Below, in pieces: positions 1 to 64,000 of a stretch of 64,000 nucleotides of DNA. Under the pieces are notes generated by a model. That model saw only the letters and a list, made by a program, of their open reading frames with translations, ran no database searches and had not been told where the DNA came from. The position numbers and the translations under genes are program-made. The first letter of the stretch is position 1; every line of letters starts with the position of its first letter. This DNA is from a virus. The DNA lies in the IMG/VR virus record IMGVR_UViG_3300037427_002598, positions 1 to 64,000 of that record. The stretch is one strand, 5' to 3'.

Positions 1-464
1 TATAATTTAAAGTTCTTCTTACCGTCTCGATATTTAATATTAATTAAATTATCGCCCATCATGTAATTGAACTTTATCGTATTCTCGGTTTTACCGGTTT
101 GTGGCATAAATTCAGGACCTTCAGATACATTTAAATCTTGAAGAGTCTTTTTTGATATACCCCTTGTGTCAAACCATTTTATTACTTTAGAACCTACATT
201 TTTAGTTTGAGGTGAATAGTCGGGTCTTATATATTCCTTTGTGCTATTTCCCTTTCGCTGGTACGTATGTAATTGAAAAGTAGTGTTACAGTTGTGACAG
301 GTACCAAGACCACGTTCCCAATCATAAGAAGCACATTTAAGCTTTTGATTTTTAGGTTGTCTAGACGAAGAACACAGAGGACAAATCCCCTGTGTTTTTC
401 CTTGATCTAAACTATATTGATTGAATGAATCAATCAAAAATCCATTGATCTCTGTTGTCTGCAT
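1..464 (-). CDS. DNA primase-helicase, N-terminal part (cut by left edge)
   Basis: About 154 residues are visible from an ATG at 464, and the frame stays open to base 1. The N-terminus carries a zinc-ribbon pattern: CPLC at about residues 30-33, a further Cys in KCAS, then CHNC at about 61-64. A segment KWFDTRGISKKTL follows, typical of the region just before the Toprim domain in T7 gp4-like and Twinkle-like primase-helicases. By family it should synthesise primers and unwind DNA at the phage fork. The Toprim and helicase domains lie outside the window. It is the last visible gene of the leftward unit. A copy of the repeated promoter element sits directly upstream, with its -10-like part only a few bases from the ATG. 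Confidence 0.85.
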   Translation of the reverse strand, partial: MQTTEINGFLIDSFNQYSLDQGKTQGICPLCSSSRQPKNQKLKCASYDWERGLGTCHNCNTTFQLHTYQRKGNSTKEYIRPDYSPQTKNVGSKVIKWFDTRGISKKTLQDLNVSEGPEFMPQTGKTENTIKFNYMMGDNLINIKYRDGKKNFKL

Positions 465-467
465 ATA

Positions 468-502
468 TATATTATCTGCGAATTTCGTATTTAGTTTGTA
501 TT
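468..502 (-). promoter_or_regulatory. Repeated promoter-like element, copy 1 (primase-helicase)
   Basis: On the minus strand AATACAAACTAAATACG (502-486) is followed after 7 nt by CAGATAATATA (478-468). The upstream box is identical to copy 4; the spacer is one base shorter than the usual 8. The -10-like box ends 3 nt before the ATG at 464, so a start 6-7 nt downstream would give a leaderless or nearly leaderless mRNA. The element overlaps the stop codon of the SSB-like gene. Confidence 0.6.
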
Positions 503-812
503 AAAATGGTAAGTCGTCCTCTTTTACTGGTTCAGCTTTAGGCGTAGTTTTTGGTTGATCCATTCTAGCTGGAGCTTCTACGTTTTGACCGTTTGTCCAA
601 ACAACCCTAGCGTTACCTAAATAAACTTTAGCAACTTTAGCTTCTCGTTCTTCTTTAGTTTGTTCAACTATTACAGGGCCATTATTACCAAACTGATCTA
701 CTTCATCGTTTAAAGTGATACTAATAGGTAAATACTTACCTTTAGCACCTACAATGATTTTGTCTTTTGGGATACTGTTTAGATTAATACTTGTTTTTAA
801 TATTGATGCCAT
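501..812 (-). CDS. Single-stranded DNA-binding protein-like
   Basis: The 103-aa protein ends in an acidic tail, KEDDLPF, like the C-terminal peptide by which bacterial SSBs recruit partners. The body has a strand-rich section (GKYLPISITLND) and a linker rich in Pro and Lys before the tail. It is shorter than a typical SSB, about half an OB fold plus tail, so the fold is inferred. The neighbouring exonuclease, ERF annealase and primase support a role coating ssDNA in replication and recombination. Its ATG overlaps the TAA of the upstream 69-aa gene (TAATG), suggesting coupled translation. Confidence 0.65.
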   Translation of the reverse strand: MASILKTSINLNSIPKDKIIVGAKGKYLPISITLNDEVDQFGNNGPVIVEQTKEEREAKVAKVYLGNARVVWTNGQNVEAPARMDQPKTTPKAEPVKEDDLPF

Positions 813-1021
813 TATGCTAATGTTGTGTTTAAGTTGTTAAACATATCACGTAAATCCATAGTGGTTACGTTAGTGTCTTTTAATCTACGTCTAAAGTTAT
901 CGGCTACTTTAGAATAAGGATGATATCCATCCACTGTATTTGTATTTCTATAAAATTGTGATACAGGAAATCTTAATCCTGTTATTGTACAGATTTTTGT
1001 ACGTCTATTTATTCTTGCCAT
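812..1021 (-). CDS. Hypothetical basic 69-aa protein
   Basis: No family is recognised. The protein is basic (MARINRRTK start; FRRRLKDTN centre) and may bind nucleic acid, but no motif shows this. It sits 1 nt downstream of the exonuclease gene and shares a TAATG overlap with the SSB-like gene, so it is co-transcribed with the recombination set. Confidence 0.7.
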   Translation of the reverse strand: MARINRRTKICTITGLRFPVSQFYRNTNTVDGYHPYSKVADNFRRRLKDTNVTTMDLRDMFNNLNTTLA

Positions 1022-1022
1022 A

Positions 1023-1754
1023 TTATAAAATTTCAGTTTTAAAAAATTGTTTAGGATCGAATTCTGGTGATTTAAAAAATAATTTGTATTGAGCTACAGC
1101 TTCTTTTACTTTCTCACGACCCTTATCATAAAAAGCATCAGAACACTCACAAATTTTAATTTGACGAGTAGATTTATCTATAGCTATAAAAATCATATCA
1201 TATCCAAATAGTTTTTTATAAATAAAAGCTTGGCTATCATAATTATAGCGAGAAGCTGAATATCTAAAATTTTCTATATCTGATGTGGTTTTTAAATCTA
1301 CAACTAATCTTTCGTCATGATTTACTATATCTGCTTTACCTTTCCATAGTTCACTTTCTATTTCGGAAATTCCAGGAACTTCATATTCTACATTTTTACT
1401 TTGAATTAGATCCTTACAAACGTTATTAGCTAATACTGTATCAACCATTAACTCTATTTGATCTACTTCGTGTTGTAATAAACAAAGTTCTCCTTCAGAT
1501 ATCTCTTTATACACTTTATTGTTCCTAGTATTAGACTTAACAATTTTAAACTTTTTTAGTTTATCTGGTTCAAGAATAGCAGTATGAAAATAACCGCCAA
1601 TTAAAAACGCAGGTGATTGTTTACTAGGCTCATGTAATGATAAAGGGTTTTTTAATAAGGTTGCGATGTGAGAATTACTAAGATATTGTTGTCCAAACTC
1701 ACCATAGTAATCCTCATCATTTTTTAACCTTTTTAAAATCTCTTTTTTTGTCAT
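1023..1754 (-). CDS. PD-(D/E)XK exonuclease (RecE/Cas4-like)
   Basis: The 243-aa protein has the layout of phage exodeoxyribonuclease VIII-like PD-(D/E)XK nucleases: an N-terminal GGYFHTAILEP segment (about residues 53-63) with the family's GxxxH, then GKADIV with D142, then VVDLKTT with D153 and K155 as the metal and catalytic residues, and YDSQAFIY as the following Q motif. By family it would resect duplex ends to leave ssDNA for the annealase. It starts on the base next to the end of the ERF gene. Exonuclease plus ERF plus SSB is a standard phage single-strand-annealing recombination module. Confidence 0.82.
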   Translation of the reverse strand: MTKKEILKRLKNDEDYYGEFGQQYLSNSHIATLLKNPLSLHEPSKQSPAFLIGGYFHTAILEPDKLKKFKIVKSNTRNNKVYKEISEGELCLLQHEVDQIELMVDTVLANNVCKDLIQSKNVEYEVPGISEIESELWKGKADIVNHDERLVVDLKTTSDIENFRYSASRYNYDSQAFIYKKLFGYDMIFIAIDKSTRQIKICECSDAFYDKGREKVKEAVAQYKLFFKSPEFDPKQFFKTEIL

Positions 1755-2270
1755 TTAAAGCGTTGTTAATTCCTTTTCAATTTCTTTAGTTAAAGAGTAT
1801 TTTGCTTTAATTGCATCTATTTTTCCTCCTGATTTTATAAACTGTTTAGCTTTTGTTACTTGATCTTGACTCATATTGGTCTTGTGATCGTTAACAGCAT
1901 CACTGTCTTGTGTATCATCAATTAAAAATAAATTACCTAAAGCATATTTCTTCCCATAACTCGATGCAGAACCAAATTGTTGAGGTGTTTGCATACCTTT
2001 CTGTAATAAGTCTACTCCTACTAAAGCTGTTGCTTGTATAGAGTTTTCTCCATCAGAAATAGTTGCCATACTCTCAATAATAGGCATAGGGTCACTAGCA
2101 ATTAAATTTTCATTTAAAGTTACTGAAACTCCTAATTCTAATAAAAAGGGTTTTGTTGCTTCGAGGATATCTTCGGCAGAGCGGAAGTAATATTTGCCGA
2201 ATGAGTTAAATCTACTTTTCTTCGATTTAAACTTGGTCTGAATAGTTGCTAACTTTTCGTTTATGTTCAT
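1755..2270 (-). CDS. erf: ERF-family single-strand annealing protein
   Basis: The 171-aa protein matches the ERF superfamily. It opens with NINEKLATIQTKFKSKKS, has FGKYYFRSAEDILEATKPFL in the core, and carries the characteristic QQFGSASSYGKKYALG followed by LFLIDDTQDSDA. ERF proteins form rings that anneal complementary ssDNA during phage recombination and genome circularisation. It lies immediately upstream of the exonuclease on the same strand. The upstream gap holds AT-rich sequence with a GGTAGTAAATATAG element. Confidence 0.87.
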   Translation of the reverse strand: MNINEKLATIQTKFKSKKSRFNSFGKYYFRSAEDILEATKPFLLELGVSVTLNENLIASDPMPIIESMATISDGENSIQATALVGVDLLQKGMQTPQQFGSASSYGKKYALGNLFLIDDTQDSDAVNDHKTNMSQDQVTKAKQFIKSGGKIDAIKAKYSLTKEIEKELTTL

Positions 2271-2310
2271 AGGTATTTGGGTTTTATCTATTAATATAAT
2301 TACATATAAT

Positions 2311-2330
2311 TTACTATATTTACTACCTGT
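2311..2330 (-). promoter_or_regulatory. Second-class promoter-like element upstream of erf
   Basis: On the minus strand ACAGGTAGTAAATATAGTAA lies between the sigma-factor gene and erf. It resembles AATAGGTAGTAATATATAAT upstream of the HTH gene (3730-3711) and differs from the seven-copy element. Two copies are weak evidence; it may mark a different expression class. Confidence 0.3.
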
Positions 2331-2333
2331 AAC

Positions 2334-3086
2334 TTACAGATAATCAATAACTTGCGAGTGATCTACGTTATCAACAAGTTTTTTTACAGCTTGCTTTTTT
2401 AGTTCTGAAACTCGCACATAACCACTTGGTCCTTTTATGTTAATTGAAGCGGCTATATTTTTAGCTGAATGTTTATCACAATCTAATCCATAAGATAATC
2501 TTAATACCTCATATTCTGTTTCGTTTAAATATTTACTCATTAAACTTTTTAAATAACTATTTAAAATCCCTATATTATAAGGTTCTGAATCATCTGGTAT
2601 TTGATATATTAAATCTTCATCGTTAGTATGTAATTTTGCATCTATACTCAAGAAAATACTATTGAAAAACATTTCAACCATTTTTTTGTCTTTAGGATTT
2701 TTTCTTATTTCATTCATTTTATGTTCAGGTATCCTAATATCACCTCTATTTTTATCTATTGCTCTTCTTATTGCTCCTTTAATTCTTTTAAAAAAGAAAG
2801 ACTTAAGAGTTTTTTCCTTATCGTTAGATTGATTTAAAAGTGTATAATCTAATTTTGCTACAGCTTTAGTTAAACCAAGACTACCTTCTTGAATAAAATC
2901 AGTTATATCCATAACACCTGATGCTTGTTGAGAAGTAGAAAATTTACGAGCTACATTTTCAACTAAAGGAAGAAATTTACAAATAAGTTCTTCAGCGCTG
3001 TAATCTATTAAGTTTCTATGTACCGGTTGAGATGCTTTTACATCTTCTTTATATCTAACGTAGTTACTTATATTATATTTTTTCAT
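2334..3086 (-). CDS. RNA polymerase sigma-70 family factor
   Basis: The 250-aa protein shows sigma-70 region 2: LVENVARKFS (about 41-50), then DITDFIQEGSLGLTKAVAKLD, where the DxIQEGxxGL core is diagnostic, and FFKRIKGAIRRAID (RNAP and -10 contacts). The C-terminal part, LNETEYEVLRLSYGLD followed by SAKNIAASI and VRVSELKKQAVKKL, is a region 4 helix-turn-helix for a -35 element. No anti-sigma gene is visible. It would bind host core RNA polymerase and redirect it to phage promoters, the obvious candidates being the repeated elements here. Its 5' end overlaps the upstream HTH gene by 14 nt, so the two are probably made together. Confidence 0.9.
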   Translation of the reverse strand: MKKYNISNYVRYKEDVKASQPVHRNLIDYSAEELICKFLPLVENVARKFSTSQQASGVMDITDFIQEGSLGLTKAVAKLDYTLLNQSNDKEKTLKSFFFKRIKGAIRRAIDKNRGDIRIPEHKMNEIRKNPKDKKMVEMFFNSIFLSIDAKLHTNDEDLIYQIPDDSEPYNIGILNSYLKSLMSKYLNETEYEVLRLSYGLDCDKHSAKNIAASINIKGPSGYVRVSELKKQAVKKLVDNVDHSQVIDYL

Positions 3087-3696
3087 ATATTTTATTTAAT
3101 TTGTCTTTTTCTTCTTTTAGTTGTTTCCCTATAGTTCTATGAATTGTCCTAGTAGAACAATCAAGCATATCTGCTATACCTTTAATTGTAATCTTATCAC
3201 CTATATCATTTATATCTAGCATACACCTATAGATATCTTCTTTATGTATGTTTTTATTTCTTCCAACCAATTGTCCTACTATTTTAAGTTTAGCTGTAGT
3301 ACTTAAATTAGTTATTTGATTAAATATAATCTTTCTTTTTCTATTAACAGGGGGTTTTTTTAAAGCTTTATCCAATCCACCTAACATATCTTTTAAATAT
3401 TTCTCTTTTATATTAAAAGTTATAAAATTGTTAGATTTATCTGTTATAAAATAAGCAATTTCTTTAAATTTATCATCTTCTAAATCAGGGTTCAAGTATT
3501 TAAGGACTAACAAATGCCACTTTAATGATTTAAAACTACTTATTTTAGCTTTACTTTTAAATAGCTCGTAGCATTCATAAGTCCCATATTGATAATACTT
3601 TCCCCATTGATATACTTTTGTTGGTATATCATTTATTGGATCTCTATTATATATGATTCTATTTCGATTTAAATAATCGATCCGTCTATGTGACAT
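3073..3696 (-). CDS. HTH DNA-binding protein
   Basis: The 207-aa protein has no recognised N-terminal family. Residues about 165-195 (DKITIKGIADMLDCSTRTIHRTI) form a clear helix-turn-helix of the kind found in transcriptional regulators and replication initiators. The whole protein is Lys-rich. It overlaps the sigma-factor start by 14 nt, so a regulator plus sigma factor pair is likely. It could be a co-regulator, a repressor or an origin-binding protein; the sequence does not decide. Confidence 0.72.
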   Translation of the reverse strand: MSHRRIDYLNRNRIIYNRDPINDIPTKVYQWGKYYQYGTYECYELFKSKAKISSFKSLKWHLLVLKYLNPDLEDDKFKEIAYFITDKSNNFITFNIKEKYLKDMLGGLDKALKKPPVNRKRKIIFNQITNLSTTAKLKIVGQLVGRNKNIHKEDIYRCMLDINDIGDKITIKGIADMLDCSTRTIHRTIGKQLKEEKDKLNKIYEKI

Positions 3697-3710
3697 TAGC
3701 GTGTTATTCT

Positions 3711-3730
3711 ATTATATATTACTACCTATT
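3711..3730 (-). promoter_or_regulatory. Second-class promoter-like element upstream of the HTH gene
   Basis: On the minus strand AATAGGTAGTAATATATAAT stands 14 nt before the ATG at 3696. The GGTAGTAA core is shared with the element upstream of erf. The TATAAT-like end supports a promoter, but only two copies were seen. Confidence 0.3.
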
Positions 3731-3734
3731 GTCA

Positions 3735-3956
3735 TTATCTCAGCGTGGGCTGAGTTTCAAATTTTCTTAATTTATCTGAATACTTAATTATTAATTCAGC
3801 TTTATGATTTAAGGTTTTTAGGTTTATTTTATTATCTTTAGCCTTACAGCTTAAAACATAATTTGTTATATCTGTTCTTAAATCATATATAGAATCCCAT
3901 AAATAATTTTTATGAGACTTTTTTCTTGCTTTTGGTAAATTTTTTATTCCGAACAT
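3735..3956 (-). CDS. Hypothetical 73-aa protein
   Basis: A Lys-rich, mostly helical small protein with no recognised family. Its last codons include a perfect inverted repeat, CTCAGC-GTGG-GCTGAG (3739-3754), so the mRNA would form a hairpin directly at the stop codon. A T-run is lacking. Confidence 0.6.
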   Translation of the reverse strand: MFGIKNLPKARKKSHKNYLWDSIYDLRTDITNYVLSCKAKDNKINLKTLNHKAELIIKYSDKLRKFETQPTLR

Positions 3957-4035
3957 CTTTTTTAGTTTTACGTTTAGCGTTAATATCGAAAGCGTTAACT
4001 CGAATTAAGTGTTTATATAATTTTATTTGTTTCAT
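3910..4035 (-). CDS. Possible 41-aa basic peptide
   Basis: An ATG at 4035 opens 41 codons (MKQIKLYKHLIRVNAFDINA...) ending in TAA at 3910. It overlaps the 5' end of the 73-aa gene by 47 nt in another frame. It fills the gap between the 73-aa and 57-aa genes and has a similar A-rich leader, but the overlap and size leave it doubtful. Confidence 0.35.
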   Translation of the reverse strand: MKQIKLYKHLIRVNAFDINAKRKTKKDVRNKKFTKSKKKVS

Positions 4036-4051
4036 TTAATATAATTTATTG

Positions 4052-4077
4052 TGACATTATGTCATGACACTTTGTCA
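4052..4077. promoter_or_regulatory. Tandem TGACA palindromes (possible operator)
   Basis: Two abutting 13-bp palindromes, TGACATTATGTCA (4052-4064) and TGACACTTTGTCA (4065-4077), lie over the end of the 57-aa gene and just upstream of the next start at 4035. TGACA half-sites recur in the 9.2-9.7 kb intergenic region. A dimeric DNA-binding protein, for example the HTH protein, could use them; this is inference. Confidence 0.4.
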
Positions 4078-4235
4078 TCTTTTATAATTGTTATTCCCTT
4101 TTTGCCGAATACATTTCTATAAGCAAATTTATATCCATCTTCTAGTTCATATTTAATATTTTGAGCTGGAGGCATGTTTGCACTCCCACCCATATATTTA
4201 GTTATTAAATATTTTTCAATTTTATTTTTATTCAT
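4062..4235 (-). CDS. Hypothetical 57-aa protein
   Basis: An ATG at 4235 opens 57 codons (MNKNKIEKYLITKYMGGSAN...) ending in TGA at 4062. The start overlaps the end of the upstream membrane-protein gene by 8 nt, the tight packing seen throughout this strand. No family is recognised. Confidence 0.55.
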   Translation of the reverse strand: MNKNKIEKYLITKYMGGSANMPPAQNIKYELEDGYKFAYRNVFGKKGITIIKDDKVS

Positions 4236-4494
4236 CGCTTAAATATTTTTGATATAATATAAATGTAATTATTTTTAATATTGTTCCAAGCATTATACCC
4301 ATCATCATTTGTATTCTTGTTGTACCAATAGCATAAAACATATATATTATAAAACCATCAAATAATAACATACATGTTACAGGTATAATGATTACTTTTT
4401 TTATCCAGTCTCCTACTAAAGCTACCATATAACCGCTTAAAGCCATAATAAGAGACATAAAGAAGGGTATTATTAAATCTAATAAACTACTCAT
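4228..4494 (-). CDS. Small membrane protein with three helices
   Basis: The 88-aa protein is dominated by hydrophobic segments at about residues 3-26, 34-56 and 62-82, separated by short charged turns (GDWIKKV), which suggests three transmembrane helices. No family is recognised. Its start overlaps the ligase stop by 8 nt. It could be involved in host takeover or exclusion, but nothing shows this. Confidence 0.68.
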   Translation of the reverse strand: MSSLLDLIIPFFMSLIMALSGYMVALVGDWIKKVIIIPVTCMLLFDGFIIYMFYAIGTTRIQMMMGIMLGTILKIITFILYQKYLSDE

Positions 4495-5320
4495 AATTTC
4501 TTATACATTTAAATAGAGGATGTCTATATGATCCAGAGGGAGTCTTTTGAAAGTATGTAAAGGTAGCGGTTTTACCAATATACCAGTCTGCTATATCATA
4601 CATTTTTTCCATTATTTTATAATCATCCATAATAGGCATACCAAAAGTGATACCGTTGTTATCAACAGCCAAGAATTTACCAATCGTACCAGTTCGTTTG
4701 CCTTGGCCTTCCACCCATGCTGTAATTCTTGCCTCTGAATCTTGGAAATCTTTGAATTTTTGTAAGTTGTAACTTCGTTTTTGTTCATATGGTTTATTTA
4801 GTCTTACTATACTACCTTCATAACCTTGTGTAAGAAAATCTTCGTGCCATATTTTAGCTTCTTCAATTAAAGAAACTTGGTGAGTCAATACTTCAACAAT
4901 ATGTCTTGATCTTAATTCATCAATTTTACTTTTAATATTTTCATTTCTTATTTTAAAAGGATAATTATGAATATCAGAATAATAATCATACCAATGAAAC
5001 TGAATATAACGAGTTGCCTCATCTATTTCTTCAGCATTGGGCTTTTGTTTTCTCACAAGGGATATAATTTTATTGAAATTATCTTTAAATTGGTGATTAT
5101 ATAATTCACCATCAACCACAAGATGTGGGTTGGTTTTAAATAAAGGTTTAAACGCATCTTTAATATGATCTACAGTTTTAAACTCTTTATGATTACGGCT
5201 AAAAGCACCGTCTTTTGTTATATAGCATCTAACCCCATCAAGTTTTGGTTGAATAAAAGAATCTACATTAAATTCTTTTTTTCCATAAGGGTGAGCTAGC
5301 ATTACTTTAAAATCACTCAT
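4487..5320 (-). CDS. ATP-dependent DNA ligase
   Basis: The 277-aa protein contains the nucleotidyltransferase motifs of ATP-dependent ligases. Motif I is KLDGVR (residues 26-31, with K26 as the lysine that takes AMP). LVVDGELYN follows as motif III, GYEGSIVRL as motif IV, and LQKFKDF as motif V. An OB-like part, RTGTIGKFLAV to the C-terminus, follows. It is a minimal ligase without an N-terminal DNA-binding domain, as in many phages. It would seal nicks during replication and recombination. It is coupled by an ATGA overlap to the upstream UVR-motif gene. Confidence 0.92.
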   Translation of the reverse strand: MSDFKVMLAHPYGKKEFNVDSFIQPKLDGVRCYITKDGAFSRNHKEFKTVDHIKDAFKPLFKTNPHLVVDGELYNHQFKDNFNKIISLVRKQKPNAEEIDEATRYIQFHWYDYYSDIHNYPFKIRNENIKSKIDELRSRHIVEVLTHQVSLIEEAKIWHEDFLTQGYEGSIVRLNKPYEQKRSYNLQKFKDFQDSEARITAWVEGQGKRTGTIGKFLAVDNNGITFGMPIMDDYKIMEKMYDIADWYIGKTATFTYFQKTPSGSYRHPLFKCIRNYE

Positions 5321-5562
5321 TTTTTGTATTTTTTATTAATTATTTCTATTTTTCTTTTAATAATAGCGGCTTTTTCATATTCTTCTTTGTCTTCATAACG
5401 TGACAAAAGACCATTAAGCCGTTTTAATTCAATATCTATAACTTCATCTTCAGTCGGTCTGTATACTTCTAGAGTATCATGATTATCATAATATTCAGTA
5501 AAAGCTTTTAATACTCTATTAGCTATTTTATCTGCTAATCTATCTAATTCTCTTTCGTTCAT
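5317..5562 (-). CDS. Small protein with UVR-like C-terminal motif
   Basis: The C-terminal half of this 81-aa protein (ELKRLNGLLSRYEDKEEYEKAAIIKRKI) resembles the UVR/UvrB-UvrC interaction helix pair, with the EEYEKAAxIKRKI signature. The N-terminal half is acidic and helical. It may be a small adaptor that binds a partner through the UVR coiled coil. It overlaps the ligase start (ATGA) and has copy 2 of the repeated promoter directly upstream, so it begins a ligase operon. Confidence 0.68.
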   Translation of the reverse strand: MNERELDRLADKIANRVLKAFTEYYDNHDTLEVYRPTEDEVIDIELKRLNGLLSRYEDKEEYEKAAIIKRKIEIINKKYKK

Positions 5563-5567
5563 ACATA

Positions 5568-5603
5568 TATATTATCTATATTAAACCGTATTTAGTTTAT
5601 GAT
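5568..5603 (-). promoter_or_regulatory. Repeated promoter-like element, copy 2 (UVR-like/ligase operon)
   Basis: On the minus strand CATAAACTAAATACG (5601-5587), an 8-nt spacer, then TAGATAATATA (5578-5568), 5 nt before the ATG at 5562. It overlaps the end of the 154-aa gene. Confidence 0.62.
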
Positions 5604-6045
5604 CTTTTATTTCATACTTTTTAATCAATTGCTCAGCTGTACCTACAAACATGACATGCTTTTGCCATACATTATAGATAGATATATAAGTTGGTTCACC
5701 TTGTTTAGGATATAAAGTATAGATATATTCTTCTCCATAATCTCCAAGATCACCATTACATTCATAAAGATAAGTATATCCTACATCTTTTTTAAATTCC
5801 TGCACTATCTGAGCTGCAAAACAACCCGGACCATTAGCATATTCACCTATTTTAACTGAACCTGAAATACCATTTATTATTTTAATTGGTTTTATAAATT
5901 CAGCTAATTTAACACCTACATAAGATGGATAACCATCATATTGTTGGTACATATTTATGATTGACTTCTTGATCATCTCATGACCTTTGTCATAAGCAAC
6001 ACCTTCTTGTCTTGGTATTACTCTTGTTAAACTTCTAGTTCCCAT
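5581..6045 (-). CDS. Conserved phage protein with MGTRSLT start
   Basis: This 154-aa protein begins MGTRSLTRV and contains MYQQYDGYPSYVGVKLAEF followed by ANGPGCFAAQIV. It belongs to a protein type I know as common and functionally undefined in phages (the 'YxQxDGYPxxxG' proteins). No catalytic motif is apparent. It lies between the tRNA gene and the ligase operon. Confidence 0.72.
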   Translation of the reverse strand: MGTRSLTRVIPRQEGVAYDKGHEMIKKSIINMYQQYDGYPSYVGVKLAEFIKPIKIINGISGSVKIGEYANGPGCFAAQIVQEFKKDVGYTYLYECNGDLGDYGEEYIYTLYPKQGEPTYISIYNVWQKHVMFVGTAEQLIKKYEIKDHKLNTV

Positions 6046-6063
6046 TTTATTATTTAAAGTTAG

Positions 6064-6136
6064 TTGCGAGGGGAGGATTCGAACCTCCGACCTTTGGGTT
6101 ATGAGCCCAACGAGCTGGCCACTGCTCTACCTCGCT
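6064..6136 (-). tRNA. tRNA-Met (CAT), initiator-like
   Basis: A full cloverleaf: acceptor AGCGAGG/CCTCGCA, D-arm GAGC/GCTC, anticodon arm TTGGG-CTCATAA-CCCAA, T-arm GGAGG-TTCGAAT-CCTCC. The CAT anticodon is central. Position 1:72 is an A:A mismatch, the anticodon stem ends in three G:C pairs, and the D-stem has A11:T24; all three are hallmarks of bacterial initiator tRNA. CCA is not encoded (ACTA follows). A phage initiator tRNA could support translation initiation late in infection, but an elongator or lysidine-modified Ile role cannot be excluded without testing. Confidence 0.93.
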
Positions 6137-6141
6137 ATAAG

Positions 6142-6206
6142 TAGGAAGTTGGAGAAAACTTGGCAAATCTTTTTATATTCTCTTTTTACGCCAGACATCC
6201 TTCCTA
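6142..6206 (-). other. Structured element upstream of tRNA-Met
   Basis: TAGGAAG (6142-6148) and CTTCCTA (6200-6206) form a 7-bp inverted repeat around about 50 nt, which holds a second short repeat (TTGGC/GCCAG). The spacing recalls an acceptor stem, but there is no T-loop, so it is not a tRNA. It may be a processing structure for the tRNA transcript or a decayed tRNA. Confidence 0.3.
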
Positions 6207-6392
6207 TATATTTTCTGTGAGTCTATATATCTCACTTAATTTTTCTTCAGAATATTTAATTATTTTAGTTCCAACTCTTTCTCTATAATCTGAATCTTCT
6301 TCATGTTTTAATAAATATTCTAATTTTATTAAATCACCTTTTAAAATTCCTATCATATCTTGAATGTAAATCTTTGTGTTTTTTTTATTCAT
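6204..6392 (-). CDS. Hypothetical 62-aa protein
   Basis: A charged, helical small protein (MNKKNTKIYIQDMIGIL...) with no recognised family. Copy 3 of the repeated promoter ends 1 nt before its ATG, so its mRNA may be leaderless. It is followed by the structured element and tRNA-Met, so this promoter probably also serves the tRNA. Confidence 0.62.
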   Translation of the reverse strand: MNKKNTKIYIQDMIGILKGDLIKLEYLLKHEEDSDYRERVGTKIIKYSEEKLSEIYRLTENI

Positions 6393-6393
6393 T

Positions 6394-6429
6394 TATATTA
6401 TCTTTATCAGCCCGTATTTACTCTGTATC
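6394..6429 (-). promoter_or_regulatory. Repeated promoter-like element, copy 3
   Basis: On the minus strand GATACAGAGTAAATACG (6429-6413), an 8-nt spacer, AAGATAATATA (6404-6394). The ATG at 6392 is 1 nt away. It overlaps the end of the 87-aa gene. Confidence 0.6.
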
Positions 6430-6681
6430 TAATTCAACCAGTTTAGCAATATAATTCCAAGTATCAATTTGATTAATAGTTGCATTGATACATTTTTCTA
6501 ATACTTCTGATGATACATTTCTTTTATTATCAGGATCAATTATAGCATTTTTAAGAGTTTCTAATTCTTCATTTAAACTAAATAATTTAGCAAATGCTTT
6601 ATCAGAGGCTCTTTGGTTTAATGTTTCTGTATTTAGCTTAGGCATATCATCCAGCTTATTTTTTAGTTGTTTTAAATTCAT
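6418..6681 (-). CDS. Hypothetical 87-aa helical protein
   Basis: A mostly alpha-helical, charged protein with heptad-like Leu spacing (LFSLNEELETLKNAII). No family is recognised. It ends 1 nt from the start region of the promoter element that serves the next gene. Confidence 0.62.
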   Translation of the reverse strand: MNLKQLKNKLDDMPKLNTETLNQRASDKAFAKLFSLNEELETLKNAIIDPDNKRNVSSEVLEKCINATINQIDTWNYIAKLVELDTE

Positions 6682-6682
6682 A

Positions 6683-6895
6683 TTATATTTTTATCCAAGT
6701 TAAACCATTATAATTCAACCATTTACTTACTCCATATATTTTAGTTTTTTCATATTCTTCTTTTTCTTCATTCCATTTCATATCTTCTTTAAACAGAAAA
6801 GAGAAAGTAGGAGGTAAATCGCCTAATACATATCCTCTATAATACTTTTTATTTATAGATATTGTATTTTTATTAATTTTTTTTATTATGTTCAT
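6683..6895 (-). CDS. Hypothetical 70-aa protein
   Basis: A Lys/Tyr-rich small protein (MNIIKKINKNTISINKKYYRG...) with no recognised family. It lies 1 nt upstream of the 87-aa gene and has an A/T-rich leader. Confidence 0.55.
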   Translation of the reverse strand: MNIIKKINKNTISINKKYYRGYVLGDLPPTFSFLFKEDMKWNEEKEEYEKTKIYGVSKWLNYNGLTWIKI

Positions 6896-6904
6896 ATTAT
6901 AATT

Positions 6905-7126
6905 TTAAAATTCAAATCCACTTGCATTCATTGCACTTCCAAACGTTTCGGGATTAGTAATAGCAGTAGCAAATACTACAATTATTCCAAAAATAGCAGT
7001 AATAGCTAATAGTCCAATCCAAGAATATACTAGTATTTCACTAATAGTTAAACCTTTTACAAAGTTATATTTTTTATTAACGTGAAATCCAATTCTAAAT
7101 TTATCTTTTGTTGTTGTTATTCTCAT
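6905..7126 (-). CDS. Small membrane protein, one helix
   Basis: 73 aa with one strong hydrophobic segment at about residues 29-53 (ILVYSWIGLLAITAIFGIIV...), after a basic N-terminus. Probably a single-pass inner-membrane protein. Its ATG overlaps the TGA of the upstream 71-aa gene (ATGA), so the two are co-translated. Confidence 0.62.
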   Translation of the reverse strand: MRITTTKDKFRIGFHVNKKYNFVKGLTISEILVYSWIGLLAITAIFGIIVVFATAITNPETFGSAMNASGFEF

Positions 7127-7338
7127 AATTTATTATATTTTATATTTAAAAAGTCTGTTATTGTTTTCATGATATCTTCTTTTTTATCTAATACCACTAA
7201 TTTTCCTTCAATATTCACATTCTCATCACTTTTATGATTCATATGAATTTCATATCTTTGATTATCTGCCCAGATATTTTCATCTGAGAGATTTATTATT
7301 TTAATAGTAATTTCATTGTTGGTTTTAAAATTTTCCAT
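7123..7338 (-). CDS. Hypothetical 71-aa protein
   Basis: Residues 8-57 look beta-rich (ITIKIINLSD; YEIHMNHKSD; VNIEGKLVVLD), followed by a helix. No family is recognised. It is coupled at both ends, TAATG with the upstream gene and ATGA with the downstream gene. Confidence 0.58.
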   Translation of the reverse strand: MENFKTNNEITIKIINLSDENIWADNQRYEIHMNHKSDENVNIEGKLVVLDKKEDIMKTITDFLNIKYNKL

Positions 7339-7547
7339 TATATAAATCTATTATATTTTAGCATATCAGCAACAGATCTATTAAATTCATTACATCTTTT
7401 TCTATAATTCTTATCCGTGAGCCATTTCACCCACCCATTTGTTCTAGTGCAAGTTCCAAATCTTTTTTGATGAGATAAAACCCTGTTAAGTTGTTCTTGC
7501 ATTGATTCGATGCTTTTATTTGTATGTTTATTATTAGTTATTGTCAT
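7338..7547 (-). CDS. Hypothetical 69-aa protein
   Basis: A basic small protein (QLNRVLSHQKRFGTCTRTNG, later KNYRKRCNEFNR). No family is recognised. It is the first gene after promoter copy 4 and starts a chain of overlapping genes (7547 to 6905). Confidence 0.6.
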   Translation of the reverse strand: MTITNNKHTNKSIESMQEQLNRVLSHQKRFGTCTRTNGWVKWLTDKNYRKRCNEFNRSVADMLKYNRFI

Positions 7548-7559
7548 ATTCTTATTTAT

Positions 7560-7595
7560 TATATTATCTATTTTTATTCGTATTTAGTTTGTATT
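7560..7595 (-). promoter_or_regulatory. Repeated promoter-like element, copy 4
   Basis: The clearest copy: AATACAAACTAAATACG (7595-7579), 8-nt spacer AATAAAAA, TAGATAATATA (7570-7560), then a 12-nt A/T leader to the ATG at 7547. It overlaps the stop of the 27-aa membrane peptide. Confidence 0.68.
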
Positions 7596-7677
7596 ATTCT
7601 TCTCCACTTTGAAAAAGTTTATAAATTATAGCCATAAACAAAGCTACTAATAATAAAGTAATTATTGCTCCTTCCAT
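7594..7677 (-). CDS. 27-aa transmembrane peptide
   Basis: ATG at 7677: MEGAIITLLLVALFMAIIYK then a polar tail ending FQSGEE. A single hydrophobic helix fills most of it. The start directly abuts the stop of the upstream 39-aa gene and is preceded by an A-rich stretch. Small membrane peptides of this type are common in phages; function unknown. Confidence 0.5.
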   Translation of the reverse strand: MEGAIITLLLVALFMAIIYKLFQSGEE

Positions 7678-7797
7678 TTATGTAATTTTATTATATTTAT
7701 TCCAATATTCTCTTTCAAATGCTTCAAATTCAGCACGAGAAAATTTAAACAATGTTATTCTTTTCGTTTTAGTCTTTTTTCTGTTGTATTCTTTCAT
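7678..7797 (-). CDS. 39-aa basic peptide
   Basis: ATG at 7797: MKEYNRKKTKTKRITLFKFS, then an acidic helix with AEFEAFEREYW. It overlaps the end of the 111-aa gene by 29 nt and abuts the 27-aa gene. No family is recognised. Confidence 0.45.
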   Translation of the reverse strand: MKEYNRKKTKTKRITLFKFSRAEFEAFEREYWNKYNKIT

Positions 7798-8104
7798 AAA
7801 TTTCTTCAGTTAAATTCACATTATTAAAAATGAGGTTATAAATAGCTGAATAAGCACATTGACTCCAATTATTATAAGGATAAAAGTCTTTTGTATCATC
7901 AAATATATCAAAATCTAATTTATCTACTATTTCTTTAGCTTGTTGGGTATAAATTACCAAATTGTCTATTAATTCTGTAGTAAATTGGTATAATTCTTCT
8001 TCATCTGGAGTTAAATTATCCATATAGATATATTCTTCTGCTACTTCATCTAATAAATCATTTAAAAGTGTTTTTTCTTCGTAATTTAAATCTGTATCTA
8101 TCAT
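7769..8104 (-). CDS. Hypothetical acidic 111-aa protein
   Basis: A strongly acidic protein with a helical first half (NDLLDEVAEEYIYMDNL) and an aromatic stretch, DFYPYNNWSQCAY, in the centre. No family is recognised. The high acidity and small size are compatible with a DNA-mimic or host-inhibitor role, but that is only a possibility. ATGA overlap with the upstream 56-aa gene. Confidence 0.62.
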   Translation of the reverse strand: MIDTDLNYEEKTLLNDLLDEVAEEYIYMDNLTPDEEELYQFTTELIDNLVIYTQQAKEIVDKLDFDIFDDTKDFYPYNNWSQCAYSAIYNLIFNNVNLTEEIYERIQQKKD

Positions 8105-8271
8105 AATTCTATTTCTTTTACTAATTTCTCAATTGATTCTACTTGTAATTTCAAAGGATTATCATCTGAACAAAATCCACTAATCATAGTCTTTAAGACA
8201 TGCAATTTTCCTTCGATTTTTCCAAGTGTTCTACCATTTTTAAAATCCCATTTTGTGTTTTCTATTGTCAT
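8101..8271 (-). CDS. Hypothetical 56-aa protein
   Basis: ATG at 8271: MTIENTKWDFKNGRTLGKIE, then KLHVLKTMISGFCSDDNPLK. It ends in an ATGA overlap with the 111-aa gene and follows the 27-aa gene by one base. No family is recognised. Confidence 0.55.
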   Translation of the reverse strand: MTIENTKWDFKNGRTLGKIEGKLHVLKTMISGFCSDDNPLKLQVESIEKLVKEIEL

Positions 8272-8272
8272 T

Positions 8273-8356
8273 TTATTTATTTTTATATATTGTTTCGTTT
8301 AATAGTTTGTCAATTATTATTTCTTGATCAAATTCTTTTTCATCATAATACATCAT
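8273..8356 (-). CDS. 27-aa peptide
   Basis: ATG at 8356 (a second ATG follows at once): MMYYDEKEFDQEIIIDKLLN... ending TAA at 8273. It fits the tight packing between the tRNA-like minihelix and the 56-aa gene. Size makes it uncertain. Confidence 0.4.
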   Translation of the reverse strand: MMYYDEKEFDQEIIIDKLLNETIYKNK

Positions 8357-8378
8357 ATTATTTTATTTTATTGTTTAG

Positions 8379-8419
8379 TTGAGTAGTGAGAATCGAACTC
8401 ACATAAACCATTTACTCAA
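8379..8419 (-). other. Orphan tRNA acceptor/T-arm minihelix
   Basis: On the minus strand TTGAGTA, 10 nt, GTGAG-TTCGATT-CTCAC, TACTCAA. The 7-bp acceptor stem and 5-bp T-stem are perfect and the loop TTCGATT has tRNA T-loop consensus. D- and anticodon arms are absent: only 10 nt separate acceptor and T-arm. The trailing ACTA matches that after the phage tRNA-Met. It may be a deletion remnant of a tRNA, a functional tRNA-like minihelix, or a fragment matching a host tRNA 3' end as in an attachment site. Promoter copy 5 lies just upstream. Confidence 0.55.
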
Positions 8420-8472
8420 TCATTCGTTAATATTTTTCAGAAGGCAACGAGTTTTATAAAACTTCTTTCAAT

Positions 8473-8508
8473 TATATTATCTATTTACTTTCGTATTCAC
8501 TTCGTGAT
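8473..8508 (-). promoter_or_regulatory. Repeated promoter-like element, copy 5
   Basis: On the minus strand TATCACGAAGTGAATACG (ending at 8492), 8-nt spacer, TAGATAATATA (8483-8473). It lies inside the 3' end of the 72-aa gene and upstream of the tRNA-like minihelix and the genes from 8356 leftward. Confidence 0.58.
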
Positions 8509-8695
8509 ATAATTCTTCTAATACTCTTGTTTTTATATATTGTACTAATTCACAATATTCATCATTTTCTTTATCTTTAGAAAATTCTCCGTCAATTACC
8601 CACTCAATTGATTTTAATAAATCGTCATCAGTTTGTATTTTAACTCTATCAATCATTTCTCTTAATTCACTTGTTTTACTCATTTTCATATTCAT
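8477..8695 (-). CDS. Hypothetical 72-aa protein
   Basis: A charged helical protein (SELREMIDRVKIQTDDDLLKSI) with no recognised family. Three nearby ATGs (residues 1, 3 and 5) could serve as start. It overlaps the upstream 52-aa gene by 20 nt. Confidence 0.58.
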   Translation of the reverse strand: MNMKMSKTSELREMIDRVKIQTDDDLLKSIEWVIDGEFSKDKENDEYCELVQYIKTRVLEELYHEVNTKVNR

Positions 8696-8834
8696 TTATT
8701 AATCTTAATCTTATTTTTTGGGAAGTTTCTTCAGTAAATAATTCACTGTCATATCTATTTCTATATTCTTCAATTAAATCTTGTCTAGATATAATCTTAT
8801 TGAAATCTACTATTTTTCCATTTCTAATTTTCAT
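8676..8834 (-). CDS. Hypothetical 52-aa protein
   Basis: ATG at 8834: MKIRNGKIVDFNKIISRQDL, ending YENE. A charged helical peptide with no recognised family, overlapping the 72-aa gene by 20 nt and following the 46-aa gene by 3 nt. Confidence 0.5.
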   Translation of the reverse strand: MKIRNGKIVDFNKIISRQDLIEEYRNRYDSELFTEETSQKIRLRLINEYENE

Positions 8835-8837
8835 TTA

Positions 8838-8978
8838 TTATTGTAGTTTATTATTAGTTTTTAATATTGAATCAATTTCTTTTTTATTTAAATTTAATTC
8901 TTTTTCATTTTCAAGATAGAAAAAGAAAGATTTAGTTATATTATTGTAGTCAGTTTGAGTTAATTTAATTGATTTCAT
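8838..8978 (-). CDS. Hypothetical 46-aa protein
   Basis: The start is set at the ATG at 8978 (MKSIKLTQTDYNNITKSFFF) because promoter copy 6 lies immediately upstream; the open frame extends to 9023 but that would run through the promoter. Lys/Asn-rich, no recognised family. Confidence 0.5.
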   Translation of the reverse strand: MKSIKLTQTDYNNITKSFFFYLENEKELNLNKKEIDSILKTNNKLQ

Positions 8979-8993
8979 ATTATTATTATTTAT

Positions 8994-9029
8994 TATATTA
9001 TCTATTAGACATCGTATTAACATTGTATT
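8994..9029 (-). promoter_or_regulatory. Repeated promoter-like element, copy 6
   Basis: On the minus strand AATACAATGTTAATACG (9029-9013), 8-nt spacer, TAGATAATATA (9004-8994), then 15 nt of A/T leader to the ATG at 8978. It overlaps the stop of the next 46-aa gene. Confidence 0.62.
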
Positions 9030-9168
9030 ATACTATTGAATAATAAATTTCATCTAGATTATAATATTCTTTTATATTATTTTCTATCTCTTTTTTATTA
9101 TTAATATTAGTTAAATACATCTCGTCAATGTAATTATTATTGTCGTTATTGTAAATATATATAGTCAT
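9028..9168 (-). CDS. 46-aa acidic peptide, first gene of the leftward unit
   Basis: ATG at 9168: MTIYIYNNDNNNYIDEMYLT..., rich in Asn, Tyr and Glu, ending TAA at 9028. It follows promoter copy 7 with a 14-nt A/T leader, the same layout as copies 4 and 6. No family is recognised. Confidence 0.5.
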   Translation of the reverse strand: MTIYIYNNDNNNYIDEMYLTNINNKKEIENNIKEYYNLDEIYYSIV

Positions 9169-9182
9169 ATTTTATTGTTTAT

Positions 9183-9218
9183 TATATTATCTAATACACA
9201 TCGTATTAAGATTGTATA
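9183..9218 (-). promoter_or_regulatory. Repeated promoter-like element, copy 7 (outermost)
   Basis: On the minus strand TATACAATCTTAATACG (9218-9202), 8-nt spacer, TAGATAATATA (9193-9183). It would be the first promoter of the leftward unit. Confidence 0.62.
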
Positions 9219-9259
9219 AAGGTGTAATTGTATTTGTATAATAAAAATGTTGAGTATGT

Positions 9260-9318
9260 ATACCACATGACATTGTGACATATAATAATAATTAATATGA
9301 CAATATGGCATTGTGGTA
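9260..9318. repeat. Imperfect inverted repeat in the control region
   Basis: ACCACATGACATTGTGACAT on the left and the reverse complement of ATGACAATATGGCATTGTGGT on the right share ACCACA...TG.CAT...TGT. The arms flank TAATAATAATTAAT. The symmetry suits an operator or an origin recognised by a dimeric protein. Confidence 0.45.
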
Positions 9319-9523
9319 AATGAATTATAAATATAAATTATAATATAAGATAAAGAATTAGTTTTAGTTATATAGTCTAAACATTTTCATACATGTACAG
9401 AAAAAGCCGAAAACTTTTCATAAAATTATGACAAAAAGGGGTCCGTGGGCCTAAATGAAAACCATTTTGGTAACTGGTTGATAATCAGGAGGATAGGTGA
9501 AATACAAAACCCCAATATATCTT

Positions 9524-9556
9524 ACAAACTAAATACGAGGTAAATAGTGACAATAG
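9524..9556 (+). promoter_or_regulatory. Plus-strand copy of the upstream promoter box
   Basis: ACAAACTAAATACG (9524-9537) is identical to the upstream box of copies 1 and 4 but points rightward. The downstream part (TAGTGACAATA) only weakly matches TAGATAATATA and the spacer is 7 nt. It may be a weaker or differently regulated promoter of the late unit, 120 nt before its first gene. Confidence 0.4.
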
Positions 9557-9675
9557 CTAATAAAGATAGGTTAAGTAGTACCCTAATGTCACACTTATGT
9601 AAATATACTGATTTATGCGTAAAAAATGACAATTTCGTGTGAATATAGTAAGTATACACTTTAAATATAACAAAC

Positions 9676-10056
9676 ATGAAAGAACAACCACCTTTTTATA
9701 AGACTGGAACATCTCGTTCTCCTTTTAATAAACATGAACCAGGACATGAAGAACTACCTAAGCATCATGTAAAAGAAATGCAAAAGAATAAAAAATTTGT
9801 TCCAATTATAAATACTCCAGACCCTACAATATTAAATAAACATAAAGTAGATAAGACTAGAGCTTTAATGAAAAGCTTTTCAGGAGGAAAATATCAGGCA
9901 ACGAGATTGGATATTCATAGAGATGCACCAAAACCACGTGGTGTAATTAAACCTAAAATTACAGCTTCCACAGAAATAAAACCATTACAATACAAGAGAG
10001 AAGGAGCTTTGAGAACAAGTAAGCATGTTAGCTTGAGCTCTACAAAAAAATCATAA
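9676..10056 (+). CDS. Basic His/Pro-rich protein with SPF motif, first late gene
   Basis: A 126-aa low-complexity basic protein with two SPF-like segments (QPPFYKT at 4-10; RSPFNKH at 14-20) followed by HEPGHEELPKHH. It has no hydrophobic core and is probably disordered. The RSPFNK segment matches the short motif shared by several small late proteins further on. It is the first gene after the control region and precedes the fibre cluster. Confidence 0.65.
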   Translation: MKEQPPFYKTGTSRSPFNKHEPGHEELPKHHVKEMQKNKKFVPIINTPDPTILNKHKVDKTRALMKSFSGGKYQATRLDIHRDAPKPRGVIKPKITASTEIKPLQYKREGALRTSKHVSLSSTKKS

Positions 10057-10059
10057 ATC

Positions 10060-10164
10060 ATGGCAGTAGATATTAGATTAGGGAGTTTAACTCCTACTGG
10101 AGTTTTCATAGGATCCCAAACAGTAGTAAAAATATATTTAGGCGATATAGAAGTATATTCATAA
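10060..10164 (+). CDS. Possible 34-aa peptide before the fibre genes
   Basis: ATG at 10060: MAVDIRLGSLTPTGVFIGSQ, then VVKIYLGDIEVYS. It follows the first late gene by 3 nt and ends 3 nt before the first fibre gene. The MAxxI start and beta-type composition recall the fibre N-termini. It may be a small fibre-associated protein. Confidence 0.5.
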   Translation: MAVDIRLGSLTPTGVFIGSQTVVKIYLGDIEVYS

Positions 10165-10167
10165 AAT

Positions 10168-12960
10168 ATGGCAATAATAGATAAGTACCCGGCAGGAACA
10201 CTCACAGCCTCTGATTATTTAATCGGTGTAGATGTTAGTGAGAAAAATGTCACAAGAAACATTCCAGTTAGTGAGATTTCTGCTGTTATACTTGCCGCTA
10301 AAGGGGTAAGTACGGTATCATCTATTAAAACCACGAGTTCACCATTTGTAAATTTAGGACTTACCAAAGGCGGAATTGCAATACCAGCAATTACAACAAC
10401 GGGTGTTATTACCCCTGTTATATCCGCTACTGGTACCGCTTCAAGAAATACTTATTTAAGAGGTGATGGCACATGGTCTACACCCGGACCAGTACCTGAA
10501 GAACTTCCAATTAGAAAGGAAGGTTTCGATATTACAACAGTGGGTGGAGGAGCAGTAACTTTAGACTTTACAGACGGCGGAGTTGTTGCTTCAAATTTTT
10601 TAGATGCTGTCACAGTTAAGATCGAAGGGCCAAATGCAGTTGCAAATAATATAATACCTGGGGGTGGAATCTCAACGAGCGGACCCACTGGTGCAGTTAC
10701 AATTACAAATGAAGGAGTAACACAAGTTCAAGCGGGAGGTAATATAACATTAAGTGCAACAAGTGGTGATAATGTGAAAATTAGTTCAACTGCAAATCCT
10801 GGTACTGTTACTGGATTTTCAAGTGGTCCTGGCTTAACTGAACCTGTATTGGGTAAATTAGCAGTATCTTACTCAGGAACTGGTAATATTATAGAATCAA
10901 TAGGTAGCAATGCACATATTGGTCTTAATGATGAAATATCATTTAATCAAACAACTTCTAGTATTGTAAAAAATACACAACCAAGAGATTTTACCCAAGA
11001 CATGTTAGTCAAGGTTAAGGAAGATATAGACAGTGGAGATGAACATAAAGTATTAAATAACAATGACACTTATAACACTACAGCTGTTGCTAAATATGCA
11101 GTTACTTTAACTCAATCTCAATATAATACAATACCTACTAAAGATCCTAATACTTTATATATAATAATTGGGGAAACAGGGGAATTTACAGTTACAGCAG
11201 AATATGATGTTTCAGGTTTAATAGTAAATGGTGGACCATGTGATAGTTCTTATAGTTTTGATCCTCCCCTGCCACAATCAATTACAGGGCCTACTGGCAC
11301 ACCTTATGATTTTTTAACTACTTTAATTTTTGCTCCAGGTACTAGTTACAGTGGTATGGGTCCTGCTTTTGGGACGGCGGGAAGTATAGGTTCTGCAAAT
11401 TCTACAGCTACTATAGCAATAACTGGTACAATTACTTGCCCTGTTATTCCAAGTGTAAGAGCTTTACTTGACATTAATTTACAAGGAAATATCACAGATG
11501 GATTAAATACAGTTTGGGAATATGATACATCACACGCATTACCTGGCGCTTTTGATCCCGCAAGTGGATATTCAACAACACTTCCATATAATTATTCATT
11601 TGGACCACTTATAAAAATAAAAGATACAAATACATATAAATGGAGTGTAAATCCAACATATGATGGGGGAGCATGGGGAGCAGCGTGGGCCAGTGGATCA
11701 ATTACAACAACCGCACCTTCTACTACTATCACTGTTACTCACAATATTGATGCTACTTGGGATTATGTAGAATATCCTGCAAATATTGTAGTTGATACTT
11801 CAAGAATAACACTTGATACAACAGGTAGTTGTCAAGGATCAGGCGTAGCTCCAGCTGACTCTTATAATTTAAGTCCAATGATAGTAGCTACTCCAACTAG
11901 ATTAGCAGGACAAGGAGATAATGTAATAGCTAGATATAATGAAACTGTTACTTGGGGAGTTCAAACATTAACAGCTAGTTCTCCAGATTATACAATTACA
12001 TCAGCACTTACGTATGAAGATGCATCAGGCGCTGCATTAACACCCGCAGATTTAAAAGTTATTGCTACATTAACAACTGGTAATACAGTTACTGTATATG
12101 CAAAAGCTTTACTATGTAATGATCCAGCTGCTAAACCTCTTGAATATAGAATGCTTGATGCTTATACTGCGGCATCAACAGGAGTTACTTTTAGCGGTGG
12201 TTTTAATCCCGTAAGTATAGCTAATTTAACAATTACTCCAAACGCTCCATGTTCTTTTGCGCCGGCCTGTACTGCGGGTCAACAAAAAATTAACGGGGCT
12301 ATAGGAGAAAGTTATAGTTATGCTCCAATTAGTGTTGTTAACGACGCTGGAACTTTTTGGAATCAAGCAAGTAATACATATACTATTACTCCTGGTGCTA
12401 CATTAAGCGGAACTTTTGGTACAACGCCTGCAGCTTCAGGAACCGGTACTCAAGGTGATCCAAAAGTAGAAACATTATCAATTACAGGGCCGTTATCTCG
12501 TAGCAGTGCACGTTTAACAGTAATTTCTAGTTTAGGACAAGTAGTAGATGGAGGTGATGTAGAAAATATTACATATGAAGTATATATAAAAGGATTAAAT
12601 TCAGATGGAAGTTATTTAGATGGCACTGGTTCTAGTTCTGGACAAATGAGTATTACTCAAACCACTCCTGGCACAACAAGTCCTAGTTTTTCTATTCAAT
12701 ATGGAGATGCTGGAGCAGTGGAATGGATAATTACCAGAACATCACCTGCTCAAACTGAAGCAGCTTTTGATGGGTATTTTAAATTTTCTGTTTCAGATGA
12801 TGGCATTAGTTATACAGAAGTAAAAAATATACCTTTTTTAGCAACACAAGATATACATAATTTAGATGGCACAGGAGGTTGGCCAACTTATACTTTCACA
12901 GGGCTTGTAAGGACATTTGCAACAACAAAATATATGAAATTAGAAATATCAGAAATATAA
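10168..12960 (+). CDS. Tail fibre protein 1 (MAII class, 930 aa)
   Basis: The N-terminus, MAIIDKYPAGTLTASDYLIG, is shared with the next two genes and is probably the domain that docks on the virion. TYLRGDGTW at about 92-100 is the repeat seen in many phage fibre shafts. DPNTLYIII at about 330 matches DPNTLYII in fibre 2, marking a shared module. The remainder is Thr/Ser/Gly-rich beta structure, with paired Cys (GPCDSS; PCSFAPAC) unusual for a fibre, and a different C-terminal end that probably contacts the host. No enzyme motif is seen. First of six tandem fibre genes spaced by 6-13 nt. Confidence 0.8.
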   Translation: MAIIDKYPAGTLTASDYLIGVDVSEKNVTRNIPVSEISAVILAAKGVSTVSSIKTTSSPFVNLGLTKGGIAIPAITTTGVITPVISATGTASRNTYLRGDGTWSTPGPVPEELPIRKEGFDITTVGGGAVTLDFTDGGVVASNFLDAVTVKIEGPNAVANNIIPGGGISTSGPTGAVTITNEGVTQVQAGGNITLSATSGDNVKISSTANPGTVTGFSSGPGLTEPVLGKLAVSYSGTGNIIESIGSNAHIGLNDEISFNQTTSSIVKNTQPRDFTQDMLVKVKEDIDSGDEHKVLNNNDTYNTTAVAKYAVTLTQSQYNTIPTKDPNTLYIIIGETGEFTVTAEYDVSGLIVNGGPCDSSYSFDPPLPQSITGPTGTPYDFLTTLIFAPGTSYSGMGPAFGTAGSIGSANSTATIAITGTITCPVIPSVRALLDINLQGNITDGLNTVWEYDTSHALPGAFDPASGYSTTLPYNYSFGPLIKIKDTNTYKWSVNPTYDGGAWGAAWASGSITTTAPSTTITVTHNIDATWDYVEYPANIVVDTSRITLDTTGSCQGSGVAPADSYNLSPMIVATPTRLAGQGDNVIARYNETVTWGVQTLTASSPDYTITSALTYEDASGAALTPADLKVIATLTTGNTVTVYAKALLCNDPAAKPLEYRMLDAYTAASTGVTFSGGFNPVSIANLTITPNAPCSFAPACTAGQQKINGAIGESYSYAPISVVNDAGTFWNQASNTYTITPGATLSGTFGTTPAASGTGTQGDPKVETLSITGPLSRSSARLTVISSLGQVVDGGDVENITYEVYIKGLNSDGSYLDGTGSSSGQMSITQTTPGTTSPSFSIQYGDAGAVEWIITRTSPAQTEAAFDGYFKFSVSDDGISYTEVKNIPFLATQDIHNLDGTGGWPTYTFTGLVRTFATTKYMKLEISEI

Positions 12961-12966
12961 AAACAC

Positions 12967-14529
12967 ATGGCAATAATATATAGTTATCCACTCGAAGGAA
13001 CACCAACAACTTCAGATTTGTTATTAGGAACTTCAATAGGTAATGATAGTAAACCTACAAAAACATTTACCATTGGTAGTTTAGCAGCTTTAGTTACAGC
13101 AGATGCAAATGATGGAACTGTAACTGAGGTTTCAACAGCAAATTCTACTTTTATAGATATGGCGGGCGGTCCTATTTTGAATTCTGGCACATTAATAGCT
13201 TCCTTATCTGCAACAGGTACTCCATCTAGTAGTACATTTTTAAGAGGAGATAATAAATGGATGCCTGCTTCTACATCTGGAGTAATTACTTTACCTGTAT
13301 TAGATGAGGGTAGTGTAATAACCAATGAAGTAAGTTCATTTAATTTTACAGGTGCAGGAGTAACAGTAACCAATGATGGAAGTGATAATATAACAATTCA
13401 AATACCAGCAGCTACAGGAGGTGTATCTAGTATTTTAGCAGGAACAGGGATTGGAATTGATGCAACAACAGGTGATGTAACTGTTTCAAATACTGGCGTA
13501 AGATCTTTAGTTGCTGGAACCAATGTAACTTTAGCACCAACAACCGGCGTAGGGAATGTTACAATTAATGCCACAAATAATCCTGGTACTGTACAGAGCA
13601 TAATTCCAGGTGATGGTTTAGTATTAGATTCTGGAACTTTAACTACTAATCCAGTGATCGGTGTTTCATATAGTGGATCTAATAATTACATTTTAAATTC
13701 ATCTTCTCTTACTTTAGCTACTTCAGATGATATAATTGCATTTAATAAAATATCATCAAATGATGTAAAAACAACTACGCTTGGTGAAATTCCTATAAGC
13801 GCGCTGCCTAAAGTACAAAAATATATAGATGATGCGGATGAGCCTGCGCTAAAAAACAATACTGATACTTATACTACTACTGCAAAAGTTATGAATGTAG
13901 TGAGTTTACAAAATTCTGAATATCTTGCTTTACCTACTCCAGATCCTAATACATTATATATTATAGCAACTGGACCAGTTAGTGCTAATGATGTTGTATT
14001 AACTACAATTACTAATGGCATTGTAAGTCCAGATGGAACAGGTACAGGTACAGGTTATATTTTAAGTGGAGATACACCAGCACCTAAAACACAAAGTGGT
14101 ATTGAAGGTGAACCTTATTCATTTGAAGTAATAGCTACTCCTCAAGCGGGATATTATTTTTCTACTCCTGTAAGTGGAAATGTAACAAGTGGTACAATAC
14201 CTTCTGCAGCTTCTACAAATGTTACTATGACATTAGCTGGGGAAGTTGTGGCAGTACCAACCCCGGAAATTAAAGCTACTCTTTTAGTAGTAACAGATAT
14301 TCAAGGAGGACCAGCTTCAGCATATAATCTAACAGGTGACGTAACAGGTGCAACACAATCAACGCTTGTAGCATCATCTTTAACATATAGTTTTACTACA
14401 GCAATTTCTATTGTAGATCCAACTGCTTACTCGTGGGCAGCAGGACCTACAATTGTACAAGCAGCAGGAACTATAAATGGTTCTCAAACAGTAGTAACAA
14501 CAATAACAGGAACATTACAATTAATATAG
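12967..14529 (+). CDS. Tail fibre protein 2 (MAII class, 520 aa)
   Basis: Starts MAIIYSYPLEGTPTTSDLLLG, a paralogue of the fibre 1 and 3 N-termini. It has STFLRGDNKW at about 91, and PDPNTLYIIA at about 325 as in fibre 1. After that point the two diverge, the usual sign of exchange of receptor-binding ends. The composition (Thr, Ser, Gly, Ala; few charges) suits a beta-rich trimeric fibre. Confidence 0.8.
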   Translation: MAIIYSYPLEGTPTTSDLLLGTSIGNDSKPTKTFTIGSLAALVTADANDGTVTEVSTANSTFIDMAGGPILNSGTLIASLSATGTPSSSTFLRGDNKWMPASTSGVITLPVLDEGSVITNEVSSFNFTGAGVTVTNDGSDNITIQIPAATGGVSSILAGTGIGIDATTGDVTVSNTGVRSLVAGTNVTLAPTTGVGNVTINATNNPGTVQSIIPGDGLVLDSGTLTTNPVIGVSYSGSNNYILNSSSLTLATSDDIIAFNKISSNDVKTTTLGEIPISALPKVQKYIDDADEPALKNNTDTYTTTAKVMNVVSLQNSEYLALPTPDPNTLYIIATGPVSANDVVLTTITNGIVSPDGTGTGTGYILSGDTPAPKTQSGIEGEPYSFEVIATPQAGYYFSTPVSGNVTSGTIPSAASTNVTMTLAGEVVAVPTPEIKATLLVVTDIQGGPASAYNLTGDVTGATQSTLVASSLTYSFTTAISIVDPTAYSWAAGPTIVQAAGTINGSQTVVTTITGTLQLI

Positions 14530-14542
14530 TAAAAAATTAACA

Positions 14543-17014
14543 ATGGCAATAATTTATAGTTATCCCAGTGAAACCAATATACAAGGTACAGATCTTTTAG
14601 TAGGAACTTCTACGGTTGAGGTTAATGGCAAAAAGAAAAATACAACTAAAAGCTATTCGATAGATAATCTTATAGCATATATTAAAAGTGTAGGTGGGAT
14701 TGGAGTTACATCTATTCAATTTACAGCTCCATTAACTGGTGGCACTATAACTGGGAGCGGTACAGTGGGAATTCCACAAGCTGGTTCTACTTCTGATGGT
14801 TATTTATCCTCTACTGATTGGACTATTTTTAATAGTAAATTAGGAGGGCTTGCAGGGAGTACTGATAAAATACCTATATGGACTAGTACTTCAACTCTTG
14901 GTAATTCATCTTTTGAAGAAACTTCAGGAGGTACTACCATAACTTCTGCTAAAACTTTTGCACCATTTGCAGATGCAACTTATGATTTAGGCGTTACAGG
15001 AACAGGTAGATGGAAAGATTTATTTTTATCAGGTACAGCAACTTCTACTAATCTTGTTATAACAGGAACTCTTAGCGCTAATGGAGGTCCGGGTACAGCT
15101 GGTCAAATATTACAATCACAAGGTGCAGCAGCGGTACAATGGGTAAATTCTACTTCAGTTGGAGATACATATGATATTAATGCAAGTGATGCAGGTGGTG
15201 GTAATGTAGCGCTTAATTTAACAGCTACTACTGGATCTTCATCATTAGTACAATTAACTGCCGGTACAAATATTGGTTTAACTAGATTAGGTTCAGGAGA
15301 AATAGAAATAGTAGCAAGTTCTCCTACATCAGGAACAGTTACCGATGTAAGTAGTGGTGACGTAAATACTATTACTATTACAGGTACTCCAAGCGTAAGT
15401 CCAGTAGTTAATGCAATTACTGGTGACCCAACTGCTAATAGTGGAAATAATTTAGCTAAAGGTAGTGATATAACAGCATACGTTACTGGTCTTGGAATTA
15501 ATGCTTTATCAGCAGCAAGTGGTTCATATAGTATGGGTAGTAATATAATTGAAAATGTTACTGATCCTACTAACCCACAAGAAGCTGCAACTAAAAATTA
15601 TGTAGATACATCTATAACAGGTTCAGGTACTTTAATTTATCAAGGTGGTTATAATGCAAATACTAATGTACCAGATTTAACAACTAGTCCTAATAGTATA
15701 AAACAAGGATTTACTTATGCTGTTACACACGCGGGTACTGCAACTGGATTTTGGACAATTACTTTAGAACCAGGAGATTTATTAATTGCTAATACAGATA
15801 ATCCTACAACAGAGGCAGATTGGACAGAAATTCAAAGAAATGTAGATCTTGCAACAGCTAATACTTCAGCGCTAGCGGTTATTGGTATTGCAGGATTTGA
15901 TAATACTTATTTTACAGATAATGGATCTGGTTGGATATCTCTTCCAGCTGGTGGTGTTGCGGGTCAATATTTAGATGGAACAGGTTCATGGATTGCAGTT
16001 CCAAGTGGTGTTGCACAATATTGGGTATTAGAAGGTGATAATGCAACAACAGTTAATGTAACAAATACATTAAGAGTAGAATATGAAGGAGGAACTGGTA
16101 TAGGTACTACTGTAACAGCTGGAACACCAAATAAACTAACAATTGAAAATACAGGGGTAACTCAAGTTGCTGTGGGTACAGGACTTACAACATCTGCTGG
16201 AACAGGTAATATAACAATTAGTCCTGATTTTGCGGGAACTGATAATATTGTTTTAGCACCTGCTACTACTATAACTGCAGCAGCCGATGGAGATAGCATG
16301 CTTATTAGTGATGCTGATGATAACAATGTTAAAGATATTGCATTATCTGATCTTAAAACTTATTTTCAAACCGGAGCTGCTGGTACTGTAACATCTGTAG
16401 GTATGGATGTAAGTGCTTTTGGAGCATTTTCTATTACAGGTAGTCCAATTACTAGTTCTGGTACTTTAACTTTAGGTATATCTGGTGGAGTTGCTGGACA
16501 ATTTTTAAAACAAGATGGAACTTGGGCTAATGTACCAGCTGCTTATGATTGGACATTACAAGCAGATTCTGGCGCTAATTTAACTGTAGATACAGCAGCT
16601 ACAGTAGATATTGCCGGTGGTACAGGAATAACAACAACTTTAACAGGTACAACAGCAGCACCAAATGTAGAAGTAAAATTAGACGATACAGTAGTAACTC
16701 CCGGAAGTTATACTACTGCAGATATAACAGTAGATCAACAAGGTAGAATAACAGCTGCTAGTAGTGGAACTGCTGGTGGAGGTGTGACAAGAGGAGTTGA
16801 AGTTAAAACAGGAGATGGTCTAAATAATATTTTTACAGGTGTAACAGGTGCTTTAACTGTAGGTAGTAAAGATAATATTGATATTTATATATCCGGTGTA
16901 TATCAACAAAAATCAACTTACTCTTATACTGCAGCCGCAAGTGGTACCGTAACATTCACAGCAATTCCACCTGTAACAGCTGCTAATGGAATAGAATTTG
17001 TAACAACAGTATAA
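14543..17014 (+). CDS. Tail fibre protein 3 (MAII class, 823 aa)
   Basis: Starts MAIIYSYPSETNIQGTDLLVG. Repeated shaft elements include AGQYLDGTGSW and AGQFLKQDGTW, each preceding a new segment. The C-terminal segment, IDIYISGVYQQKSTYSY followed by GIEFVTT, is the tip module found in many phage fibres. There is no visible intramolecular chaperone domain. It is co-transcribed with its paralogues. Confidence 0.8.
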   Translation: MAIIYSYPSETNIQGTDLLVGTSTVEVNGKKKNTTKSYSIDNLIAYIKSVGGIGVTSIQFTAPLTGGTITGSGTVGIPQAGSTSDGYLSSTDWTIFNSKLGGLAGSTDKIPIWTSTSTLGNSSFEETSGGTTITSAKTFAPFADATYDLGVTGTGRWKDLFLSGTATSTNLVITGTLSANGGPGTAGQILQSQGAAAVQWVNSTSVGDTYDINASDAGGGNVALNLTATTGSSSLVQLTAGTNIGLTRLGSGEIEIVASSPTSGTVTDVSSGDVNTITITGTPSVSPVVNAITGDPTANSGNNLAKGSDITAYVTGLGINALSAASGSYSMGSNIIENVTDPTNPQEAATKNYVDTSITGSGTLIYQGGYNANTNVPDLTTSPNSIKQGFTYAVTHAGTATGFWTITLEPGDLLIANTDNPTTEADWTEIQRNVDLATANTSALAVIGIAGFDNTYFTDNGSGWISLPAGGVAGQYLDGTGSWIAVPSGVAQYWVLEGDNATTVNVTNTLRVEYEGGTGIGTTVTAGTPNKLTIENTGVTQVAVGTGLTTSAGTGNITISPDFAGTDNIVLAPATTITAAADGDSMLISDADDNNVKDIALSDLKTYFQTGAAGTVTSVGMDVSAFGAFSITGSPITSSGTLTLGISGGVAGQFLKQDGTWANVPAAYDWTLQADSGANLTVDTAATVDIAGGTGITTTLTGTTAAPNVEVKLDDTVVTPGSYTTADITVDQQGRITAASSGTAGGGVTRGVEVKTGDGLNNIFTGVTGALTVGSKDNIDIYISGVYQQKSTYSYTAAASGTVTFTAIPPVTAANGIEFVTTV

Positions 17015-17020
17015 TATAAA

Positions 17021-19165
17021 ATGGCTTTAACCAAAATATCAACCGATACTATAGATCTTAGCGCGGATACAAATGCGTTAAAGATGCCTAAAGGTACTAC
17101 AGCTGAAAGACAAATAGAATATTTAGTTGTTGCTGGTGGTGGCGGAGGTGCTGGTAATTCTTCTGGTGGCGGAGGTGGTGGTGCCGGTGGTTTACTAAGT
17201 GGAACTACAGATATGATTGCCACTACAAATTTAACTATAACTGTAGGAACTGGAGGGGCAGGTACAATTGGTGAAGGAAGTACCGATGTTGGAGGTAATG
17301 GGACTGATTCTGTTTTTGACAATATAACAGCTACAGGAGGTGGGGGTGCTGGAAATACAGGTGCTGGAAATAGTGCTAATGGTGGATCTGGCGGTGGTGC
17401 TTCAGGAGGAACTGCTGTTACCCCTGGAAATGGTATTCCCCCACAAGGAAATAATGGAGGTACAGGTTCTGATCCAAGTGATATTGGTGGTGGTGGCGGA
17501 GGCGCCGGAGGAGTTGGTCAACCAGGTGGTAGTTTAGGATCTATTCCATCAAGTGGAACATTTACTGGAACTGATGGTCAAGGTGGCGCTGCTTTATCTA
17601 ATAGTATAACTGGAACCGCAGTATTATATGCTGGTGGAGGTGGTGGTGGTGTTTGTGATTTTGTTTATAATGTTGGTACTCCTGCTACTACTGGTCTTGG
17701 AGGTGCTGGAGTTGCTGGAACTGGAGGAAATGGTGGTCAAAGTGATGGGTCTACTACAGCTGCTGTTAATGGGGGTAATGGAACTGCTAACACTGGAGGT
17801 GGTGGTGGTGGTGGTTCAAGAAGTGCTAGTGGATCATGTAATGGAGGTGATGGAGGTTCTGGTATAGTTATTTTAAGATATGCATCTAAGTATACTTTAG
17901 TTGCCAGTGCAGGATTAACAACTGGAGTTTTAAATGGAACTGTTGGAGATGATAAATATACAACTTTTACTGCAGGAACGGGAACAATTAGTGGCCTTAA
18001 TTTGGATATTGCTATAGGTACTATGAGAGAAAATACTACAACCGGTAACATGGAAATATATACTGGCGCTAAAGGTTGGAGAGCTTTACAACAAACTGGG
18101 CAAGATGCAGGTGTGGTAGCATCAAATGGTTTTGGTACAGCATTATATACTGGAAATGGAGGAGCAGATAATATAAATTTAAATTTTCAACCCGATTTAA
18201 TTTGGATAAAAGGTAGAGATACAAACGGAAAATTTAATGCTGTATATGATTCTGTAAGAGGTGCTACAAATATGATTTCAACTAACTCAACAGATTATGG
18301 TAGTTGGAATCCTTATGGAAGTGTAACGCCTACTGCTAGCGGTTTTGAAATAGGTTCAGCTTCTGCTGGTGATGTAAATGCTAGTGGAGAAGAATATGTT
18401 TCGTGGTCATGGAAAGCTGGTGGAAATTCTAATACTTTTAATATAGATGGTGTAGGTTATGCAACAGCTGCTGCAGCAGGAATGAATGCAGGTAGTATTT
18501 CACCTAATGCATGTTCAGTTAGCACAGAGTATGGGTTTTCTATTACTAAGTATGACTCTGGAATTTGTGGTACATCAAATCCTCCCTGTTTTAATTGGTC
18601 TCATGGTTTAAATCAAGAACCTGATTTTGTAACAAATAAAATGCTTAATTATAGTTATGGATGGGATAGTATATTTAAACCAGCAGGTTATAGTGGAGGT
18701 TCAAATACCGGTGGTTGGCAATATCTTCAATTAAATACCACCGCAGCAATGGCTTCTAGTCCTCATTACTCCGCAGATAGTACATTAATATATGAAACTA
18801 TGAGTTCTGGTGCTAGTTATCCTTTAGTTACATATGCTTGGCATTCAGTTCCAGGTTATTCACTAATAGGAAGTTATACTGGAACAGGTAGTGCTACTGA
18901 CTCACCGAAAATTTATACAGGCTTTGAACCGGCATGGTTAATGACAAAACCGGTTTCTACAACTGGATGGTGGTATATATTTGATAATAAAAGAAGTACG
19001 AACAATCCAAGAGATATAATATTAGGTGCTAATTCATCTGATTCAGAATATACTAGTTCTAATTATGATGTTAATTTTTATAACGATGGTTTTCAATATA
19101 GAAATAGTACTATATGTTGTAATGATGCTGGGGTTGAATATTTATTCATGTGTTTTGCATCTTAA
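17021..19165 (+). CDS. Glycine-rich tail fibre/adhesin 4 (MALT class, 714 aa)
   Basis: The N-terminus MALTKISTDTIDLS is a second docking class shared with fibres 5 and 6. Residues about 37-290 are glycine-rich with runs of 5-8 Gly and end in GSGIVILRY, an arrangement known in phage adhesins, where Gly-rich segments can pack as polyglycine II helices. GTMRENTTTGNMEIYTG follows, a module also in fibres 5 and 6. The C-terminal half, FQPDLIWIKGRD onward with several Trp and Cys residues, resembles a domain of marine phage tail proteins. GC content rises here because of GGN codons. Confidence 0.78.
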   Translation: MALTKISTDTIDLSADTNALKMPKGTTAERQIEYLVVAGGGGGAGNSSGGGGGGAGGLLSGTTDMIATTNLTITVGTGGAGTIGEGSTDVGGNGTDSVFDNITATGGGGAGNTGAGNSANGGSGGGASGGTAVTPGNGIPPQGNNGGTGSDPSDIGGGGGGAGGVGQPGGSLGSIPSSGTFTGTDGQGGAALSNSITGTAVLYAGGGGGGVCDFVYNVGTPATTGLGGAGVAGTGGNGGQSDGSTTAAVNGGNGTANTGGGGGGGSRSASGSCNGGDGGSGIVILRYASKYTLVASAGLTTGVLNGTVGDDKYTTFTAGTGTISGLNLDIAIGTMRENTTTGNMEIYTGAKGWRALQQTGQDAGVVASNGFGTALYTGNGGADNINLNFQPDLIWIKGRDTNGKFNAVYDSVRGATNMISTNSTDYGSWNPYGSVTPTASGFEIGSASAGDVNASGEEYVSWSWKAGGNSNTFNIDGVGYATAAAAGMNAGSISPNACSVSTEYGFSITKYDSGICGTSNPPCFNWSHGLNQEPDFVTNKMLNYSYGWDSIFKPAGYSGGSNTGGWQYLQLNTTAAMASSPHYSADSTLIYETMSSGASYPLVTYAWHSVPGYSLIGSYTGTGSATDSPKIYTGFEPAWLMTKPVSTTGWWYIFDNKRSTNNPRDIILGANSSDSEYTSSNYDVNFYNDGFQYRNSTICCNDAGVEYLFMCFAS

Positions 19166-19175
19166 ATAATAAAAT

Positions 19176-21725
19176 ATGGCGATAACAAAAGTAATTAACG
19201 ATCTTGCCGATTTAAATCAATTAGGTTCTACCAACGCTTTAAAAGGATGTGCTGGTACAACTGCTCAGCAACCAGTAGTTTCTTCATCTATTGAATATGT
19301 AATCGTTGGAGGAGGCGGTGGAGGTGGTACTAATGGTTCAGCTACCGGTGATGGTCTTGGTGGTGGTGGTGCTGGGGGTTATGTTACGGGTACAACTACA
19401 GTTTATCATGGAACACCTACTGTTCTTACCGTAGGAGATGGTGGTAACGGTGGTACAACAACTAATGGTTATGATGGAATAAACGGTGATGATTCCGGGT
19501 TTAATGGTATTAGAGCTATCGGTGGCGGTGGCGGTGGTGCTGGAACAGGGTTTGGTATAGATGGAGGTTCTGGTGGTGGAGGTGGAAGAAATGGCGGTGC
19601 TGCAGGAAGTTCTTTAAATAGTCAAGGAAATGCTGGTGGAACTGGCGGAACTGGAAGTACATATTATAATTCTACTGGTGCTGGTGGTGGTGGTAGTGGT
19701 GAACCATTCTTAGACACTAATGGAACGGGTGGTAACGGAGCAAATAGTCCCTCAGGTAATGGTGGATCTGGAGGTTCTGGTACAAATATAAATGGATTTA
19801 TAGATTATACTAATGCAACCACAGCAGGTATAGGGGATATATCGGGAACTGATGTATATATTTCTGGTGGTGGCGGTGGTGGTGCTTATAGTGGTACTAA
19901 AGGAACTGGAGGAGATGGCGGTGGCGGTGCTGGTGGTCAATCAGGAACTACTGCTACAAGTGGAAGTGATAATACTGGTGGTGGCGGTGGTGGAGATGGT
20001 AATGCTGAATCGCTTGGTGGAGGTGGAGGATCTGGTGTTGTAATTTTACAATATGATAATAACGAAGTAACTGGATATACAATTACAGGGTCATTAGTTG
20101 GAGGTGTAAATACCGCGGATAATTCTGCTGTCGTAGATTTTCCCGCAGGAGCAGGATGCCAAGCTTTATATCAATTTGAGAATAATACAAATGATTCAAG
20201 TAGTAATAGCTATAATCCAACTTCTGAGGCTAATACAAGTTTTCCAACATCATCTCCTGCTCCAAAATTTGGTACTTATTCTTTATCTCTTAATGGTTCA
20301 ACTACTTATGTTAATGGCATTCCCTCAGGATTAACGACTAAAATAAGGACAGCTGGACAATTTAGTATTTCTGTCTGGATAAATCCAAAAACTAGACCAT
20401 CGGGAAGTGGATATTCTGGAGGAGATAACTTTATTAAGCTTCTAGATGATATTTATCTATCAATTTTTCTTGATAAAGAGTTAACATTAAATTATTCGGT
20501 AATTCCTAGTCCAGGCGTATATATTGAATCTCCACAAACTACGTCTGTAAGAAGAATTAATTTAAATGAATGGTCTCATATATGTCTTACAGGAAGTGCT
20601 ACTAATGGTATAAAGTTTTATATAAACGGACAACAAGAAACATATAATCCTTCTTGGCCTGGAACATTTATTACTTATACTGATAGTAACTATAAAACTA
20701 ACGGTCTTACGGCTAATTATCCTAGTTTGCCAGGAAATCCTACTAAAGTATTAGATGGTAATTTAGATAATCTTAGAGTTTATGATAATGAACTAACAGC
20801 TTCACAAGTGTTAGAACTTACTAACACTAATTTAACAACTAAATTTGTAGACAGTCCAACTGTTGGTACTGATACATTAGTATTTAAAGGAGGAACAGGA
20901 AATATATCCTTTGAAAATAGTGGACCTCCAGGAGGAGAAATAGGTATGTTAAGGTACAATAGTACTTTAGGTCAAATGGAACATTTTAATTCCGGTGGTT
21001 GGAAAGATTTTACTGATTGCACAACTTCTGTATGTAATTATCCTACTACAGCTCGATGTTTATACACATTTGACGGAAATATTATAGATTCGTGTGGAAA
21101 TACAACACCTGATCTTATTCAAAATATTTATTATAATTCCACAGGAAAATTTGATCAACGAGGATGGACTGCACTTGGAACATCCAGTTCTTTAGGTTAT
21201 AGTAAACTTGGTTGGTCTTCCGGATTAGGAGTTAATTATAATACTTCAGATTTTAGTATTTCTTTATGGTTAAAACAAGATTCTTATGCAAGTTATAGTG
21301 CGTGTAGTAGTAATCCTTTATGTTATGGATATATATGGTCAGGATGGTCAAATTCATATTGGACATTAGCTACAGATCACCAACTCGCAGGTAATACAAT
21401 AGCATGGAAAAGTTGGGGACCTGGAGCAGGACAAATTCAAACAGCTGAAAGTGGAATAGTAGATTTAAATACGTGGTATCATATTGTAGCTACAAGAAGT
21501 ACAACAGATGGTATCCAATTATGGTTAAATAATCAACTAGTTGCTAGTGTAAGTGGATCATTTACCGCAGGAACAGCGTCGGTTTATGATATGATGGGAG
21601 GGTATGGAGATACAGGTTATACTAGACAAGGATTGAATGGGTCGATTAGTCAATTTAGACTTTTTGAATCTGTATTAACTTCAACTCAGATATCACAATT
21701 ATATAATGAAATTTCATGTCCTTAA
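19176..21725 (+). CDS. Glycine-rich fibre 5 with two LamG-like domains (849 aa)
   Basis: Starts MAITKVINDLADLNQLG; the glycine-rich part (about 45-290) ends GSGVVILQY as in fibre 4. Two concanavalin-like LamG domains follow. The first (about 330-550) has ALYQFENNTNDSSS, FSISVWINPKT, WSHICLTGS and LDNLRVYDNELT. The second (about 628-849) has CLYTFDGNIIDS, FSISLWLKQD, WYHIVATRS and ISQFRLFESVLT. Such domains usually bind glycans, consistent with recognising a surface polysaccharide. The linker GMLRYNSTLGQMEHFN is shared with fibres 4 and 6. Confidence 0.8.
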   Translation: MAITKVINDLADLNQLGSTNALKGCAGTTAQQPVVSSSIEYVIVGGGGGGGTNGSATGDGLGGGGAGGYVTGTTTVYHGTPTVLTVGDGGNGGTTTNGYDGINGDDSGFNGIRAIGGGGGGAGTGFGIDGGSGGGGGRNGGAAGSSLNSQGNAGGTGGTGSTYYNSTGAGGGGSGEPFLDTNGTGGNGANSPSGNGGSGGSGTNINGFIDYTNATTAGIGDISGTDVYISGGGGGGAYSGTKGTGGDGGGGAGGQSGTTATSGSDNTGGGGGGDGNAESLGGGGGSGVVILQYDNNEVTGYTITGSLVGGVNTADNSAVVDFPAGAGCQALYQFENNTNDSSSNSYNPTSEANTSFPTSSPAPKFGTYSLSLNGSTTYVNGIPSGLTTKIRTAGQFSISVWINPKTRPSGSGYSGGDNFIKLLDDIYLSIFLDKELTLNYSVIPSPGVYIESPQTTSVRRINLNEWSHICLTGSATNGIKFYINGQQETYNPSWPGTFITYTDSNYKTNGLTANYPSLPGNPTKVLDGNLDNLRVYDNELTASQVLELTNTNLTTKFVDSPTVGTDTLVFKGGTGNISFENSGPPGGEIGMLRYNSTLGQMEHFNSGGWKDFTDCTTSVCNYPTTARCLYTFDGNIIDSCGNTTPDLIQNIYYNSTGKFDQRGWTALGTSSSLGYSKLGWSSGLGVNYNTSDFSISLWLKQDSYASYSACSSNPLCYGYIWSGWSNSYWTLATDHQLAGNTIAWKSWGPGAGQIQTAESGIVDLNTWYHIVATRSTTDGIQLWLNNQLVASVSGSFTAGTASVYDMMGGYGDTGYTRQGLNGSISQFRLFESVLTSTQISQLYNEISCP

Positions 21726-21735
21726 TTAATATAAT

Positions 21736-23274
21736 ATGTCACTAACAAAGATAACAACACCAGAACTTTTAGATTTTCCAAATGACACTACAACAAGTAT
21801 TAATACATCTGGTACTGTAATACCTACAGGCTATATAGCTTCATGTACATTTCCGGATACTGCTAGTAATGTAGCTTTATATACTATGTTTCTTTCGGGT
21901 AATGATTCATGTAGTGGTTCATTAAATTTAACAAATAATAATGGGGTACCATTTGTTGCTAATTCGCCTTTTGGTGGTGTATCCTTTTCTGCTGATTTTG
22001 ATCCCGCAGCATCTCCTAGTGAATATTTAAGTATTACATCTGGTTTAGGATCCGTACAAGACAGAACTAGATCTTTATGGATTTACTTAGACGCTATACC
22101 TAGTGTTTTTGCAACAGTTTTATATATTGGTTATGCTGGACTTCCTAATCAAAACTATGAAGTGTTAAGCGTTAGTTCTGCTACTACAGGACACGTAAGA
22201 TTTCAATCAAGATATAGTACTAGTACTGATGCTGCTATAGAAAGTTTAAGCGCATTAAGTACAAGTACTTGGTATCATGTTGCTTGGGTTTATCAAGGTG
22301 CTTCAATTTATTTATATATAGATGGAGTTTTACAAGGTTCTACAACAAACACTGTAACAGATACTAGTAGTTATCCCGCTTTTTTTGGGGCTTGGCACGA
22401 CGGAGATACTCAATTTGATGGACAAATAGCTCAAGCGAGGTTTTATAATCAAGCTTTAACTAGCGATCAGATAGTTGATTTATATAATGAAACTAAAACT
22501 ATAGATTATAGGCCTACAACTAGTTTAAATGCAGGTGAATTTAGATATAATGAACAATTAGGGTATGTAGAATACTATGATGGTAGTATTTGGCGCCAAA
22601 TAGCAGATGAATATATAACTGGTCAACCTACTACTTGTATATGTAACTATCCTACTCAAGGAGTTTCCTTGTATGAATTTCAAGATAATGCTAATGATGT
22701 TTGCGGATTTTATCCTTTAACAGAAGTTGGAAGTCCTTCATATGTAACTGGTAAATTTGGTAAAGCAATACAGTTTAATGGAACTTCTCAAGGCGTTACA
22801 AGTACATCTGCAGTAATTCCTAATCCAGCAACAACTATTTCCTTGTGGTATAATGGAAACGGTACAGCTTTAACTGAATTTTATATTATTGGAGCAGGTG
22901 TTGGTGGTGGAAGTTATGGGCTTGATATACATTATTATGATTCAGGTTTTTGGGCTGGGGTGGTAGATGGAGGTAGTTTTGAAGGAGTTGGTGGTGGAGT
23001 AACTACAGTTAATACAAGTACTTGGTATCATCTGGCTTTAACATGGGATGGATCAACAACAACAAATTCTCTGAAACTTTATTTAAATGGTGCTTTAGAA
23101 ACTAATATTACTCCTACTGTTGCAGCTTCTAGTCTTACTTATAGTTCTTTTGGAATTGGAAAAACCGCAACAGCAACTTATGCCCCCGGAATAGTAGATC
23201 AAGTAAGAATATTTGATAGTGTTCTTACGCCTACGCAAATAACAGAATTATATAATGAAGTAATATGTAATTAA
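21736..23274 (+). CDS. LamG-domain fibre 6 (512 aa)
   Basis: Starts MSLTKITTPELLDFPND. It lacks the glycine-rich region of fibres 4 and 5 and consists of two LamG-like domains. The first has VALYTMFLSGNDSCSGS, TWYHVAWVYQGASIY and IAQARFYNQALT; the second has SLYEFQDNANDVCG, TISLWYNGNG, WYHLALTWDGS and VDQVRIFDSVLT. The linker GEFRYNEQLGYVEYYDG lies between them. It probably arose from fibre 5 by loss of the Gly-rich part, or the reverse. It ends the fibre cluster; a 77-bp gap follows. Confidence 0.8.
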   Translation: MSLTKITTPELLDFPNDTTTSINTSGTVIPTGYIASCTFPDTASNVALYTMFLSGNDSCSGSLNLTNNNGVPFVANSPFGGVSFSADFDPAASPSEYLSITSGLGSVQDRTRSLWIYLDAIPSVFATVLYIGYAGLPNQNYEVLSVSSATTGHVRFQSRYSTSTDAAIESLSALSTSTWYHVAWVYQGASIYLYIDGVLQGSTTNTVTDTSSYPAFFGAWHDGDTQFDGQIAQARFYNQALTSDQIVDLYNETKTIDYRPTTSLNAGEFRYNEQLGYVEYYDGSIWRQIADEYITGQPTTCICNYPTQGVSLYEFQDNANDVCGFYPLTEVGSPSYVTGKFGKAIQFNGTSQGVTSTSAVIPNPATTISLWYNGNGTALTEFYIIGAGVGGGSYGLDIHYYDSGFWAGVVDGGSFEGVGGGVTTVNTSTWYHLALTWDGSTTTNSLKLYLNGALETNITPTVAASSLTYSSFGIGKTATATYAPGIVDQVRIFDSVLTPTQITELYNEVICN

Positions 23275-23351
23275 AAATTCACTTAAAAACCAAGAAAAAC
23301 AAGTAACTATATATTTATAAACCTAATGTCAAACAATTAAAACCAAAACCA

Positions 23352-23639
23352 ATGACACTATTTTACCAGACTCATTCGTGGAGTAGTCAACCACAAATTT
23401 CAGAAAAAACCCAAAACCTTTGGAAGCATATTGCTCAAAAGAAAAATTGGCGGATAACCCAATTACCTAATGGTTTTTATCAAACTGAATACCAAGATCC
23501 CGAAGCTCAAGAGTGGATGGATGTAACCCGTAGAGAAACACTTGAAGGTGCTGAAGAAGCTGTAATAGCTTCTGTAAAGCATTACGAGAAAAAAATAGAG
23601 TTCTTAAACGGTCCAAAAGTCGTTAAGACCTTTAAATAA
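23352..23639 (+). CDS. Hypothetical 95-aa protein before groEL
   Basis: A soluble protein with NGFYQTEYQDPEAQEWMDVT and a helical C-terminus (TLEGAEEAVIASVKHYEKKI). No family is recognised. Its leader is rich in A and C (AATTAAAACCAAAACC), the type seen before strongly translated genes in Bacteroidota, and TATATATTTATAAA upstream may be part of a promoter. It lies 27 nt before groEL. Confidence 0.68.
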   Translation: MTLFYQTHSWSSQPQISEKTQNLWKHIAQKKNWRITQLPNGFYQTEYQDPEAQEWMDVTRRETLEGAEEAVIASVKHYEKKIEFLNGPKVVKTFK

Positions 23640-23666
23640 AATAAATCAAATCAAATTTAATCTAAT

Positions 23667-25217
23667 ATGTCAGACTTAATAGTCAAAAATCTTAATTTTG
23701 GGCAAGAAGCCCAAAGTCAAGTATTTAAAGGAATCGATAAACTCACACAAGCTGTTAGCTCTACTTTAGGGGCTAGTGGCAAGTGTGTTTTACTAGAAGA
23801 TGATAAAGGAACTCCTGTTATTACTAAAGATGGTGTTACTGTTGCTAATTCAATTGTTTTATTAGATCCTGTAGAAAATATGGGGGCTACTCTTTTAAAA
23901 GAAGCAGCAAGAAAAACAGTTTCCGAAGCAGGTGATGGCACTACAACAGCAACAATACTTGCTCATGCTATATTAGAAGAAGCTAAAGATATTAATATTA
24001 ATTCAAGAGAATTAAAAGAAGGTATTCAAAGTGCTGTTAAAAAAGTAATTAAATATTTAGAAAAAATAGCTATTCCAGTAAAAGGAGATATGATTGATCA
24101 AATAGCTACAATTTCAACTAATAATGATGCTAAGCTAGGAAAAATTATCGGGGATGCATTTAGATCTGTTGGTGAAACAGGCGTAGTAATGATGGAACAT
24201 TCTTCCTTACCGGAAACAGAAGTTGAATTAGTTGACGGTGTACAATATGAAAAAGGATTGACAAATCCGCATTTTATTACTAATAAAGCAAAAAAGACCG
24301 CAGAACTAGAAAACCCCGCAGTATTACTTATAGAATCTCCAGTAGAAAATATAAGACAAATTCAATCAGTATTAGAGTATGTTATAAAGAATAATACACC
24401 TTTACTTATAATAGCAGATGTAGAAGCTCCTGTTATGGCTACACTTGCTATGAACAAAACAAAGGGTAATATAAAAATAAATATTATAAATGCCCCTACA
24501 TTTGGAGTTAACAAAAGAGAAACTTTAGATGATTTAGCAATGCTTACCGGGGCTACTGTCATAAATGAAGATCTTGGTGATGATATGGATTTAATACAAC
24601 CTGAATTATTAGGTAGTTGTTTAAAATCTATAACTGATGAAAAAGATACGATTTTACAAGTTGAAGAGCAGAGTGAAACGGTTTTAAATACAATAGAAAC
24701 TGTTAAAGAAGAATTAGCCAATAAACCTAATCCAGCTCATTTAATAAGACTTGAGAAAAGATTAGCTAGATTATCAGCAAAAATTGCAATAGTAAAAGTT
24801 GGGGCAAATTCTGATATAGAACTAAAAGAAAAATCGGATAGAATAGAAGATGCTATTTGTGCGACAAAAGCCGCTATAAAAGAAGGAATTGTTCCAGGAG
24901 GTGGAATAGCGTTATTAAACGCGGCAACTAATATAAAAGAAAATAATAAAGCAGAAGAAGTATTAACAAAAGCAATTTTATCACCGTTTACAACTATTTT
25001 AGATAATGCGGGTATTAAAGTTAAACTTCCTACTGAAACAGGAATTGGGATAAATGTAGTAAGCGGTAAAGAAGTAAATATGCAAAAGGCTGGTATTATT
25101 GATCCATTACTGGTTACTAAAAGTGCCCTTATAAACGCCGCTTCAGTAGCTACTACAATATTGTCGACAGATTGTGTAATCAATAATTTAAGAATTGATG
25201 AAAGCAATAGGAAATAA
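23667..25217 (+). CDS. groEL: GroEL-like chaperonin
   Basis: A 516-aa chaperonin with the family's nucleotide-site motifs: TKDGVTVAN (about 53-61), GDGTTTATIL with the catalytic Asp at about 90, and GIVPGGG at about 410, preceded by IEDAICATKAAIKEG, which holds the second essential Asp. The apical region is divergent. It is shorter than E. coli GroEL (548 aa) and lacks the Gly-Gly-Met C-terminal tail. It would fold phage proteins, most plausibly capsid or fibre proteins, in a large ring with the adjacent GroES. groES overlaps its 3' end by 20 nt. Confidence 0.93.
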   Translation: MSDLIVKNLNFGQEAQSQVFKGIDKLTQAVSSTLGASGKCVLLEDDKGTPVITKDGVTVANSIVLLDPVENMGATLLKEAARKTVSEAGDGTTTATILAHAILEEAKDININSRELKEGIQSAVKKVIKYLEKIAIPVKGDMIDQIATISTNNDAKLGKIIGDAFRSVGETGVVMMEHSSLPETEVELVDGVQYEKGLTNPHFITNKAKKTAELENPAVLLIESPVENIRQIQSVLEYVIKNNTPLLIIADVEAPVMATLAMNKTKGNIKINIINAPTFGVNKRETLDDLAMLTGATVINEDLGDDMDLIQPELLGSCLKSITDEKDTILQVEEQSETVLNTIETVKEELANKPNPAHLIRLEKRLARLSAKIAIVKVGANSDIELKEKSDRIEDAICATKAAIKEGIVPGGGIALLNAATNIKENNKAEEVLTKAILSPFTTILDNAGIKVKLPTETGIGINVVSGKEVNMQKAGIIDPLLVTKSALINAASVATTILSTDCVINNLRIDESNRK

Positions 25218-25458
25218 TATTATTATAAAACCTGAAAAAGTATCTACACAAAAAACTAAAGGTGGATTGCTTATAATAGAAAAAGATAGAGAAGATATTA
25301 GATATCAACAAGGAACGATTGTTTCAGTAAGTAATGAAATAAAATTTCTTAAAGAAAAAGACGTAATATTTTACGATAAGCATGCTGGGCATGGAATTGA
25401 ATTTAATAAAGAAAAATTTACTATAATTAAAATACAAGATGTTGTTGTGGTTTTATGA
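25198..25458 (+). CDS. groES: GroES-like co-chaperonin
   Basis: 86 aa from the ATG at 25198 (MKAIGNNIIIKPEKV); a TTG one codon earlier is in frame. The mobile loop that binds GroEL is represented by TQKTKGGLLI, followed by QGTIVSVSNE, LKEKDVIFYDKHAG and a C-terminal IQDVVVVL, in GroES order. It is slightly shorter than E. coli GroES (97 aa). It overlaps groEL by 20 nt and the next gene by 4 nt (ATGA). Having both subunits suggests a chaperonin that does not depend on host GroES. Confidence 0.85.
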   Translation: MKAIGNNIIIKPEKVSTQKTKGGLLIIEKDREDIRYQQGTIVSVSNEIKFLKEKDVIFYDKHAGHGIEFNKEKFTIIKIQDVVVVL

Positions 25459-25907
25459 GAAAATTAAACGCAGCAGATATAAAAAAATTAAATTTATTAA
25501 AACATTATCGATTAATAAGAAAGTGGGCTTGTAGAAATAATAATTTAAATGATGCCGATTTAGAATTACTTATTTATTTTGATTGTATGGAGTTATTTAC
25601 TAAGCAAGACTTTAAAGTCGGTACTTATGCATATAGTTGGGACAACAGACGCTGGAACAAAATGATAAAAAACAACTGGATTGTGGTTTGGAGAAATCGA
25701 AACAGAACAAGTCAAAAGTATAATATCTATAAAGTTTCTTTCAAGTGTAAACAACTAATTGCTAGAATGTACCGAATTATGCTAGGAGAAGAAGATGTTC
25801 CCACAAGTAAAAGAAGAAATTCAATTATGCATGGAAAAACTTATACAGATAAAGTTTTAATAACAGCTATTAAAAATGTTAACAAAGATAAAAATAGATA
25901 TGAATAA
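25455..25907 (+). CDS. Hypothetical basic protein downstream of groES (150 aa)
   Basis: Very basic, Trp- and Arg-rich in the centre (SWDNRRWNKMIKNNWIVVWRNRNRTSQKYN). The alternation of helices with a basic hairpin looks like a winged helix, in the style of MarR-like small phage proteins, but the match is not firm. It is translationally coupled to groES (ATGA) and overlaps the next gene by 8 nt. Possible DNA-binding regulator or DNA-associated structural protein. Confidence 0.65.
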   Translation: MRKLNAADIKKLNLLKHYRLIRKWACRNNNLNDADLELLIYFDCMELFTKQDFKVGTYAYSWDNRRWNKMIKNNWIVVWRNRNRTSQKYNIYKVSFKCKQLIARMYRIMLGEEDVPTSKRRNSIMHGKTYTDKVLITAIKNVNKDKNRYE

Positions 25908-26760
25908 AAGTCCATTAAATCATAACCAACCCAGAGGTAATAATAATCCCAATGCTTTAAACAACGTACGAACTTTAGCTAAAAAAGGAGGTATACATGG
26001 TGCGGCAAGAAGAATTCGAGCTTTACAACAAAGTGGAGGTGATGCTATTAATAATGCAAATGCAATGCAAAATGAGGCTTTAAATAATGTAGAAAACACT
26101 GGTGTAGTTAATCCTATTGATATACAAAAAAATCAAGTAGCTGAAGCAAGTGGTTTAACAGCTTTAACAGAAGGACCGGCAAGTGCAGGGTCATCAATTA
26201 TTCCACAAAAACCAGGCACTTTAGCTGATCAACAATATAATACTATCTTAGGAGGTTTAGGTAGTAATTCAAGTTTTGCAAATAAAAGTCCATTAAAATT
26301 AGCTGAGGTTAATTCTAAAGATTTTAGTGAATATGGAGGTTCTTATAGTCAAGGAGGAGATCAAGGAGTTTTTTCCCCTGATAGTGATAACGATGGTATT
26401 AGTGATGATACAGAAGCTGTTGTAGATACGGCTAATTCTTTATCTCAAAATGCTTATAATATAATATCTAGTGCGCAAAATAATAAAGGAAAAGAAAAAA
26501 CCACTAGAAAACAACGTATTCAATCAAAAATAGATTCAACTGATAATCCTGCTAAGAAAGAAAGAATGAAAGGAAGATTAGAGAGAATTAATATGAGACA
26601 AGAAGGAAGAGCTGCTAGGGGTGAGAAAAAAAATGAACTTAAAGGTAAGTTTGTACAAGGTATACAGGATTTTAAAAATAAACTCTGGGACGTTGAAGTA
26701 AATGATGAAACTGAAGAAATACATCAACGTGATTTAAATAAAAGCTTGGGTAAAATATAA
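25900..26760 (+). CDS. Disordered virion-associated protein with SPL motifs (286 aa)
   Basis: The start is taken at the ATG at 25900 (MNKSPLNHNQPRGNNN); an in-frame ATG at 25876 is inside the previous gene. NKSPLN at the start and NKSPLK at 128-133 are two copies of the motif shared with other small late proteins. SPDSDNDGISDDTE at about 164-177 resembles a calcium-binding DxDxDG loop. The C-terminal third is Lys/Arg-rich (GRLERINMRQEGRAARGEKK). Mostly low complexity. Probably a virion cargo or assembly protein; function unknown. Confidence 0.68.
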   Translation: MNKSPLNHNQPRGNNNPNALNNVRTLAKKGGIHGAARRIRALQQSGGDAINNANAMQNEALNNVENTGVVNPIDIQKNQVAEASGLTALTEGPASAGSSIIPQKPGTLADQQYNTILGGLGSNSSFANKSPLKLAEVNSKDFSEYGGSYSQGGDQGVFSPDSDNDGISDDTEAVVDTANSLSQNAYNIISSAQNNKGKEKTTRKQRIQSKIDSTDNPAKKERMKGRLERINMRQEGRAARGEKKNELKGKFVQGIQDFKNKLWDVEVNDETEEIHQRDLNKSLGKI

Positions 26761-26777
26761 TATTAAAGAACAATAAC

Positions 26778-27020
26778 ATGAAAAGTAATTCACCATTTTT
26801 AAAAAAGACTATTTCAGAAATAAGGGAAGAACCAGGTATGTCAAATGCTGGTAAATATCCTAATGTAAAAAAATCAGATTTTTGTGGTCCTAAAGGAACA
26901 TATCCTGTTAATACAGTAGAAAGAGCAAAATCAGCACTTAAATTAGCTCATAATGCTAAAAATCCTGGAAAAGTTAAAGCTTGTGTATACAGAAAGTATC
27001 CAGAGCTAAAAGATGACTAA
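26778..27020 (+). CDS. Small protein with SPF motif, DUF6582-like
   Basis: 80 aa. MKSNSPFLKK carries the shared SP(L/F) motif. The remainder, DFCGPKGTYPVNTVERAKSA then NPGKVKACVYRKYPEL, matches in layout the short phage domain 'yPi(n/d)(t)...A..AL......p.....V...V.rkyP' that I associate with DUF6582. Two Cys residues frame it. Function unknown. Confidence 0.68.
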   Translation: MKSNSPFLKKTISEIREEPGMSNAGKYPNVKKSDFCGPKGTYPVNTVERAKSALKLAHNAKNPGKVKACVYRKYPELKDD

Positions 27021-27088
27021 TGAGTAGTTATCTAATTGCTGGTATAATTATATTTTTATTTATAATTATATTAGAGAATGCACTATAA
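27020..27088 (+). CDS. Possible 22-aa membrane peptide
   Basis: ATG at 27020 overlaps the preceding TAA (TAATG) and encodes MSSYLIAGIIIFLFIIILEN then AL. It is almost entirely one hydrophobic helix. Coupling to the previous gene supports it; size makes it uncertain. Confidence 0.4.
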   Translation: MSSYLIAGIIIFLFIIILENAL

Positions 27089-27105
27089 CAATAAAAAAAA
27101 TCATC

Positions 27106-27330
27106 ATGCACGAAGATAAAGCATATAATAAAGCAAGTAAACAAAAAAAAGTTGGTATTGTTGGAGAATCTCATATATGGGATGGTCCTTTAAACCAAGT
27201 AGGAAGAATCCATCAAGTTGGATCTAGTTCAGGTATAAAAGGTATGCAAGTATCTAAATACCCAAACTCTAAAGTGGATATGCAAGTAAAATATCCAATT
27301 ACCGCTATTGCGCAAGGTAAAAAAATATAA
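27106..27330 (+). CDS. Small basic late protein (74 aa)
   Basis: MHEDKAYNKASKQKKVGIVG, then a segment with WDGPLNQVGRIHQVG, a possible variant of the SPL motif, and repeated VSKYPNSK/VKYPITA. No family is recognised. Member of the small-protein cluster between groES and the holin. Confidence 0.6.
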   Translation: MHEDKAYNKASKQKKVGIVGESHIWDGPLNQVGRIHQVGSSSGIKGMQVSKYPNSKVDMQVKYPITAIAQGKKI

Positions 27331-27361
27331 AAACAAGTAATAAATCATTATAAGTATTAAT

Positions 27362-27688
27362 ATGGAAAAAGGACATTTTGGAGAATATTCTGGCAACGCT
27401 AGACATTCTCGTACACCAGTAACTAAACATAATGTACATGCTGCAGAACGAGATGATGCTGCACATATAGATTATCTTAAAAGAGATGTTCTTTGGGATG
27501 ATAAGCATGGACATAGTGATATCGATATGACAGCTGATGAAAAACATATATCTAAATTAGCTGGAGATATGAAATACGACAAAAAACATCATTCACCTTT
27601 ACATAAGGAAGGAGACTGGAGAAAAGACCTTAAGAAAAAACAAGTAGGGACAAATCCTGATGGTACAAAATATAAAATTAAGGACTAA
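27362..27688 (+). CDS. His/Lys-rich protein with SPLH motif (108 aa)
   Basis: Rich in His, Asp and Lys (HNVHAAERDDAAHIDYLKRD; DDKHGHSDIDMTADEKH), ending in KKHHSPLHKEGDWRKDLKKK. SPLHKEG closely matches SPLHDKG in the 126-aa protein at 28621. The His/Asp clusters could bind metal. Otherwise unrecognised, probably disordered. Confidence 0.62.
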   Translation: MEKGHFGEYSGNARHSRTPVTKHNVHAAERDDAAHIDYLKRDVLWDDKHGHSDIDMTADEKHISKLAGDMKYDKKHHSPLHKEGDWRKDLKKKQVGTNPDGTKYKIKD

Positions 27689-27759
27689 TAAAACAGAATA
27701 GAACTGTATAAATCTAACCAAAACAAAACCAATAACAACAACAAAAACAATAACAAAAA

Positions 27760-28110
27760 ATGGCAAAATTTATAAAATTTAACATTACTGCAACTGATGT
27801 TGCAAATGCACCTAAATCTGTACTTATCCCTTTGGATGATATTACAGGAGTAGTTGTACAAGCTAATAATGTATTAGACATTCACTGTGTTGGAGCTCAC
27901 GCGGCTACTCAATTATGGAAATGTACTCCTACAACTGATCAAGGAGGTTCTGCTGCACCAACTATTACTGACGGAGATTCAGTTTATGATGCACTTATAT
28001 CAGCTATGACAGCTAACCCAGGTGGTGTTGCTTCAAGTGTAATTTTAGGAAAAGATCAAGCAGCTACTCCAGTTCAAATGTATTGGAGATCTGTAGCATT
28101 TACTGCATAA
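27760..28110 (+). CDS. Probable small structural protein (116 aa)
   Basis: A compact beta-type protein (FIKFNITATDVANAPKSVLI; ITGVVVQANNVLDIHCVG). Its 5' leader (27700-27759) is a long A/C-rich unstructured tract, as expected for a highly translated gene in this host group, so it is probably abundant in the virion. It may be a decoration or minor head protein. No family is recognised. Confidence 0.6.
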   Translation: MAKFIKFNITATDVANAPKSVLIPLDDITGVVVQANNVLDIHCVGAHAATQLWKCTPTTDQGGSAAPTITDGDSVYDALISAMTANPGGVASSVILGKDQAATPVQMYWRSVAFTA

Positions 28111-28120
28111 TAATTAGTTG

Positions 28121-28282
28121 ATGAAATCACGAGGATTAGGCGATTCTATTGAAAAGTTTACTACTAAAACAGGTATTAAGACCATCGTGGATTCGGTCTC
28201 CGAAGGTCTTAATATTCCTTGTGGATGTCAACAAAGAAAAGATGCACTAAATAAAATGTTTCCATATTCAACAAAAAAATAA
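28121..28282 (+). CDS. 53-aa protein with CGC motif
   Basis: ATG at 28121: MKSRGLGDSIEKFTTKTGIK, then SVSEGLNIPCGCQQRKDALN and KMFPY. The CGCxxRKxxLNxxFPY ending is a recurrent small phage protein signature that I know from tailed phages; its role is unknown. The paired Cys could bind metal. TAATG overlap with the next gene. Confidence 0.68.
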   Translation: MKSRGLGDSIEKFTTKTGIKTIVDSVSEGLNIPCGCQQRKDALNKMFPYSTKK

Positions 28283-28608
28283 TGGCTTTTAAACTAAATA
28301 CTCCTCCTTACGTAGCAACAGCTCCAGTTCATGAGATTGATATGGAAGATGGTGTACTTGGTAAAGCTGATAAAAATGGAAACATATTAATTAATAATAA
28401 AATAACAGATTCTAAACAAAGACAAGAAGTTATTAATCATGAACAAGTTCATATTAATGATATTCAATCTGGTCTTTTATATTATGATGATGAAAACGTA
28501 TATAGTCGTAAATCAGTAAATGATAAATGGCAAATTCATTCTCGAGCTAATATGAAAGAAGGTAGTAAGTCTTTGAGTTGGGAGAAAAAAGCACATAAAC
28601 ATTCATAA
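28282..28608 (+). CDS. Putative zinc metalloprotein with HEQVH motif (108 aa)
   Basis: Residues 51-60, INHEQVHIND, contain HExxHxxD (H53, E54, H57, D60), the signature of a zinc-binding metallopeptidase active site, in a helix after a beta-hairpin (GNILINNKITD). The protein is small for a protease but the motif placement is typical of minimal phage zincins. It could process virion proteins or act on the host envelope. The first residues, LNTPPY, vaguely recall the SP(L/F) motif. Confidence 0.6.
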   Translation: MAFKLNTPPYVATAPVHEIDMEDGVLGKADKNGNILINNKITDSKQRQEVINHEQVHINDIQSGLLYYDDENVYSRKSVNDKWQIHSRANMKEGSKSLSWEKKAHKHS

Positions 28609-28620
28609 AAAACAAATAAA

Positions 28621-29001
28621 ATGGGAAAAGGTAAAAAAATGGCTGGTGGTTCATTCATGAGTAAACATGCTAAAAATCTATTGAACTATATGCCTATTGA
28701 TGACAGAGCTGGTTCAGGTTCAGATTCAGATTTAAATTATAATGGTAGTCCGTTACATGATAAAGGGCATGGGGGCGCAGAAGGTCATACACACTCTACT
28801 ATGTCAAATGTAAAAAATTATATTCAAAATAGTTCATTTAATAATTTTAGAATAAAAGGTGGAGGAGACTTACAAAGTCAAAGACGCCCTGCAAACACAA
28901 AACCTTTTGGAGAAAGTCGACAACAAAAATTCAACAGAGAAGAAACGCGAAAAAAGAATTTAGCTCGTAAAGCTGAAATAAATGCTTTAAAAAAAGGATA
29001 A
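28621..29001 (+). CDS. Basic protein with SPLH motif (126 aa)
   Basis: A Lys/Gly/Ser-rich N-terminus (MGKGKKMAGGSFMSKHAKNL), an acidic section, then NYNGSPLHDKGHGGAEGHTH at 39-58. The C-terminal part is strongly basic (QQKFNREETRKKNLARKAE). Low complexity and probably disordered. It shares SPLH(D/K)(K/E)G with the 27362 protein. Function unknown; lies just before the holin. Confidence 0.6.
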   Translation: MGKGKKMAGGSFMSKHAKNLLNYMPIDDRAGSGSDSDLNYNGSPLHDKGHGGAEGHTHSTMSNVKNYIQNSSFNNFRIKGGGDLQSQRRPANTKPFGESRQQKFNREETRKKNLARKAEINALKKG

Positions 29002-29007
29002 AAATAA

Positions 29008-29427
29008 ATGAGTAAAAAAAAAGCCTTTAAAGATACAGGTGTAGGTAAATTTCTTATTGAAAAAGCACCTAATATCTTAGGTATTGTTGGAGATGCAATA
29101 TTACCAGGTAACGTTATTTCAGAATTAATAACAGGTAATAAAGATTTATCTACTGAAGATAAAGAAGTTGCTTTACAAAAACTAACAATAGAAAGGGCTG
29201 AAATTGATGGAACAACAAGGCGGTGGGTCGCGGATGCTCGTTCAGGGGCGTGGCTTGCTGCTAATGTTCGTCCATTAACTTTAATATTTTTAACAATTAG
29301 TTACGTAGTAGGATGGTATTTACACTATCCACTTGACTCTATAACTGGACTTCTTTCTATAGTAATAGGAGGTTATTTTGGTTCTCGTGGAGTTGAAAAA
29401 GTATTCGGAAACAATAAACATAAATAA
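29008..29427 (+). CDS. Holin (3TM superfamily III type)
   Basis: 139 aa. The signature TTRRWVADARSGAWLAANVRP at about 74-94 leads directly into two hydrophobic segments (about 95-106 and 110-130), as in phage holins of the Holin_3TMs family, which carry the conserved 'W..D..S.SWL..N.RP' region. N-terminal KAPNILGIVGDAILPGN may form another membrane-associated helix. It would permeabilise the inner membrane to release the endolysin. The M15 endolysin gene is over 31 kb downstream, not adjacent. Confidence 0.78.
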   Translation: MSKKKAFKDTGVGKFLIEKAPNILGIVGDAILPGNVISELITGNKDLSTEDKEVALQKLTIERAEIDGTTRRWVADARSGAWLAANVRPLTLIFLTISYVVGWYLHYPLDSITGLLSIVIGGYFGSRGVEKVFGNNKHK

Positions 29428-29433
29428 ATAAAA

Positions 29434-30144
29434 ATGGGATTTTATCAAAAAAATTTAAGCGATGGGTCTACTCATGCTGTAGCAATTGAAACGGTTGCTA
29501 CATTAAGGGCTCCTGGAGCTTCAGCAGATGGTATACCTGTAGGGCAATTTACAGATACTACTGCAAATATAGCTGCAACCGCTCAAGTTGTTACGGCATA
29601 TGCTTCTGGAGGTACTTTTTTAGGTTCAGCTGCTAATGTTCAAAATAAACAATGGGGTGCATATTATACTATTGAAGCAGATGGTACAGGAGCTATAACA
29701 AAAGTAAGAGTTGTACAAACACGACCTGATGGATTAAATCAAGGAGCTGCACCAGGTGCACCTGCTAATCCAGGAGCTGGTCCAAATATGGCGGTTGCTA
29801 CACAAACAATTATTTTTAGCGCATCAGATTTAAATACAGCTTTTGGCCAAACTAATATAACAGGTACATTAGAAATAGCTTTAGCTGGTACTGATCTTCA
29901 AGCACCAACAACCGGTGCTGATGCTGGTACAAACGCAATATATGAAGCAGACCCGGGTTATAGTGGTTTTGGATTATATGTAGGCGGTACAGGTGATATT
30001 AAATTAGAATTTGCTGCTGCTCCACCAAATCAAACAGTAACAATACAAAGTATTCCAGCAGGAACTACTTTAAATATGCTAGTAAGAAAAGTATACACAA
30101 ATGATGGTACTACAACTGCATCAGAAATGGTTGCATTATATTAA
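29434..30144 (+). CDS. Virion surface/spike-base-like protein (236 aa)
   Basis: Ala/Gly/Thr-rich beta protein. The C-terminus, VTIQSIPAGTTLNMLVRKVY, then TTTASEMVALY, matches the recurrent phage ending '...vPaGt.LpvrV.rVyatgTTAtdivaLY' of small spike-base or decoration proteins. The N-terminal part is unrecognised. Probably a virion component; its position before the packaging genes does not identify the site. Confidence 0.65.
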   Translation: MGFYQKNLSDGSTHAVAIETVATLRAPGASADGIPVGQFTDTTANIAATAQVVTAYASGGTFLGSAANVQNKQWGAYYTIEADGTGAITKVRVVQTRPDGLNQGAAPGAPANPGAGPNMAVATQTIIFSASDLNTAFGQTNITGTLEIALAGTDLQAPTTGADAGTNAIYEADPGYSGFGLYVGGTGDIKLEFAAAPPNQTVTIQSIPAGTTLNMLVRKVYTNDGTTTASEMVALY

Positions 30145-30171
30145 TAATTAAATTAAATTAAATTAACTCTA

Positions 30172-30441
30172 ATGAAAAAAGAAGAAAAAGAATTAAAAGT
30201 TACAGAAGAACAACTATCAAAAATTAAACAATCACAAGAAGATATTGCTACATTATTAAGAGATGTAGGGTTTTTAGAAACACAAAAACACGCTATATTA
30301 CATAAATATGCAGGTGTAGTACAGGATTCAGAAAACTACAAAGCAGAATTAGAAAAAGAATATGGTGCAATAAATGTTAATCTTGAAGATGGTAGTTATA
30401 CTATAATAAAGACTGAAGATAAAGATAAAGATAGTGAGTAA
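30172..30441 (+). CDS. Coiled-coil protein (89 aa)
   Basis: Highly charged helix from residue 1 to about 70 (KELKVTEEQLSKIKQSQEDI), with a Gly-Ser-Tyr C-terminal strand. No family is recognised. Possibly an assembly factor. Ends inside the start region of the next gene (8-nt overlap). Confidence 0.62.
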   Translation: MKKEEKELKVTEEQLSKIKQSQEDIATLLRDVGFLETQKHAILHKYAGVVQDSENYKAELEKEYGAINVNLEDGSYTIIKTEDKDKDSE

Positions 30442-30661
30442 CATTATAAGAAAAATCAGTGTTGGACCTGATTATAAAAATGATGCTATGCACTATGCCG
30501 TAGGGCAACAAGTGTATGGTGGTCATACTATTTCTCATATTTTAAATAATGAAGAAGAACAATCTTATAATATTTTTATTAAAAAAGATAATGAAGTTTT
30601 GCCTTGGAAAAAATTTAATTCTAATATGGCTATTTCAGTAGAATATGATTTAGAATATTAA
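30434..30661 (+). CDS. Hypothetical 75-aa protein (GTG start)
   Basis: Starts with GTG at 30434 overlapping the preceding stop by 8 nt; no ATG is available before residue 17. Residues 25-75 look like two beta hairpins (YGGHTISHILNNEEEQSYNI). No family is recognised. TAATG overlap with the next gene. Confidence 0.6.
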   Translation: MSNIIRKISVGPDYKNDAMHYAVGQQVYGGHTISHILNNEEEQSYNIFIKKDNEVLPWKKFNSNMAISVEYDLEY

Positions 30662-31266
30662 TGAATAGTATTTATCAATTTATTATAAAACCTATTGGTG
30701 AAAGATATAAAAATAAAATAAACATAGAAGGAAAAGAACTTTTAGTAAATACTAGTATATCTAATCATAAATTTATAAATAGAGAAGCTGAAGTAATAAG
30801 TATTCCACTTAATTATAAAGGTAATATAATAAAAGGAGATAAAGTTATAGTTCATCATAATTTATTTAGAAGATATTATAATGTAAAAGGTAAATCAGTA
30901 AATAGTAGTAAGTATTTTAAAGATGAATTATATTTTGCTATACCTTCTCAAATATATTTATATAATAAAAATAATGAATGGTGCACACATGAAAATTTTT
31001 GTTTTGTTAAACCAATTATAAAAAATAGTAAGTTTAAGAAAGAAAAATTACAAAAGCATAAAGGAATACTAAAATTTGGTAATAATACCTTAGAGGCACT
31101 TCAAATTACTCCTGGGGATGTAGTAGGGTTTAAACCCAATAGAGAGTTTGAGTTTATTATAAATAATGAACTTTTATATTGTATGGAATCTAATGATATT
31201 GTAATTAAATATGAACACGAAACAAACCAAGAAGAGTATAATCCAAGCTGGGCAAAAAGCTGTTGA
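30661..31266 (+). CDS. Hypothetical beta-rich protein (201 aa)
   Basis: A GroES- or OB-like distribution of strands: KPIGERYKNKINIEGKELLV at the N-terminus, KGDKVIVHHNLFRRYY, and IVIKYEHETNQEEYN at the end. The first two segments recall the co-chaperonin fold (start 'K.I', 'GDkViv'). This is only a resemblance. It overlaps the small terminase candidate by 56 nt. Confidence 0.55.
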   Translation: MNSIYQFIIKPIGERYKNKINIEGKELLVNTSISNHKFINREAEVISIPLNYKGNIIKGDKVIVHHNLFRRYYNVKGKSVNSSKYFKDELYFAIPSQIYLYNKNNEWCTHENFCFVKPIIKNSKFKKEKLQKHKGILKFGNNTLEALQITPGDVVGFKPNREFEFIINNELLYCMESNDIVIKYEHETNQEEYNPSWAKSC

Positions 31267-31483
31267 AGAATTAATTAAAGTAGCTAAAGAAAAAATAGTT
31301 GATTCAGAAGATGATGTTTCAGCTGATAGATTAAAAAATGCTGCAGCTACAAAAAAATTAGCTATTTTTGATGCTTTTGAGATTTTAACACGTATAGAAG
31401 AGGAAGAAAATATGTTAAAAGAAATAAAAGATGAAAACCGCGGAAATAATTTTAAAGGTTTTGCAGAAGGTAGATCAAAATGA
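31211..31483 (+). CDS. Candidate small terminase subunit (90 aa)
   Basis: A helical acidic protein directly upstream of the large terminase, ending in an ATGA overlap with it. SADRLKNAAATKKLAIFDAF is the core. The position and length fit a small terminase or packaging accessory that recognises DNA, but no helix-turn-helix is evident, so the assignment is contextual. The start overlaps the previous gene by 56 nt and no later ATG suits. Confidence 0.5.
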   Translation: MNTKQTKKSIIQAGQKAVEELIKVAKEKIVDSEDDVSADRLKNAAATKKLAIFDAFEILTRIEEEENMLKEIKDENRGNNFKGFAEGRSK

Positions 31484-33705
31484 TATATAATCAAACTTTA
31501 TTTAAAGTATTACCTAACTATATTAGGTCAAGTATAATAAAAAGAAACAATAGATATAAAAAGTGGAAATATGGGTACGATCAAGAACATGATATCGTGG
31601 TTATTAGTAAAACTGGGAAAATTGGTGAAATATATCAAATACAAAATCTCACAATTGCTTTACCATTAGAAGAAAATACATACAAAAGATCTAAAAAGAA
31701 AGATGAACAATATTGGGAAGTATTTGAATATCCTAAAATATTATCAAAACTAAAAACAGTTTTTGATTGGAATAATACTTCTCTAGATTTTAAAAACAAA
31801 TGGTATGATTATATTGATGAAGAATTTAAAAGACGTGAAGAAGGTTTTTGGTTTTATAACCAAGGCAGTAGCACTTATCTTACTGGTTCTCATTATATGT
31901 ACTTGCAGTGGACCAAGATTGATGTTGGGAAACCAGACTTTCGAGAGTCCAATAGACTTTTCTTTATTTTTTGGGAAGCGTGTAAAGCCGATAACCGGTG
32001 TTACGGAATGTGCTACCTTAAGAACCGTAGATCTGGATTTTCTTTCATGGCATCCTCAGAATTGGTACACCAAGCCACTATATCCTCGGATTCACGATAT
32101 GGAATATTATCTAAAACTGGAGCTGATGCGAAGAAAATGTTTACTGACAAAGTGGTACCAATATCAGTTAACTATCCCTTCTTTTTCAAACCAATCCAGG
32201 ACGGTATGGATCGCCCCAAGACGGAACTCGCGTATAGAGTCCCTGCCTCGAAACTTACCAGAAAAAAGTTGGACCAGAATAGTCAAATCGAAGACATCCA
32301 GGGGTTGGATACAACCATCGATTGGAAGAACACGGGGGACAACTCCTACGATGGGGAGAAGTTACAAGTCCTTGCCCACGACGAATCAGGGAAATGGGAG
32401 AGGCCGGATAATATCCTCAACAACTGGAGAGTCACGAAAACGACGTTAAGATTAGGAAGTAGAATAGTAGGAAAATGTATGATGGGTTCTACTTCAAACG
32501 CTTTAGATAAAGGAGGAGATAATTTTAAAAAATTATATGAAGCTTCAGACGTTACAAAACGAAACCGCAACGGACAGACTAATTCAGGACTTTATAATTT
32601 GTTCATTCCTATGGAATGGAACTACGAAGGATACATTGATTCTTATGGCGTACCTGTCTTCGAAACTCCAAAAAAAGCGGTTAAAAGTATTGATGGATCC
32701 CAAATTAACATCGGAGTTATCTCACATTGGGAAAATGAAGTAGAAGGTTTAAAAACTGATCAAGATAGTTTAAATGAATTTTATAGACAATTTCCCAGAA
32801 CTGAAAAACATGCCTTTAGAGATGAGGCTAAACAGTCTCTTTTTAATCTTACTAAAATATACGAGCAGATAGATTATAATGAAGATTTAAAACACTCTAA
32901 TGTTTTAACACGTGGAGGTTTTCAATGGGAAAATGCAATAAAAGATACTAGAGTTGTTTTTGTACCTCATAAAACTGGGAGATTTTTAGTTAGTTGGGTT
33001 CCTCCTGCCCGTTTACAAAATAGATATATAATAAAAAATGGAATACGGTTTCCTGGTAATCCGGACTGTGGGGCTTTTGGTTGTGATCCATACGATATTT
33101 CAGGAACAGTAGATGGAAGAGGTTCAAAAGGATCTTTGCATGGTTTAAGTAAATTTACTATGGAAGACATTCCTCCTAATATGTTTTTTTTAGAATACAT
33201 TGCACGACCTCAAACTGCAGAAATATTTTTTGAAGATGTGTTAATGGCTTTAGTTTTTTATGGAATGCCATTACTTGCAGAAAATAATAAACCAAGATTA
33301 TTATATTATTTAAAACGTAGAGGATATCGGGGATATTCTATGAATAGACCAGATAGAATTTATAATAAATTATCTGTTGCGGAAAGAGAAATAGGTGGTA
33401 TACCTAATTCAAGTGAAGATATAAAACAAGCTCACGCCGCTGCTATAGAAGATTATATAGAAAATTATATAGGATATACAGAAGATAGATATGGTGATAT
33501 GTATTTTCAGAAAACTTTAGAAGATTGGGCAAGTTTTAATATTAATAACAGAACTAAGCATGATGCGGCAATAAGTTCAGGTTTAGCAATTATGGCTTGT
33601 AATAAAAACAGATATACACCAGTAGTGAATAGAACAATAACACAAGTTCCTTTAGGTTTTAAAAAATACGATAATAAAGGGGTAAATTCAAAAATTCTAA
33701 AATAG
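31480..33705 (+). CDS. terL: Large terminase subunit TerL
   Basis: 741 aa. The ATPase domain has a degenerate Walker A, KNRRSGFS (181-188), and Walker B, LQVLAHDE (295-302); the nuclease domain is marked by GCDPYD with D536 and later acidic residues. It would translocate DNA into the prohead and cut the concatemer. It is directly followed by the portal gene, the standard order. Bases 31921-32460 (residues 148-327, covering both Walker motifs) are about 45% G+C, while flanking sequence is far more AT-rich. A 214-codon open frame in another reading frame over this patch is a by-product. Confidence 0.9.
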   Translation: MIYNQTLFKVLPNYIRSSIIKRNNRYKKWKYGYDQEHDIVVISKTGKIGEIYQIQNLTIALPLEENTYKRSKKKDEQYWEVFEYPKILSKLKTVFDWNNTSLDFKNKWYDYIDEEFKRREEGFWFYNQGSSTYLTGSHYMYLQWTKIDVGKPDFRESNRLFFIFWEACKADNRCYGMCYLKNRRSGFSFMASSELVHQATISSDSRYGILSKTGADAKKMFTDKVVPISVNYPFFFKPIQDGMDRPKTELAYRVPASKLTRKKLDQNSQIEDIQGLDTTIDWKNTGDNSYDGEKLQVLAHDESGKWERPDNILNNWRVTKTTLRLGSRIVGKCMMGSTSNALDKGGDNFKKLYEASDVTKRNRNGQTNSGLYNLFIPMEWNYEGYIDSYGVPVFETPKKAVKSIDGSQINIGVISHWENEVEGLKTDQDSLNEFYRQFPRTEKHAFRDEAKQSLFNLTKIYEQIDYNEDLKHSNVLTRGGFQWENAIKDTRVVFVPHKTGRFLVSWVPPARLQNRYIIKNGIRFPGNPDCGAFGCDPYDISGTVDGRGSKGSLHGLSKFTMEDIPPNMFFLEYIARPQTAEIFFEDVLMALVFYGMPLLAENNKPRLLYYLKRRGYRGYSMNRPDRIYNKLSVAEREIGGIPNSSEDIKQAHAAAIEDYIENYIGYTEDRYGDMYFQKTLEDWASFNINNRTKHDAAISSGLAIMACNKNRYTPVVNRTITQVPLGFKKYDNKGVNSKILK

Positions 33706-36099
33706 ATGGTTAAGATTAACTACAATAGTGCTTTCCCAGATCAGGTGGTACCTGAAGAAGAGAAAAAATCTAAAGAATATGGTTTACAAGTAGCACAAGC
33801 CATTGAAGGAGAGTGGTTTAAAAATTCAAGTGGCAGAAATAGATTTATTAATAATTTTCAAAATTTTAATAGATTAAGATTATATGCTCGTGGAGAACAA
33901 CCTGTTCAAAAATACAAAGATGAATTAGCTATAAATGGTGATTTATCATATTTAAATTTAGATTGGAAACCCGTACCTATTCTTTCTAAATTTGTAGATA
34001 TAGTAGTTAATGGTATGACTGATAAAGGTTATAAAGTTAACTCCTTTGCAACAGACCCTTTTGCAATGAAACAAAGAACACATTACGCATCAACTGCATT
34101 AAGAGATATTCAAAGTAAAGCTGAAATAGATGCCTTAGCTCAAGCCACTGGTCGTAATTTTTATTCTTCTCCAAATCCACAGTCATTACCAGACAACCCA
34201 GAGGAATTAGATCTTTATATGCAATTAGATTATAAACAGAGTGTAGAAATTGCAGAAGAAGAGGTTATAAATAATGTATTAGATTTTAATAAATACGAAG
34301 AAACAAAAAAAAGAATAGCCTACGATTTAACTGTTTTAGGTATTGGATGTGTAAAAACTAATTTTAATTTAGCAGAAGGAATTACAGTAGATTATGTAGA
34401 TCCAGCTAATATAGTTTATTCATATACAGATGATCCAAACTTTGAAGATATTTATTATGTAGGGGAAGTAAAAAATATGTCATTATCCGAAGTTAAAAGA
34501 CAGTTTCCTTACTTAACAGATAGTGATTTAGAAGAAATACAAAAATATCCAGGAAGAAATTCATATGTAAATAACACTTGGTGGGGACAAGAAGCACAAG
34601 ATCAAGTTCAAGTTTTGTTTTTTGAATATAAAACATATCAAAATCAAGTATTTAAAATAAAAGAAACTGATCAAGGATTACAAAAAACTTTAGAAAAACC
34701 CGATACTTTCAATCCTCCTGAAAATGATAATTTTGAAAGAGTAAGTAGAGCAATAGAAGTATTATATAGTGGGGCTAAAGTTTTAGGATTGGGAGGAAAT
34801 TTATTGCAATGGGAATTAAGTGCTAATATGACTAGGCCGTTTAGCGATACTACAAAAGTTAATATGAATTATGCAATAAGTTCTCCTAGAATGTATCAAG
34901 GAAGAATTGAATCTATTGTAAGTAAGTGTGTTGGATTTGCTGATATGATACAATTAACACATTTAAAATTACAACAAGTACTTGCTAGATTAGTACCAGA
35001 TGGAGTTTATTTAGATGTAGATGGTTTAGCAGAAGTAGATCTTGGAAATGGAACTAATTATAATCCAGCTGAAGCATTAAACATGTATTTTCAAACTGGT
35101 AGTATAGTAGGAAGATCTTTAACACAAGATGGGGAATTAAACAGAGGTAAAGTACCTGTACAAGAGCTACAAAGTTCATCTGGAATTTCTAAGATACAAT
35201 CGATGATCCAAACATATCAATATTATCTACAAATGATTAGAGATGTTACGGGACTAAACGAAGCTAGAGATGGTAGCACTCCGGCAAAAGACTCTTTGGT
35301 AGGTCTTCAAAAACTTGCTGCCGCTAATTCAAATACAGCAACAAAACACGTTCTTCAGTCTCTTATGTATCTAACTGTTCGTGCGTGTGAGAATATAGCA
35401 TTAAGAGTATCTGATATGTTGCAGTTTCCTTTAACAAAGAATAGTTTATTAAACAGCATTAACACATTTAATGTTAACACTTTAAAGGAACTAGAACATT
35501 TGCACTTGCATGATTTTGGTATATTTTTAGAATTAGAACCAGAAGAAGAAGAAAAAGCTGAATTAGAAAAAACAATTCAAATAGCTTTACAAGCAGGTAA
35601 TATAGGATTAGAAGATGCAATAGATATAAGAGAAATTCAAAACATCAAACTTGCTAATCAACTTTTAAAAAATAGACAAAAGAAAAAACAAGAAGCAGAA
35701 AGAGCTGCTCAACTAGAGAATATTGAAGCACAAGCCGCTGCAAATGCAGAGGCCGCTGAAAAGGCAGCTTTATCTGACGTACAAAAACAACAAGCAATTG
35801 CACAAACTGAAGTACAAATAGAACAAGCAAAGTCGCAATTTGAAATTGAAAGGATGGAGCAAGAGGCAATTATAAAGAAACAATTAATGGCAGAAGAATT
35901 TAATTATGATATGCAATTAGCTCAAATTCAGGCTCAATCACAACAACAAAAAGAAGCTGCTATAGAAGATCGTAAAGATAAACGAATAAAAATACAAGGT
36001 ACACAACAAAGTGAACTTATAGATCAACGTCAAAATGATTTATTACCTAAAGATTTTGAATCTACTGGTAGTGATAGTTTAGTGGGTTTTGGATTATAA
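33706..36099 (+). CDS. Portal protein
   Basis: 797 aa, immediately after terL. WKPVPILSKFVDIVVNGMTD at about 86-106 is typical of portals of Bacteroidota podoviruses, and the central domain has YVDPANIVYSYTDD. The C-terminal quarter (about 615-760) is a long Gln/Glu/Ala-rich coiled coil (AERAAQLENIEAQAAANAEA and similar), an expected portal barrel extension. It would form the dodecameric ring at one vertex that passes DNA and docks the terminase and connectors. Confidence 0.88.
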   Translation: MVKINYNSAFPDQVVPEEEKKSKEYGLQVAQAIEGEWFKNSSGRNRFINNFQNFNRLRLYARGEQPVQKYKDELAINGDLSYLNLDWKPVPILSKFVDIVVNGMTDKGYKVNSFATDPFAMKQRTHYASTALRDIQSKAEIDALAQATGRNFYSSPNPQSLPDNPEELDLYMQLDYKQSVEIAEEEVINNVLDFNKYEETKKRIAYDLTVLGIGCVKTNFNLAEGITVDYVDPANIVYSYTDDPNFEDIYYVGEVKNMSLSEVKRQFPYLTDSDLEEIQKYPGRNSYVNNTWWGQEAQDQVQVLFFEYKTYQNQVFKIKETDQGLQKTLEKPDTFNPPENDNFERVSRAIEVLYSGAKVLGLGGNLLQWELSANMTRPFSDTTKVNMNYAISSPRMYQGRIESIVSKCVGFADMIQLTHLKLQQVLARLVPDGVYLDVDGLAEVDLGNGTNYNPAEALNMYFQTGSIVGRSLTQDGELNRGKVPVQELQSSSGISKIQSMIQTYQYYLQMIRDVTGLNEARDGSTPAKDSLVGLQKLAAANSNTATKHVLQSLMYLTVRACENIALRVSDMLQFPLTKNSLLNSINTFNVNTLKELEHLHLHDFGIFLELEPEEEEKAELEKTIQIALQAGNIGLEDAIDIREIQNIKLANQLLKNRQKKKQEAERAAQLENIEAQAAANAEAAEKAALSDVQKQQAIAQTEVQIEQAKSQFEIERMEQEAIIKKQLMAEEFNYDMQLAQIQAQSQQQKEAAIEDRKDKRIKIQGTQQSELIDQRQNDLLPKDFESTGSDSLVGFGL

Positions 36100-36147
36100 A
36101 ACAAAATTCCTAGCTAATATTTATTATTAATTTTATATTATTTTATT

Positions 36148-37443
36148 ATGTCAAAAAAAGAAGAAGAAACAATAAAAGAAAAAGTATTGGAAACAGTACA
36201 AAAATCTAAAACCGCTGCAGAAACTAATAGCAATGAACCAGCTAAGGAAGAAGGTAGTTTTAAAATAAAAAAGGTTACTAAACCAAAACAACTAGGGGAT
36301 AATAAAGTTCCTAATCTTATAAAGGTAGATTTATCAAAACCTGCCTCACAAACTAAAAACAAAGAAAAAGATGCCGTTCCTACACAAGAGACAAATGTGG
36401 GCGATGCTACTCTCGAAGAGCAAAAAGACAGTGGCGACAGCGAAAAAGTGGTTAGCGAAGTACGGTCCACCGACGAAGAAGTAAAAGAAGAATCAGATTC
36501 ACCAATAGAAGAAATTAAAAATGAAGACGATAATACTGACACGCCAGGAGTGGCAGGAAGCGATGAAACTACCACTACCACACAAAAACAAGAAGAAATA
36601 TTACAGGAAGACAAAACACAAGAGCTTCCGGAAAATGTAGAAAATTTAGTAAAATTCATGAAAGAGACGGGAGGAACCGTTGAAGATTATGCTCGTTTAA
36701 ACGCTGATTATAGCGGAATTAGTAATGATGCATTATTACATGAATATTATAAACAAGCTAAACCTCATTTGAATGCTGAAGAAAGAAACTTTATTATTGA
36801 AGATTCATTTCAGTATGATGAAGAGGTGGACGAGGAGCGAGATATAAAAAAGAAAAAACTCGCTTACAAAGAAGAGATAGCTAAAGCCAAAAACTTTTTA
36901 GATGATCTTAAAGACAAGTATTATGCCGAAATCAAGTTGAGACCCGGTGTTACTCAAGAACAACAAAAAGCAATGGACTTTTTCAATCGCTATAACGAAA
37001 ATCAAGAAGTAAATAAAGCTAAGCACGAAAGATTTATATCTGCTACAAAATCTATTCTTAACGAAGATTTCAAAGGTTTTGATTTTAAATTAGGAGACAA
37101 AAAATTCAGATATGGAGTAAAAGATCCTTCAAGCTTAGGTGAAAGTCAAAGTGATATATCTAACTTTATTAAGACGTTCTTAAATAAAGAAGGTGAGGTA
37201 GAAAATCCTAAAACTTATCATAAAGCTTTATATGCTGCACGAAATGTAGATACTATAGCTAATCATTTTTACGAGCAAGGTAAAACCGACGCAATTAAAG
37301 AACAGATAGCAAAATCTAAAAATATTAGTACTGAACCCAGAAAAACAGGTTCAGGAGAAGTATTTGTAGGTGGATTAAAGGTAAAAGCAATTAGTGGCCT
37401 TGATTCTTCAAAACTGAGAATAAAAAAGAAAACGTTTAATTAA
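36148..37443 (+). CDS. Scaffold-like head assembly protein (431 aa)
   Basis: The N-terminal 170 residues are disordered and charged, with DGDSEK-type acidic stretches and TTTTTQKQ. The second half is helical (EEIAKAKNFLDDLKDKYYAE) and ends in a basic tail (SKLRIKKKTFN). It lies exactly between portal and major capsid genes, where scaffolding proteins sit. Bases 36361-36480 show higher GC than their surroundings. No protease is seen nearby, so whether it is cleaved is unknown. Confidence 0.72.
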   Translation: MSKKEEETIKEKVLETVQKSKTAAETNSNEPAKEEGSFKIKKVTKPKQLGDNKVPNLIKVDLSKPASQTKNKEKDAVPTQETNVGDATLEEQKDSGDSEKVVSEVRSTDEEVKEESDSPIEEIKNEDDNTDTPGVAGSDETTTTTQKQEEILQEDKTQELPENVENLVKFMKETGGTVEDYARLNADYSGISNDALLHEYYKQAKPHLNAEERNFIIEDSFQYDEEVDEERDIKKKKLAYKEEIAKAKNFLDDLKDKYYAEIKLRPGVTQEQQKAMDFFNRYNENQEVNKAKHERFISATKSILNEDFKGFDFKLGDKKFRYGVKDPSSLGESQSDISNFIKTFLNKEGEVENPKTYHKALYAARNVDTIANHFYEQGKTDAIKEQIAKSKNISTEPRKTGSGEVFVGGLKVKAISGLDSSKLRIKKKTFN

Positions 37444-37460
37444 AAATTAATAAATAAATT

Positions 37461-38915
37461 ATGGGAATTTTAACTCCACAATTTGGTTCAATAGTTCCTG
37501 CTCCTAATCAGCAGCTATTAGCCAGTAACTACCTATCTTTTACAGATGGTACAAGTGATTTTGCTCAGCAATATCTACCTGAAATATATGAACAAGAAGT
37601 AGAGAGATATGGAAATAGAACTCTATCTGGTTTCTTACGTATGGTAGGTGCTGAAATGCCTTTAACTTCAGATCAAGTTGTTTGGTCAGAACAAAATAGA
37701 TTACATATTTCTTATGACGGCGTAGCTAATGGTTGCCCTGGTAATTGTGATACTCTTACAATACCTGCTCCAACAGCTCCAGGCGTTACTAGAAATGTAA
37801 TTTCACCGGGTCAAACTATTGTTGCAATGGATGATGTTGGTAATGAATTAAAATGTGTTGTCTTAACTTCACAAACAGCTACAGGTGTACTTACTGTTGC
37901 TCCTTATACAGCTCAAACATTAGCTACTTTAGGTGCGACTGTAAAAATATTTGTATTTGGTTCAGAATTTCAAAAAGGCGCTGCAACAAGTAATGCAGTT
38001 GCTGGTTTACAAACAGGGAATTTAGCTAACCAACCACAAATTACTATTACTCCAGCTTTTCAACAATATAACAACTCACCAGTTATTATCAGAAATGTTT
38101 ATACAATAAACGGATCAGATATGGCTCAAATAGGTTGGGTTGAAGTTGCTACAGAAGATGGAACTACTGGTTATCTATGGTACTTAAAAGCAGAATCTGA
38201 AACTAGATTACGATTTGAAGATTATCTTGAAATGGTATGTGTTGAAGGAGAACTTGCTGCAAATATTGGAGCTGGTGATGCATTCGCTGCTGGTTACAAA
38301 GGTACTGAAGGTCTTTTTGCTGCTATCTCTTCAAGAGGTAATGTAGAAGTTGGATTTGCTGGCGCTGCTGGTATTGATGATTTTGACGAAATACTTAAAA
38401 ACCTAGATACTCAAGGTGCTATTGAAGAAAATATGTTGTTCTTACAAAGATCAACTGCATTAGAATTTGATAACATGCTTGCTAATGTATCTTATGGTGC
38501 AAACGGTGGTACTGCTTATGGGTTATTTGAAAACTCAGAAGAAATGGCTTTAAATCTTGGATTTAGCGGTTTCAGAAGAGGATCTTATGACTTTTATAAA
38601 ACTGATTGGAAATACTTAAATGATGCTTCTACAAGAGGTGCTATTTCAGGTACACAATCAATTGAAGGTGTTTTAATACCAGCAGGTACTTCAACAGTTT
38701 ACGATCAAATTTTAGGTACTAACATCAGACGACCATTCTTACACGTTAGATATAGAGCTTCTCAAACAGAAGACAGACGTATGAAGTCTTGGTTAACTGG
38801 ATCAGCTGGAGGTGCTTACACTTCTAATCTTGATGCAATGGAAGTCAACTTCCTTTCAGAAAGATGTCTTGTAACTCAAGCTGCTAATAACTTTGTGTTA
38901 TTTAAAGGTATTTAA
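37461..38915 (+). CDS. Major capsid protein
   Basis: 484 aa. YLPEIYEQEVERYGNRTLSG near the N-terminus, GAIEENMLFLQRSTALEFDN in the centre and the ending CLVTQAANNFVLFKG match major capsid proteins of Bacteroidota podoviruses, including crAss-like phages, with an HK97-type fold inferred. The codons are more GC-rich than neighbouring genes, as expected for the most abundant protein. It is followed by a strong terminator-like hairpin (38945-38985). Confidence 0.88.
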   Translation: MGILTPQFGSIVPAPNQQLLASNYLSFTDGTSDFAQQYLPEIYEQEVERYGNRTLSGFLRMVGAEMPLTSDQVVWSEQNRLHISYDGVANGCPGNCDTLTIPAPTAPGVTRNVISPGQTIVAMDDVGNELKCVVLTSQTATGVLTVAPYTAQTLATLGATVKIFVFGSEFQKGAATSNAVAGLQTGNLANQPQITITPAFQQYNNSPVIIRNVYTINGSDMAQIGWVEVATEDGTTGYLWYLKAESETRLRFEDYLEMVCVEGELAANIGAGDAFAAGYKGTEGLFAAISSRGNVEVGFAGAAGIDDFDEILKNLDTQGAIEENMLFLQRSTALEFDNMLANVSYGANGGTAYGLFENSEEMALNLGFSGFRRGSYDFYKTDWKYLNDASTRGAISGTQSIEGVLIPAGTSTVYDQILGTNIRRPFLHVRYRASQTEDRRMKSWLTGSAGGAYTSNLDAMEVNFLSERCLVTQAANNFVLFKGI

Positions 38916-38944
38916 TCCTGTGAAACCAAAAGGGATTTAATATC

Positions 38945-38985
38945 AGTAAAGACGGGGCATCTTTATGGTGCTCCGACTCTTTACT
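38945..38985 (+). terminator. Terminator-like hairpin after the capsid gene
   Basis: AGTAAAGA, CGGGGCA, a 9-nt loop, TGCTCCG, one unpaired A, then CTCTTTACT form a long stem. The run after it is TTAAC rather than poly-U, so it could also protect the 3' end of capsid mRNA. It lies 30 nt after the stop codon. Confidence 0.7.
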
Positions 38986-39009
38986 TTAACTATTTAATTA
39001 TATTATATC

Positions 39010-39834
39010 ATGGCAAAAAAAATAAAAAATGAAGAGGTTGTTTTAGAAGAATCTATACAAGTTGAACAACCAAAAAAACCAACAAATACTCCTAATAATA
39101 CTTGGGAAGCAAAAGATAGAACTTATATATTAGCTGGAAATAAAACTCCATTAACTTATAAAATTCCATCAAGACATACTACTAGACACGCTCTTTTGTG
39201 GTATGATCCAAAATCACGAGAGCAAAGAGAAATTAGATATGCTACTAATCAAAACTCTCCTTTCAAAGATGAACAAAAAGGCGAAGCAACTCTAGGACAT
39301 ATAGTGTTTAGAGATGGAGCGTTGCTTGTAAAAAAAGAAGAAGAAGTATTACAAAAAATATTATCTTTATATCATCCTTTAAAAGGTAAAAGATATAGAG
39401 AAGTAGATGAAGTTGTACAAGCTCAAGATGAGTTACAAGATTTAGAACTTGAAATAGATGCTTTAAATGCTGCTAGAATTATAGAAATAGATCAAGGTGA
39501 AGCAATTTTAAGGGTTGAATCCGGTTCTAAAGTATCGGAGATGAGTTCTAAAGAGATTAAAAGAGATTTATTAGTATTTGCTAAGAAAAACCCTAAACTC
39601 TTTTTAGATTTAGCTAATGATGAAAATGTACAACTACGGAACTTTGCTATTAAAGCTGTAGAGGCTGGAATAATAAAACTTAGTTCTGACCAAAAAACAT
39701 TTTTATGGGCATCTAATAAAAAGAAACTAATGACAGTTCCTTTTGATGAACATCCATATTCTGCTATGGCTCAATTTTTTAAAACCGATGAGGGATTAGA
39801 AATATTTAAATCAATAGAGAAAAAACTTTCTTAA
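39010..39834 (+). CDS. Head-associated protein of unknown function (274 aa)
   Basis: The N-terminus is charged and low complexity (MAKKIKNEEVVLEESIQVEQ), followed by a beta region (RTYILAGNKTPLTYKIPSRH) and a helical domain (QDELQDLELEIDALNAARII). It sits between the capsid gene and the connectors and is bounded by two terminator-like hairpins. Probably a minor head component. No family is recognised. Confidence 0.65.
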   Translation: MAKKIKNEEVVLEESIQVEQPKKPTNTPNNTWEAKDRTYILAGNKTPLTYKIPSRHTTRHALLWYDPKSREQREIRYATNQNSPFKDEQKGEATLGHIVFRDGALLVKKEEEVLQKILSLYHPLKGKRYREVDEVVQAQDELQDLELEIDALNAARIIEIDQGEAILRVESGSKVSEMSSKEIKRDLLVFAKKNPKLFLDLANDENVQLRNFAIKAVEAGIIKLSSDQKTFLWASNKKKLMTVPFDEHPYSAMAQFFKTDEGLEIFKSIEKKLS

Positions 39835-39842
39835 TATAAATT

Positions 39843-39871
39843 AATAAGGGAGGCTCTACGCCTCCTTTATT
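39843..39871 (+). terminator. Terminator-like hairpin
   Basis: AATAAGGGAGGC-TCTAC-GCCTCCTTTATT, a 12-bp stem with one G:T pair and a 5-nt loop, followed by ATAATAAC. A clean intrinsic-terminator-like structure between the 274-aa gene and the first connector. Confidence 0.72.
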
Positions 39872-39888
39872 ATAATAACACAATACAA

Positions 39889-40620
39889 ATGGCTATAAAC
39901 GTAAATACGGTATATCAAACTGTTTTACTTATCTTAAACAAAGAGCAAAGAGGATATATTACTCCAACTGAATTTAACAGTTTAGGAACACAAGTACAAC
40001 GAGAAGTTTTTGAAAAATATTTTGATGATATAAACCAACAACTTCGTATTCCTCAAACTAACACAGACTACGCAGACAGGGTTGAAAATTTAGACGAAAA
40101 AATAGCTATTTTTAAAACATTTGGTAACGCTAGTTATGTTACTTTTAATAACCTTTCTTACTGGGTACTTCCTAATGCAACCGCTTATGGCGATGGGGCA
40201 ACGTTTTATCGTTTAGGTACAGTACTTTATAATAATGAAACTGAGGTCCAACGTCTTGACCGTAAAGATTTTTATCAAATAGATAAATCATTATTAACAA
40301 AACCCTCAACTACTTTTCCTGTATATTTATATGAGAATGAAAAACTGTTTATTAAACCTACCACTATTACTACAGCGGGAGATATACAGATAGATTATTT
40401 ACGTACACCGGTTAACCCAGTGTGGGGATTTACTACAGGTAGTTTAGGTCAATATATATATGAAACCTCAAGTTCTACTGATTTTGAACTTCATATTTCT
40501 GAACAAACAAATGTAATTTTACAAGTATTAAAATATGCTGGGGTAATAATAAAAGATCCTGAAATTATACAAGTAGCTGCTCAAGAAGTTGCTATGAATG
40601 AACAAAACGAAAAAATATAA
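39889..40620 (+). CDS. Head-tail connector/adaptor 1 (243 aa)
   Basis: A helical N-terminus, NTVYQTVLLILNKEQRGYIT then FNSLGTQVQREVFEKYFDDI, a pattern I know from connector proteins of Bacteroidota phages. A beta section follows with TFPVYLYENEKLFIKPTTIT. It would join the portal ring to the tail. It is located directly before the second connector and the nozzle, which supports this. Confidence 0.68.
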   Translation: MAINVNTVYQTVLLILNKEQRGYITPTEFNSLGTQVQREVFEKYFDDINQQLRIPQTNTDYADRVENLDEKIAIFKTFGNASYVTFNNLSYWVLPNATAYGDGATFYRLGTVLYNNETEVQRLDRKDFYQIDKSLLTKPSTTFPVYLYENEKLFIKPTTITTAGDIQIDYLRTPVNPVWGFTTGSLGQYIYETSSSTDFELHISEQTNVILQVLKYAGVIIKDPEIIQVAAQEVAMNEQNEKI

Positions 40621-40626
40621 TAAATC

Positions 40627-41850
40627 ATGCCACAACCCGACGGAGGACTATTAACCGAAACAAATTCGCAATATTACGCAGGATCTCAAGTGTTTATCGC
40701 AACGGCTGATCAAACTACCTTTACAGCTACATTTAATACAGATATAAGTTTTGGTAGTTATGATCCTACAGAATCTGAATATAATAATAATAACTTTAGA
40801 TTATATACTAGTGCTACAGGTGCTCCTGCTTCTTTTACAGAATATATAACTAGCTATACGGTTGTAAATAATGTATTTACTTTACCAGCACAGGCAGATG
40901 GTACATATGTAGTAATTCAGCTTTTAAATCAGTATGGAGGAGAATATGGTAATCGCGATGCTTTTGGTAAAGTAGTAGAAAAAAATTACAATAGTTATTC
41001 TTATATAAAAGTACAAGATTTGGTTAATAATTTTCTTGTAGCTTATGTAGGAGCAGGTAAGTTAATTCCTAGTGTAAAACGTACAGATGTAATTTTTCAC
41101 ACTAAACGAGCATTACAAGAGTTTAGTTATGATACTCTTAAAAGTATAAAGTCACAAGAGTTAAATATCCCTCCTAGTTTAAGTGTTCCTATTCCACAAG
41201 ATTATGTAAATTATGTTAACGTGTCTTGGGTAGATGAATCTGGGCAAACACATATTATATTCCCTAATCGGTTAACAACTAATCCATATACTAAACCCGT
41301 ACAAGACGCTCAAGGAATTCCAACTCAAGATAATCAAGGAAGTGATATTACAGGCACATCCTTAACAGAAGAAAGATATAGAGATCAAAATAATGCTATT
41401 TTAAAAGAACTAAGAGACGAAACAACAGGAAGATTAATTTCAGATGGGTTATATGGTTTTTGGGGAAATTACTTATGGGGTTATGGTCAGAGATATGGAA
41501 TGCAACCAGAGTTTGCTCAAATGAATGGATGGTTTACTATAAATGAAAGAGATGGTAAGTTTTCTTTTTCAAGCGATCTTAAAGATAAGTTAATAGTATT
41601 AGAATATATTTCAGATGGATTATCTTATGATCAAGATATGAAGGTACCTAAACTAGCTGAAGACGCTGTATATTCTTATATTAGTCACGCTATATTAGCT
41701 AGTAGAATAAATCAACCTGAGTATGTAGTTCAACGTTTACGTAGAGAAAAAAGTGCAAAATTAAGAAACGCAAAAATAAGATTATCAAATATAAAGTCTG
41801 ATGAATTTATTCAGGTGATGAGAGGTAAATCTAAATGGATTAAATTTTAA
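40627..41850 (+). CDS. Head-tail connector/adaptor 2 (407 aa)
   Basis: The core, VKRTDVIFHTKRALQEFSYD followed by IPPSLSVPIPQDYVNYVNVS, is characteristic of podovirus connector proteins of the gp4 or tubular A type. The N-terminal ~110 residues (QVFIATADQTTFTATFNTDI) look like a separate beta domain. A C-terminal YVVQRLRREKSAKLRNAKIR is basic. Six nt after connector 1 and 4 nt before the nozzle gene. Confidence 0.75.
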   Translation: MPQPDGGLLTETNSQYYAGSQVFIATADQTTFTATFNTDISFGSYDPTESEYNNNNFRLYTSATGAPASFTEYITSYTVVNNVFTLPAQADGTYVVIQLLNQYGGEYGNRDAFGKVVEKNYNSYSYIKVQDLVNNFLVAYVGAGKLIPSVKRTDVIFHTKRALQEFSYDTLKSIKSQELNIPPSLSVPIPQDYVNYVNVSWVDESGQTHIIFPNRLTTNPYTKPVQDAQGIPTQDNQGSDITGTSLTEERYRDQNNAILKELRDETTGRLISDGLYGFWGNYLWGYGQRYGMQPEFAQMNGWFTINERDGKFSFSSDLKDKLIVLEYISDGLSYDQDMKVPKLAEDAVYSYISHAILASRINQPEYVVQRLRREKSAKLRNAKIRLSNIKSDEFIQVMRGKSKWIKF

Positions 41851-41854
41851 ATAA

Positions 41855-44800
41855 ATGGCGGAAGTTAAAAATGCTTTTATTAAGTCTAAAATGAATAAAG
41901 ACCTGGATGCCAGGTTGTTACCCAATGGGGAATATCGTGAAGGAGTTAATATACAAGTAAGTAAGTCAGAAGGTGCCGACGTTGGAGCGTTAGAAAATGT
42001 ATTAGGAAACAACAAACTGGTTGATTTTACAGCGTTAACTGGTGTCAATGATTTATATACTGTTGGTCTTTATACTGATGAGGTAAACAATAATATTTAT
42101 GTATTTTTAACTGATTATGACGACACTAAGTTAACTGACTCTAGTGGTAACAATATATATAACAGTCAACTTTTAAATTATTCTCCTACAGCTAACAACT
42201 TTGTATATGTATATAACATTGCAACACAAGAACCGATCCAACTACTACAAGGATCGTTTTTAAACTTTTCCATTAATTTTCCTATCCATTCTATTAATTT
42301 AGTAGAAAATATATTATTTTGGACAGACAATCGTAATCAACCTAGAAGAATAGAAGTTGACAAAGCTGTTGAAGTTTCCAATTATTACACTACAGAAGAT
42401 CAAATTTCAGTAGCGTCGTATTCTCCGTTTCAACCTATTGAATTATATTATAAATTTGAAGGATTTTATAAAAATGCTGATGGAACCGTTATTCCAGTTA
42501 ATGCAAATGGAGGAAAAGGTATAACAAGCGGTATAACAACAGCTGGAGCAACTACTATTTTATTAACATCAAATGGGTTTGCAGGAATAGATATTAGTGG
42601 GGCAGGTAATAAAAATTTAGTTGGATCTACCATTATAGCTGCGGATGCTAGTACAGGATTACCTATAGATCCATCACCAATCCCTGTTAATACAGTATTA
42701 TTAAGTTATACTCCTACTACTATTGAACTAGGAGATGCTTCTGGGGCTACAGTTGCAACAACAATTGATATTCCTGATGGTTCTATAATATATTTTAATT
42801 ATAATAGTTTAATAGGTAACGATGAATATGTTACAAGCATGCTAGACGTTAGTAGCAAAATGAATCCTGGGGGTACATATGATGTAGCTAAACCCGGAAT
42901 GACTACTAATACTAATTTTAATCCAAATTATAGTGGAGATCCTGATTTTTTAGAAGATAAATTTGTACGTTTTAGTTATAGGTTTAAATATGAAGATGGT
43001 ACGAATTCTATTATGGCCCCTTTCACGCAAGCCGCATTTATTCCACAGCAAGATGGATATTTTATGGGTCAAGGAACATTAACAGGAATATCCTTAGATG
43101 AAGAAGCAACGTACCGTAGTACAGTTGTTGGGTTTATGGAAAATAAAGTTAATAATATTTTATTACAAATTCCATTACCTTTAGATAGTGCTAATAATGG
43201 GATAAATGCAAGTAGTTTGTTTAGTAAACTTAAAGTAGATGAGATTGAAATTTTATATAAAGAATCTGATAGTTTAGCAGTTCAAGTAGTAGATTCTATA
43301 CCGAGAACTGGAAACACTGGTTATGAAAGATTTGGAAGTGATACGGTAATAGAATATAATTACCAAGGTACTAAACCATATAAAACTTTACCAGAAAATG
43401 AAATAGTTAGAGTATATGACAAAGTACCAGTAAGAGCTCATGGTCAAGAAATTATAAGTAATCGAGTGGTATATAGTAACTTTCAAAATAAACATACTCC
43501 CCCTGAGTCTTTAGATTATAATGTAACAATATCAGATAAATATACAAACTTTGTAGTAGATGAACCTGGAAATCCTATATTACCACCATTGGAAAAAACA
43601 GTTTCTCGAGAATACCCAATGCACACGGTAAAGCAGAATAGAAACTATCAAGTAGGAATTGTATTGTCTGATAGATTTGGTAGAAGTTCTACTACCCTTT
43701 TATCTTCTTCTAAAACACAGAGTACTAATGCCGACGATTTAATATTAGATGGTGATACTATATATTTTCCATATAACGATGTTACTCAAGATAGTAGTAA
43801 TAGCATACATTCATGGCCTGGTGACTCAATTAAAATATTATTTAATAGTCCGGTACCAGAAAACATAGCGGCTAACGTTAGTACAGGTTGGCCAGGACTA
43901 TACAATGGAAATCCTGCATTAAGTAGCTACAACCCTTTGGGTTGGTATTCTTATAAAGTTGTTGTAAAACAAACAGAACAAGAATATTATAATGTATATT
44001 TACCTGGTTTAATGAATTTTTATCCTAATATTCCAGTTACCCCACCAGACCCAACCGGAACTACTTCTTTTATTACTTTGTTAAATGATAACATTAATAA
44101 AGTGCCTAGAGATTTAAGTGAAGTTGGTCCAGAACAAAAACAATTTAGAAGTTCAGTGGTATTATATGGTAGAGTAGCACCAGAAAATGATGCGGTCACT
44201 CCTAATCCTACTTTTAATTATCAATTTAACCCCACTCCGTCCGCTGTAAATATTGCTATTCCAGATACAGTATCTACTATTTCAACACAAAATGATATGT
44301 TTAATAATCCTGCTGCTGATCCAGGAGGTGCCAGTCAAACAGTTGAGTATAGTTCTATTTATCAAACTTTATCTAATCCTTTATTAGCTAGAGTAAGTAT
44401 TGGAGGAAATACTATTGGATCTTATATTCCTGCCGCTGTAACCACAGCTTATAATACGTGGTTAAGTGTTTATGAAACTGCTCCGGTAGAATCTCGATTA
44501 GATATTTATTGGGAAACTACTTCTAGTGGGACTATTTCACAATTAAATGAAGCTATAAAAGAAGGAACTTCTAATATCAAAGGCTTTACAACAGAAGATT
44601 CACCAACAGCGCCAGAAACATGGACATTTAACCTTTACGAAGATATAACTCCTGGAGCATCACCCACTGCTTCTTATAACACCGGCACATATACAGAAGT
44701 TAGATTCTTTCCTTATGTTGAAGATAGCAGTGGAACTATTTCAGCCGTTAAAAGAAGCAATATTGAAACAAGTGGATTTAGTGTAAGAAATGGAAATAAT

Positions 44801-47410
44801 ACAGTTGTAACAGATAAATTTATTTTAAATAAATATCCGGCCCCTAGTACTTCTAGTGATCCAGATAAATATTCTATTACAATAGCAGCTAATACCTTCT
44901 TTTATTTTAACGAAAAATCTGATGTAGAAGGTTCTTATACTTTTACTTTTGAAGTAGAAAATTTAGATGGAACTCCTGGAGCTGTAGGCTCACAATATGG
45001 GCAAAAAACTAAAGTTGCTTTAACTGAAAAATTAAGTAATATAAAACCATCTATAGATAATTGTGAAACAAATATAGTAGTATTACCCGGGGCAACTTCT
45101 GTTTATACATTTACTGGGGTAAACGGTAGTGCTGATACTAGTAGAAACACCGATGATTTAACCTGGTCAATGACTCAAAGTCCAGCTGCTGATGGTGGTA
45201 CTATTCCTCAATTATCAATAAACGCTCAAACAGGGGAAGTAACTGTTGATGAAGACGCGTTGATTGATCAGTCAATAACTATGACGGTTGTTTTAAGAGA
45301 TGCTGGCAATGACTCAAACACTTATAATGCTCCTAATAGTTATGCACAGTGTATAACTGCTATAAATGGAAAATTAGGTTATGAAACTTTTGATTTAAAT
45401 GAAGATTTTTACAGTGTTAAAAATATGTGTATTAACCAAGGGCCGGAAAGTTCTGGATTTTATTGGGCAACAGTTGATAATAGCAGTACACAAAACCCTG
45501 CAGATACTGGACCTTACCCTAGCGCAAGTAGCGGACCTGGAGGTTCTCCGGTAAACAACGACAATAGAGTTCCTGTTAGTGGATCAGGGAAAATTACTGA
45601 AATTGATCCAGGAACTGGAGTAACTAGTGTTTCAGTAAATACCGCTAATAGCGCGTGTAATACTGCTGGTTGGAGATGGGCAAATACAAATAGAAATGGA
45701 ACAGTGCAATTTACTGCAAACAATTCTGGGTTTGAAACTGAAAATGGAAGAGTTGATGCTACTACTTCAAGAAACACTTATAGTCAACCACAAGCGTGGC
45801 TTAAAGAAGGTACCACAGAACAACCAGGGGGAACTGCTTATATTATTGTAGATTTTGAATTTACTAATCCTACAAGTTATGATACTACTTTAGGACCACC
45901 CTCTGATAGACCTGAGGTTATTTGGCCAGTTTATTTACAATATAGACCAACAAATGTTTCGGGGGTTCCCATTGGACCTTGGGAAACTGCTAAGGATATT
46001 GAAGGTAATGAAATACGTTTTGGCGGTACACAAGGAAATAATTATCAAATGCAGGTACCCGCAAATGAAAATGATAAACCAAAATTTGGCCCTAATCCTT
46101 TTACAACTGATACAGGTGTGTTAGATAAATTATCAGAAGCTAAAACACCAGCTACTACTTCAGTAAGTCAAATTAACCCTTTCCCTGCTAAAGAAGATTG
46201 TTTTGATGCTTGGTTTGATGGTATTTCAGCTACAGGTGAACAAGGGCTTAGTTCTGTTGGTAGAAAAATGTTTTGTATAGGTAGAAATCAAGGATATAGA
46301 AATGCTTCAACTGGAATACCAGATTCTCCAGATATGTTTGGAGAATATAGATTATTAACTCGTTATCCTTATAGTAATAACATTGAGGTTAATACTAATA
46401 ATAAAGTTTTACCTACTTTAACACCTGATGGCTGTCCTACTTCAGCGCCATATAATAATCCTCTAACCGCTCAAGTAACACAAAAAGTTTATTTAAGTTT
46501 TGGGGATTTTTATAATCCAGTTCAATTAAGAAATACATATAATAATAATACACTTGTTTCTACTGGATCTCTTGAGCGTGCTTATCAGTATAATATTAGT
46601 CCTCCTAAAGATACTAGAACAGAAGCAGAACAAGCTTATCCTACTCCGCAATCTGGGGGAGTTGGAGGAAGAACAGTGTGGGCTAAAGAATGGGGTTTTA
46701 AATATGTTACACAATTTTATAAAGATTCAGCTTTAAGTGAAATATTTAGACCTAGTGAAGAATGGCCAGCAATTGGCACAGATACTAAATATTATTCCTA
46801 CGCCACAACAGGTGATTATTTAAATGCTGATTGGGGAAATGATAATGCTAGCACTAGAAACGGTTCACCTATTTGGACAGATTCTACTGGGTATGTATTT
46901 GGACAAAACGTAACAAATAAAAATCAAGATAGAAAATGGACTGCTCAATTTGATTATTTAGGAGAAAAAATTATAAGTACAGCCCAACCTTGTGCAGCGA
47001 ATTTAGTAACCCCTGACCCAGGGCCCACTCAACCTTCTAATACCTATAGTTTTGGAGTAACCGTACTAGAACAAAGTGGATCCTTTTTTACAGTAAATTT
47101 TGAAAGTCAAATATATCAAGCAGCGGCTTTCTCATTAAATATGCTTGAACAATTAACAGGAGGAAAAACTGGAAACGGGGTTCCTCATTACATGCAAAAA
47201 TCTGTTATATCTATTTTTCAACCGGAGGCACCATATACACTTGTAGGAGAAATTAGAAATACTGGATCAGCTACAATACTGAGAACAGAAAATTATATTT
47301 CAGGATCATTTGCTATTATTCAATTAGCTTTTAGAAATATAAGTGGAACACTACCTTTTCAACCAGGTAAAAAATACTTGTGGACTTGGCCGGGTATTAC
47401 TAGTCCATAA
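41855..47410 (+). CDS. Giant tail nozzle/stabilisation protein (1851 aa)
   Basis: The N-terminus, KSKMNKDLDARLLPNGEYRE then GVNIQVSKSEGADVGALENV, is the hallmark of podovirus nozzle proteins related to P22 gp10 and tubular B. TVGLYTDEVNNNIYVFLTDY and the FPIHSINLVENILFWTDNRN stretch are blade elements of a beta-propeller. Around residue 1090-1160 there is an Ig/cadherin-like domain (LSINAQTGEVTVDED). It is two to three times the length of common homologues and contains several inserted beta domains. It would form the tail tube with its partner at 47446. Confidence 0.8.
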   Translation: MAEVKNAFIKSKMNKDLDARLLPNGEYREGVNIQVSKSEGADVGALENVLGNNKLVDFTALTGVNDLYTVGLYTDEVNNNIYVFLTDYDDTKLTDSSGNNIYNSQLLNYSPTANNFVYVYNIATQEPIQLLQGSFLNFSINFPIHSINLVENILFWTDNRNQPRRIEVDKAVEVSNYYTTEDQISVASYSPFQPIELYYKFEGFYKNADGTVIPVNANGGKGITSGITTAGATTILLTSNGFAGIDISGAGNKNLVGSTIIAADASTGLPIDPSPIPVNTVLLSYTPTTIELGDASGATVATTIDIPDGSIIYFNYNSLIGNDEYVTSMLDVSSKMNPGGTYDVAKPGMTTNTNFNPNYSGDPDFLEDKFVRFSYRFKYEDGTNSIMAPFTQAAFIPQQDGYFMGQGTLTGISLDEEATYRSTVVGFMENKVNNILLQIPLPLDSANNGINASSLFSKLKVDEIEILYKESDSLAVQVVDSIPRTGNTGYERFGSDTVIEYNYQGTKPYKTLPENEIVRVYDKVPVRAHGQEIISNRVVYSNFQNKHTPPESLDYNVTISDKYTNFVVDEPGNPILPPLEKTVSREYPMHTVKQNRNYQVGIVLSDRFGRSSTTLLSSSKTQSTNADDLILDGDTIYFPYNDVTQDSSNSIHSWPGDSIKILFNSPVPENIAANVSTGWPGLYNGNPALSSYNPLGWYSYKVVVKQTEQEYYNVYLPGLMNFYPNIPVTPPDPTGTTSFITLLNDNINKVPRDLSEVGPEQKQFRSSVVLYGRVAPENDAVTPNPTFNYQFNPTPSAVNIAIPDTVSTISTQNDMFNNPAADPGGASQTVEYSSIYQTLSNPLLARVSIGGNTIGSYIPAAVTTAYNTWLSVYETAPVESRLDIYWETTSSGTISQLNEAIKEGTSNIKGFTTEDSPTAPETWTFNLYEDITPGASPTASYNTGTYTEVRFFPYVEDSSGTISAVKRSNIETSGFSVRNGNNTVVTDKFILNKYPAPSTSSDPDKYSITIAANTFFYFNEKSDVEGSYTFTFEVENLDGTPGAVGSQYGQKTKVALTEKLSNIKPSIDNCETNIVVLPGATSVYTFTGVNGSADTSRNTDDLTWSMTQSPAADGGTIPQLSINAQTGEVTVDEDALIDQSITMTVVLRDAGNDSNTYNAPNSYAQCITAINGKLGYETFDLNEDFYSVKNMCINQGPESSGFYWATVDNSSTQNPADTGPYPSASSGPGGSPVNNDNRVPVSGSGKITEIDPGTGVTSVSVNTANSACNTAGWRWANTNRNGTVQFTANNSGFETENGRVDATTSRNTYSQPQAWLKEGTTEQPGGTAYIIVDFEFTNPTSYDTTLGPPSDRPEVIWPVYLQYRPTNVSGVPIGPWETAKDIEGNEIRFGGTQGNNYQMQVPANENDKPKFGPNPFTTDTGVLDKLSEAKTPATTSVSQINPFPAKEDCFDAWFDGISATGEQGLSSVGRKMFCIGRNQGYRNASTGIPDSPDMFGEYRLLTRYPYSNNIEVNTNNKVLPTLTPDGCPTSAPYNNPLTAQVTQKVYLSFGDFYNPVQLRNTYNNNTLVSTGSLERAYQYNISPPKDTRTEAEQAYPTPQSGGVGGRTVWAKEWGFKYVTQFYKDSALSEIFRPSEEWPAIGTDTKYYSYATTGDYLNADWGNDNASTRNGSPIWTDSTGYVFGQNVTNKNQDRKWTAQFDYLGEKIISTAQPCAANLVTPDPGPTQPSNTYSFGVTVLEQSGSFFTVNFESQIYQAAAFSLNMLEQLTGGKTGNGVPHYMQKSVISIFQPEAPYTLVGEIRNTGSATILRTENYISGSFAIIQLAFRNISGTLPFQPGKKYLWTWPGITSP

Positions 47411-47445
47411 TAGTAATAATATTAATAAATATGCAATTATAAAAT

Positions 47446-48921
47446 ATGGCGGCAACTATAGAAGTTAAATTTTTCAATAGCTTTATTTTACGTAAAACTG
47501 TAGATAGTACTAATGAACCAAAATGGAATGGGTCTAGAGGGGATGGTACATACCCTCAATCTGCCGTTGCTGGTACCGCTTATTATAATGATTGGGCTGT
47601 AGAAGAAGCGCGAATCAGAGGTGGTTATAATAATACATATGTGGGTCAAGGAGTAAAAGCATATTTAGTAGAAGATAATCCAAATGCTTCTAATAGAATA
47701 AACTCTATGATTTATTCAGGTATTTTTAATTCAAGAACTGGTATTAATGATACAAATGTATTTTCTGTTGGGCAAGATATAACTAAAAGTGTTGATCCTG
47801 CTAATGGAAGTATACAAAAAATATATGCTGAAGATTCATATTTGATTATTTTTCAAGAGAAAAAAGTAAGTAGAGCTCCTATTGATAAAGATATTATATA
47901 CACAGCAGAAGGTAGTCCAACTTTAACAGCAAGTAATATGGTAATAGGTAGTGTTCAACCATATGCTGGTAACTTTGGAATTAGTAAAAATCCAGAAAGT
48001 TTTGCTGTTTATGGAAGAAGAAAATATTTTGCTGATAAAGATAGAAGTGCAGTAATGCGTTTATCAAATGATGGACTAACAGAAATATCTCAGTACGGGA
48101 TGATAGATTTCTTTAGGGATCAGTTTGCTAGTTTAGGTAATGGTAAATTAACGGGAGGATGGGACATTTATAACAAACAATATGTTTTATCTATACAACC
48201 AAAAGATTTGTCTGTACCTTATAAAACATTATCTTTTGATGAGCAAATTAATGGTTGGACTAGTTTATATTCATATAAACCTGGAATGATGTTGAGTTTA
48301 AAAAATAAATTTTATACTACTGGTCCATCTACCGTAGGAGAAACAAACACAGCTTCTTTATACCAACACTATGTAGCATCACAGCCAAGAGGTAATTTTT
48401 ATGGTGCTCAATATAAAGCTTCAATTGAATTTATATTTAATCCAAGTGTTAGTGTATCCAAAGTATTTAAAACTATTAACTATGAAGGAAGTAATGGATG
48501 GCAAGTAGATAGTTTTATATCAGATTCAACTGGAGTTGGTTCTCCCGATATCGCAGTTCCTGATTATGCAACACTTAATACTAATGATTCTACAGCTGTG
48601 GTTTATAGTTATAATGAAGGTTCTTATGATAATTTTGGAAATACCTTTGCTGACGTATCAGTTACACCAATAGTAGCTAATACAACTGCTTTAATTCCTC
48701 CTTTAAACCACGCGGGATTTGCACGTAAAGAAAATAAATATATGGCTAATCTAGTTAATAATAGTGTAGCAACTCCAGGAGAAATAGTATTCGGAGATCA
48801 AATGACCGGTATAAAAGGTTACTACGCAACAGTTAAAATATCTACTGATACATTAACAGATCCAGGTGGAATGAAAGAACTTTTTGCAGCTTCATCGGAT
48901 TACGTCGAATCAGCATATTAA
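47446..48921 (+). CDS. Tail hub/stabilisation partner protein (491 aa)
   Basis: A beta-propeller-like sequence: GVKAYLVEDNPNASNRINSM, IQKIYAEDSYLIIFQEKKVS, FAVYGRRKYFADKDRSAVMR and GGWDIYNKQYVLSIQPKDLS. The last two blades resemble the second half of tail stabilisation proteins in crAss-like and related phages. It probably completes the nozzle begun by the 1851-aa protein, its immediate upstream neighbour. In other phages the two may be one chain; here they are separate. Confidence 0.7.
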   Translation: MAATIEVKFFNSFILRKTVDSTNEPKWNGSRGDGTYPQSAVAGTAYYNDWAVEEARIRGGYNNTYVGQGVKAYLVEDNPNASNRINSMIYSGIFNSRTGINDTNVFSVGQDITKSVDPANGSIQKIYAEDSYLIIFQEKKVSRAPIDKDIIYTAEGSPTLTASNMVIGSVQPYAGNFGISKNPESFAVYGRRKYFADKDRSAVMRLSNDGLTEISQYGMIDFFRDQFASLGNGKLTGGWDIYNKQYVLSIQPKDLSVPYKTLSFDEQINGWTSLYSYKPGMMLSLKNKFYTTGPSTVGETNTASLYQHYVASQPRGNFYGAQYKASIEFIFNPSVSVSKVFKTINYEGSNGWQVDSFISDSTGVGSPDIAVPDYATLNTNDSTAVVYSYNEGSYDNFGNTFADVSVTPIVANTTALIPPLNHAGFARKENKYMANLVNNSVATPGEIVFGDQMTGIKGYYATVKISTDTLTDPGGMKELFAASSDYVESAY

Positions 48922-48927
48922 AAAAAA

Positions 48928-49221
48928 ATGATAAAAATAAACGAACAAACAGAATTTCAACTTTCGCTTAAAACATTAATAGGAATAGCAGTAGGAATAT
49001 TTACTTTGGTAGGAATGTGGTTTGCTCTTCAAGAAGATATTGAAGAAGCAAAGCTTTTACCAGAACCTCCAATTTCTCGAACAGAATATGATTTAAAAGA
49101 TGAATTAGTTAGAGAAACAATAATGAATACTCAAGAGAAAGTAAACGAAAATGGAGATAAATTAGATATAATTGAAGAAAGATTATATGATTTAAATACT
49201 AATTCAAAAAAGAAACGATAA
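48928..49221 (+). CDS. Single-pass membrane protein with coiled coil (97 aa)
   Basis: A hydrophobic helix at about residues 17-36 (LIGIAVGIFTLVGMWFAL) followed by a charged coiled coil (ISRTEYDLKDELVRETIMNT) and a basic end. The topology is like an inner-membrane spanin or pinholin-associated protein. It is coupled (TAATG) to an exported protein gene, an arrangement compatible with a spanin pair but not proof. Confidence 0.62.
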   Translation: MIKINEQTEFQLSLKTLIGIAVGIFTLVGMWFALQEDIEEAKLLPEPPISRTEYDLKDELVRETIMNTQEKVNENGDKLDIIEERLYDLNTNSKKKR

Positions 49222-49571
49222 TGAAATATTTATTTACTTTAATACTTACTTTATTTTTAACTTATACTTTTGCTCAAAATCCTAAAATAGAAGTTCTTCA
49301 AATTAATGCAAATTGGAATAAACACAACGATATACTTTTAAATCGTATACCTAAAAACTATAAAGGGTATTTTATAGAAGTTAAATATGCTTTAATTGAA
49401 GATCAAGGTCCAGAATTTAAAAAAAGTTTTGCAAGTAAACCTTTACCTATAGTTGTATTAAGAGTTGGAAATAATACTAAATACCAATGGACAGCGGATT
49501 TATCTTTTAAATTAAAATTAGGGGCACATGATGTTTTAGGTACTATTGATAAGGTATTAAATCTTAAATGA
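49221..49571 (+). CDS. Exported protein with signal peptide (116 aa)
   Basis: MKYLFTLILTLFLTYTFAQ followed by NPKIE is a signal peptide; cleavage after TFA would leave an N-terminal Gln, as is frequent in Bacteroidota. No lipobox Cys is present, so it is not a typical outer-membrane spanin. The rest (KNYKGYFIEVKYALIEDQGP; NNTKYQWTADLSFKLKLGAH) is a beta protein of unknown role in the periplasm. ATGA overlap with the cupin gene. Confidence 0.65.
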   Translation: MKYLFTLILTLFLTYTFAQNPKIEVLQINANWNKHNDILLNRIPKNYKGYFIEVKYALIEDQGPEFKKSFASKPLPIVVLRVGNNTKYQWTADLSFKLKLGAHDVLGTIDKVLNLK

Positions 49572-50053
49572 AAGTACAAGATATAAATAAAATAAAAAAA
49601 TTCCGTAAAGTAGTAATGGAGTTTGAACAGGCTTTAGGTAAAACAGAAGGAGCTTTAAAAGGTATAGATGAATGTACAACTAAAAATCCTGTTAAATCTA
49701 CTTTTGTTGGAGGATGTTATATTAGAGAGATTTTTATGCCTAAAAATCAAACTATAACATCTCAGATACATAAAAAAGAACATCCTTATTTTATATTAAA
49801 TGGGGATATAACTGTAATATCACCAGATGGGATTCAAAGAATAAAAGGACCATATCATGGTATTACTCAACCGGGAACTAAACGCGTTATAATTACGCAT
49901 GAAGATACCACATTTATAACTGTTCATGCTACTACAAAAACAACTGTGGAAGATGTAGTAGAAGAGGTAATTGCAAAAGATTTTGATGATCCCTTAGTAG
50001 CTTTACCTAAGCTTAATAATACAAATAAAACAATAACTAATAAAACTAAATAA
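49568..50053 (+). CDS. Cupin-fold protein (161 aa)
   Basis: Residues about 50-125 show a cupin pattern: CYIREIFMPKNQTITSQIHK, EHPYFILNGDITVISPDG, GPYHGITQPGTKRVIITHED, then TFITVHATT. His residues in HKKEHP and in THED could be the metal site. Phage cupins near internal virion proteins are known but their function is unclear. It is coupled (ATGA) to the exported protein gene and precedes the ejection proteins. Confidence 0.72.
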   Translation: MKVQDINKIKKFRKVVMEFEQALGKTEGALKGIDECTTKNPVKSTFVGGCYIREIFMPKNQTITSQIHKKEHPYFILNGDITVISPDGIQRIKGPYHGITQPGTKRVIITHEDTTFITVHATTKTTVEDVVEEVIAKDFDDPLVALPKLNNTNKTITNKTK

Positions 50054-50055
50054 TT

Positions 50056-50781
50056 ATGGCATATGCAGCTATTGCGAGCGGCGTTGTTGCAATTGGTGGA
50101 GCGGTATTCGGCTCTCTCAGTGCTCGTAAAAGAGAAAAAAAAGCAGAGCGCAAAGCTAAAAAATTAAAAGCAGAAATAAGGCATCTTGAAAACACAAGGC
50201 AAGAAGTAATAAACCCATATGAAAATGTTTCGGATTTATCTTCAATGATACAAGATGTAAGTGGCATGGCATCAAATCCCACTTTAAATTTATCAGTTGC
50301 TACACAAGCTGCAGAAATGCAAGCTGAAGAAGCTGATATAGCTTTAGCTAACACACTAGATACTTTAGCAGCAACAGGCGCTTCTGCTGGTGGCGCTACT
50401 GCTTTAGCACAAGCTGCATTAAAAAGCAAGCAAGGAATTTCAGCAAGTATTGAACAGCAAGAGTCTAGAAATCAAGAGCTTTCCGAGAAAGCTAGAGTTC
50501 AAGGAGAACAAAGGCTGCAAGATATTGGAATGGCAGAATCAAGAAGAGTGCAAGCAGGTAAAATGGGTGAAGCCCAAAGATTACAAGATGCTGAAATAAG
50601 AGGAAGTGCTTATGAATGGGAGGCAAGTGAAAGAAGAGAAATGCAAAAACTAAACAGAAGATCAGCAGAATTAACACAACAACAAGCTGCCCAGTCTCAA
50701 GCAAGTTCAGACAAAACAGCAGCAATTATGGGTGGAGTATCAGCGGTAGGTAATATTGCAGGTTCTGCTCTTAGTGCTTAA
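50056..50781 (+). CDS. Internal virion (ejection) protein, small (241 aa)
   Basis: A hydrophobic Gly/Ala start (MAYAAIASGVVAIGGAVFGS), followed by long Ala/Glu/Gln-rich helices (SVATQAAEMQAEEADIALAN; RVQGEQRLQDIGMAESRRVQ) and a hydrophobic Gly/Ala end (AAIMGGVSAVGNIAGSALSA). This matches the style of podovirus internal proteins that enter the host membrane during DNA ejection. It is followed by two further internal-protein candidates. Confidence 0.72.
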   Translation: MAYAAIASGVVAIGGAVFGSLSARKREKKAERKAKKLKAEIRHLENTRQEVINPYENVSDLSSMIQDVSGMASNPTLNLSVATQAAEMQAEEADIALANTLDTLAATGASAGGATALAQAALKSKQGISASIEQQESRNQELSEKARVQGEQRLQDIGMAESRRVQAGKMGEAQRLQDAEIRGSAYEWEASERREMQKLNRRSAELTQQQAAQSQASSDKTAAIMGGVSAVGNIAGSALSA

Positions 50782-50799
50782 TATTAAAACAATTATAAT

Positions 50800-52518
50800 A
50801 TGAGTTATCAAAATCCACCGTGGCAAGCATTGATAGCCGGCCGCGCATCAAACATTGCTGGTAATTTCCTAAAAAAATTTGGAGAAGATTGGAAGATTAG
50901 AAATGATAGAGCAAATCAACATAAATCTCAACAACAAAAAGCCTCTGATGCTAGACTAGCTAAATATCAAGAAGAATTAAAGAAAGATAAATATACTCTA
51001 AGACAAAACTTTCAAAAAGCTGGTTTAAAAAATGATGATTTTTTTAAATTAATGACAGGTTTAATTGATGAAAAGGGAGCTATTGAAATAGCCTTACCTA
51101 CTATGTCTCCAGAAGAGCAGGTTGTTGCTAACGCTAGACTAGATCTAATTAAAGAACGATTAGTAACAGGTACGGATGATATTAAAACAATTGATAGTGG
51201 TATAAAAAGTGTAATTGCTCAAGAAATGGGATCTGATGTAGATGATATACCGGGTTTAAATAAACCAGGAGGATTAACAGGTGTTGGAAATGAAGAGTGG
51301 TGGAACAGAGTAAATGCATTAGAAGGAAAAGCATTTGATGAAGATGGTAAAGTTCTTCCAATGCCAACGTTTGGATATCAGAAAGGTGGAACCGAGATAT
51401 GGGCAACGAGATGTATCAAAGCAGATGCAGAAGGAAAATGTGTGGGTAAAACAGATTCTTTTAATATAAAAGAACTTTTGTCAGAACAAAGCAGGCCCGG
51501 TACTATATTAACTATAGGAACTGATCAAAATAAGTTATGGGATAATATGAAAATAACCAATGATCAAGGAAAAGTATCTGATAGATTTTTATCACCAAAA
51601 GTATTTGGAGCAACAAGCGATGATGGCAAAAACACATTTGATGTTCAACCAACTAATTACTCTAAAATACTTAATGATTACGGTGGAGAACTTGTAAAGC
51701 AAGTTGCTATATTATTAGATTCTGAAGACGCAAAAGATATAAATGCCGCTTGGTTTTATTATGGTGGAGAAAGAGCATCTAAGCATGGAGCTATTCCTGA
51801 AAAAAATGGTAAGATAGATTTAAATAGCGATGGTGCTTTGTTATTTCAAGATATGTATATTGAAATGGCCTTAAGTAACAACGTGCCTTTATATCAATTA
51901 GAAAATATTCAAGAGGTAATTCCTTCAAGCGTAGATGAAGAAGCTTTACGAGAAGCTGGAGTATCAGATAAAGAAATAAGTAGAAGACAACAACTACAAA
52001 AAGATACAAGTTGGGAAGGTGAAGGAAATATAAAACAAGATAGAAAAAAATATCAGGCCCCAATTCAAGCTGAGCAAAAAAGTAATATTAAACCTGTTAA
52101 AGGTGGTGAAAGTAAATCAAAGAATAAATCTATAAATCAAATAACTAGTTTAATTAAAAATGCTGGAGTTAAAATACGAAAAGATAAATTAGGTGGTAAT
52201 GCTATTTTAAAAATGATTCAAGAAAACCCACGACAATATGGGTTAACAGGTACTCAATTAGAAAAAATACTTACAACAGCTAAAGTAGCTAATCCTAAAA
52301 ATAAAAGTAAAAATAATCCATATGGATTAAATACAAGTGGAAACTCTGTAGAAGATATTAAAAGAGTATTAGAATTAATTCCTTCTATAAAAAAGGTTCT
52401 TAGTCCTCAAGAAGTATCTGATTTAGTAGATCAACAATTTAAGAAAATTGAACCATCGGAACAACAAGTTAATGAAGTTCTTGATGAACTTCGCGCAATG
52501 GTAGAAAACAGAAAGTAA
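50800..52518 (+). CDS. Internal virion protein candidate (572 aa)
   Basis: A mostly hydrophilic protein. The start (SYQNPPWQALIAGRASNIAG) resembles internal protein N-termini. A central globular part has KPGGLTGVGNEEWWNRVNAL and CIKADAEGKCVGKTD. The C-terminal section is Lys-rich, then LIPSIKKVLSPQEVSDLVDQ helical. It is between the 241-aa and 2617-aa proteins, the usual place of an ejection protein. Confidence 0.62.
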   Translation: MSYQNPPWQALIAGRASNIAGNFLKKFGEDWKIRNDRANQHKSQQQKASDARLAKYQEELKKDKYTLRQNFQKAGLKNDDFFKLMTGLIDEKGAIEIALPTMSPEEQVVANARLDLIKERLVTGTDDIKTIDSGIKSVIAQEMGSDVDDIPGLNKPGGLTGVGNEEWWNRVNALEGKAFDEDGKVLPMPTFGYQKGGTEIWATRCIKADAEGKCVGKTDSFNIKELLSEQSRPGTILTIGTDQNKLWDNMKITNDQGKVSDRFLSPKVFGATSDDGKNTFDVQPTNYSKILNDYGGELVKQVAILLDSEDAKDINAAWFYYGGERASKHGAIPEKNGKIDLNSDGALLFQDMYIEMALSNNVPLYQLENIQEVIPSSVDEEALREAGVSDKEISRRQQLQKDTSWEGEGNIKQDRKKYQAPIQAEQKSNIKPVKGGESKSKNKSINQITSLIKNAGVKIRKDKLGGNAILKMIQENPRQYGLTGTQLEKILTTAKVANPKNKSKNNPYGLNTSGNSVEDIKRVLELIPSIKKVLSPQEVSDLVDQQFKKIEPSEQQVNEVLDELRAMVENRK

Positions 52519-52528
52519 TATACTATAC

Positions 52529-55500
52529 ATGGAGCCAATTGAAAAAATTATAAAAGACTTACTTGCTCAAGGTAAAAGCAAAGAAGAGGTGAATAAATAT
52601 ATACAAAATAATTATTCCCCTGAAGAAATTAAGTCTTTTGTTGGAACTGTTGGTAAAAGTACTACAAAACCTTCTACTTCTAGTTCAACTAATTTGTCTC
52701 AACAATTTGGTGTACCCTCAATTACTAAAGAACAAAAACAAAAAAAAGAAGGGGAAATTAAAAAGCGTAATATTGAAGCGGCTGAAGTAAGAAAAAACAT
52801 TATAGATCAAACAGTAGAAATGCCCGATAGTGAAATGGCATATGATATGTTTAAAACTTCTTACTTTGATTTAGTTAACAGAGGTCAAAAATGGATAGCA
52901 GATACTACGCCTTCTCGTTTAGGCCCTAAAGCAGGTCAGTATGTAGACACGCCAATGAAAGAGTTTTTAGATGAGGAAAAATTTAAACAGTGGGAAGAGT
53001 TTAATGAATTAGATGAAAATGGGGAAATTAAAGGATGGGATAATGTAACTCCTATTGATGATGAAAACGCTTTAAATATTTCCAAGTTTAAAACACAGGC
53101 ACAGAAAAGTGCTAGAATACAAAAAACTCAAGATCTTACAAGAGAATTATCTGAAGACACTCAAATTGCTTTGAAGCAAGATAAAGAAGCTGGTTCTCCT
53201 ATATTCAGTGAAAAATACGGTACAACTAAAGATGCTGAATTAGGTTTAAAAGAAATAGAAAATACATTTAAAATTTCACAACAAAAATTAACTAATCTAG
53301 CTGAAGAATGGGAAGAAAAAGGTGGAGATGAATTAACTAAAACATTATCGTCATATCAGAATACTTTAAAACAATTAACTGGAGATGATGGGGTAATGGA
53401 TCCATTAGATTCCCCTGCTAGAATTCAAGAATATAATGAATTAGTAGGAAAATATAATAATGCCTTAGCTCAATATGAAAATATAGGTTTACAACTTATA
53501 TCTAATGGAATAATAAAAGAACAACAAACTTTAGAAACAACATTAAATGACTGGCAAAATAAATCTAAAGAATTAGATACAAGAAAATCAGCTGAGCAAG
53601 CTGTTGGTTTGGATTATAGTTTTTTAACCCGTACCGGTATAACTTTAGAAGAATTTTTTGCAGGTGGAGCATATAATACAGCTTTATTAACTGGCCAAAC
53701 TTATTTAAAATTTGAAAAAGCAAAACAAAAAGGTTTGCAGAAAGTTTTAAATCTTGTAGGGTTAAGTAATACAGACCATTTCGATCCAACTGAATTTGAT
53801 AGTGCTATTAATTATCTTAGTAATACAGCACAAAATTATAATTACAGATTAGCGGCTAATAGAGAAAAAACGTTACCAGTTGCGCTTAAATTAGATGATA
53901 TAGGTAGAGGAGAGATTGATTTTTTTGATTGGGCTACTGATGCATTTGCAGAAAATTCAGGATCACTTGTTACAATGGCTATACCTGGTAGCGCAATAGG
54001 AAGAAGTGCTGTAGCTTTGAGAGCTCTTCGTGGTAAAGCACTAAAAAATATTGGGGATAAAACAGTTACTTCTGCATATGCAAAAAGTATAAAAGCCCAT
54101 AGAAATCTTCAGCAAGGGGTATTAAGAACAGCAGAAGCCACCTTTTTTACAGCAGAAACAGGTATGGCGTATGGAGATATAGAATTAGATGTTTACAACG
54201 CAAAGAAATTAAGTGCCTCGATAAGAGAACAGTTGAAAACTACACCTGTAGAAGACGTTGAAACTTTTAAAGAATATTATGATTTATTAAATGAAGCAGA
54301 TAGAATTACAAACTATAGCGTAGCTCAAAAGGCTTTTACATCTTATTTATCTGGAGGGATTGCTCTACTAGCTGAACGAGGTGGATCTTTAAGATTTATT
54401 AGAGGAACAGGTGATGTTATAGCTAAAACTGGTAAAAAAGAATTTGAAAAGAAATTTGTGGACAGTGGGTTTAATTGGGCTGTGAATACCACTGGCGAAA
54501 CATTATCAGGTTTAGGTAAAATTACAGTTGCTGGTACTACTATCAATCTTTTAGAAGAAGGAATTACTAAAATGGGCCAAAATCTTACAAAAATTGGAAT
54601 TTTAGAAGAAGATATAAGCATGTTTGAAGGAATCGATAAAGATTTTTTTGGAAATACTATTATTACCACGGGAGGCATGATTGCCCCAAGAGGCGCAACA
54701 CATATTATTAATACATGGAAATCAGAAGTTAGAACCAGAGCCGAAGTTATAAATAATCAAAAATTAATTAAAGAATTAATTGATTTAAATGAAGAGAGTA
54801 AAAATTTAAAAGGTGATGCTCTAACAAAATCATTAAAAAAGAAACGAAAAATTATTAAAAAACTTGGTTTACAAGATGTATTATCTTTACACAAATTAAG
54901 ATACTTGTCCCCAGAAGAAATTAAAGAAGTTGGAGAAGTTAATCGAAGAATAAGATCTATTGCCGCTGACGGATATGGTAATTTGTATGAAATAGGAGAT
55001 CCTAATTCACAAGAATATAAAGATACTAAAGAAAAACTAGATAAACAATTATATAGTTTGTGGGAAGAAAGAGATAATATTTTAAATAAAGGAAAAAAAT
55101 ACACTCAACAACAGGTTAAAGATTTAAGAGAAGAATATAAACAAAGAGCAAATAATCCACAACTACAAGAAATGATAGGGTTGCTTAACTTTGCTCACGA
55201 TTTGGCAATTAGTGGACTTGGAACCAAGGGAGAATATATAGTTTTAACTGATGAAAAAAAATTGGACGAACAATTATCAAAATATGACAAAAAAACTATA
55301 AATAATATTAAAGAAAGATTTCGTAAAGGAGATGTTTATGGAACGGTTGAAGGGAATGATATAATAATATTTGAACCTACTATTCACCGTATTATAGCAA
55401 CTCAAGCTGCTGATGCTTCTTATGCTGCGATTGCCCCTATTGAAGAATTATTTCATCTTTATAATAAAAATAAACCTATTTATAATGATAAAGGTGAATT

Positions 55501-58500
55501 AAAAGAAGATGCTAGATTAGCTATAGATCAAATGATAGAAATGTTAAGGTCTAAAATTGGTGATAAAAAACAATATGAGCAACTAATTGCGCGGTTAAAT
55601 TCATATAAATTACAAGGGGAAAAAGGTAAGGTTGTTACAAAAGAAGGCAAAAGAGGAGAAGCTCAAGCAGACTATGAAGAATTATTAACTCAAATTAGAA
55701 ACGCTGTTCAACTAGGGTTATTAGATGAACAAGATTTTAGTGAAGTCCCTTCGTTAATGCAATATATTAATAATGCTATTAAGGAAGCTTTTGGAGATGC
55801 TAGTTGGATATATCAAATGAATACTCCTGCCGACGTATTTAAATATATTCAAAGATTTAATACTAGTCTTAAAAAAGGTACTATTTCAATAGAAGGAACT
55901 GAAGAAGACGAAAGAATAGATAAAGAATCAAAAGTTGTATCTGATAAAATAGATTCATACGTCGGACCTCTCGCTTCAAATCAAAGTAGATATATAATGT
56001 CTAAAGAGGAATGGGATAATACAGGTATTAACAAGGCTTATAGAGAATTAATTATTGGAGACGCGTTAGAGCCTCTTATTAATAAAGGTATTTTTGGTCA
56101 AAGTATACAAGGACAATCACGAGAAACGTTTGTACAAAGCGTTAAAGATAAAATAGCGGATGAACTTATTAAATTTAATCCTGAAGTAAATAACAGTTTG
56201 TCAGGATTTATTAATAGTCGGTTAGGGTTTAGAAAAGGAGATGTTTTAAAAGAAATAAAAAAAGATAAAAGTCAAAGTCTAGAAGATACAAGTGTTAAAC
56301 TACAACCTAAGGCTGAAGAAGGATCTATAATAGTTGATGAAGAAAAAGTTGCGTCTGAGCTTAGACCAGCTTTAGCTATAGAAGAAGGAGATAAAGTATA
56401 TGATGCTGTAAAACAAGGTGTTAGAGATATATTAAAAGGAAAACTTCCTGCTCCAACCGATAAAGGTTTTGTAAGTACTGTAAATAAAGAGGCAAGAGAT
56501 AGATTATTTGATGTGGTAGAAAAGTTAGTTGTAGGAGAAACAGACGCTATAGATCCTGATTTTATAACACAAAAAGTTCCTAATATCATAAAAGCTTTAC
56601 CTGTAAAAGATTTAGTAAAATTAGAACGATTAGAAAAAAATAAAATATTTGCTAAAGATTTAGGAAGATTAAGTCCTACAGAAACAGATAAAGCGATAGC
56701 TGAAAACAAACTTCCTAAAACAACTAATAGATTATCAGGTCCTAGACTTTGGGAAAAAATGCCTGTTACAGAAGAACAGTTAAAAAACTTTTTTACTCAA
56801 GAAAGAAAAGCGGCTTTAGTTGGTGTTATTGCAGAAAATCTAATTAAAGATGCAATGCCTGAAACTCAATTAGAGCCTGAAACAAAAAAACGTAGAAAAG
56901 TTGCTGAACAAAGTCAAGGTAGAAAAACAGATGAAACAGATAGAGCAAATATATTAAGTGTAATAGATAGAGATCCTTATCTTAAGTTTTCTAAAGCAGT
57001 ACTTACTCCTGATCAAAGAATTGAGTTTAATAAAAAAGGTGTAAATATTGTTTCAGGTATAAACAACGCTATAGATAATCAAGGATTATCTGTATTCAAA
57101 GCCACTTTATTTTCTTTAACAGAAAACTTACGTGATTTAAATATTCCACAAGAAGCATTAATTAAATTTGCTAAAAAATATGCTCCCGCAGTTAAAAAAT
57201 TTATTAAAAATTTAAATAAAAATCTTGTTTCAAAATCTGAATTTGGTAAAGTAACTCAAGAAGATGTTGAAAAAACTTTATTAAGTTATGCTCTAGGAGA
57301 TGCGTTGGGTTTATCAGAAACAGCAGGAAGCTTGTTTGATAATAAAAAATCAATGAAAAAATACGACAATAGAACTCATGTGGAAGAGTTTAGACGTATT
57401 TATATAGGCTTCGCATTAGATCGAATAAATAAAAAAGGAGATTTACCTGGATTAATAGATATATTGAAATTTTATAAAGATTTTAATACTACAGCAGGTA
57501 AAATTGGCTCGGGTAAAGGAGGTACAAATAGATATCAAGCTTTTGAAGGGTCTAAAGATTTCTTTGATTTTATTAATGAAAATTTAAAAGATAAAGGTAT
57601 TGAAATAATAATCAATAAAACAGGAACTGGTTGGGTTCCTGTAAATATTGAAATAAATGGAGTAAAACAATTTGAAAATACAAAAGAACTTAATAAGGTA
57701 TTAAAATTAAGACCTCAAAAAAATAATCTTGCTGAATCTGAAATTGAAAAAAATTATTTATTAGGGGAAAAAGAAGCAGGACAAGCTTTTGATGCTATGG
57801 TAGATTACCTTGGTTATGTAAAAAAGAACGGGGATAAAGCACAATTTGGCATGTCTTTAATGGCCCTTAAATCTAATATGAGTGCTTTAGGAAAACGTGT
57901 TGCTTATCCTAAATATTTTTATGTGGGCAAAGCTAAAGGACCAATAAGATTTGAACACATGTATCCTTCTCTAGTTTTAGCTAAAGATATGATTGATTAT
58001 TTTTATAGTGACAAAAAAGTTGATCTAGAAACAATTAAAAAAAATCAATTAGTTGCAATGATTCCTATTGAAATGGATACAAGAATAAATATTTTGCATC
58101 AAGATTCTTTTCCTTCCTGGTGGAATATAAAAATGGGTGTTTTACCAAGGTATTATAATGCATTGAATAAAGGTTATAGAGATATGTACGCTTTAAAGTC
58201 TTTAGGTGGAAAAGATAAAGGGAAAATATATGGAAAAGAGTTTTTACCTTTAAATAAATCTATTCAAAAAGCAACTATTAGTAATAAAGAAAAACTTCCA
58301 AAGCTTGTTAAATTTAGTAAAGCTGTAATAAATCAAGAGGTATTAAATGAAATGGCTGTTCTTGACACTGAACAGTCAGAGGCTCAAATGAAATATAGTA
58401 AAGTTGTTGGGCTAAATGAAGAGTTTAATAAAATATTAGAAAATAAAACTGGTATTGGTGCTGATAAAGTTTATTCAGATGTTAAAGCTCAAGTAGTTGG

Positions 58501-60382
58501 TGCTAATAAAGGTAATTTTAATTTCTTTGTTCCTCCATCTGCTGAAGATTTTGTAGGGTTATTATATAAAACTTTAGGTAAAGGAAAACTTGGGGATGCT
58601 CAAATGGCTTGGTATAAAAAGAATTTATTAGATCCTTTTGCAAGGGCTATGGATAATATATCAAGAGATAGAATAGCTCTTATGAATGATTTTAAAACTC
58701 TTAAAAAAGAATTAAAAATTGTTCCTAAAAATTTAAAGAAAAAATTACCTGGTGAACCATTTACCCAAGAACAAGCTATAAGAACTTATATTTGGAACAG
58801 ACAAGGAATGTCACCAGACGGTATGTCTAAAGCAGATTTAAAAGAACTTATAGATTTTGTAGAAAGTAAACCAGAATTAGTTGCTTTTGCTGATCAATTA
58901 ATTGCAATGCAAAAAGGAGATCAATATCCGGCTCCTAAACCTGGGTGGTTAGCGGGAAATATCACTACCGATTTAATGGATGGAATTAATACTATTAAAA
59001 GAGGTAAATATTTAGAGCAATGGCAATACAACGTAGATGAAATATTTAGTAAAGCTAATTTAAATAAACTTGAAGCTGCTTATGGTAAAGGATATAGAAC
59101 TGCGTTAGAAAGTATATTAAAACGAATGCGTACTGGTAGAAATAGAGAGTTTACTTCTGATTCTTTAACAGGTAGAGTTACTGATTGGTTAACTAATTCT
59201 ATTGGTGCTATTATGTTTTTTAATACAAGATCAGCTGTTCTTCAAACAATATCTGCTGCAAACTTTATAAATTTTGAAGATAATAATATATTTGCTGCTG
59301 GTAAAGCATTTGCAAATCAACCTCAGTTTTGGAAAGATTTTATTACACTTTTTAATAGTGACTTTTTAGTAGATAGAAGAAACGGATTAAGATTAAATGT
59401 TAATGAAGCAGATATAGCTGATATGGCTAAAAAAGGTGGAGTAAGAGGAGTTATAAGCGAATTGCTTAGAATAGGATTTCTACCTACTCAAATAGCAGAT
59501 AGTTTTGCTATATCTTCTGGTGGTTCTACTTTTTATAGAAATAGAATAAAAAAATATACAAAAGAAGGAATGTCTAAAGCTGAAGCGGAGAATCAAGCTT
59601 TTATAGATTTTAGAGAAATAGCAGAAGAATCTCAACAATCAAGTAGACCTGATAGAATTAGTATGCAACAAGCTGGGCCATTAGGGCGTGTTATATTAGC
59701 TTTTGCTAATACTCCAATGCAATATACTAGATTGATTAAAAAAGCCGCTAGTGATCTTAAGAATGGTCGAGGTAATCCATTAACTAATATATCTAAAATA
59801 TTTTATTATGGATTTGTACAAAATTTATTTTTCAATGCAATGCAGCAAGCTTTATTCGCTATAGGCTTTGGAGATGATGAAGAAGAAACAGAAAAAAGAG
59901 AAGAAAAATATGTTAATATAGTAAATTCTATGGCTGATAGTATATTAAGAGGCTCTGGTGTAGGTGGTGCTATATTTTCCGTATTAAAAAATACAGCTAT
60001 AAAATTAAGTAGAGAAGCTGATAAAAAATCACCTAAATTTCAAGATGTATTAGTAAAAGAAATAGCACAGTTATCTCCTCCTATATCTTCTAAATTAAGT
60101 AAATTAAGAGCGGCTGGTAGATCTTATTCTTGGAACAAAAAAGAGATGATGGAAAAAGGATTTTCTTTAGATAATCCTGCATATTTAGCAGCAGGTCAAG
60201 TTATAGCTGCTACTACAAATGTTCCACTGGATAGGGCATTTAAGAAAATTGATAATATAAGAAAAGCTAGTAGCTCAGATTATGAAGCGTGGGCTAGAAT
60301 TGCTATGCTTGCTGGGTGGTCTGATTGGGAATTAGGTGTTAAAAAATCTGAATCAAATAAAAAAGATAAAGTTATTTATTAA
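52529..60382 (+). CDS. Giant internal virion protein (2617 aa)
   Basis: The longest gene here, 7.85 kb. The N-terminus is a small helical domain (EKIIKDLLAQGKSKEEVNKY) plus a Ser/Thr linker. Residues about 455-570 contain hydrophobic helices (GSLVTMAIPGSAIGRSAVAL). Around 970, APIEELFHLYNKNK recalls degenerate zincin-like domains of large phage internal proteins. The C-terminal region (about 2215-2600), with SIGAIMFFNTRSAVLQTISA, QAGPLGRVILAFANTPMQYT and FYYGFVQNLFFNAMQQALFA, is typical of giant ejection proteins. It would leave the capsid with the DNA and form a channel across the envelope. No lytic transglycosylase motif was recognised. Confidence 0.78.
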   Translation: MEPIEKIIKDLLAQGKSKEEVNKYIQNNYSPEEIKSFVGTVGKSTTKPSTSSSTNLSQQFGVPSITKEQKQKKEGEIKKRNIEAAEVRKNIIDQTVEMPDSEMAYDMFKTSYFDLVNRGQKWIADTTPSRLGPKAGQYVDTPMKEFLDEEKFKQWEEFNELDENGEIKGWDNVTPIDDENALNISKFKTQAQKSARIQKTQDLTRELSEDTQIALKQDKEAGSPIFSEKYGTTKDAELGLKEIENTFKISQQKLTNLAEEWEEKGGDELTKTLSSYQNTLKQLTGDDGVMDPLDSPARIQEYNELVGKYNNALAQYENIGLQLISNGIIKEQQTLETTLNDWQNKSKELDTRKSAEQAVGLDYSFLTRTGITLEEFFAGGAYNTALLTGQTYLKFEKAKQKGLQKVLNLVGLSNTDHFDPTEFDSAINYLSNTAQNYNYRLAANREKTLPVALKLDDIGRGEIDFFDWATDAFAENSGSLVTMAIPGSAIGRSAVALRALRGKALKNIGDKTVTSAYAKSIKAHRNLQQGVLRTAEATFFTAETGMAYGDIELDVYNAKKLSASIREQLKTTPVEDVETFKEYYDLLNEADRITNYSVAQKAFTSYLSGGIALLAERGGSLRFIRGTGDVIAKTGKKEFEKKFVDSGFNWAVNTTGETLSGLGKITVAGTTINLLEEGITKMGQNLTKIGILEEDISMFEGIDKDFFGNTIITTGGMIAPRGATHIINTWKSEVRTRAEVINNQKLIKELIDLNEESKNLKGDALTKSLKKKRKIIKKLGLQDVLSLHKLRYLSPEEIKEVGEVNRRIRSIAADGYGNLYEIGDPNSQEYKDTKEKLDKQLYSLWEERDNILNKGKKYTQQQVKDLREEYKQRANNPQLQEMIGLLNFAHDLAISGLGTKGEYIVLTDEKKLDEQLSKYDKKTINNIKERFRKGDVYGTVEGNDIIIFEPTIHRIIATQAADASYAAIAPIEELFHLYNKNKPIYNDKGELKEDARLAIDQMIEMLRSKIGDKKQYEQLIARLNSYKLQGEKGKVVTKEGKRGEAQADYEELLTQIRNAVQLGLLDEQDFSEVPSLMQYINNAIKEAFGDASWIYQMNTPADVFKYIQRFNTSLKKGTISIEGTEEDERIDKESKVVSDKIDSYVGPLASNQSRYIMSKEEWDNTGINKAYRELIIGDALEPLINKGIFGQSIQGQSRETFVQSVKDKIADELIKFNPEVNNSLSGFINSRLGFRKGDVLKEIKKDKSQSLEDTSVKLQPKAEEGSIIVDEEKVASELRPALAIEEGDKVYDAVKQGVRDILKGKLPAPTDKGFVSTVNKEARDRLFDVVEKLVVGETDAIDPDFITQKVPNIIKALPVKDLVKLERLEKNKIFAKDLGRLSPTETDKAIAENKLPKTTNRLSGPRLWEKMPVTEEQLKNFFTQERKAALVGVIAENLIKDAMPETQLEPETKKRRKVAEQSQGRKTDETDRANILSVIDRDPYLKFSKAVLTPDQRIEFNKKGVNIVSGINNAIDNQGLSVFKATLFSLTENLRDLNIPQEALIKFAKKYAPAVKKFIKNLNKNLVSKSEFGKVTQEDVEKTLLSYALGDALGLSETAGSLFDNKKSMKKYDNRTHVEEFRRIYIGFALDRINKKGDLPGLIDILKFYKDFNTTAGKIGSGKGGTNRYQAFEGSKDFFDFINENLKDKGIEIIINKTGTGWVPVNIEINGVKQFENTKELNKVLKLRPQKNNLAESEIEKNYLLGEKEAGQAFDAMVDYLGYVKKNGDKAQFGMSLMALKSNMSALGKRVAYPKYFYVGKAKGPIRFEHMYPSLVLAKDMIDYFYSDKKVDLETIKKNQLVAMIPIEMDTRINILHQDSFPSWWNIKMGVLPRYYNALNKGYRDMYALKSLGGKDKGKIYGKEFLPLNKSIQKATISNKEKLPKLVKFSKAVINQEVLNEMAVLDTEQSEAQMKYSKVVGLNEEFNKILENKTGIGADKVYSDVKAQVVGANKGNFNFFVPPSAEDFVGLLYKTLGKGKLGDAQMAWYKKNLLDPFARAMDNISRDRIALMNDFKTLKKELKIVPKNLKKKLPGEPFTQEQAIRTYIWNRQGMSPDGMSKADLKELIDFVESKPELVAFADQLIAMQKGDQYPAPKPGWLAGNITTDLMDGINTIKRGKYLEQWQYNVDEIFSKANLNKLEAAYGKGYRTALESILKRMRTGRNREFTSDSLTGRVTDWLTNSIGAIMFFNTRSAVLQTISAANFINFEDNNIFAAGKAFANQPQFWKDFITLFNSDFLVDRRNGLRLNVNEADIADMAKKGGVRGVISELLRIGFLPTQIADSFAISSGGSTFYRNRIKKYTKEGMSKAEAENQAFIDFREIAEESQQSSRPDRISMQQAGPLGRVILAFANTPMQYTRLIKKAASDLKNGRGNPLTNISKIFYYGFVQNLFFNAMQQALFAIGFGDDEEETEKREEKYVNIVNSMADSILRGSGVGGAIFSVLKNTAIKLSREADKKSPKFQDVLVKEIAQLSPPISSKLSKLRAAGRSYSWNKKEMMEKGFSLDNPAYLAAGQVIAATTNVPLDRAFKKIDNIRKASSSDYEAWARIAMLAGWSDWELGVKKSESNKKDKVIY

Positions 60383-60397
60383 TTTAAGATTTAAAAA

Positions 60398-60814
60398 ATG
60401 ATTAAAAACGGAGTTGCAAAAGAAATACGCCATTATACCGGCGCAATAGGTATATTCTTGTTTGTTGTAGGGATACTTGTATTTTTATCATACAATGAAA
60501 TTCCAAATATGAATAAAGACGTAGTAGTTTCAATCATTGGTATGATTGTAGGTTCATTATCTGTTGTAATTATGACGGTTATTGGTCGTAATCCAGATGA
60601 AGTAAACGAACTTAAAAAACAAAATGAAGGTTTAAATTCTAAAGTAGATCATCTTGTTACTCAAAAAGATGAACTTGAAAAAATGTTAATTAAAATTCAA
60701 ACAAATATGATTGATCAATTAACATTATTAGGTGCCAATGCATTTGATACTATGTATAGTAAAAATAAAAAATGCACTTGTGGTGAAAACAATTGTAAAT
60801 GTAAAGGAAAATAA
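60398..60814 (+). CDS. Two-helix membrane protein, possible second holin (138 aa)
   Basis: Hydrophobic segments at about 13-32 (TGAIGIFLFVVGILVFLSYN) and 40-64 (VVVSIIGMIVGSLSVVIMTV), a long coiled coil, then a Cys-rich end, KKCTCGENNCKCKGK, with four Cys in CxC and CxC form that could bind metal. It is two small genes before the endolysin, so it is a candidate holin or lysis regulator. The 29008 gene looks more like a known holin family. Confidence 0.62.
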   Translation: MIKNGVAKEIRHYTGAIGIFLFVVGILVFLSYNEIPNMNKDVVVSIIGMIVGSLSVVIMTVIGRNPDEVNELKKQNEGLNSKVDHLVTQKDELEKMLIKIQTNMIDQLTLLGANAFDTMYSKNKKCTCGENNCKCKGK

Positions 60815-60815
60815 T

Positions 60816-61103
60816 ATGAAAAGTAATAGCTCTTTTAAAATAACAGACGCAGCTTACGAAAAGCAAAATAGAAAAATGCGTAGTAAGCATAAAAGTCAAA
60901 CTGGTAAAACATTAGGATCTAGACAAACTAGTGGTAAAGGTAAAAGAAGAATATCTTTTGCTTGTAGATTTGCTGGTATGGCAGGCGCAATGAAAGATTC
61001 TAAAGGACAACCTACAAAAAAAGCAATAGCTTTAAAAAAATGGGGATTTGGCAGTGTTGGTGCTGCTAGAAATTTTTGTAATTCAAATAAAGAAAAAAAA
61101 TAA
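60816..61103 (+). CDS. Conserved small basic phage protein (95 aa)
   Basis: The start is set at ATG 60816 (MKSNSSFKITDAAYEKQNRK), because the earlier in-frame ATG at 60732 lies deep in the previous gene. The core, RRISFACRFAGMAGAMKDSK then TKKAIALKKWGFGSVGAARN, is a conserved family that I recognise from marine phages without a known function. MKSNSSF parallels MKSNSPF of the 26778 protein. Basic; may bind nucleic acid. Confidence 0.7.
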   Translation: MKSNSSFKITDAAYEKQNRKMRSKHKSQTGKTLGSRQTSGKGKRRISFACRFAGMAGAMKDSKGQPTKKAIALKKWGFGSVGAARNFCNSNKEKK

Positions 61104-61105
61104 TC

Positions 61106-61243
61106 ATGGGATATTCACAAACTAATTCACCTTTTGCTAAGAAAAAAACATCTTGTTGGAAAGGTTATAGTAATATAGTTAAAGGTAAAAAAACTTATAA
61201 AAAGAAAGGTGGAAAAATGGTTCCCGACTGTAAACCTATATAA
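61106..61243 (+). CDS. 45-aa basic protein with SPF motif
   Basis: ATG at 61106: MGYSQTNSPFAKKKTSCWKG, then KGGKMVPDCKPI. CWKGY...GGKMVPDC is a recurrent small marine-phage signature (often CW.GY...GG..V..C.P). NSPFAKK is another occurrence of the shared SP(L/F) motif. It ends one nt before the endolysin start codon. Confidence 0.65.
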   Translation: MGYSQTNSPFAKKKTSCWKGYSNIVKGKKTYKKKGGKMVPDCKPI

Positions 61244-61244
61244 A

Positions 61245-61598
61245 ATGCAATACTTTAACATTACCGAGTTTGATTCACCCGATGAAATGGGTAGCGGACG
61301 AAATATGAATGTGGAAATGCTAGACAAAATAGATCTAGTACGATCTAAGTTTGACAGAGCAATCCATATAAACAGTGGTTATCGAACTAAAGAACATAAT
61401 AAAAAGGTTGGAGGAAAAAAGAATTCCTCTCATCTTAAAGGTTTAGCAGTTGATATCCATTGTATAAACTCTAGAGAAAGATATGATCTTATAAACTGTT
61501 TATTAGATGTAGGATTTACTCGCATAGGAATTGCAGATACATTTATTCATGTGGACATGGATCCTGATAAAGATCCTGATGTAATATGGACATATTAA
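61245..61598 (+). CDS. M15-family peptidase (endolysin)
   Basis: 117 aa from the ATG at 61245 (MQYFNITEFDSPDEMG); an earlier in-frame ATG at 61209 lies inside the previous gene. INSGYRTKEHN (42-52), SSHLKGLAVD (61-70, with H63 and D70) and IHVDMD (101-106, with H102) give the zinc site of D-Ala-D-Ala carboxypeptidase-like M15A peptidases. It would cleave peptidoglycan cross-links. There is no signal peptide, so holin-dependent release is expected. Last gene of the rightward unit, followed by hairpins and a terminator. Confidence 0.88.
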   Translation: MQYFNITEFDSPDEMGSGRNMNVEMLDKIDLVRSKFDRAIHINSGYRTKEHNKKVGGKKNSSHLKGLAVDIHCINSRERYDLINCLLDVGFTRIGIADTFIHVDMDPDKDPDVIWTY

Positions 61599-61602
61599 AA
61601 AA

Positions 61603-61642
61603 GGGAACACGATAAAATGGGCTTCCACCCCCAACGTTCCTG
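61603..61642 (+). other. GGAAC/GTTCC hairpin after the endolysin gene
   Basis: GGAACACG and CGTTCC can pair around a loop that has its own TGG/CCA pair and a CCCCC run. It lies in 3' untranslated RNA just before the terminator and could be a 3' protecting structure or a small-RNA end. Evidence is only the inverted repeat. Confidence 0.3.
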
Positions 61643-61645
61643 AAA

Positions 61646-61688
61646 AAAGGGATATTACAATTAAGTAGTATCCCTTTCTTTTTTTATA
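61646..61688. terminator. Terminator between converging units
   Basis: AAAGGGATA, a 14-nt loop, TATCCCTTT, then CTTTTTTT on the plus strand. It also has an A-run on its other side (AAAAAAGGG), so it can act in both directions. It separates the late unit from the leftward NrdA unit and partially overlaps the stop of the 44-aa gene. Confidence 0.8.
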
Positions 61689-61818
61689 TAAATATTCCAA
61701 TTAATACGCCTGAAATTAATCCAGCTAATGGGCCTAAAACTGCCCAAACTTTATACCACCGAATTAATTGATTTTCTTTAGAAGTATAAATATTGTCCGT
61801 TGTATCTAATTTTTTCAT
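61684..61818 (-). CDS. 44-aa membrane peptide downstream of nrdA
   Basis: ATG at 61818: MKKLDTTDNIYTSKENQLIR then WYKVWAVLGPLAGLISGVLI and GIFI, one C-terminal hydrophobic helix. It is the last gene of the leftward unit, 13 nt after nrdA, and its stop lies in the terminator's T-run. Function unknown. Confidence 0.55.
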   Translation of the reverse strand: MKKLDTTDNIYTSKENQLIRWYKVWAVLGPLAGLISGVLIGIFI

Positions 61819-61831
61819 AAAAAAGTTTTAA

Positions 61832-63580
61832 TTATCCATCGCAACTTAAGCAATCCGGGTCCATTGCGTTCGCTGCTATATCTCCCCGTAATACAGACTC
61901 AGTCCGCATATAATATAAAGTTTTAATCCCTCTTTTCCAAGCTTCAATATGTACTTGATTAATCCATCTAGGTATTGCTTCAGAGGGAAAAGCTAAATTT
62001 AAACTTACTGATTGATCTATATAATCAGTTCTAATTCCTGCTTGGTTTATTAATTCTAATTGATTTATTTCTTTAAATGTTTTAAATACATTTTTAATAG
62101 GTTCATGATCTTGCGATTCTTGGGTTACTCTTCCTAAATGATCATAATAATATCCTTCTAGTTCTTTTAAATCTTGAACCGATCCTTCATCTTTTAAAAT
62201 TTTATCCCATATATCTTTATTATCTAATTTAAGTTTTCTTAAAATTTTTTGCAATTCTTTATTTTTTCTAATAAAAGTTCCTTTAGCTGATTGATCTGTA
62301 AAAACATTTGCTGCCCAAGGTTCAATTCCAGGTGATACATTTCCAGCTAATTTGCTATTTGATACGGTGGGTGCTATCGCTCTTAAATGTGTATTTCGCA
62401 TTCCAGTACCTACACACCATAAAGGTTCACCATATGTCTCCGCAAGAGCTCTAGAGGCTCTTTCTGTCTCTATTTTAATCTTAGAAAATATTTCTCTTGT
62501 TTTAAATTGTGCCAATAGCCCTTCAAAAGCAATTCCATTTTTTTGTAACAAACTATGCCATCCTAAGACTCCTAATCCTAGTGCTCTTCCTTTTACTGCA
62601 GATCTTACAGAATTATCAAATCCTTTCATATTTTTAGCCCGTTGTATAAACTCTTCTAATACACCATCTAAAAACCATGTTGCATCATAAATTAAATTAG
62701 AATTTTTCCATTCATCATATTTATCTAAATTAACTGAAGATAAACAACATACAAAGCTATGAGACTCATCTGTATGTAATACTATTTCACTACAGATATT
62801 TGTCATATAAACTTTTAAGCTGTTCGACTTATAAGCATCTGGGTTAGCTTTGTTTGTATTTCCTTTAAAGAGAATATACGGCTCTCCAGTAGCTTTACGT
62901 TTTTGGAGGAGTTTTCCCCATCTTTGTCTAGCTTCTGGATCTCCAGCTTCGAGTTTTCGCATAAACTTATCACCAACGACAGCACACTGATGTAGGTTAA
63001 GAGATTGCCTATTGACGTCCCCTTTAGGTTCTCTAATTTCCAGCCAGTCATAGAAATCAGGGTGTTCGATATTAATATTAACGGATGCAGCCCCTCTACG
63101 TACTGATCCTTGATTGGTTGCGAGTATAGTCGAGTCATAGACTTTGCAAAAAGGGACAACTCCATCTGATGTTCCATTACCTGTTATTTTAGCGCCGGCA
63201 GGACGAATCATATTAACTCCGATACCTACTCCCCCGCCGTGTTTAGCAAGTAACATCATTTCTAAATTTTTATTTCCTATATCCATTATACTATCGGCTA
63301 CATCTATACCAAAACAACTTATAGGTAATCCTCTATCAGTGCCGGTATTGGATAAAACAGGGGATGCTAAGCATAGCCATCCTTTCCAAATATAATCAAA
63401 AAATTTATTTGCCAATTCTGGTTTAAATAATCTTTTAGCAACAGTTTTAGATACTCTTTTATAAGCTTCCTTAGGGGTTTCACCATTAAATAAATAGCCA
63501 CCACTAATAGTTTTTTTATAAACATCAGTATCTCCCCAAGAAGGGTAATCTTTACCTTTTATCCAATCATTATTCCACAT
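61832..63580 (-). CDS. nrdA: Class I ribonucleotide reductase large subunit
   Basis: 582 aa. LASPVLSNTG (71-80), GLPISCFG with C89, NICSEI (261-266; N, C and E of the radical site), FVCCLSSVNL with the partner Cys near 279, LYYMRTES with two Tyr (556-557) for radical transfer and the ending CLSCDG with redox Cys. These give a class I reductase, which needs NrdB; NrdB is not in the window. It lacks the N-terminal ATP cone of E. coli NrdA (761 aa), so dATP feedback is probably absent. It makes dNTPs for phage DNA. TAATG overlap with the upstream gene. Confidence 0.9.
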   Translation of the reverse strand: MWNNDWIKGKDYPSWGDTDVYKKTISGGYLFNGETPKEAYKRVSKTVAKRLFKPELANKFFDYIWKGWLCLASPVLSNTGTDRGLPISCFGIDVADSIMDIGNKNLEMMLLAKHGGGVGIGVNMIRPAGAKITGNGTSDGVVPFCKVYDSTILATNQGSVRRGAASVNINIEHPDFYDWLEIREPKGDVNRQSLNLHQCAVVGDKFMRKLEAGDPEARQRWGKLLQKRKATGEPYILFKGNTNKANPDAYKSNSLKVYMTNICSEIVLHTDESHSFVCCLSSVNLDKYDEWKNSNLIYDATWFLDGVLEEFIQRAKNMKGFDNSVRSAVKGRALGLGVLGWHSLLQKNGIAFEGLLAQFKTREIFSKIKIETERASRALAETYGEPLWCVGTGMRNTHLRAIAPTVSNSKLAGNVSPGIEPWAANVFTDQSAKGTFIRKNKELQKILRKLKLDNKDIWDKILKDEGSVQDLKELEGYYYDHLGRVTQESQDHEPIKNVFKTFKEINQLELINQAGIRTDYIDQSVSLNLAFPSEAIPRWINQVHIEAWKRGIKTLYYMRTESVLRGDIAANAMDPDCLSCDG

Positions 63581-63837
63581 TATATTTCTAATTTTTTTTC
63601 TTTATCACAATCTTTACAATCTTCAGGTTTGTCTTTAAGGACATCTTGTGCTTTTAATTCTTCAATAATTCTATTCCATTCTTTTTCACCCATAAATGTT
63701 TTTAAAGATGTTAAAGTTCCTTGTGCTAAATTTTCTACATTACCTAAATCTTGTATTATTTTACGCAACACATTAGTAACAGCCGCCATTTGGGTTTCTA
63801 ATTTATTAAATTTTTCTATTAATGTTTTTTCTTTCAT
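63580..63837 (-). CDS. Coiled-coil protein upstream of nrdA (85 aa)
   Basis: Helical, charged protein (LIEKFNKLETQMAAVTNVLR) ending in CKDCDKEKK, a CxxC near the C-terminus. No family is recognised. Coupled to nrdA and to the upstream partial gene by TAATG overlaps, so it belongs to the nucleotide metabolism operon. Confidence 0.62.
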   Translation of the reverse strand: MKEKTLIEKFNKLETQMAAVTNVLRKIIQDLGNVENLAQGTLTSLKTFMGEKEWNRIIEELKAQDVLKDKPEDCKDCDKEKKLEI

Positions 63838-64000
63838 TATAATATATTTTTATTTAATATAATTGGAGACGCATCAATGTGATTTTTAACTTCTATATGA
63901 TTTTCTTTAATTAAAACTATAGGCTCTAAATCAATAAATTGTCTTCTTGTTATTTTACCTTTACTATCTCTAGTTATAGTTTTTTTAATAAAATTTCTTT
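63837..64000 (-). CDS. C-terminal part of an unidentified protein (cut by right edge)
   Basis: About 53 residues are open from the window end to TAA at 63837 (...RNFIKKTITRDSKGKITRRQ, then FIDLEPIVLIKENHIEVKNH). No known domain. It is co-transcribed with the 85-aa gene and nrdA. It does not look like the end of NrdB. Confidence 0.5.
   Translation of the reverse strand, partial: RNFIKKTITRDSKGKITRRQFIDLEPIVLIKENHIEVKNHIDASPIILNKNIL

Follow-up and report, generated by a model that had tools for sequence, protein, structure and literature searches.

Promoter takeover by phage sigma factors is already known, with phiEco32 and 7-11, SPO1 and T4 as examples. The middle promoters of T4 combine a -10 element with a MotA box, which is read by an activator. 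The sigma factor of phiEco32, gp36, lacks region 4 and goes with a single element, tAATGTAtA, at middle and late promoters; Salmonella phage 7-11 has eight late promoters with the consensus GTAAtg-(16)-aCTA and encodes the sigma factor SaPh711_gp47 (PMC8948821). For flavobacteria, the reported sigma motifs comprise TAnnTTTG variants, TAnnTTGY and other alternative-sigma motifs (PMC9723704).

The subject here is a repeated element of an uncultured marine phage with relatives among the phages of Bacteroidota. The window, meaning the whole stretch of 64,000 nucleotides under analysis, covers positions 1 to 64,000 of the 69,119-base IMG/VR record IMGVR_UViG_3300037427_002598. As in 7-11, the genome is of the podovirus type with two opposed blocks, a sigma70-family phage sigma factor retains region 4, a two-part promoter class stands at many genes, and the sigma gene is buried in the block that it would help transcribe. 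The promoter classes themselves differ, since the late GTAAtg-(16)-aCTA of 7-11 has its counterpart here in ACAAAC-TAAATACG-N8-GATAAT, found in the leftward block. SaPh711_gp47 gave no match to the sigma factor of the window (tblastn, E<=1e-3). With phiEco32 the locus would share a phage sigma factor that guides the host core enzyme to a phage promoter class, with starts 6-8 bp downstream of the element; the presence of region 4 and a long upstream box set it apart. Like T4 middle promoters, the element joins a conserved box near -30 to a sigma70-like -10 at fixed spacing, but the sole candidate activator is dispensable in three loci. It resembles the promoters of the Bacteroidota primary sigma factor in presumed host group, AT-richness and short leaders and departs from them in sequence, box positions and, presumably, reader (PMC6847099, PMC9723704).

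Relative to the phage sigma promoters compared, what appears to be new is the unusually long and rigid upstream part. The promoter code of Bacteroidota is unusual, and the elements look like a private promoter set that bypasses it. A single sigma family, with about 500 candidate targets spread over 70 loci and natural variation on both sides, makes two things testable: the recognition of such an upstream part by a sigma factor, and phage takeover of a Bacteroidota polymerase. For many uncultured marine phages it also predicts transcription starts and start codons. Our literature search yielded no report of a phage sigma regulon in such phages, and none of a phage sigma factor with this host range or motif.

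Results

The original prediction described seven minus-strand copies of a promoter-like element with near-fixed geometry. Reading each copy again in the sequence confirmed all seven positions and the strand (Table 1), and a pattern with a fixed spacer recovers six of them at 0-1 mismatch, the exception being copy 1 with its spacer of 7. When up to 3 mismatches are allowed, TAATACG-N9-AGATAATATA has 7 matches in the window, namely six true copies (0-1 mismatch) and one plus-strand site (3 mismatches, 40782); copy 1 is missed because of its shorter spacer. Chance would give 1.2 matches, and none of 100 shuffles reaches 7. Over the 69,119-base record, a limit of 2 mismatches leaves 6 matches, all on the minus strand, and the reversed control pattern has none at that limit. 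Five orthologous sites all have a spacer of 8 nt, and copy 1 falls short of these by one A. The distance from this primase copy to the ATG is identical in four of the five relatives shown, and the fifth differs within an AT run.

Table 1. Copies of the element and neighboring features in the window
Feature	Position	Strand	Remarks
Copy 1, spacer 7	468..502	-	Predicted +1 464, the A of the primase/helicase ATG (leaderless)
Phage sigma factor, 250 aa	2334..3086	-	Sigma70 family, regions 2 and 4, short region 3
HTH protein, 207 aa	3073..3696	-	Upstream neighbor of sigma; weak HTH matches
Copy 2	5568..5603	-	Predicted +1 5564, ATG 5562
Copy 3	6394..6429	-	Predicted +1 6390
Copy 4, best form	7560..7595	-	Predicted +1 7556, ATG 7547
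Copy 5	8473..8508	-	Predicted +1 8469; tRNA-like stretch downstream
Copy 6	8994..9029	-	Predicted +1 8990, likely ATG 8978
Copy 7	9183..9218	-	Heads leftward block; predicted +1 9179, ATG 9168
Late-facing upstream box, degenerate -10	9521..9557	+	Faces late genes

Copy 5, placed like the others upstream of a minus-strand gene in the original prediction, precedes a conserved non-coding stretch that resembles a tRNA rather than an obvious gene. At copy 3, the ATG of the ORF at 6204-6392 falls at -2 of the predicted start and so is probably not the start codon. The two ends of the record both carry primase/helicase matches; the leftward block therefore probably extends from 9218 past base 1, resuming at 69119 towards the ribonucleotide reductase genes. 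Structural genes run rightward from 9676. The phage also encodes GroEL and both ribonucleotide reductase subunits (window 23667-25217 and 61832-63580; small subunit, L007 4396-5364).

In an independent test, we fetched 38 IMG/VR loci through the sigma gene and added 31 further sigma-bearing loci, which gives 70 with the window. A first-pass matrix built from six window copies, before refinement, matched 207 sites in the window and the 38 loci, 202 of them on the sigma strand. The full set of 70 loci contains 499 unique sigma-strand matches with a near-constant spacer. Only six matches lie on the opposite strand: two are artefacts at N joins, and the other four (L032, L033, L037, L041) are arranged divergently from the first element, pointing at the late block. 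When the matrix is cut at -7, the counts are 424 unique sigma-strand matches against 5 opposite, at a threshold that admits about 5 sites per Mb when the sequence is shuffled, the shuffles being first-order Markov and thus a mild null.

We numbered the element from a conserved purine. On this scale ACAAAC occupies -36 to -31 and TAAATACG -30 to -23, followed by eight variable bases, TG or TA at -14/-13, then G-12 A-11 T-10 A-9 A-8 T-7 and an AT-rich run to -1. G-12, A-11, A-9 and T-7 are nearly invariant. In sigma70 -10 elements, the key positions are A-11 and T-7. The +1 position is a purine in 97% of sites even though it lies outside the matrix cut at -7, compared with 32% and 51% at the neighboring positions. 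An ATG that opens an ORF of at least 30 codons follows within 120 nt at 389 of the 424 sites (267-284 at random places). In 63 of the 424, the ATG sits exactly at +1; the primase copy is the instance in the window. Leaderless mRNAs make up 5.5% in F. psychrophilum (PMC9723704).

The fixed geometry, the strand bias, the hallmark sigma70 -10, the purine at a single position and the ORF starts just downstream lead us to regard the element as almost certainly a sigma70-type promoter, as far as sequence can tell, with the conserved purine as its probable transcription start. The -10, the purine and the ORF starts weigh against a repeated operator or replication site, as does the lack of a palindrome. 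Strand-biased repeats do occur in phages, and the early block of the relative MW202828 (L046 43742-49870, L047 1764) carries 12 exact copies of the palindrome GTGTCGTTAACGACAC; still, we consider such a site very improbable here.

A promoter for a single-subunit or virion phage RNA polymerase has its own attraction. The TAATACG core resembles the T7 promoter, and copies 6 and 7 contain TAATACGA, the first eight bases of that promoter. A virion polymerase, moreover, can be carried by crAss-like phages, and the window at 47446-48921 matches the muzzle protein of these phages, also in its C-terminal domain, which suggests a distant kinship to them. Against this, the scanned large proteins contain no polymerase family, and the conserved A-11 and T-7 with a purine seven nucleotides on form the pattern of a sigma -10. 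The DxDxD motif is absent from nine large ORFs and D[FYLIVM]D[ILVMG]D from every ORF above 100 codons. A search of the record for PF00940 gave no match, but neither did its control. We regard a phage polymerase as an exceedingly remote explanation.

The phage sigma factor was named in the original prediction as the obvious candidate reader. Its gene product matches PHROG 351 (1e-23), Pfam Sigma70_r2 above the cut-off, and SigA entries of the PDB both by sequence and by fold, which places it in the sigma70 family. The structure model is of moderate quality (pLDDT 73) and poor around residues 138-168. G104 and R107 are invariant and align with Q437 and T440 of sigma70.

The distribution of the element follows that of this gene. 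Among 39 long IMG/VR records chosen solely for the exact element, 33 carry the sigma gene, and the other six are apparently cut short. In these, the elements point into a contig end 0.2-1 kb past the last copy, and one record (G057) ends within the ligase gene; truncation is therefore the likely reason for the missing gene. Conversely, the element is absent from elemoA, Panino, phi38:1 and MW202828, four relatives found through their related terminase that have no detectable sigma factor. MW202828 is the closest named relative by terminase (62%). We also applied the check set in the original prediction, looking for relatives that keep the sigma factor and lack the element, and the result favored that prediction. 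All 58 non-redundant loci with enough sequence hold at least 4 copies, in a set that had been pre-filtered for at least 4 matches; a few short sigma-bearing loci (e.g., L017, L018, L021, L027, L035) have 0-3. Covariation between sigma and motif does not single out a contact, since the top sigma columns (129, 45, 228) are equalled by columns of control proteins, and a distance test of sigma against motif gave a weak signal. All co-occurring loci belong to a single phage clade, and part of the association could therefore arise from common descent alone.

Taken together, co-occurrence and the absence from four sigma-less relatives back the proposed reader by association, and we put the probability that the phage sigma factor with host core RNA polymerase reads the element at roughly three in four.

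Sigma homologues also turn up in bacterial MAG contigs, in bins of mixed phyla that include one Flavobacteriaceae bin; these are probably misbinned phage. One record (G032, that of L150) carries two sigma genes, one close to either end. In another (G042, that of L176), sigma, HTH and terminase genes are interrupted by many stops, perhaps a sign of unpolished assembly.

An alternative is that the elements are early promoters for the host primary sigma factor and that the phage sigma factor serves late genes. With six copies ahead of the sigma gene, transcription of the block has to be started by something else, and the conserved late-facing sequence near 9521 has a different -10. That sequence (window 9521-9680, plus strand, with counterparts at the equivalent position in L008 and L013) contains CTAAATACGAG...GTGACAATAGCTA and, after it, another conserved stretch that reaches the first late gene; it is possibly a late promoter or operator. 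The element, however, contains no match to TTTG/TAnnTTTG, and relatives without the sigma factor lack it. As had been claimed, it is neither the Bacteroidota promoter nor TTGACA/TATAAT: the consensus of about 500 sites has neither TAnnTTTG at -7 nor TTTG at -33, and TTTG/TAnnTTTG pairs that could serve the early block do not exceed chance in the record or along the sigma strand of sigma-bearing loci. One good host-type candidate occurs solely in L013 and L014, about 40 nt ahead of the first element. The four sigma-less relatives together have 27 host-type pairs compared with about 12 expected, a modest contrast that comes mainly from Panino and elemoA. Reading by the host sigma factor appears quite improbable.

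The length of the upstream box raises the question of a second protein. In a two-part arrangement like that of T4 middle promoters, a phage DNA-binding protein (the HTH protein or another) would take the -37 to -23 box and a phage or host sigma factor the -10. Upstream conservation does extend beyond the usual -35 hexamer, to -23, and the HTH gene adjoins sigma and is present at 55 of 58 loci. Where it is missing, in three loci, -36 to -31 is altered (TTCGAA in L039 and L256, TTGCAGAC in L045) and AATACG is retained. Yet these same three keep the element, as judged by a profile search of the stretches read, which rules out the HTH protein as a required reader. A MotA-type activator would be expected wherever the box occurs, and the HTH protein is not; another activator is possible. 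In L024 and L029, the HTH protein is retained, yet the box reads CACGGAC or similar and its TACG part is lost. HTH columns follow the motif no better than those of control proteins, and the protein has no PDB fold match at E<=0.001. A two-part reading of this kind is thus unlikely.

Discussion

In the most likely scheme, the phage sigma factor associates with host core RNA polymerase and would direct the holoenzyme to ACAAAC, TAAATACG and GATAAT (-12 to -7). Region 4 may read the -36 to -31 part, and the invariant R107, in the place of sigma70 T440, may read G-12. Transcription would most likely begin at the purine seven bases past T-7, often 0-12 nt before a start codon, and the copies would restart it along the leftward replication block. 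With its gene in its own block, the sigma factor would be subject to positive feedback. Since that gene stands behind six copies, it cannot be the sole source of its own first transcript, and another source has to supply the initial dose, be it weak host transcription, read-through or the virion. Phage 7-11 shares this start-up problem, for which its authors propose read-through from early promoters (PMC8948821).

One part of the element fits this scheme less easily. Canonical sigma contacts are not expected at TAAATACG, so a further factor may be involved. A sigma70-family holoenzyme might read the upstream region between about -37 and -23 as one continuous determinant, together with the -10, through a new contact or a partner. 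It would also be active as soon as infection begins, with sigma either delivered in the virion or made from a hidden host-read promoter. We hold this more elaborate version to be conceivable, if rather unlikely.

Two further features of the early block concern tRNA. The stretch after copy 5 contains no tRNA by ARAGORN and no Rfam match, but at 8381-8419 (minus strand) it can form a tRNA-like minihelix with a 7-bp acceptor-like stem and a 5-bp T-arm with a TTCGA-type loop, in which 9-15 nt replace the D and anticodon arms. The minihelix recurs at L203 3799, L020 2376, L218 6034, L024 4804, L032 4065 and L037 5281; in the last three, the stems differ yet pair, and the linker CTACGGTACTAAAGT is fixed. 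A tRNA-Met (CAT) gene lies at 6063-6136 on the minus strand, also within the early block.
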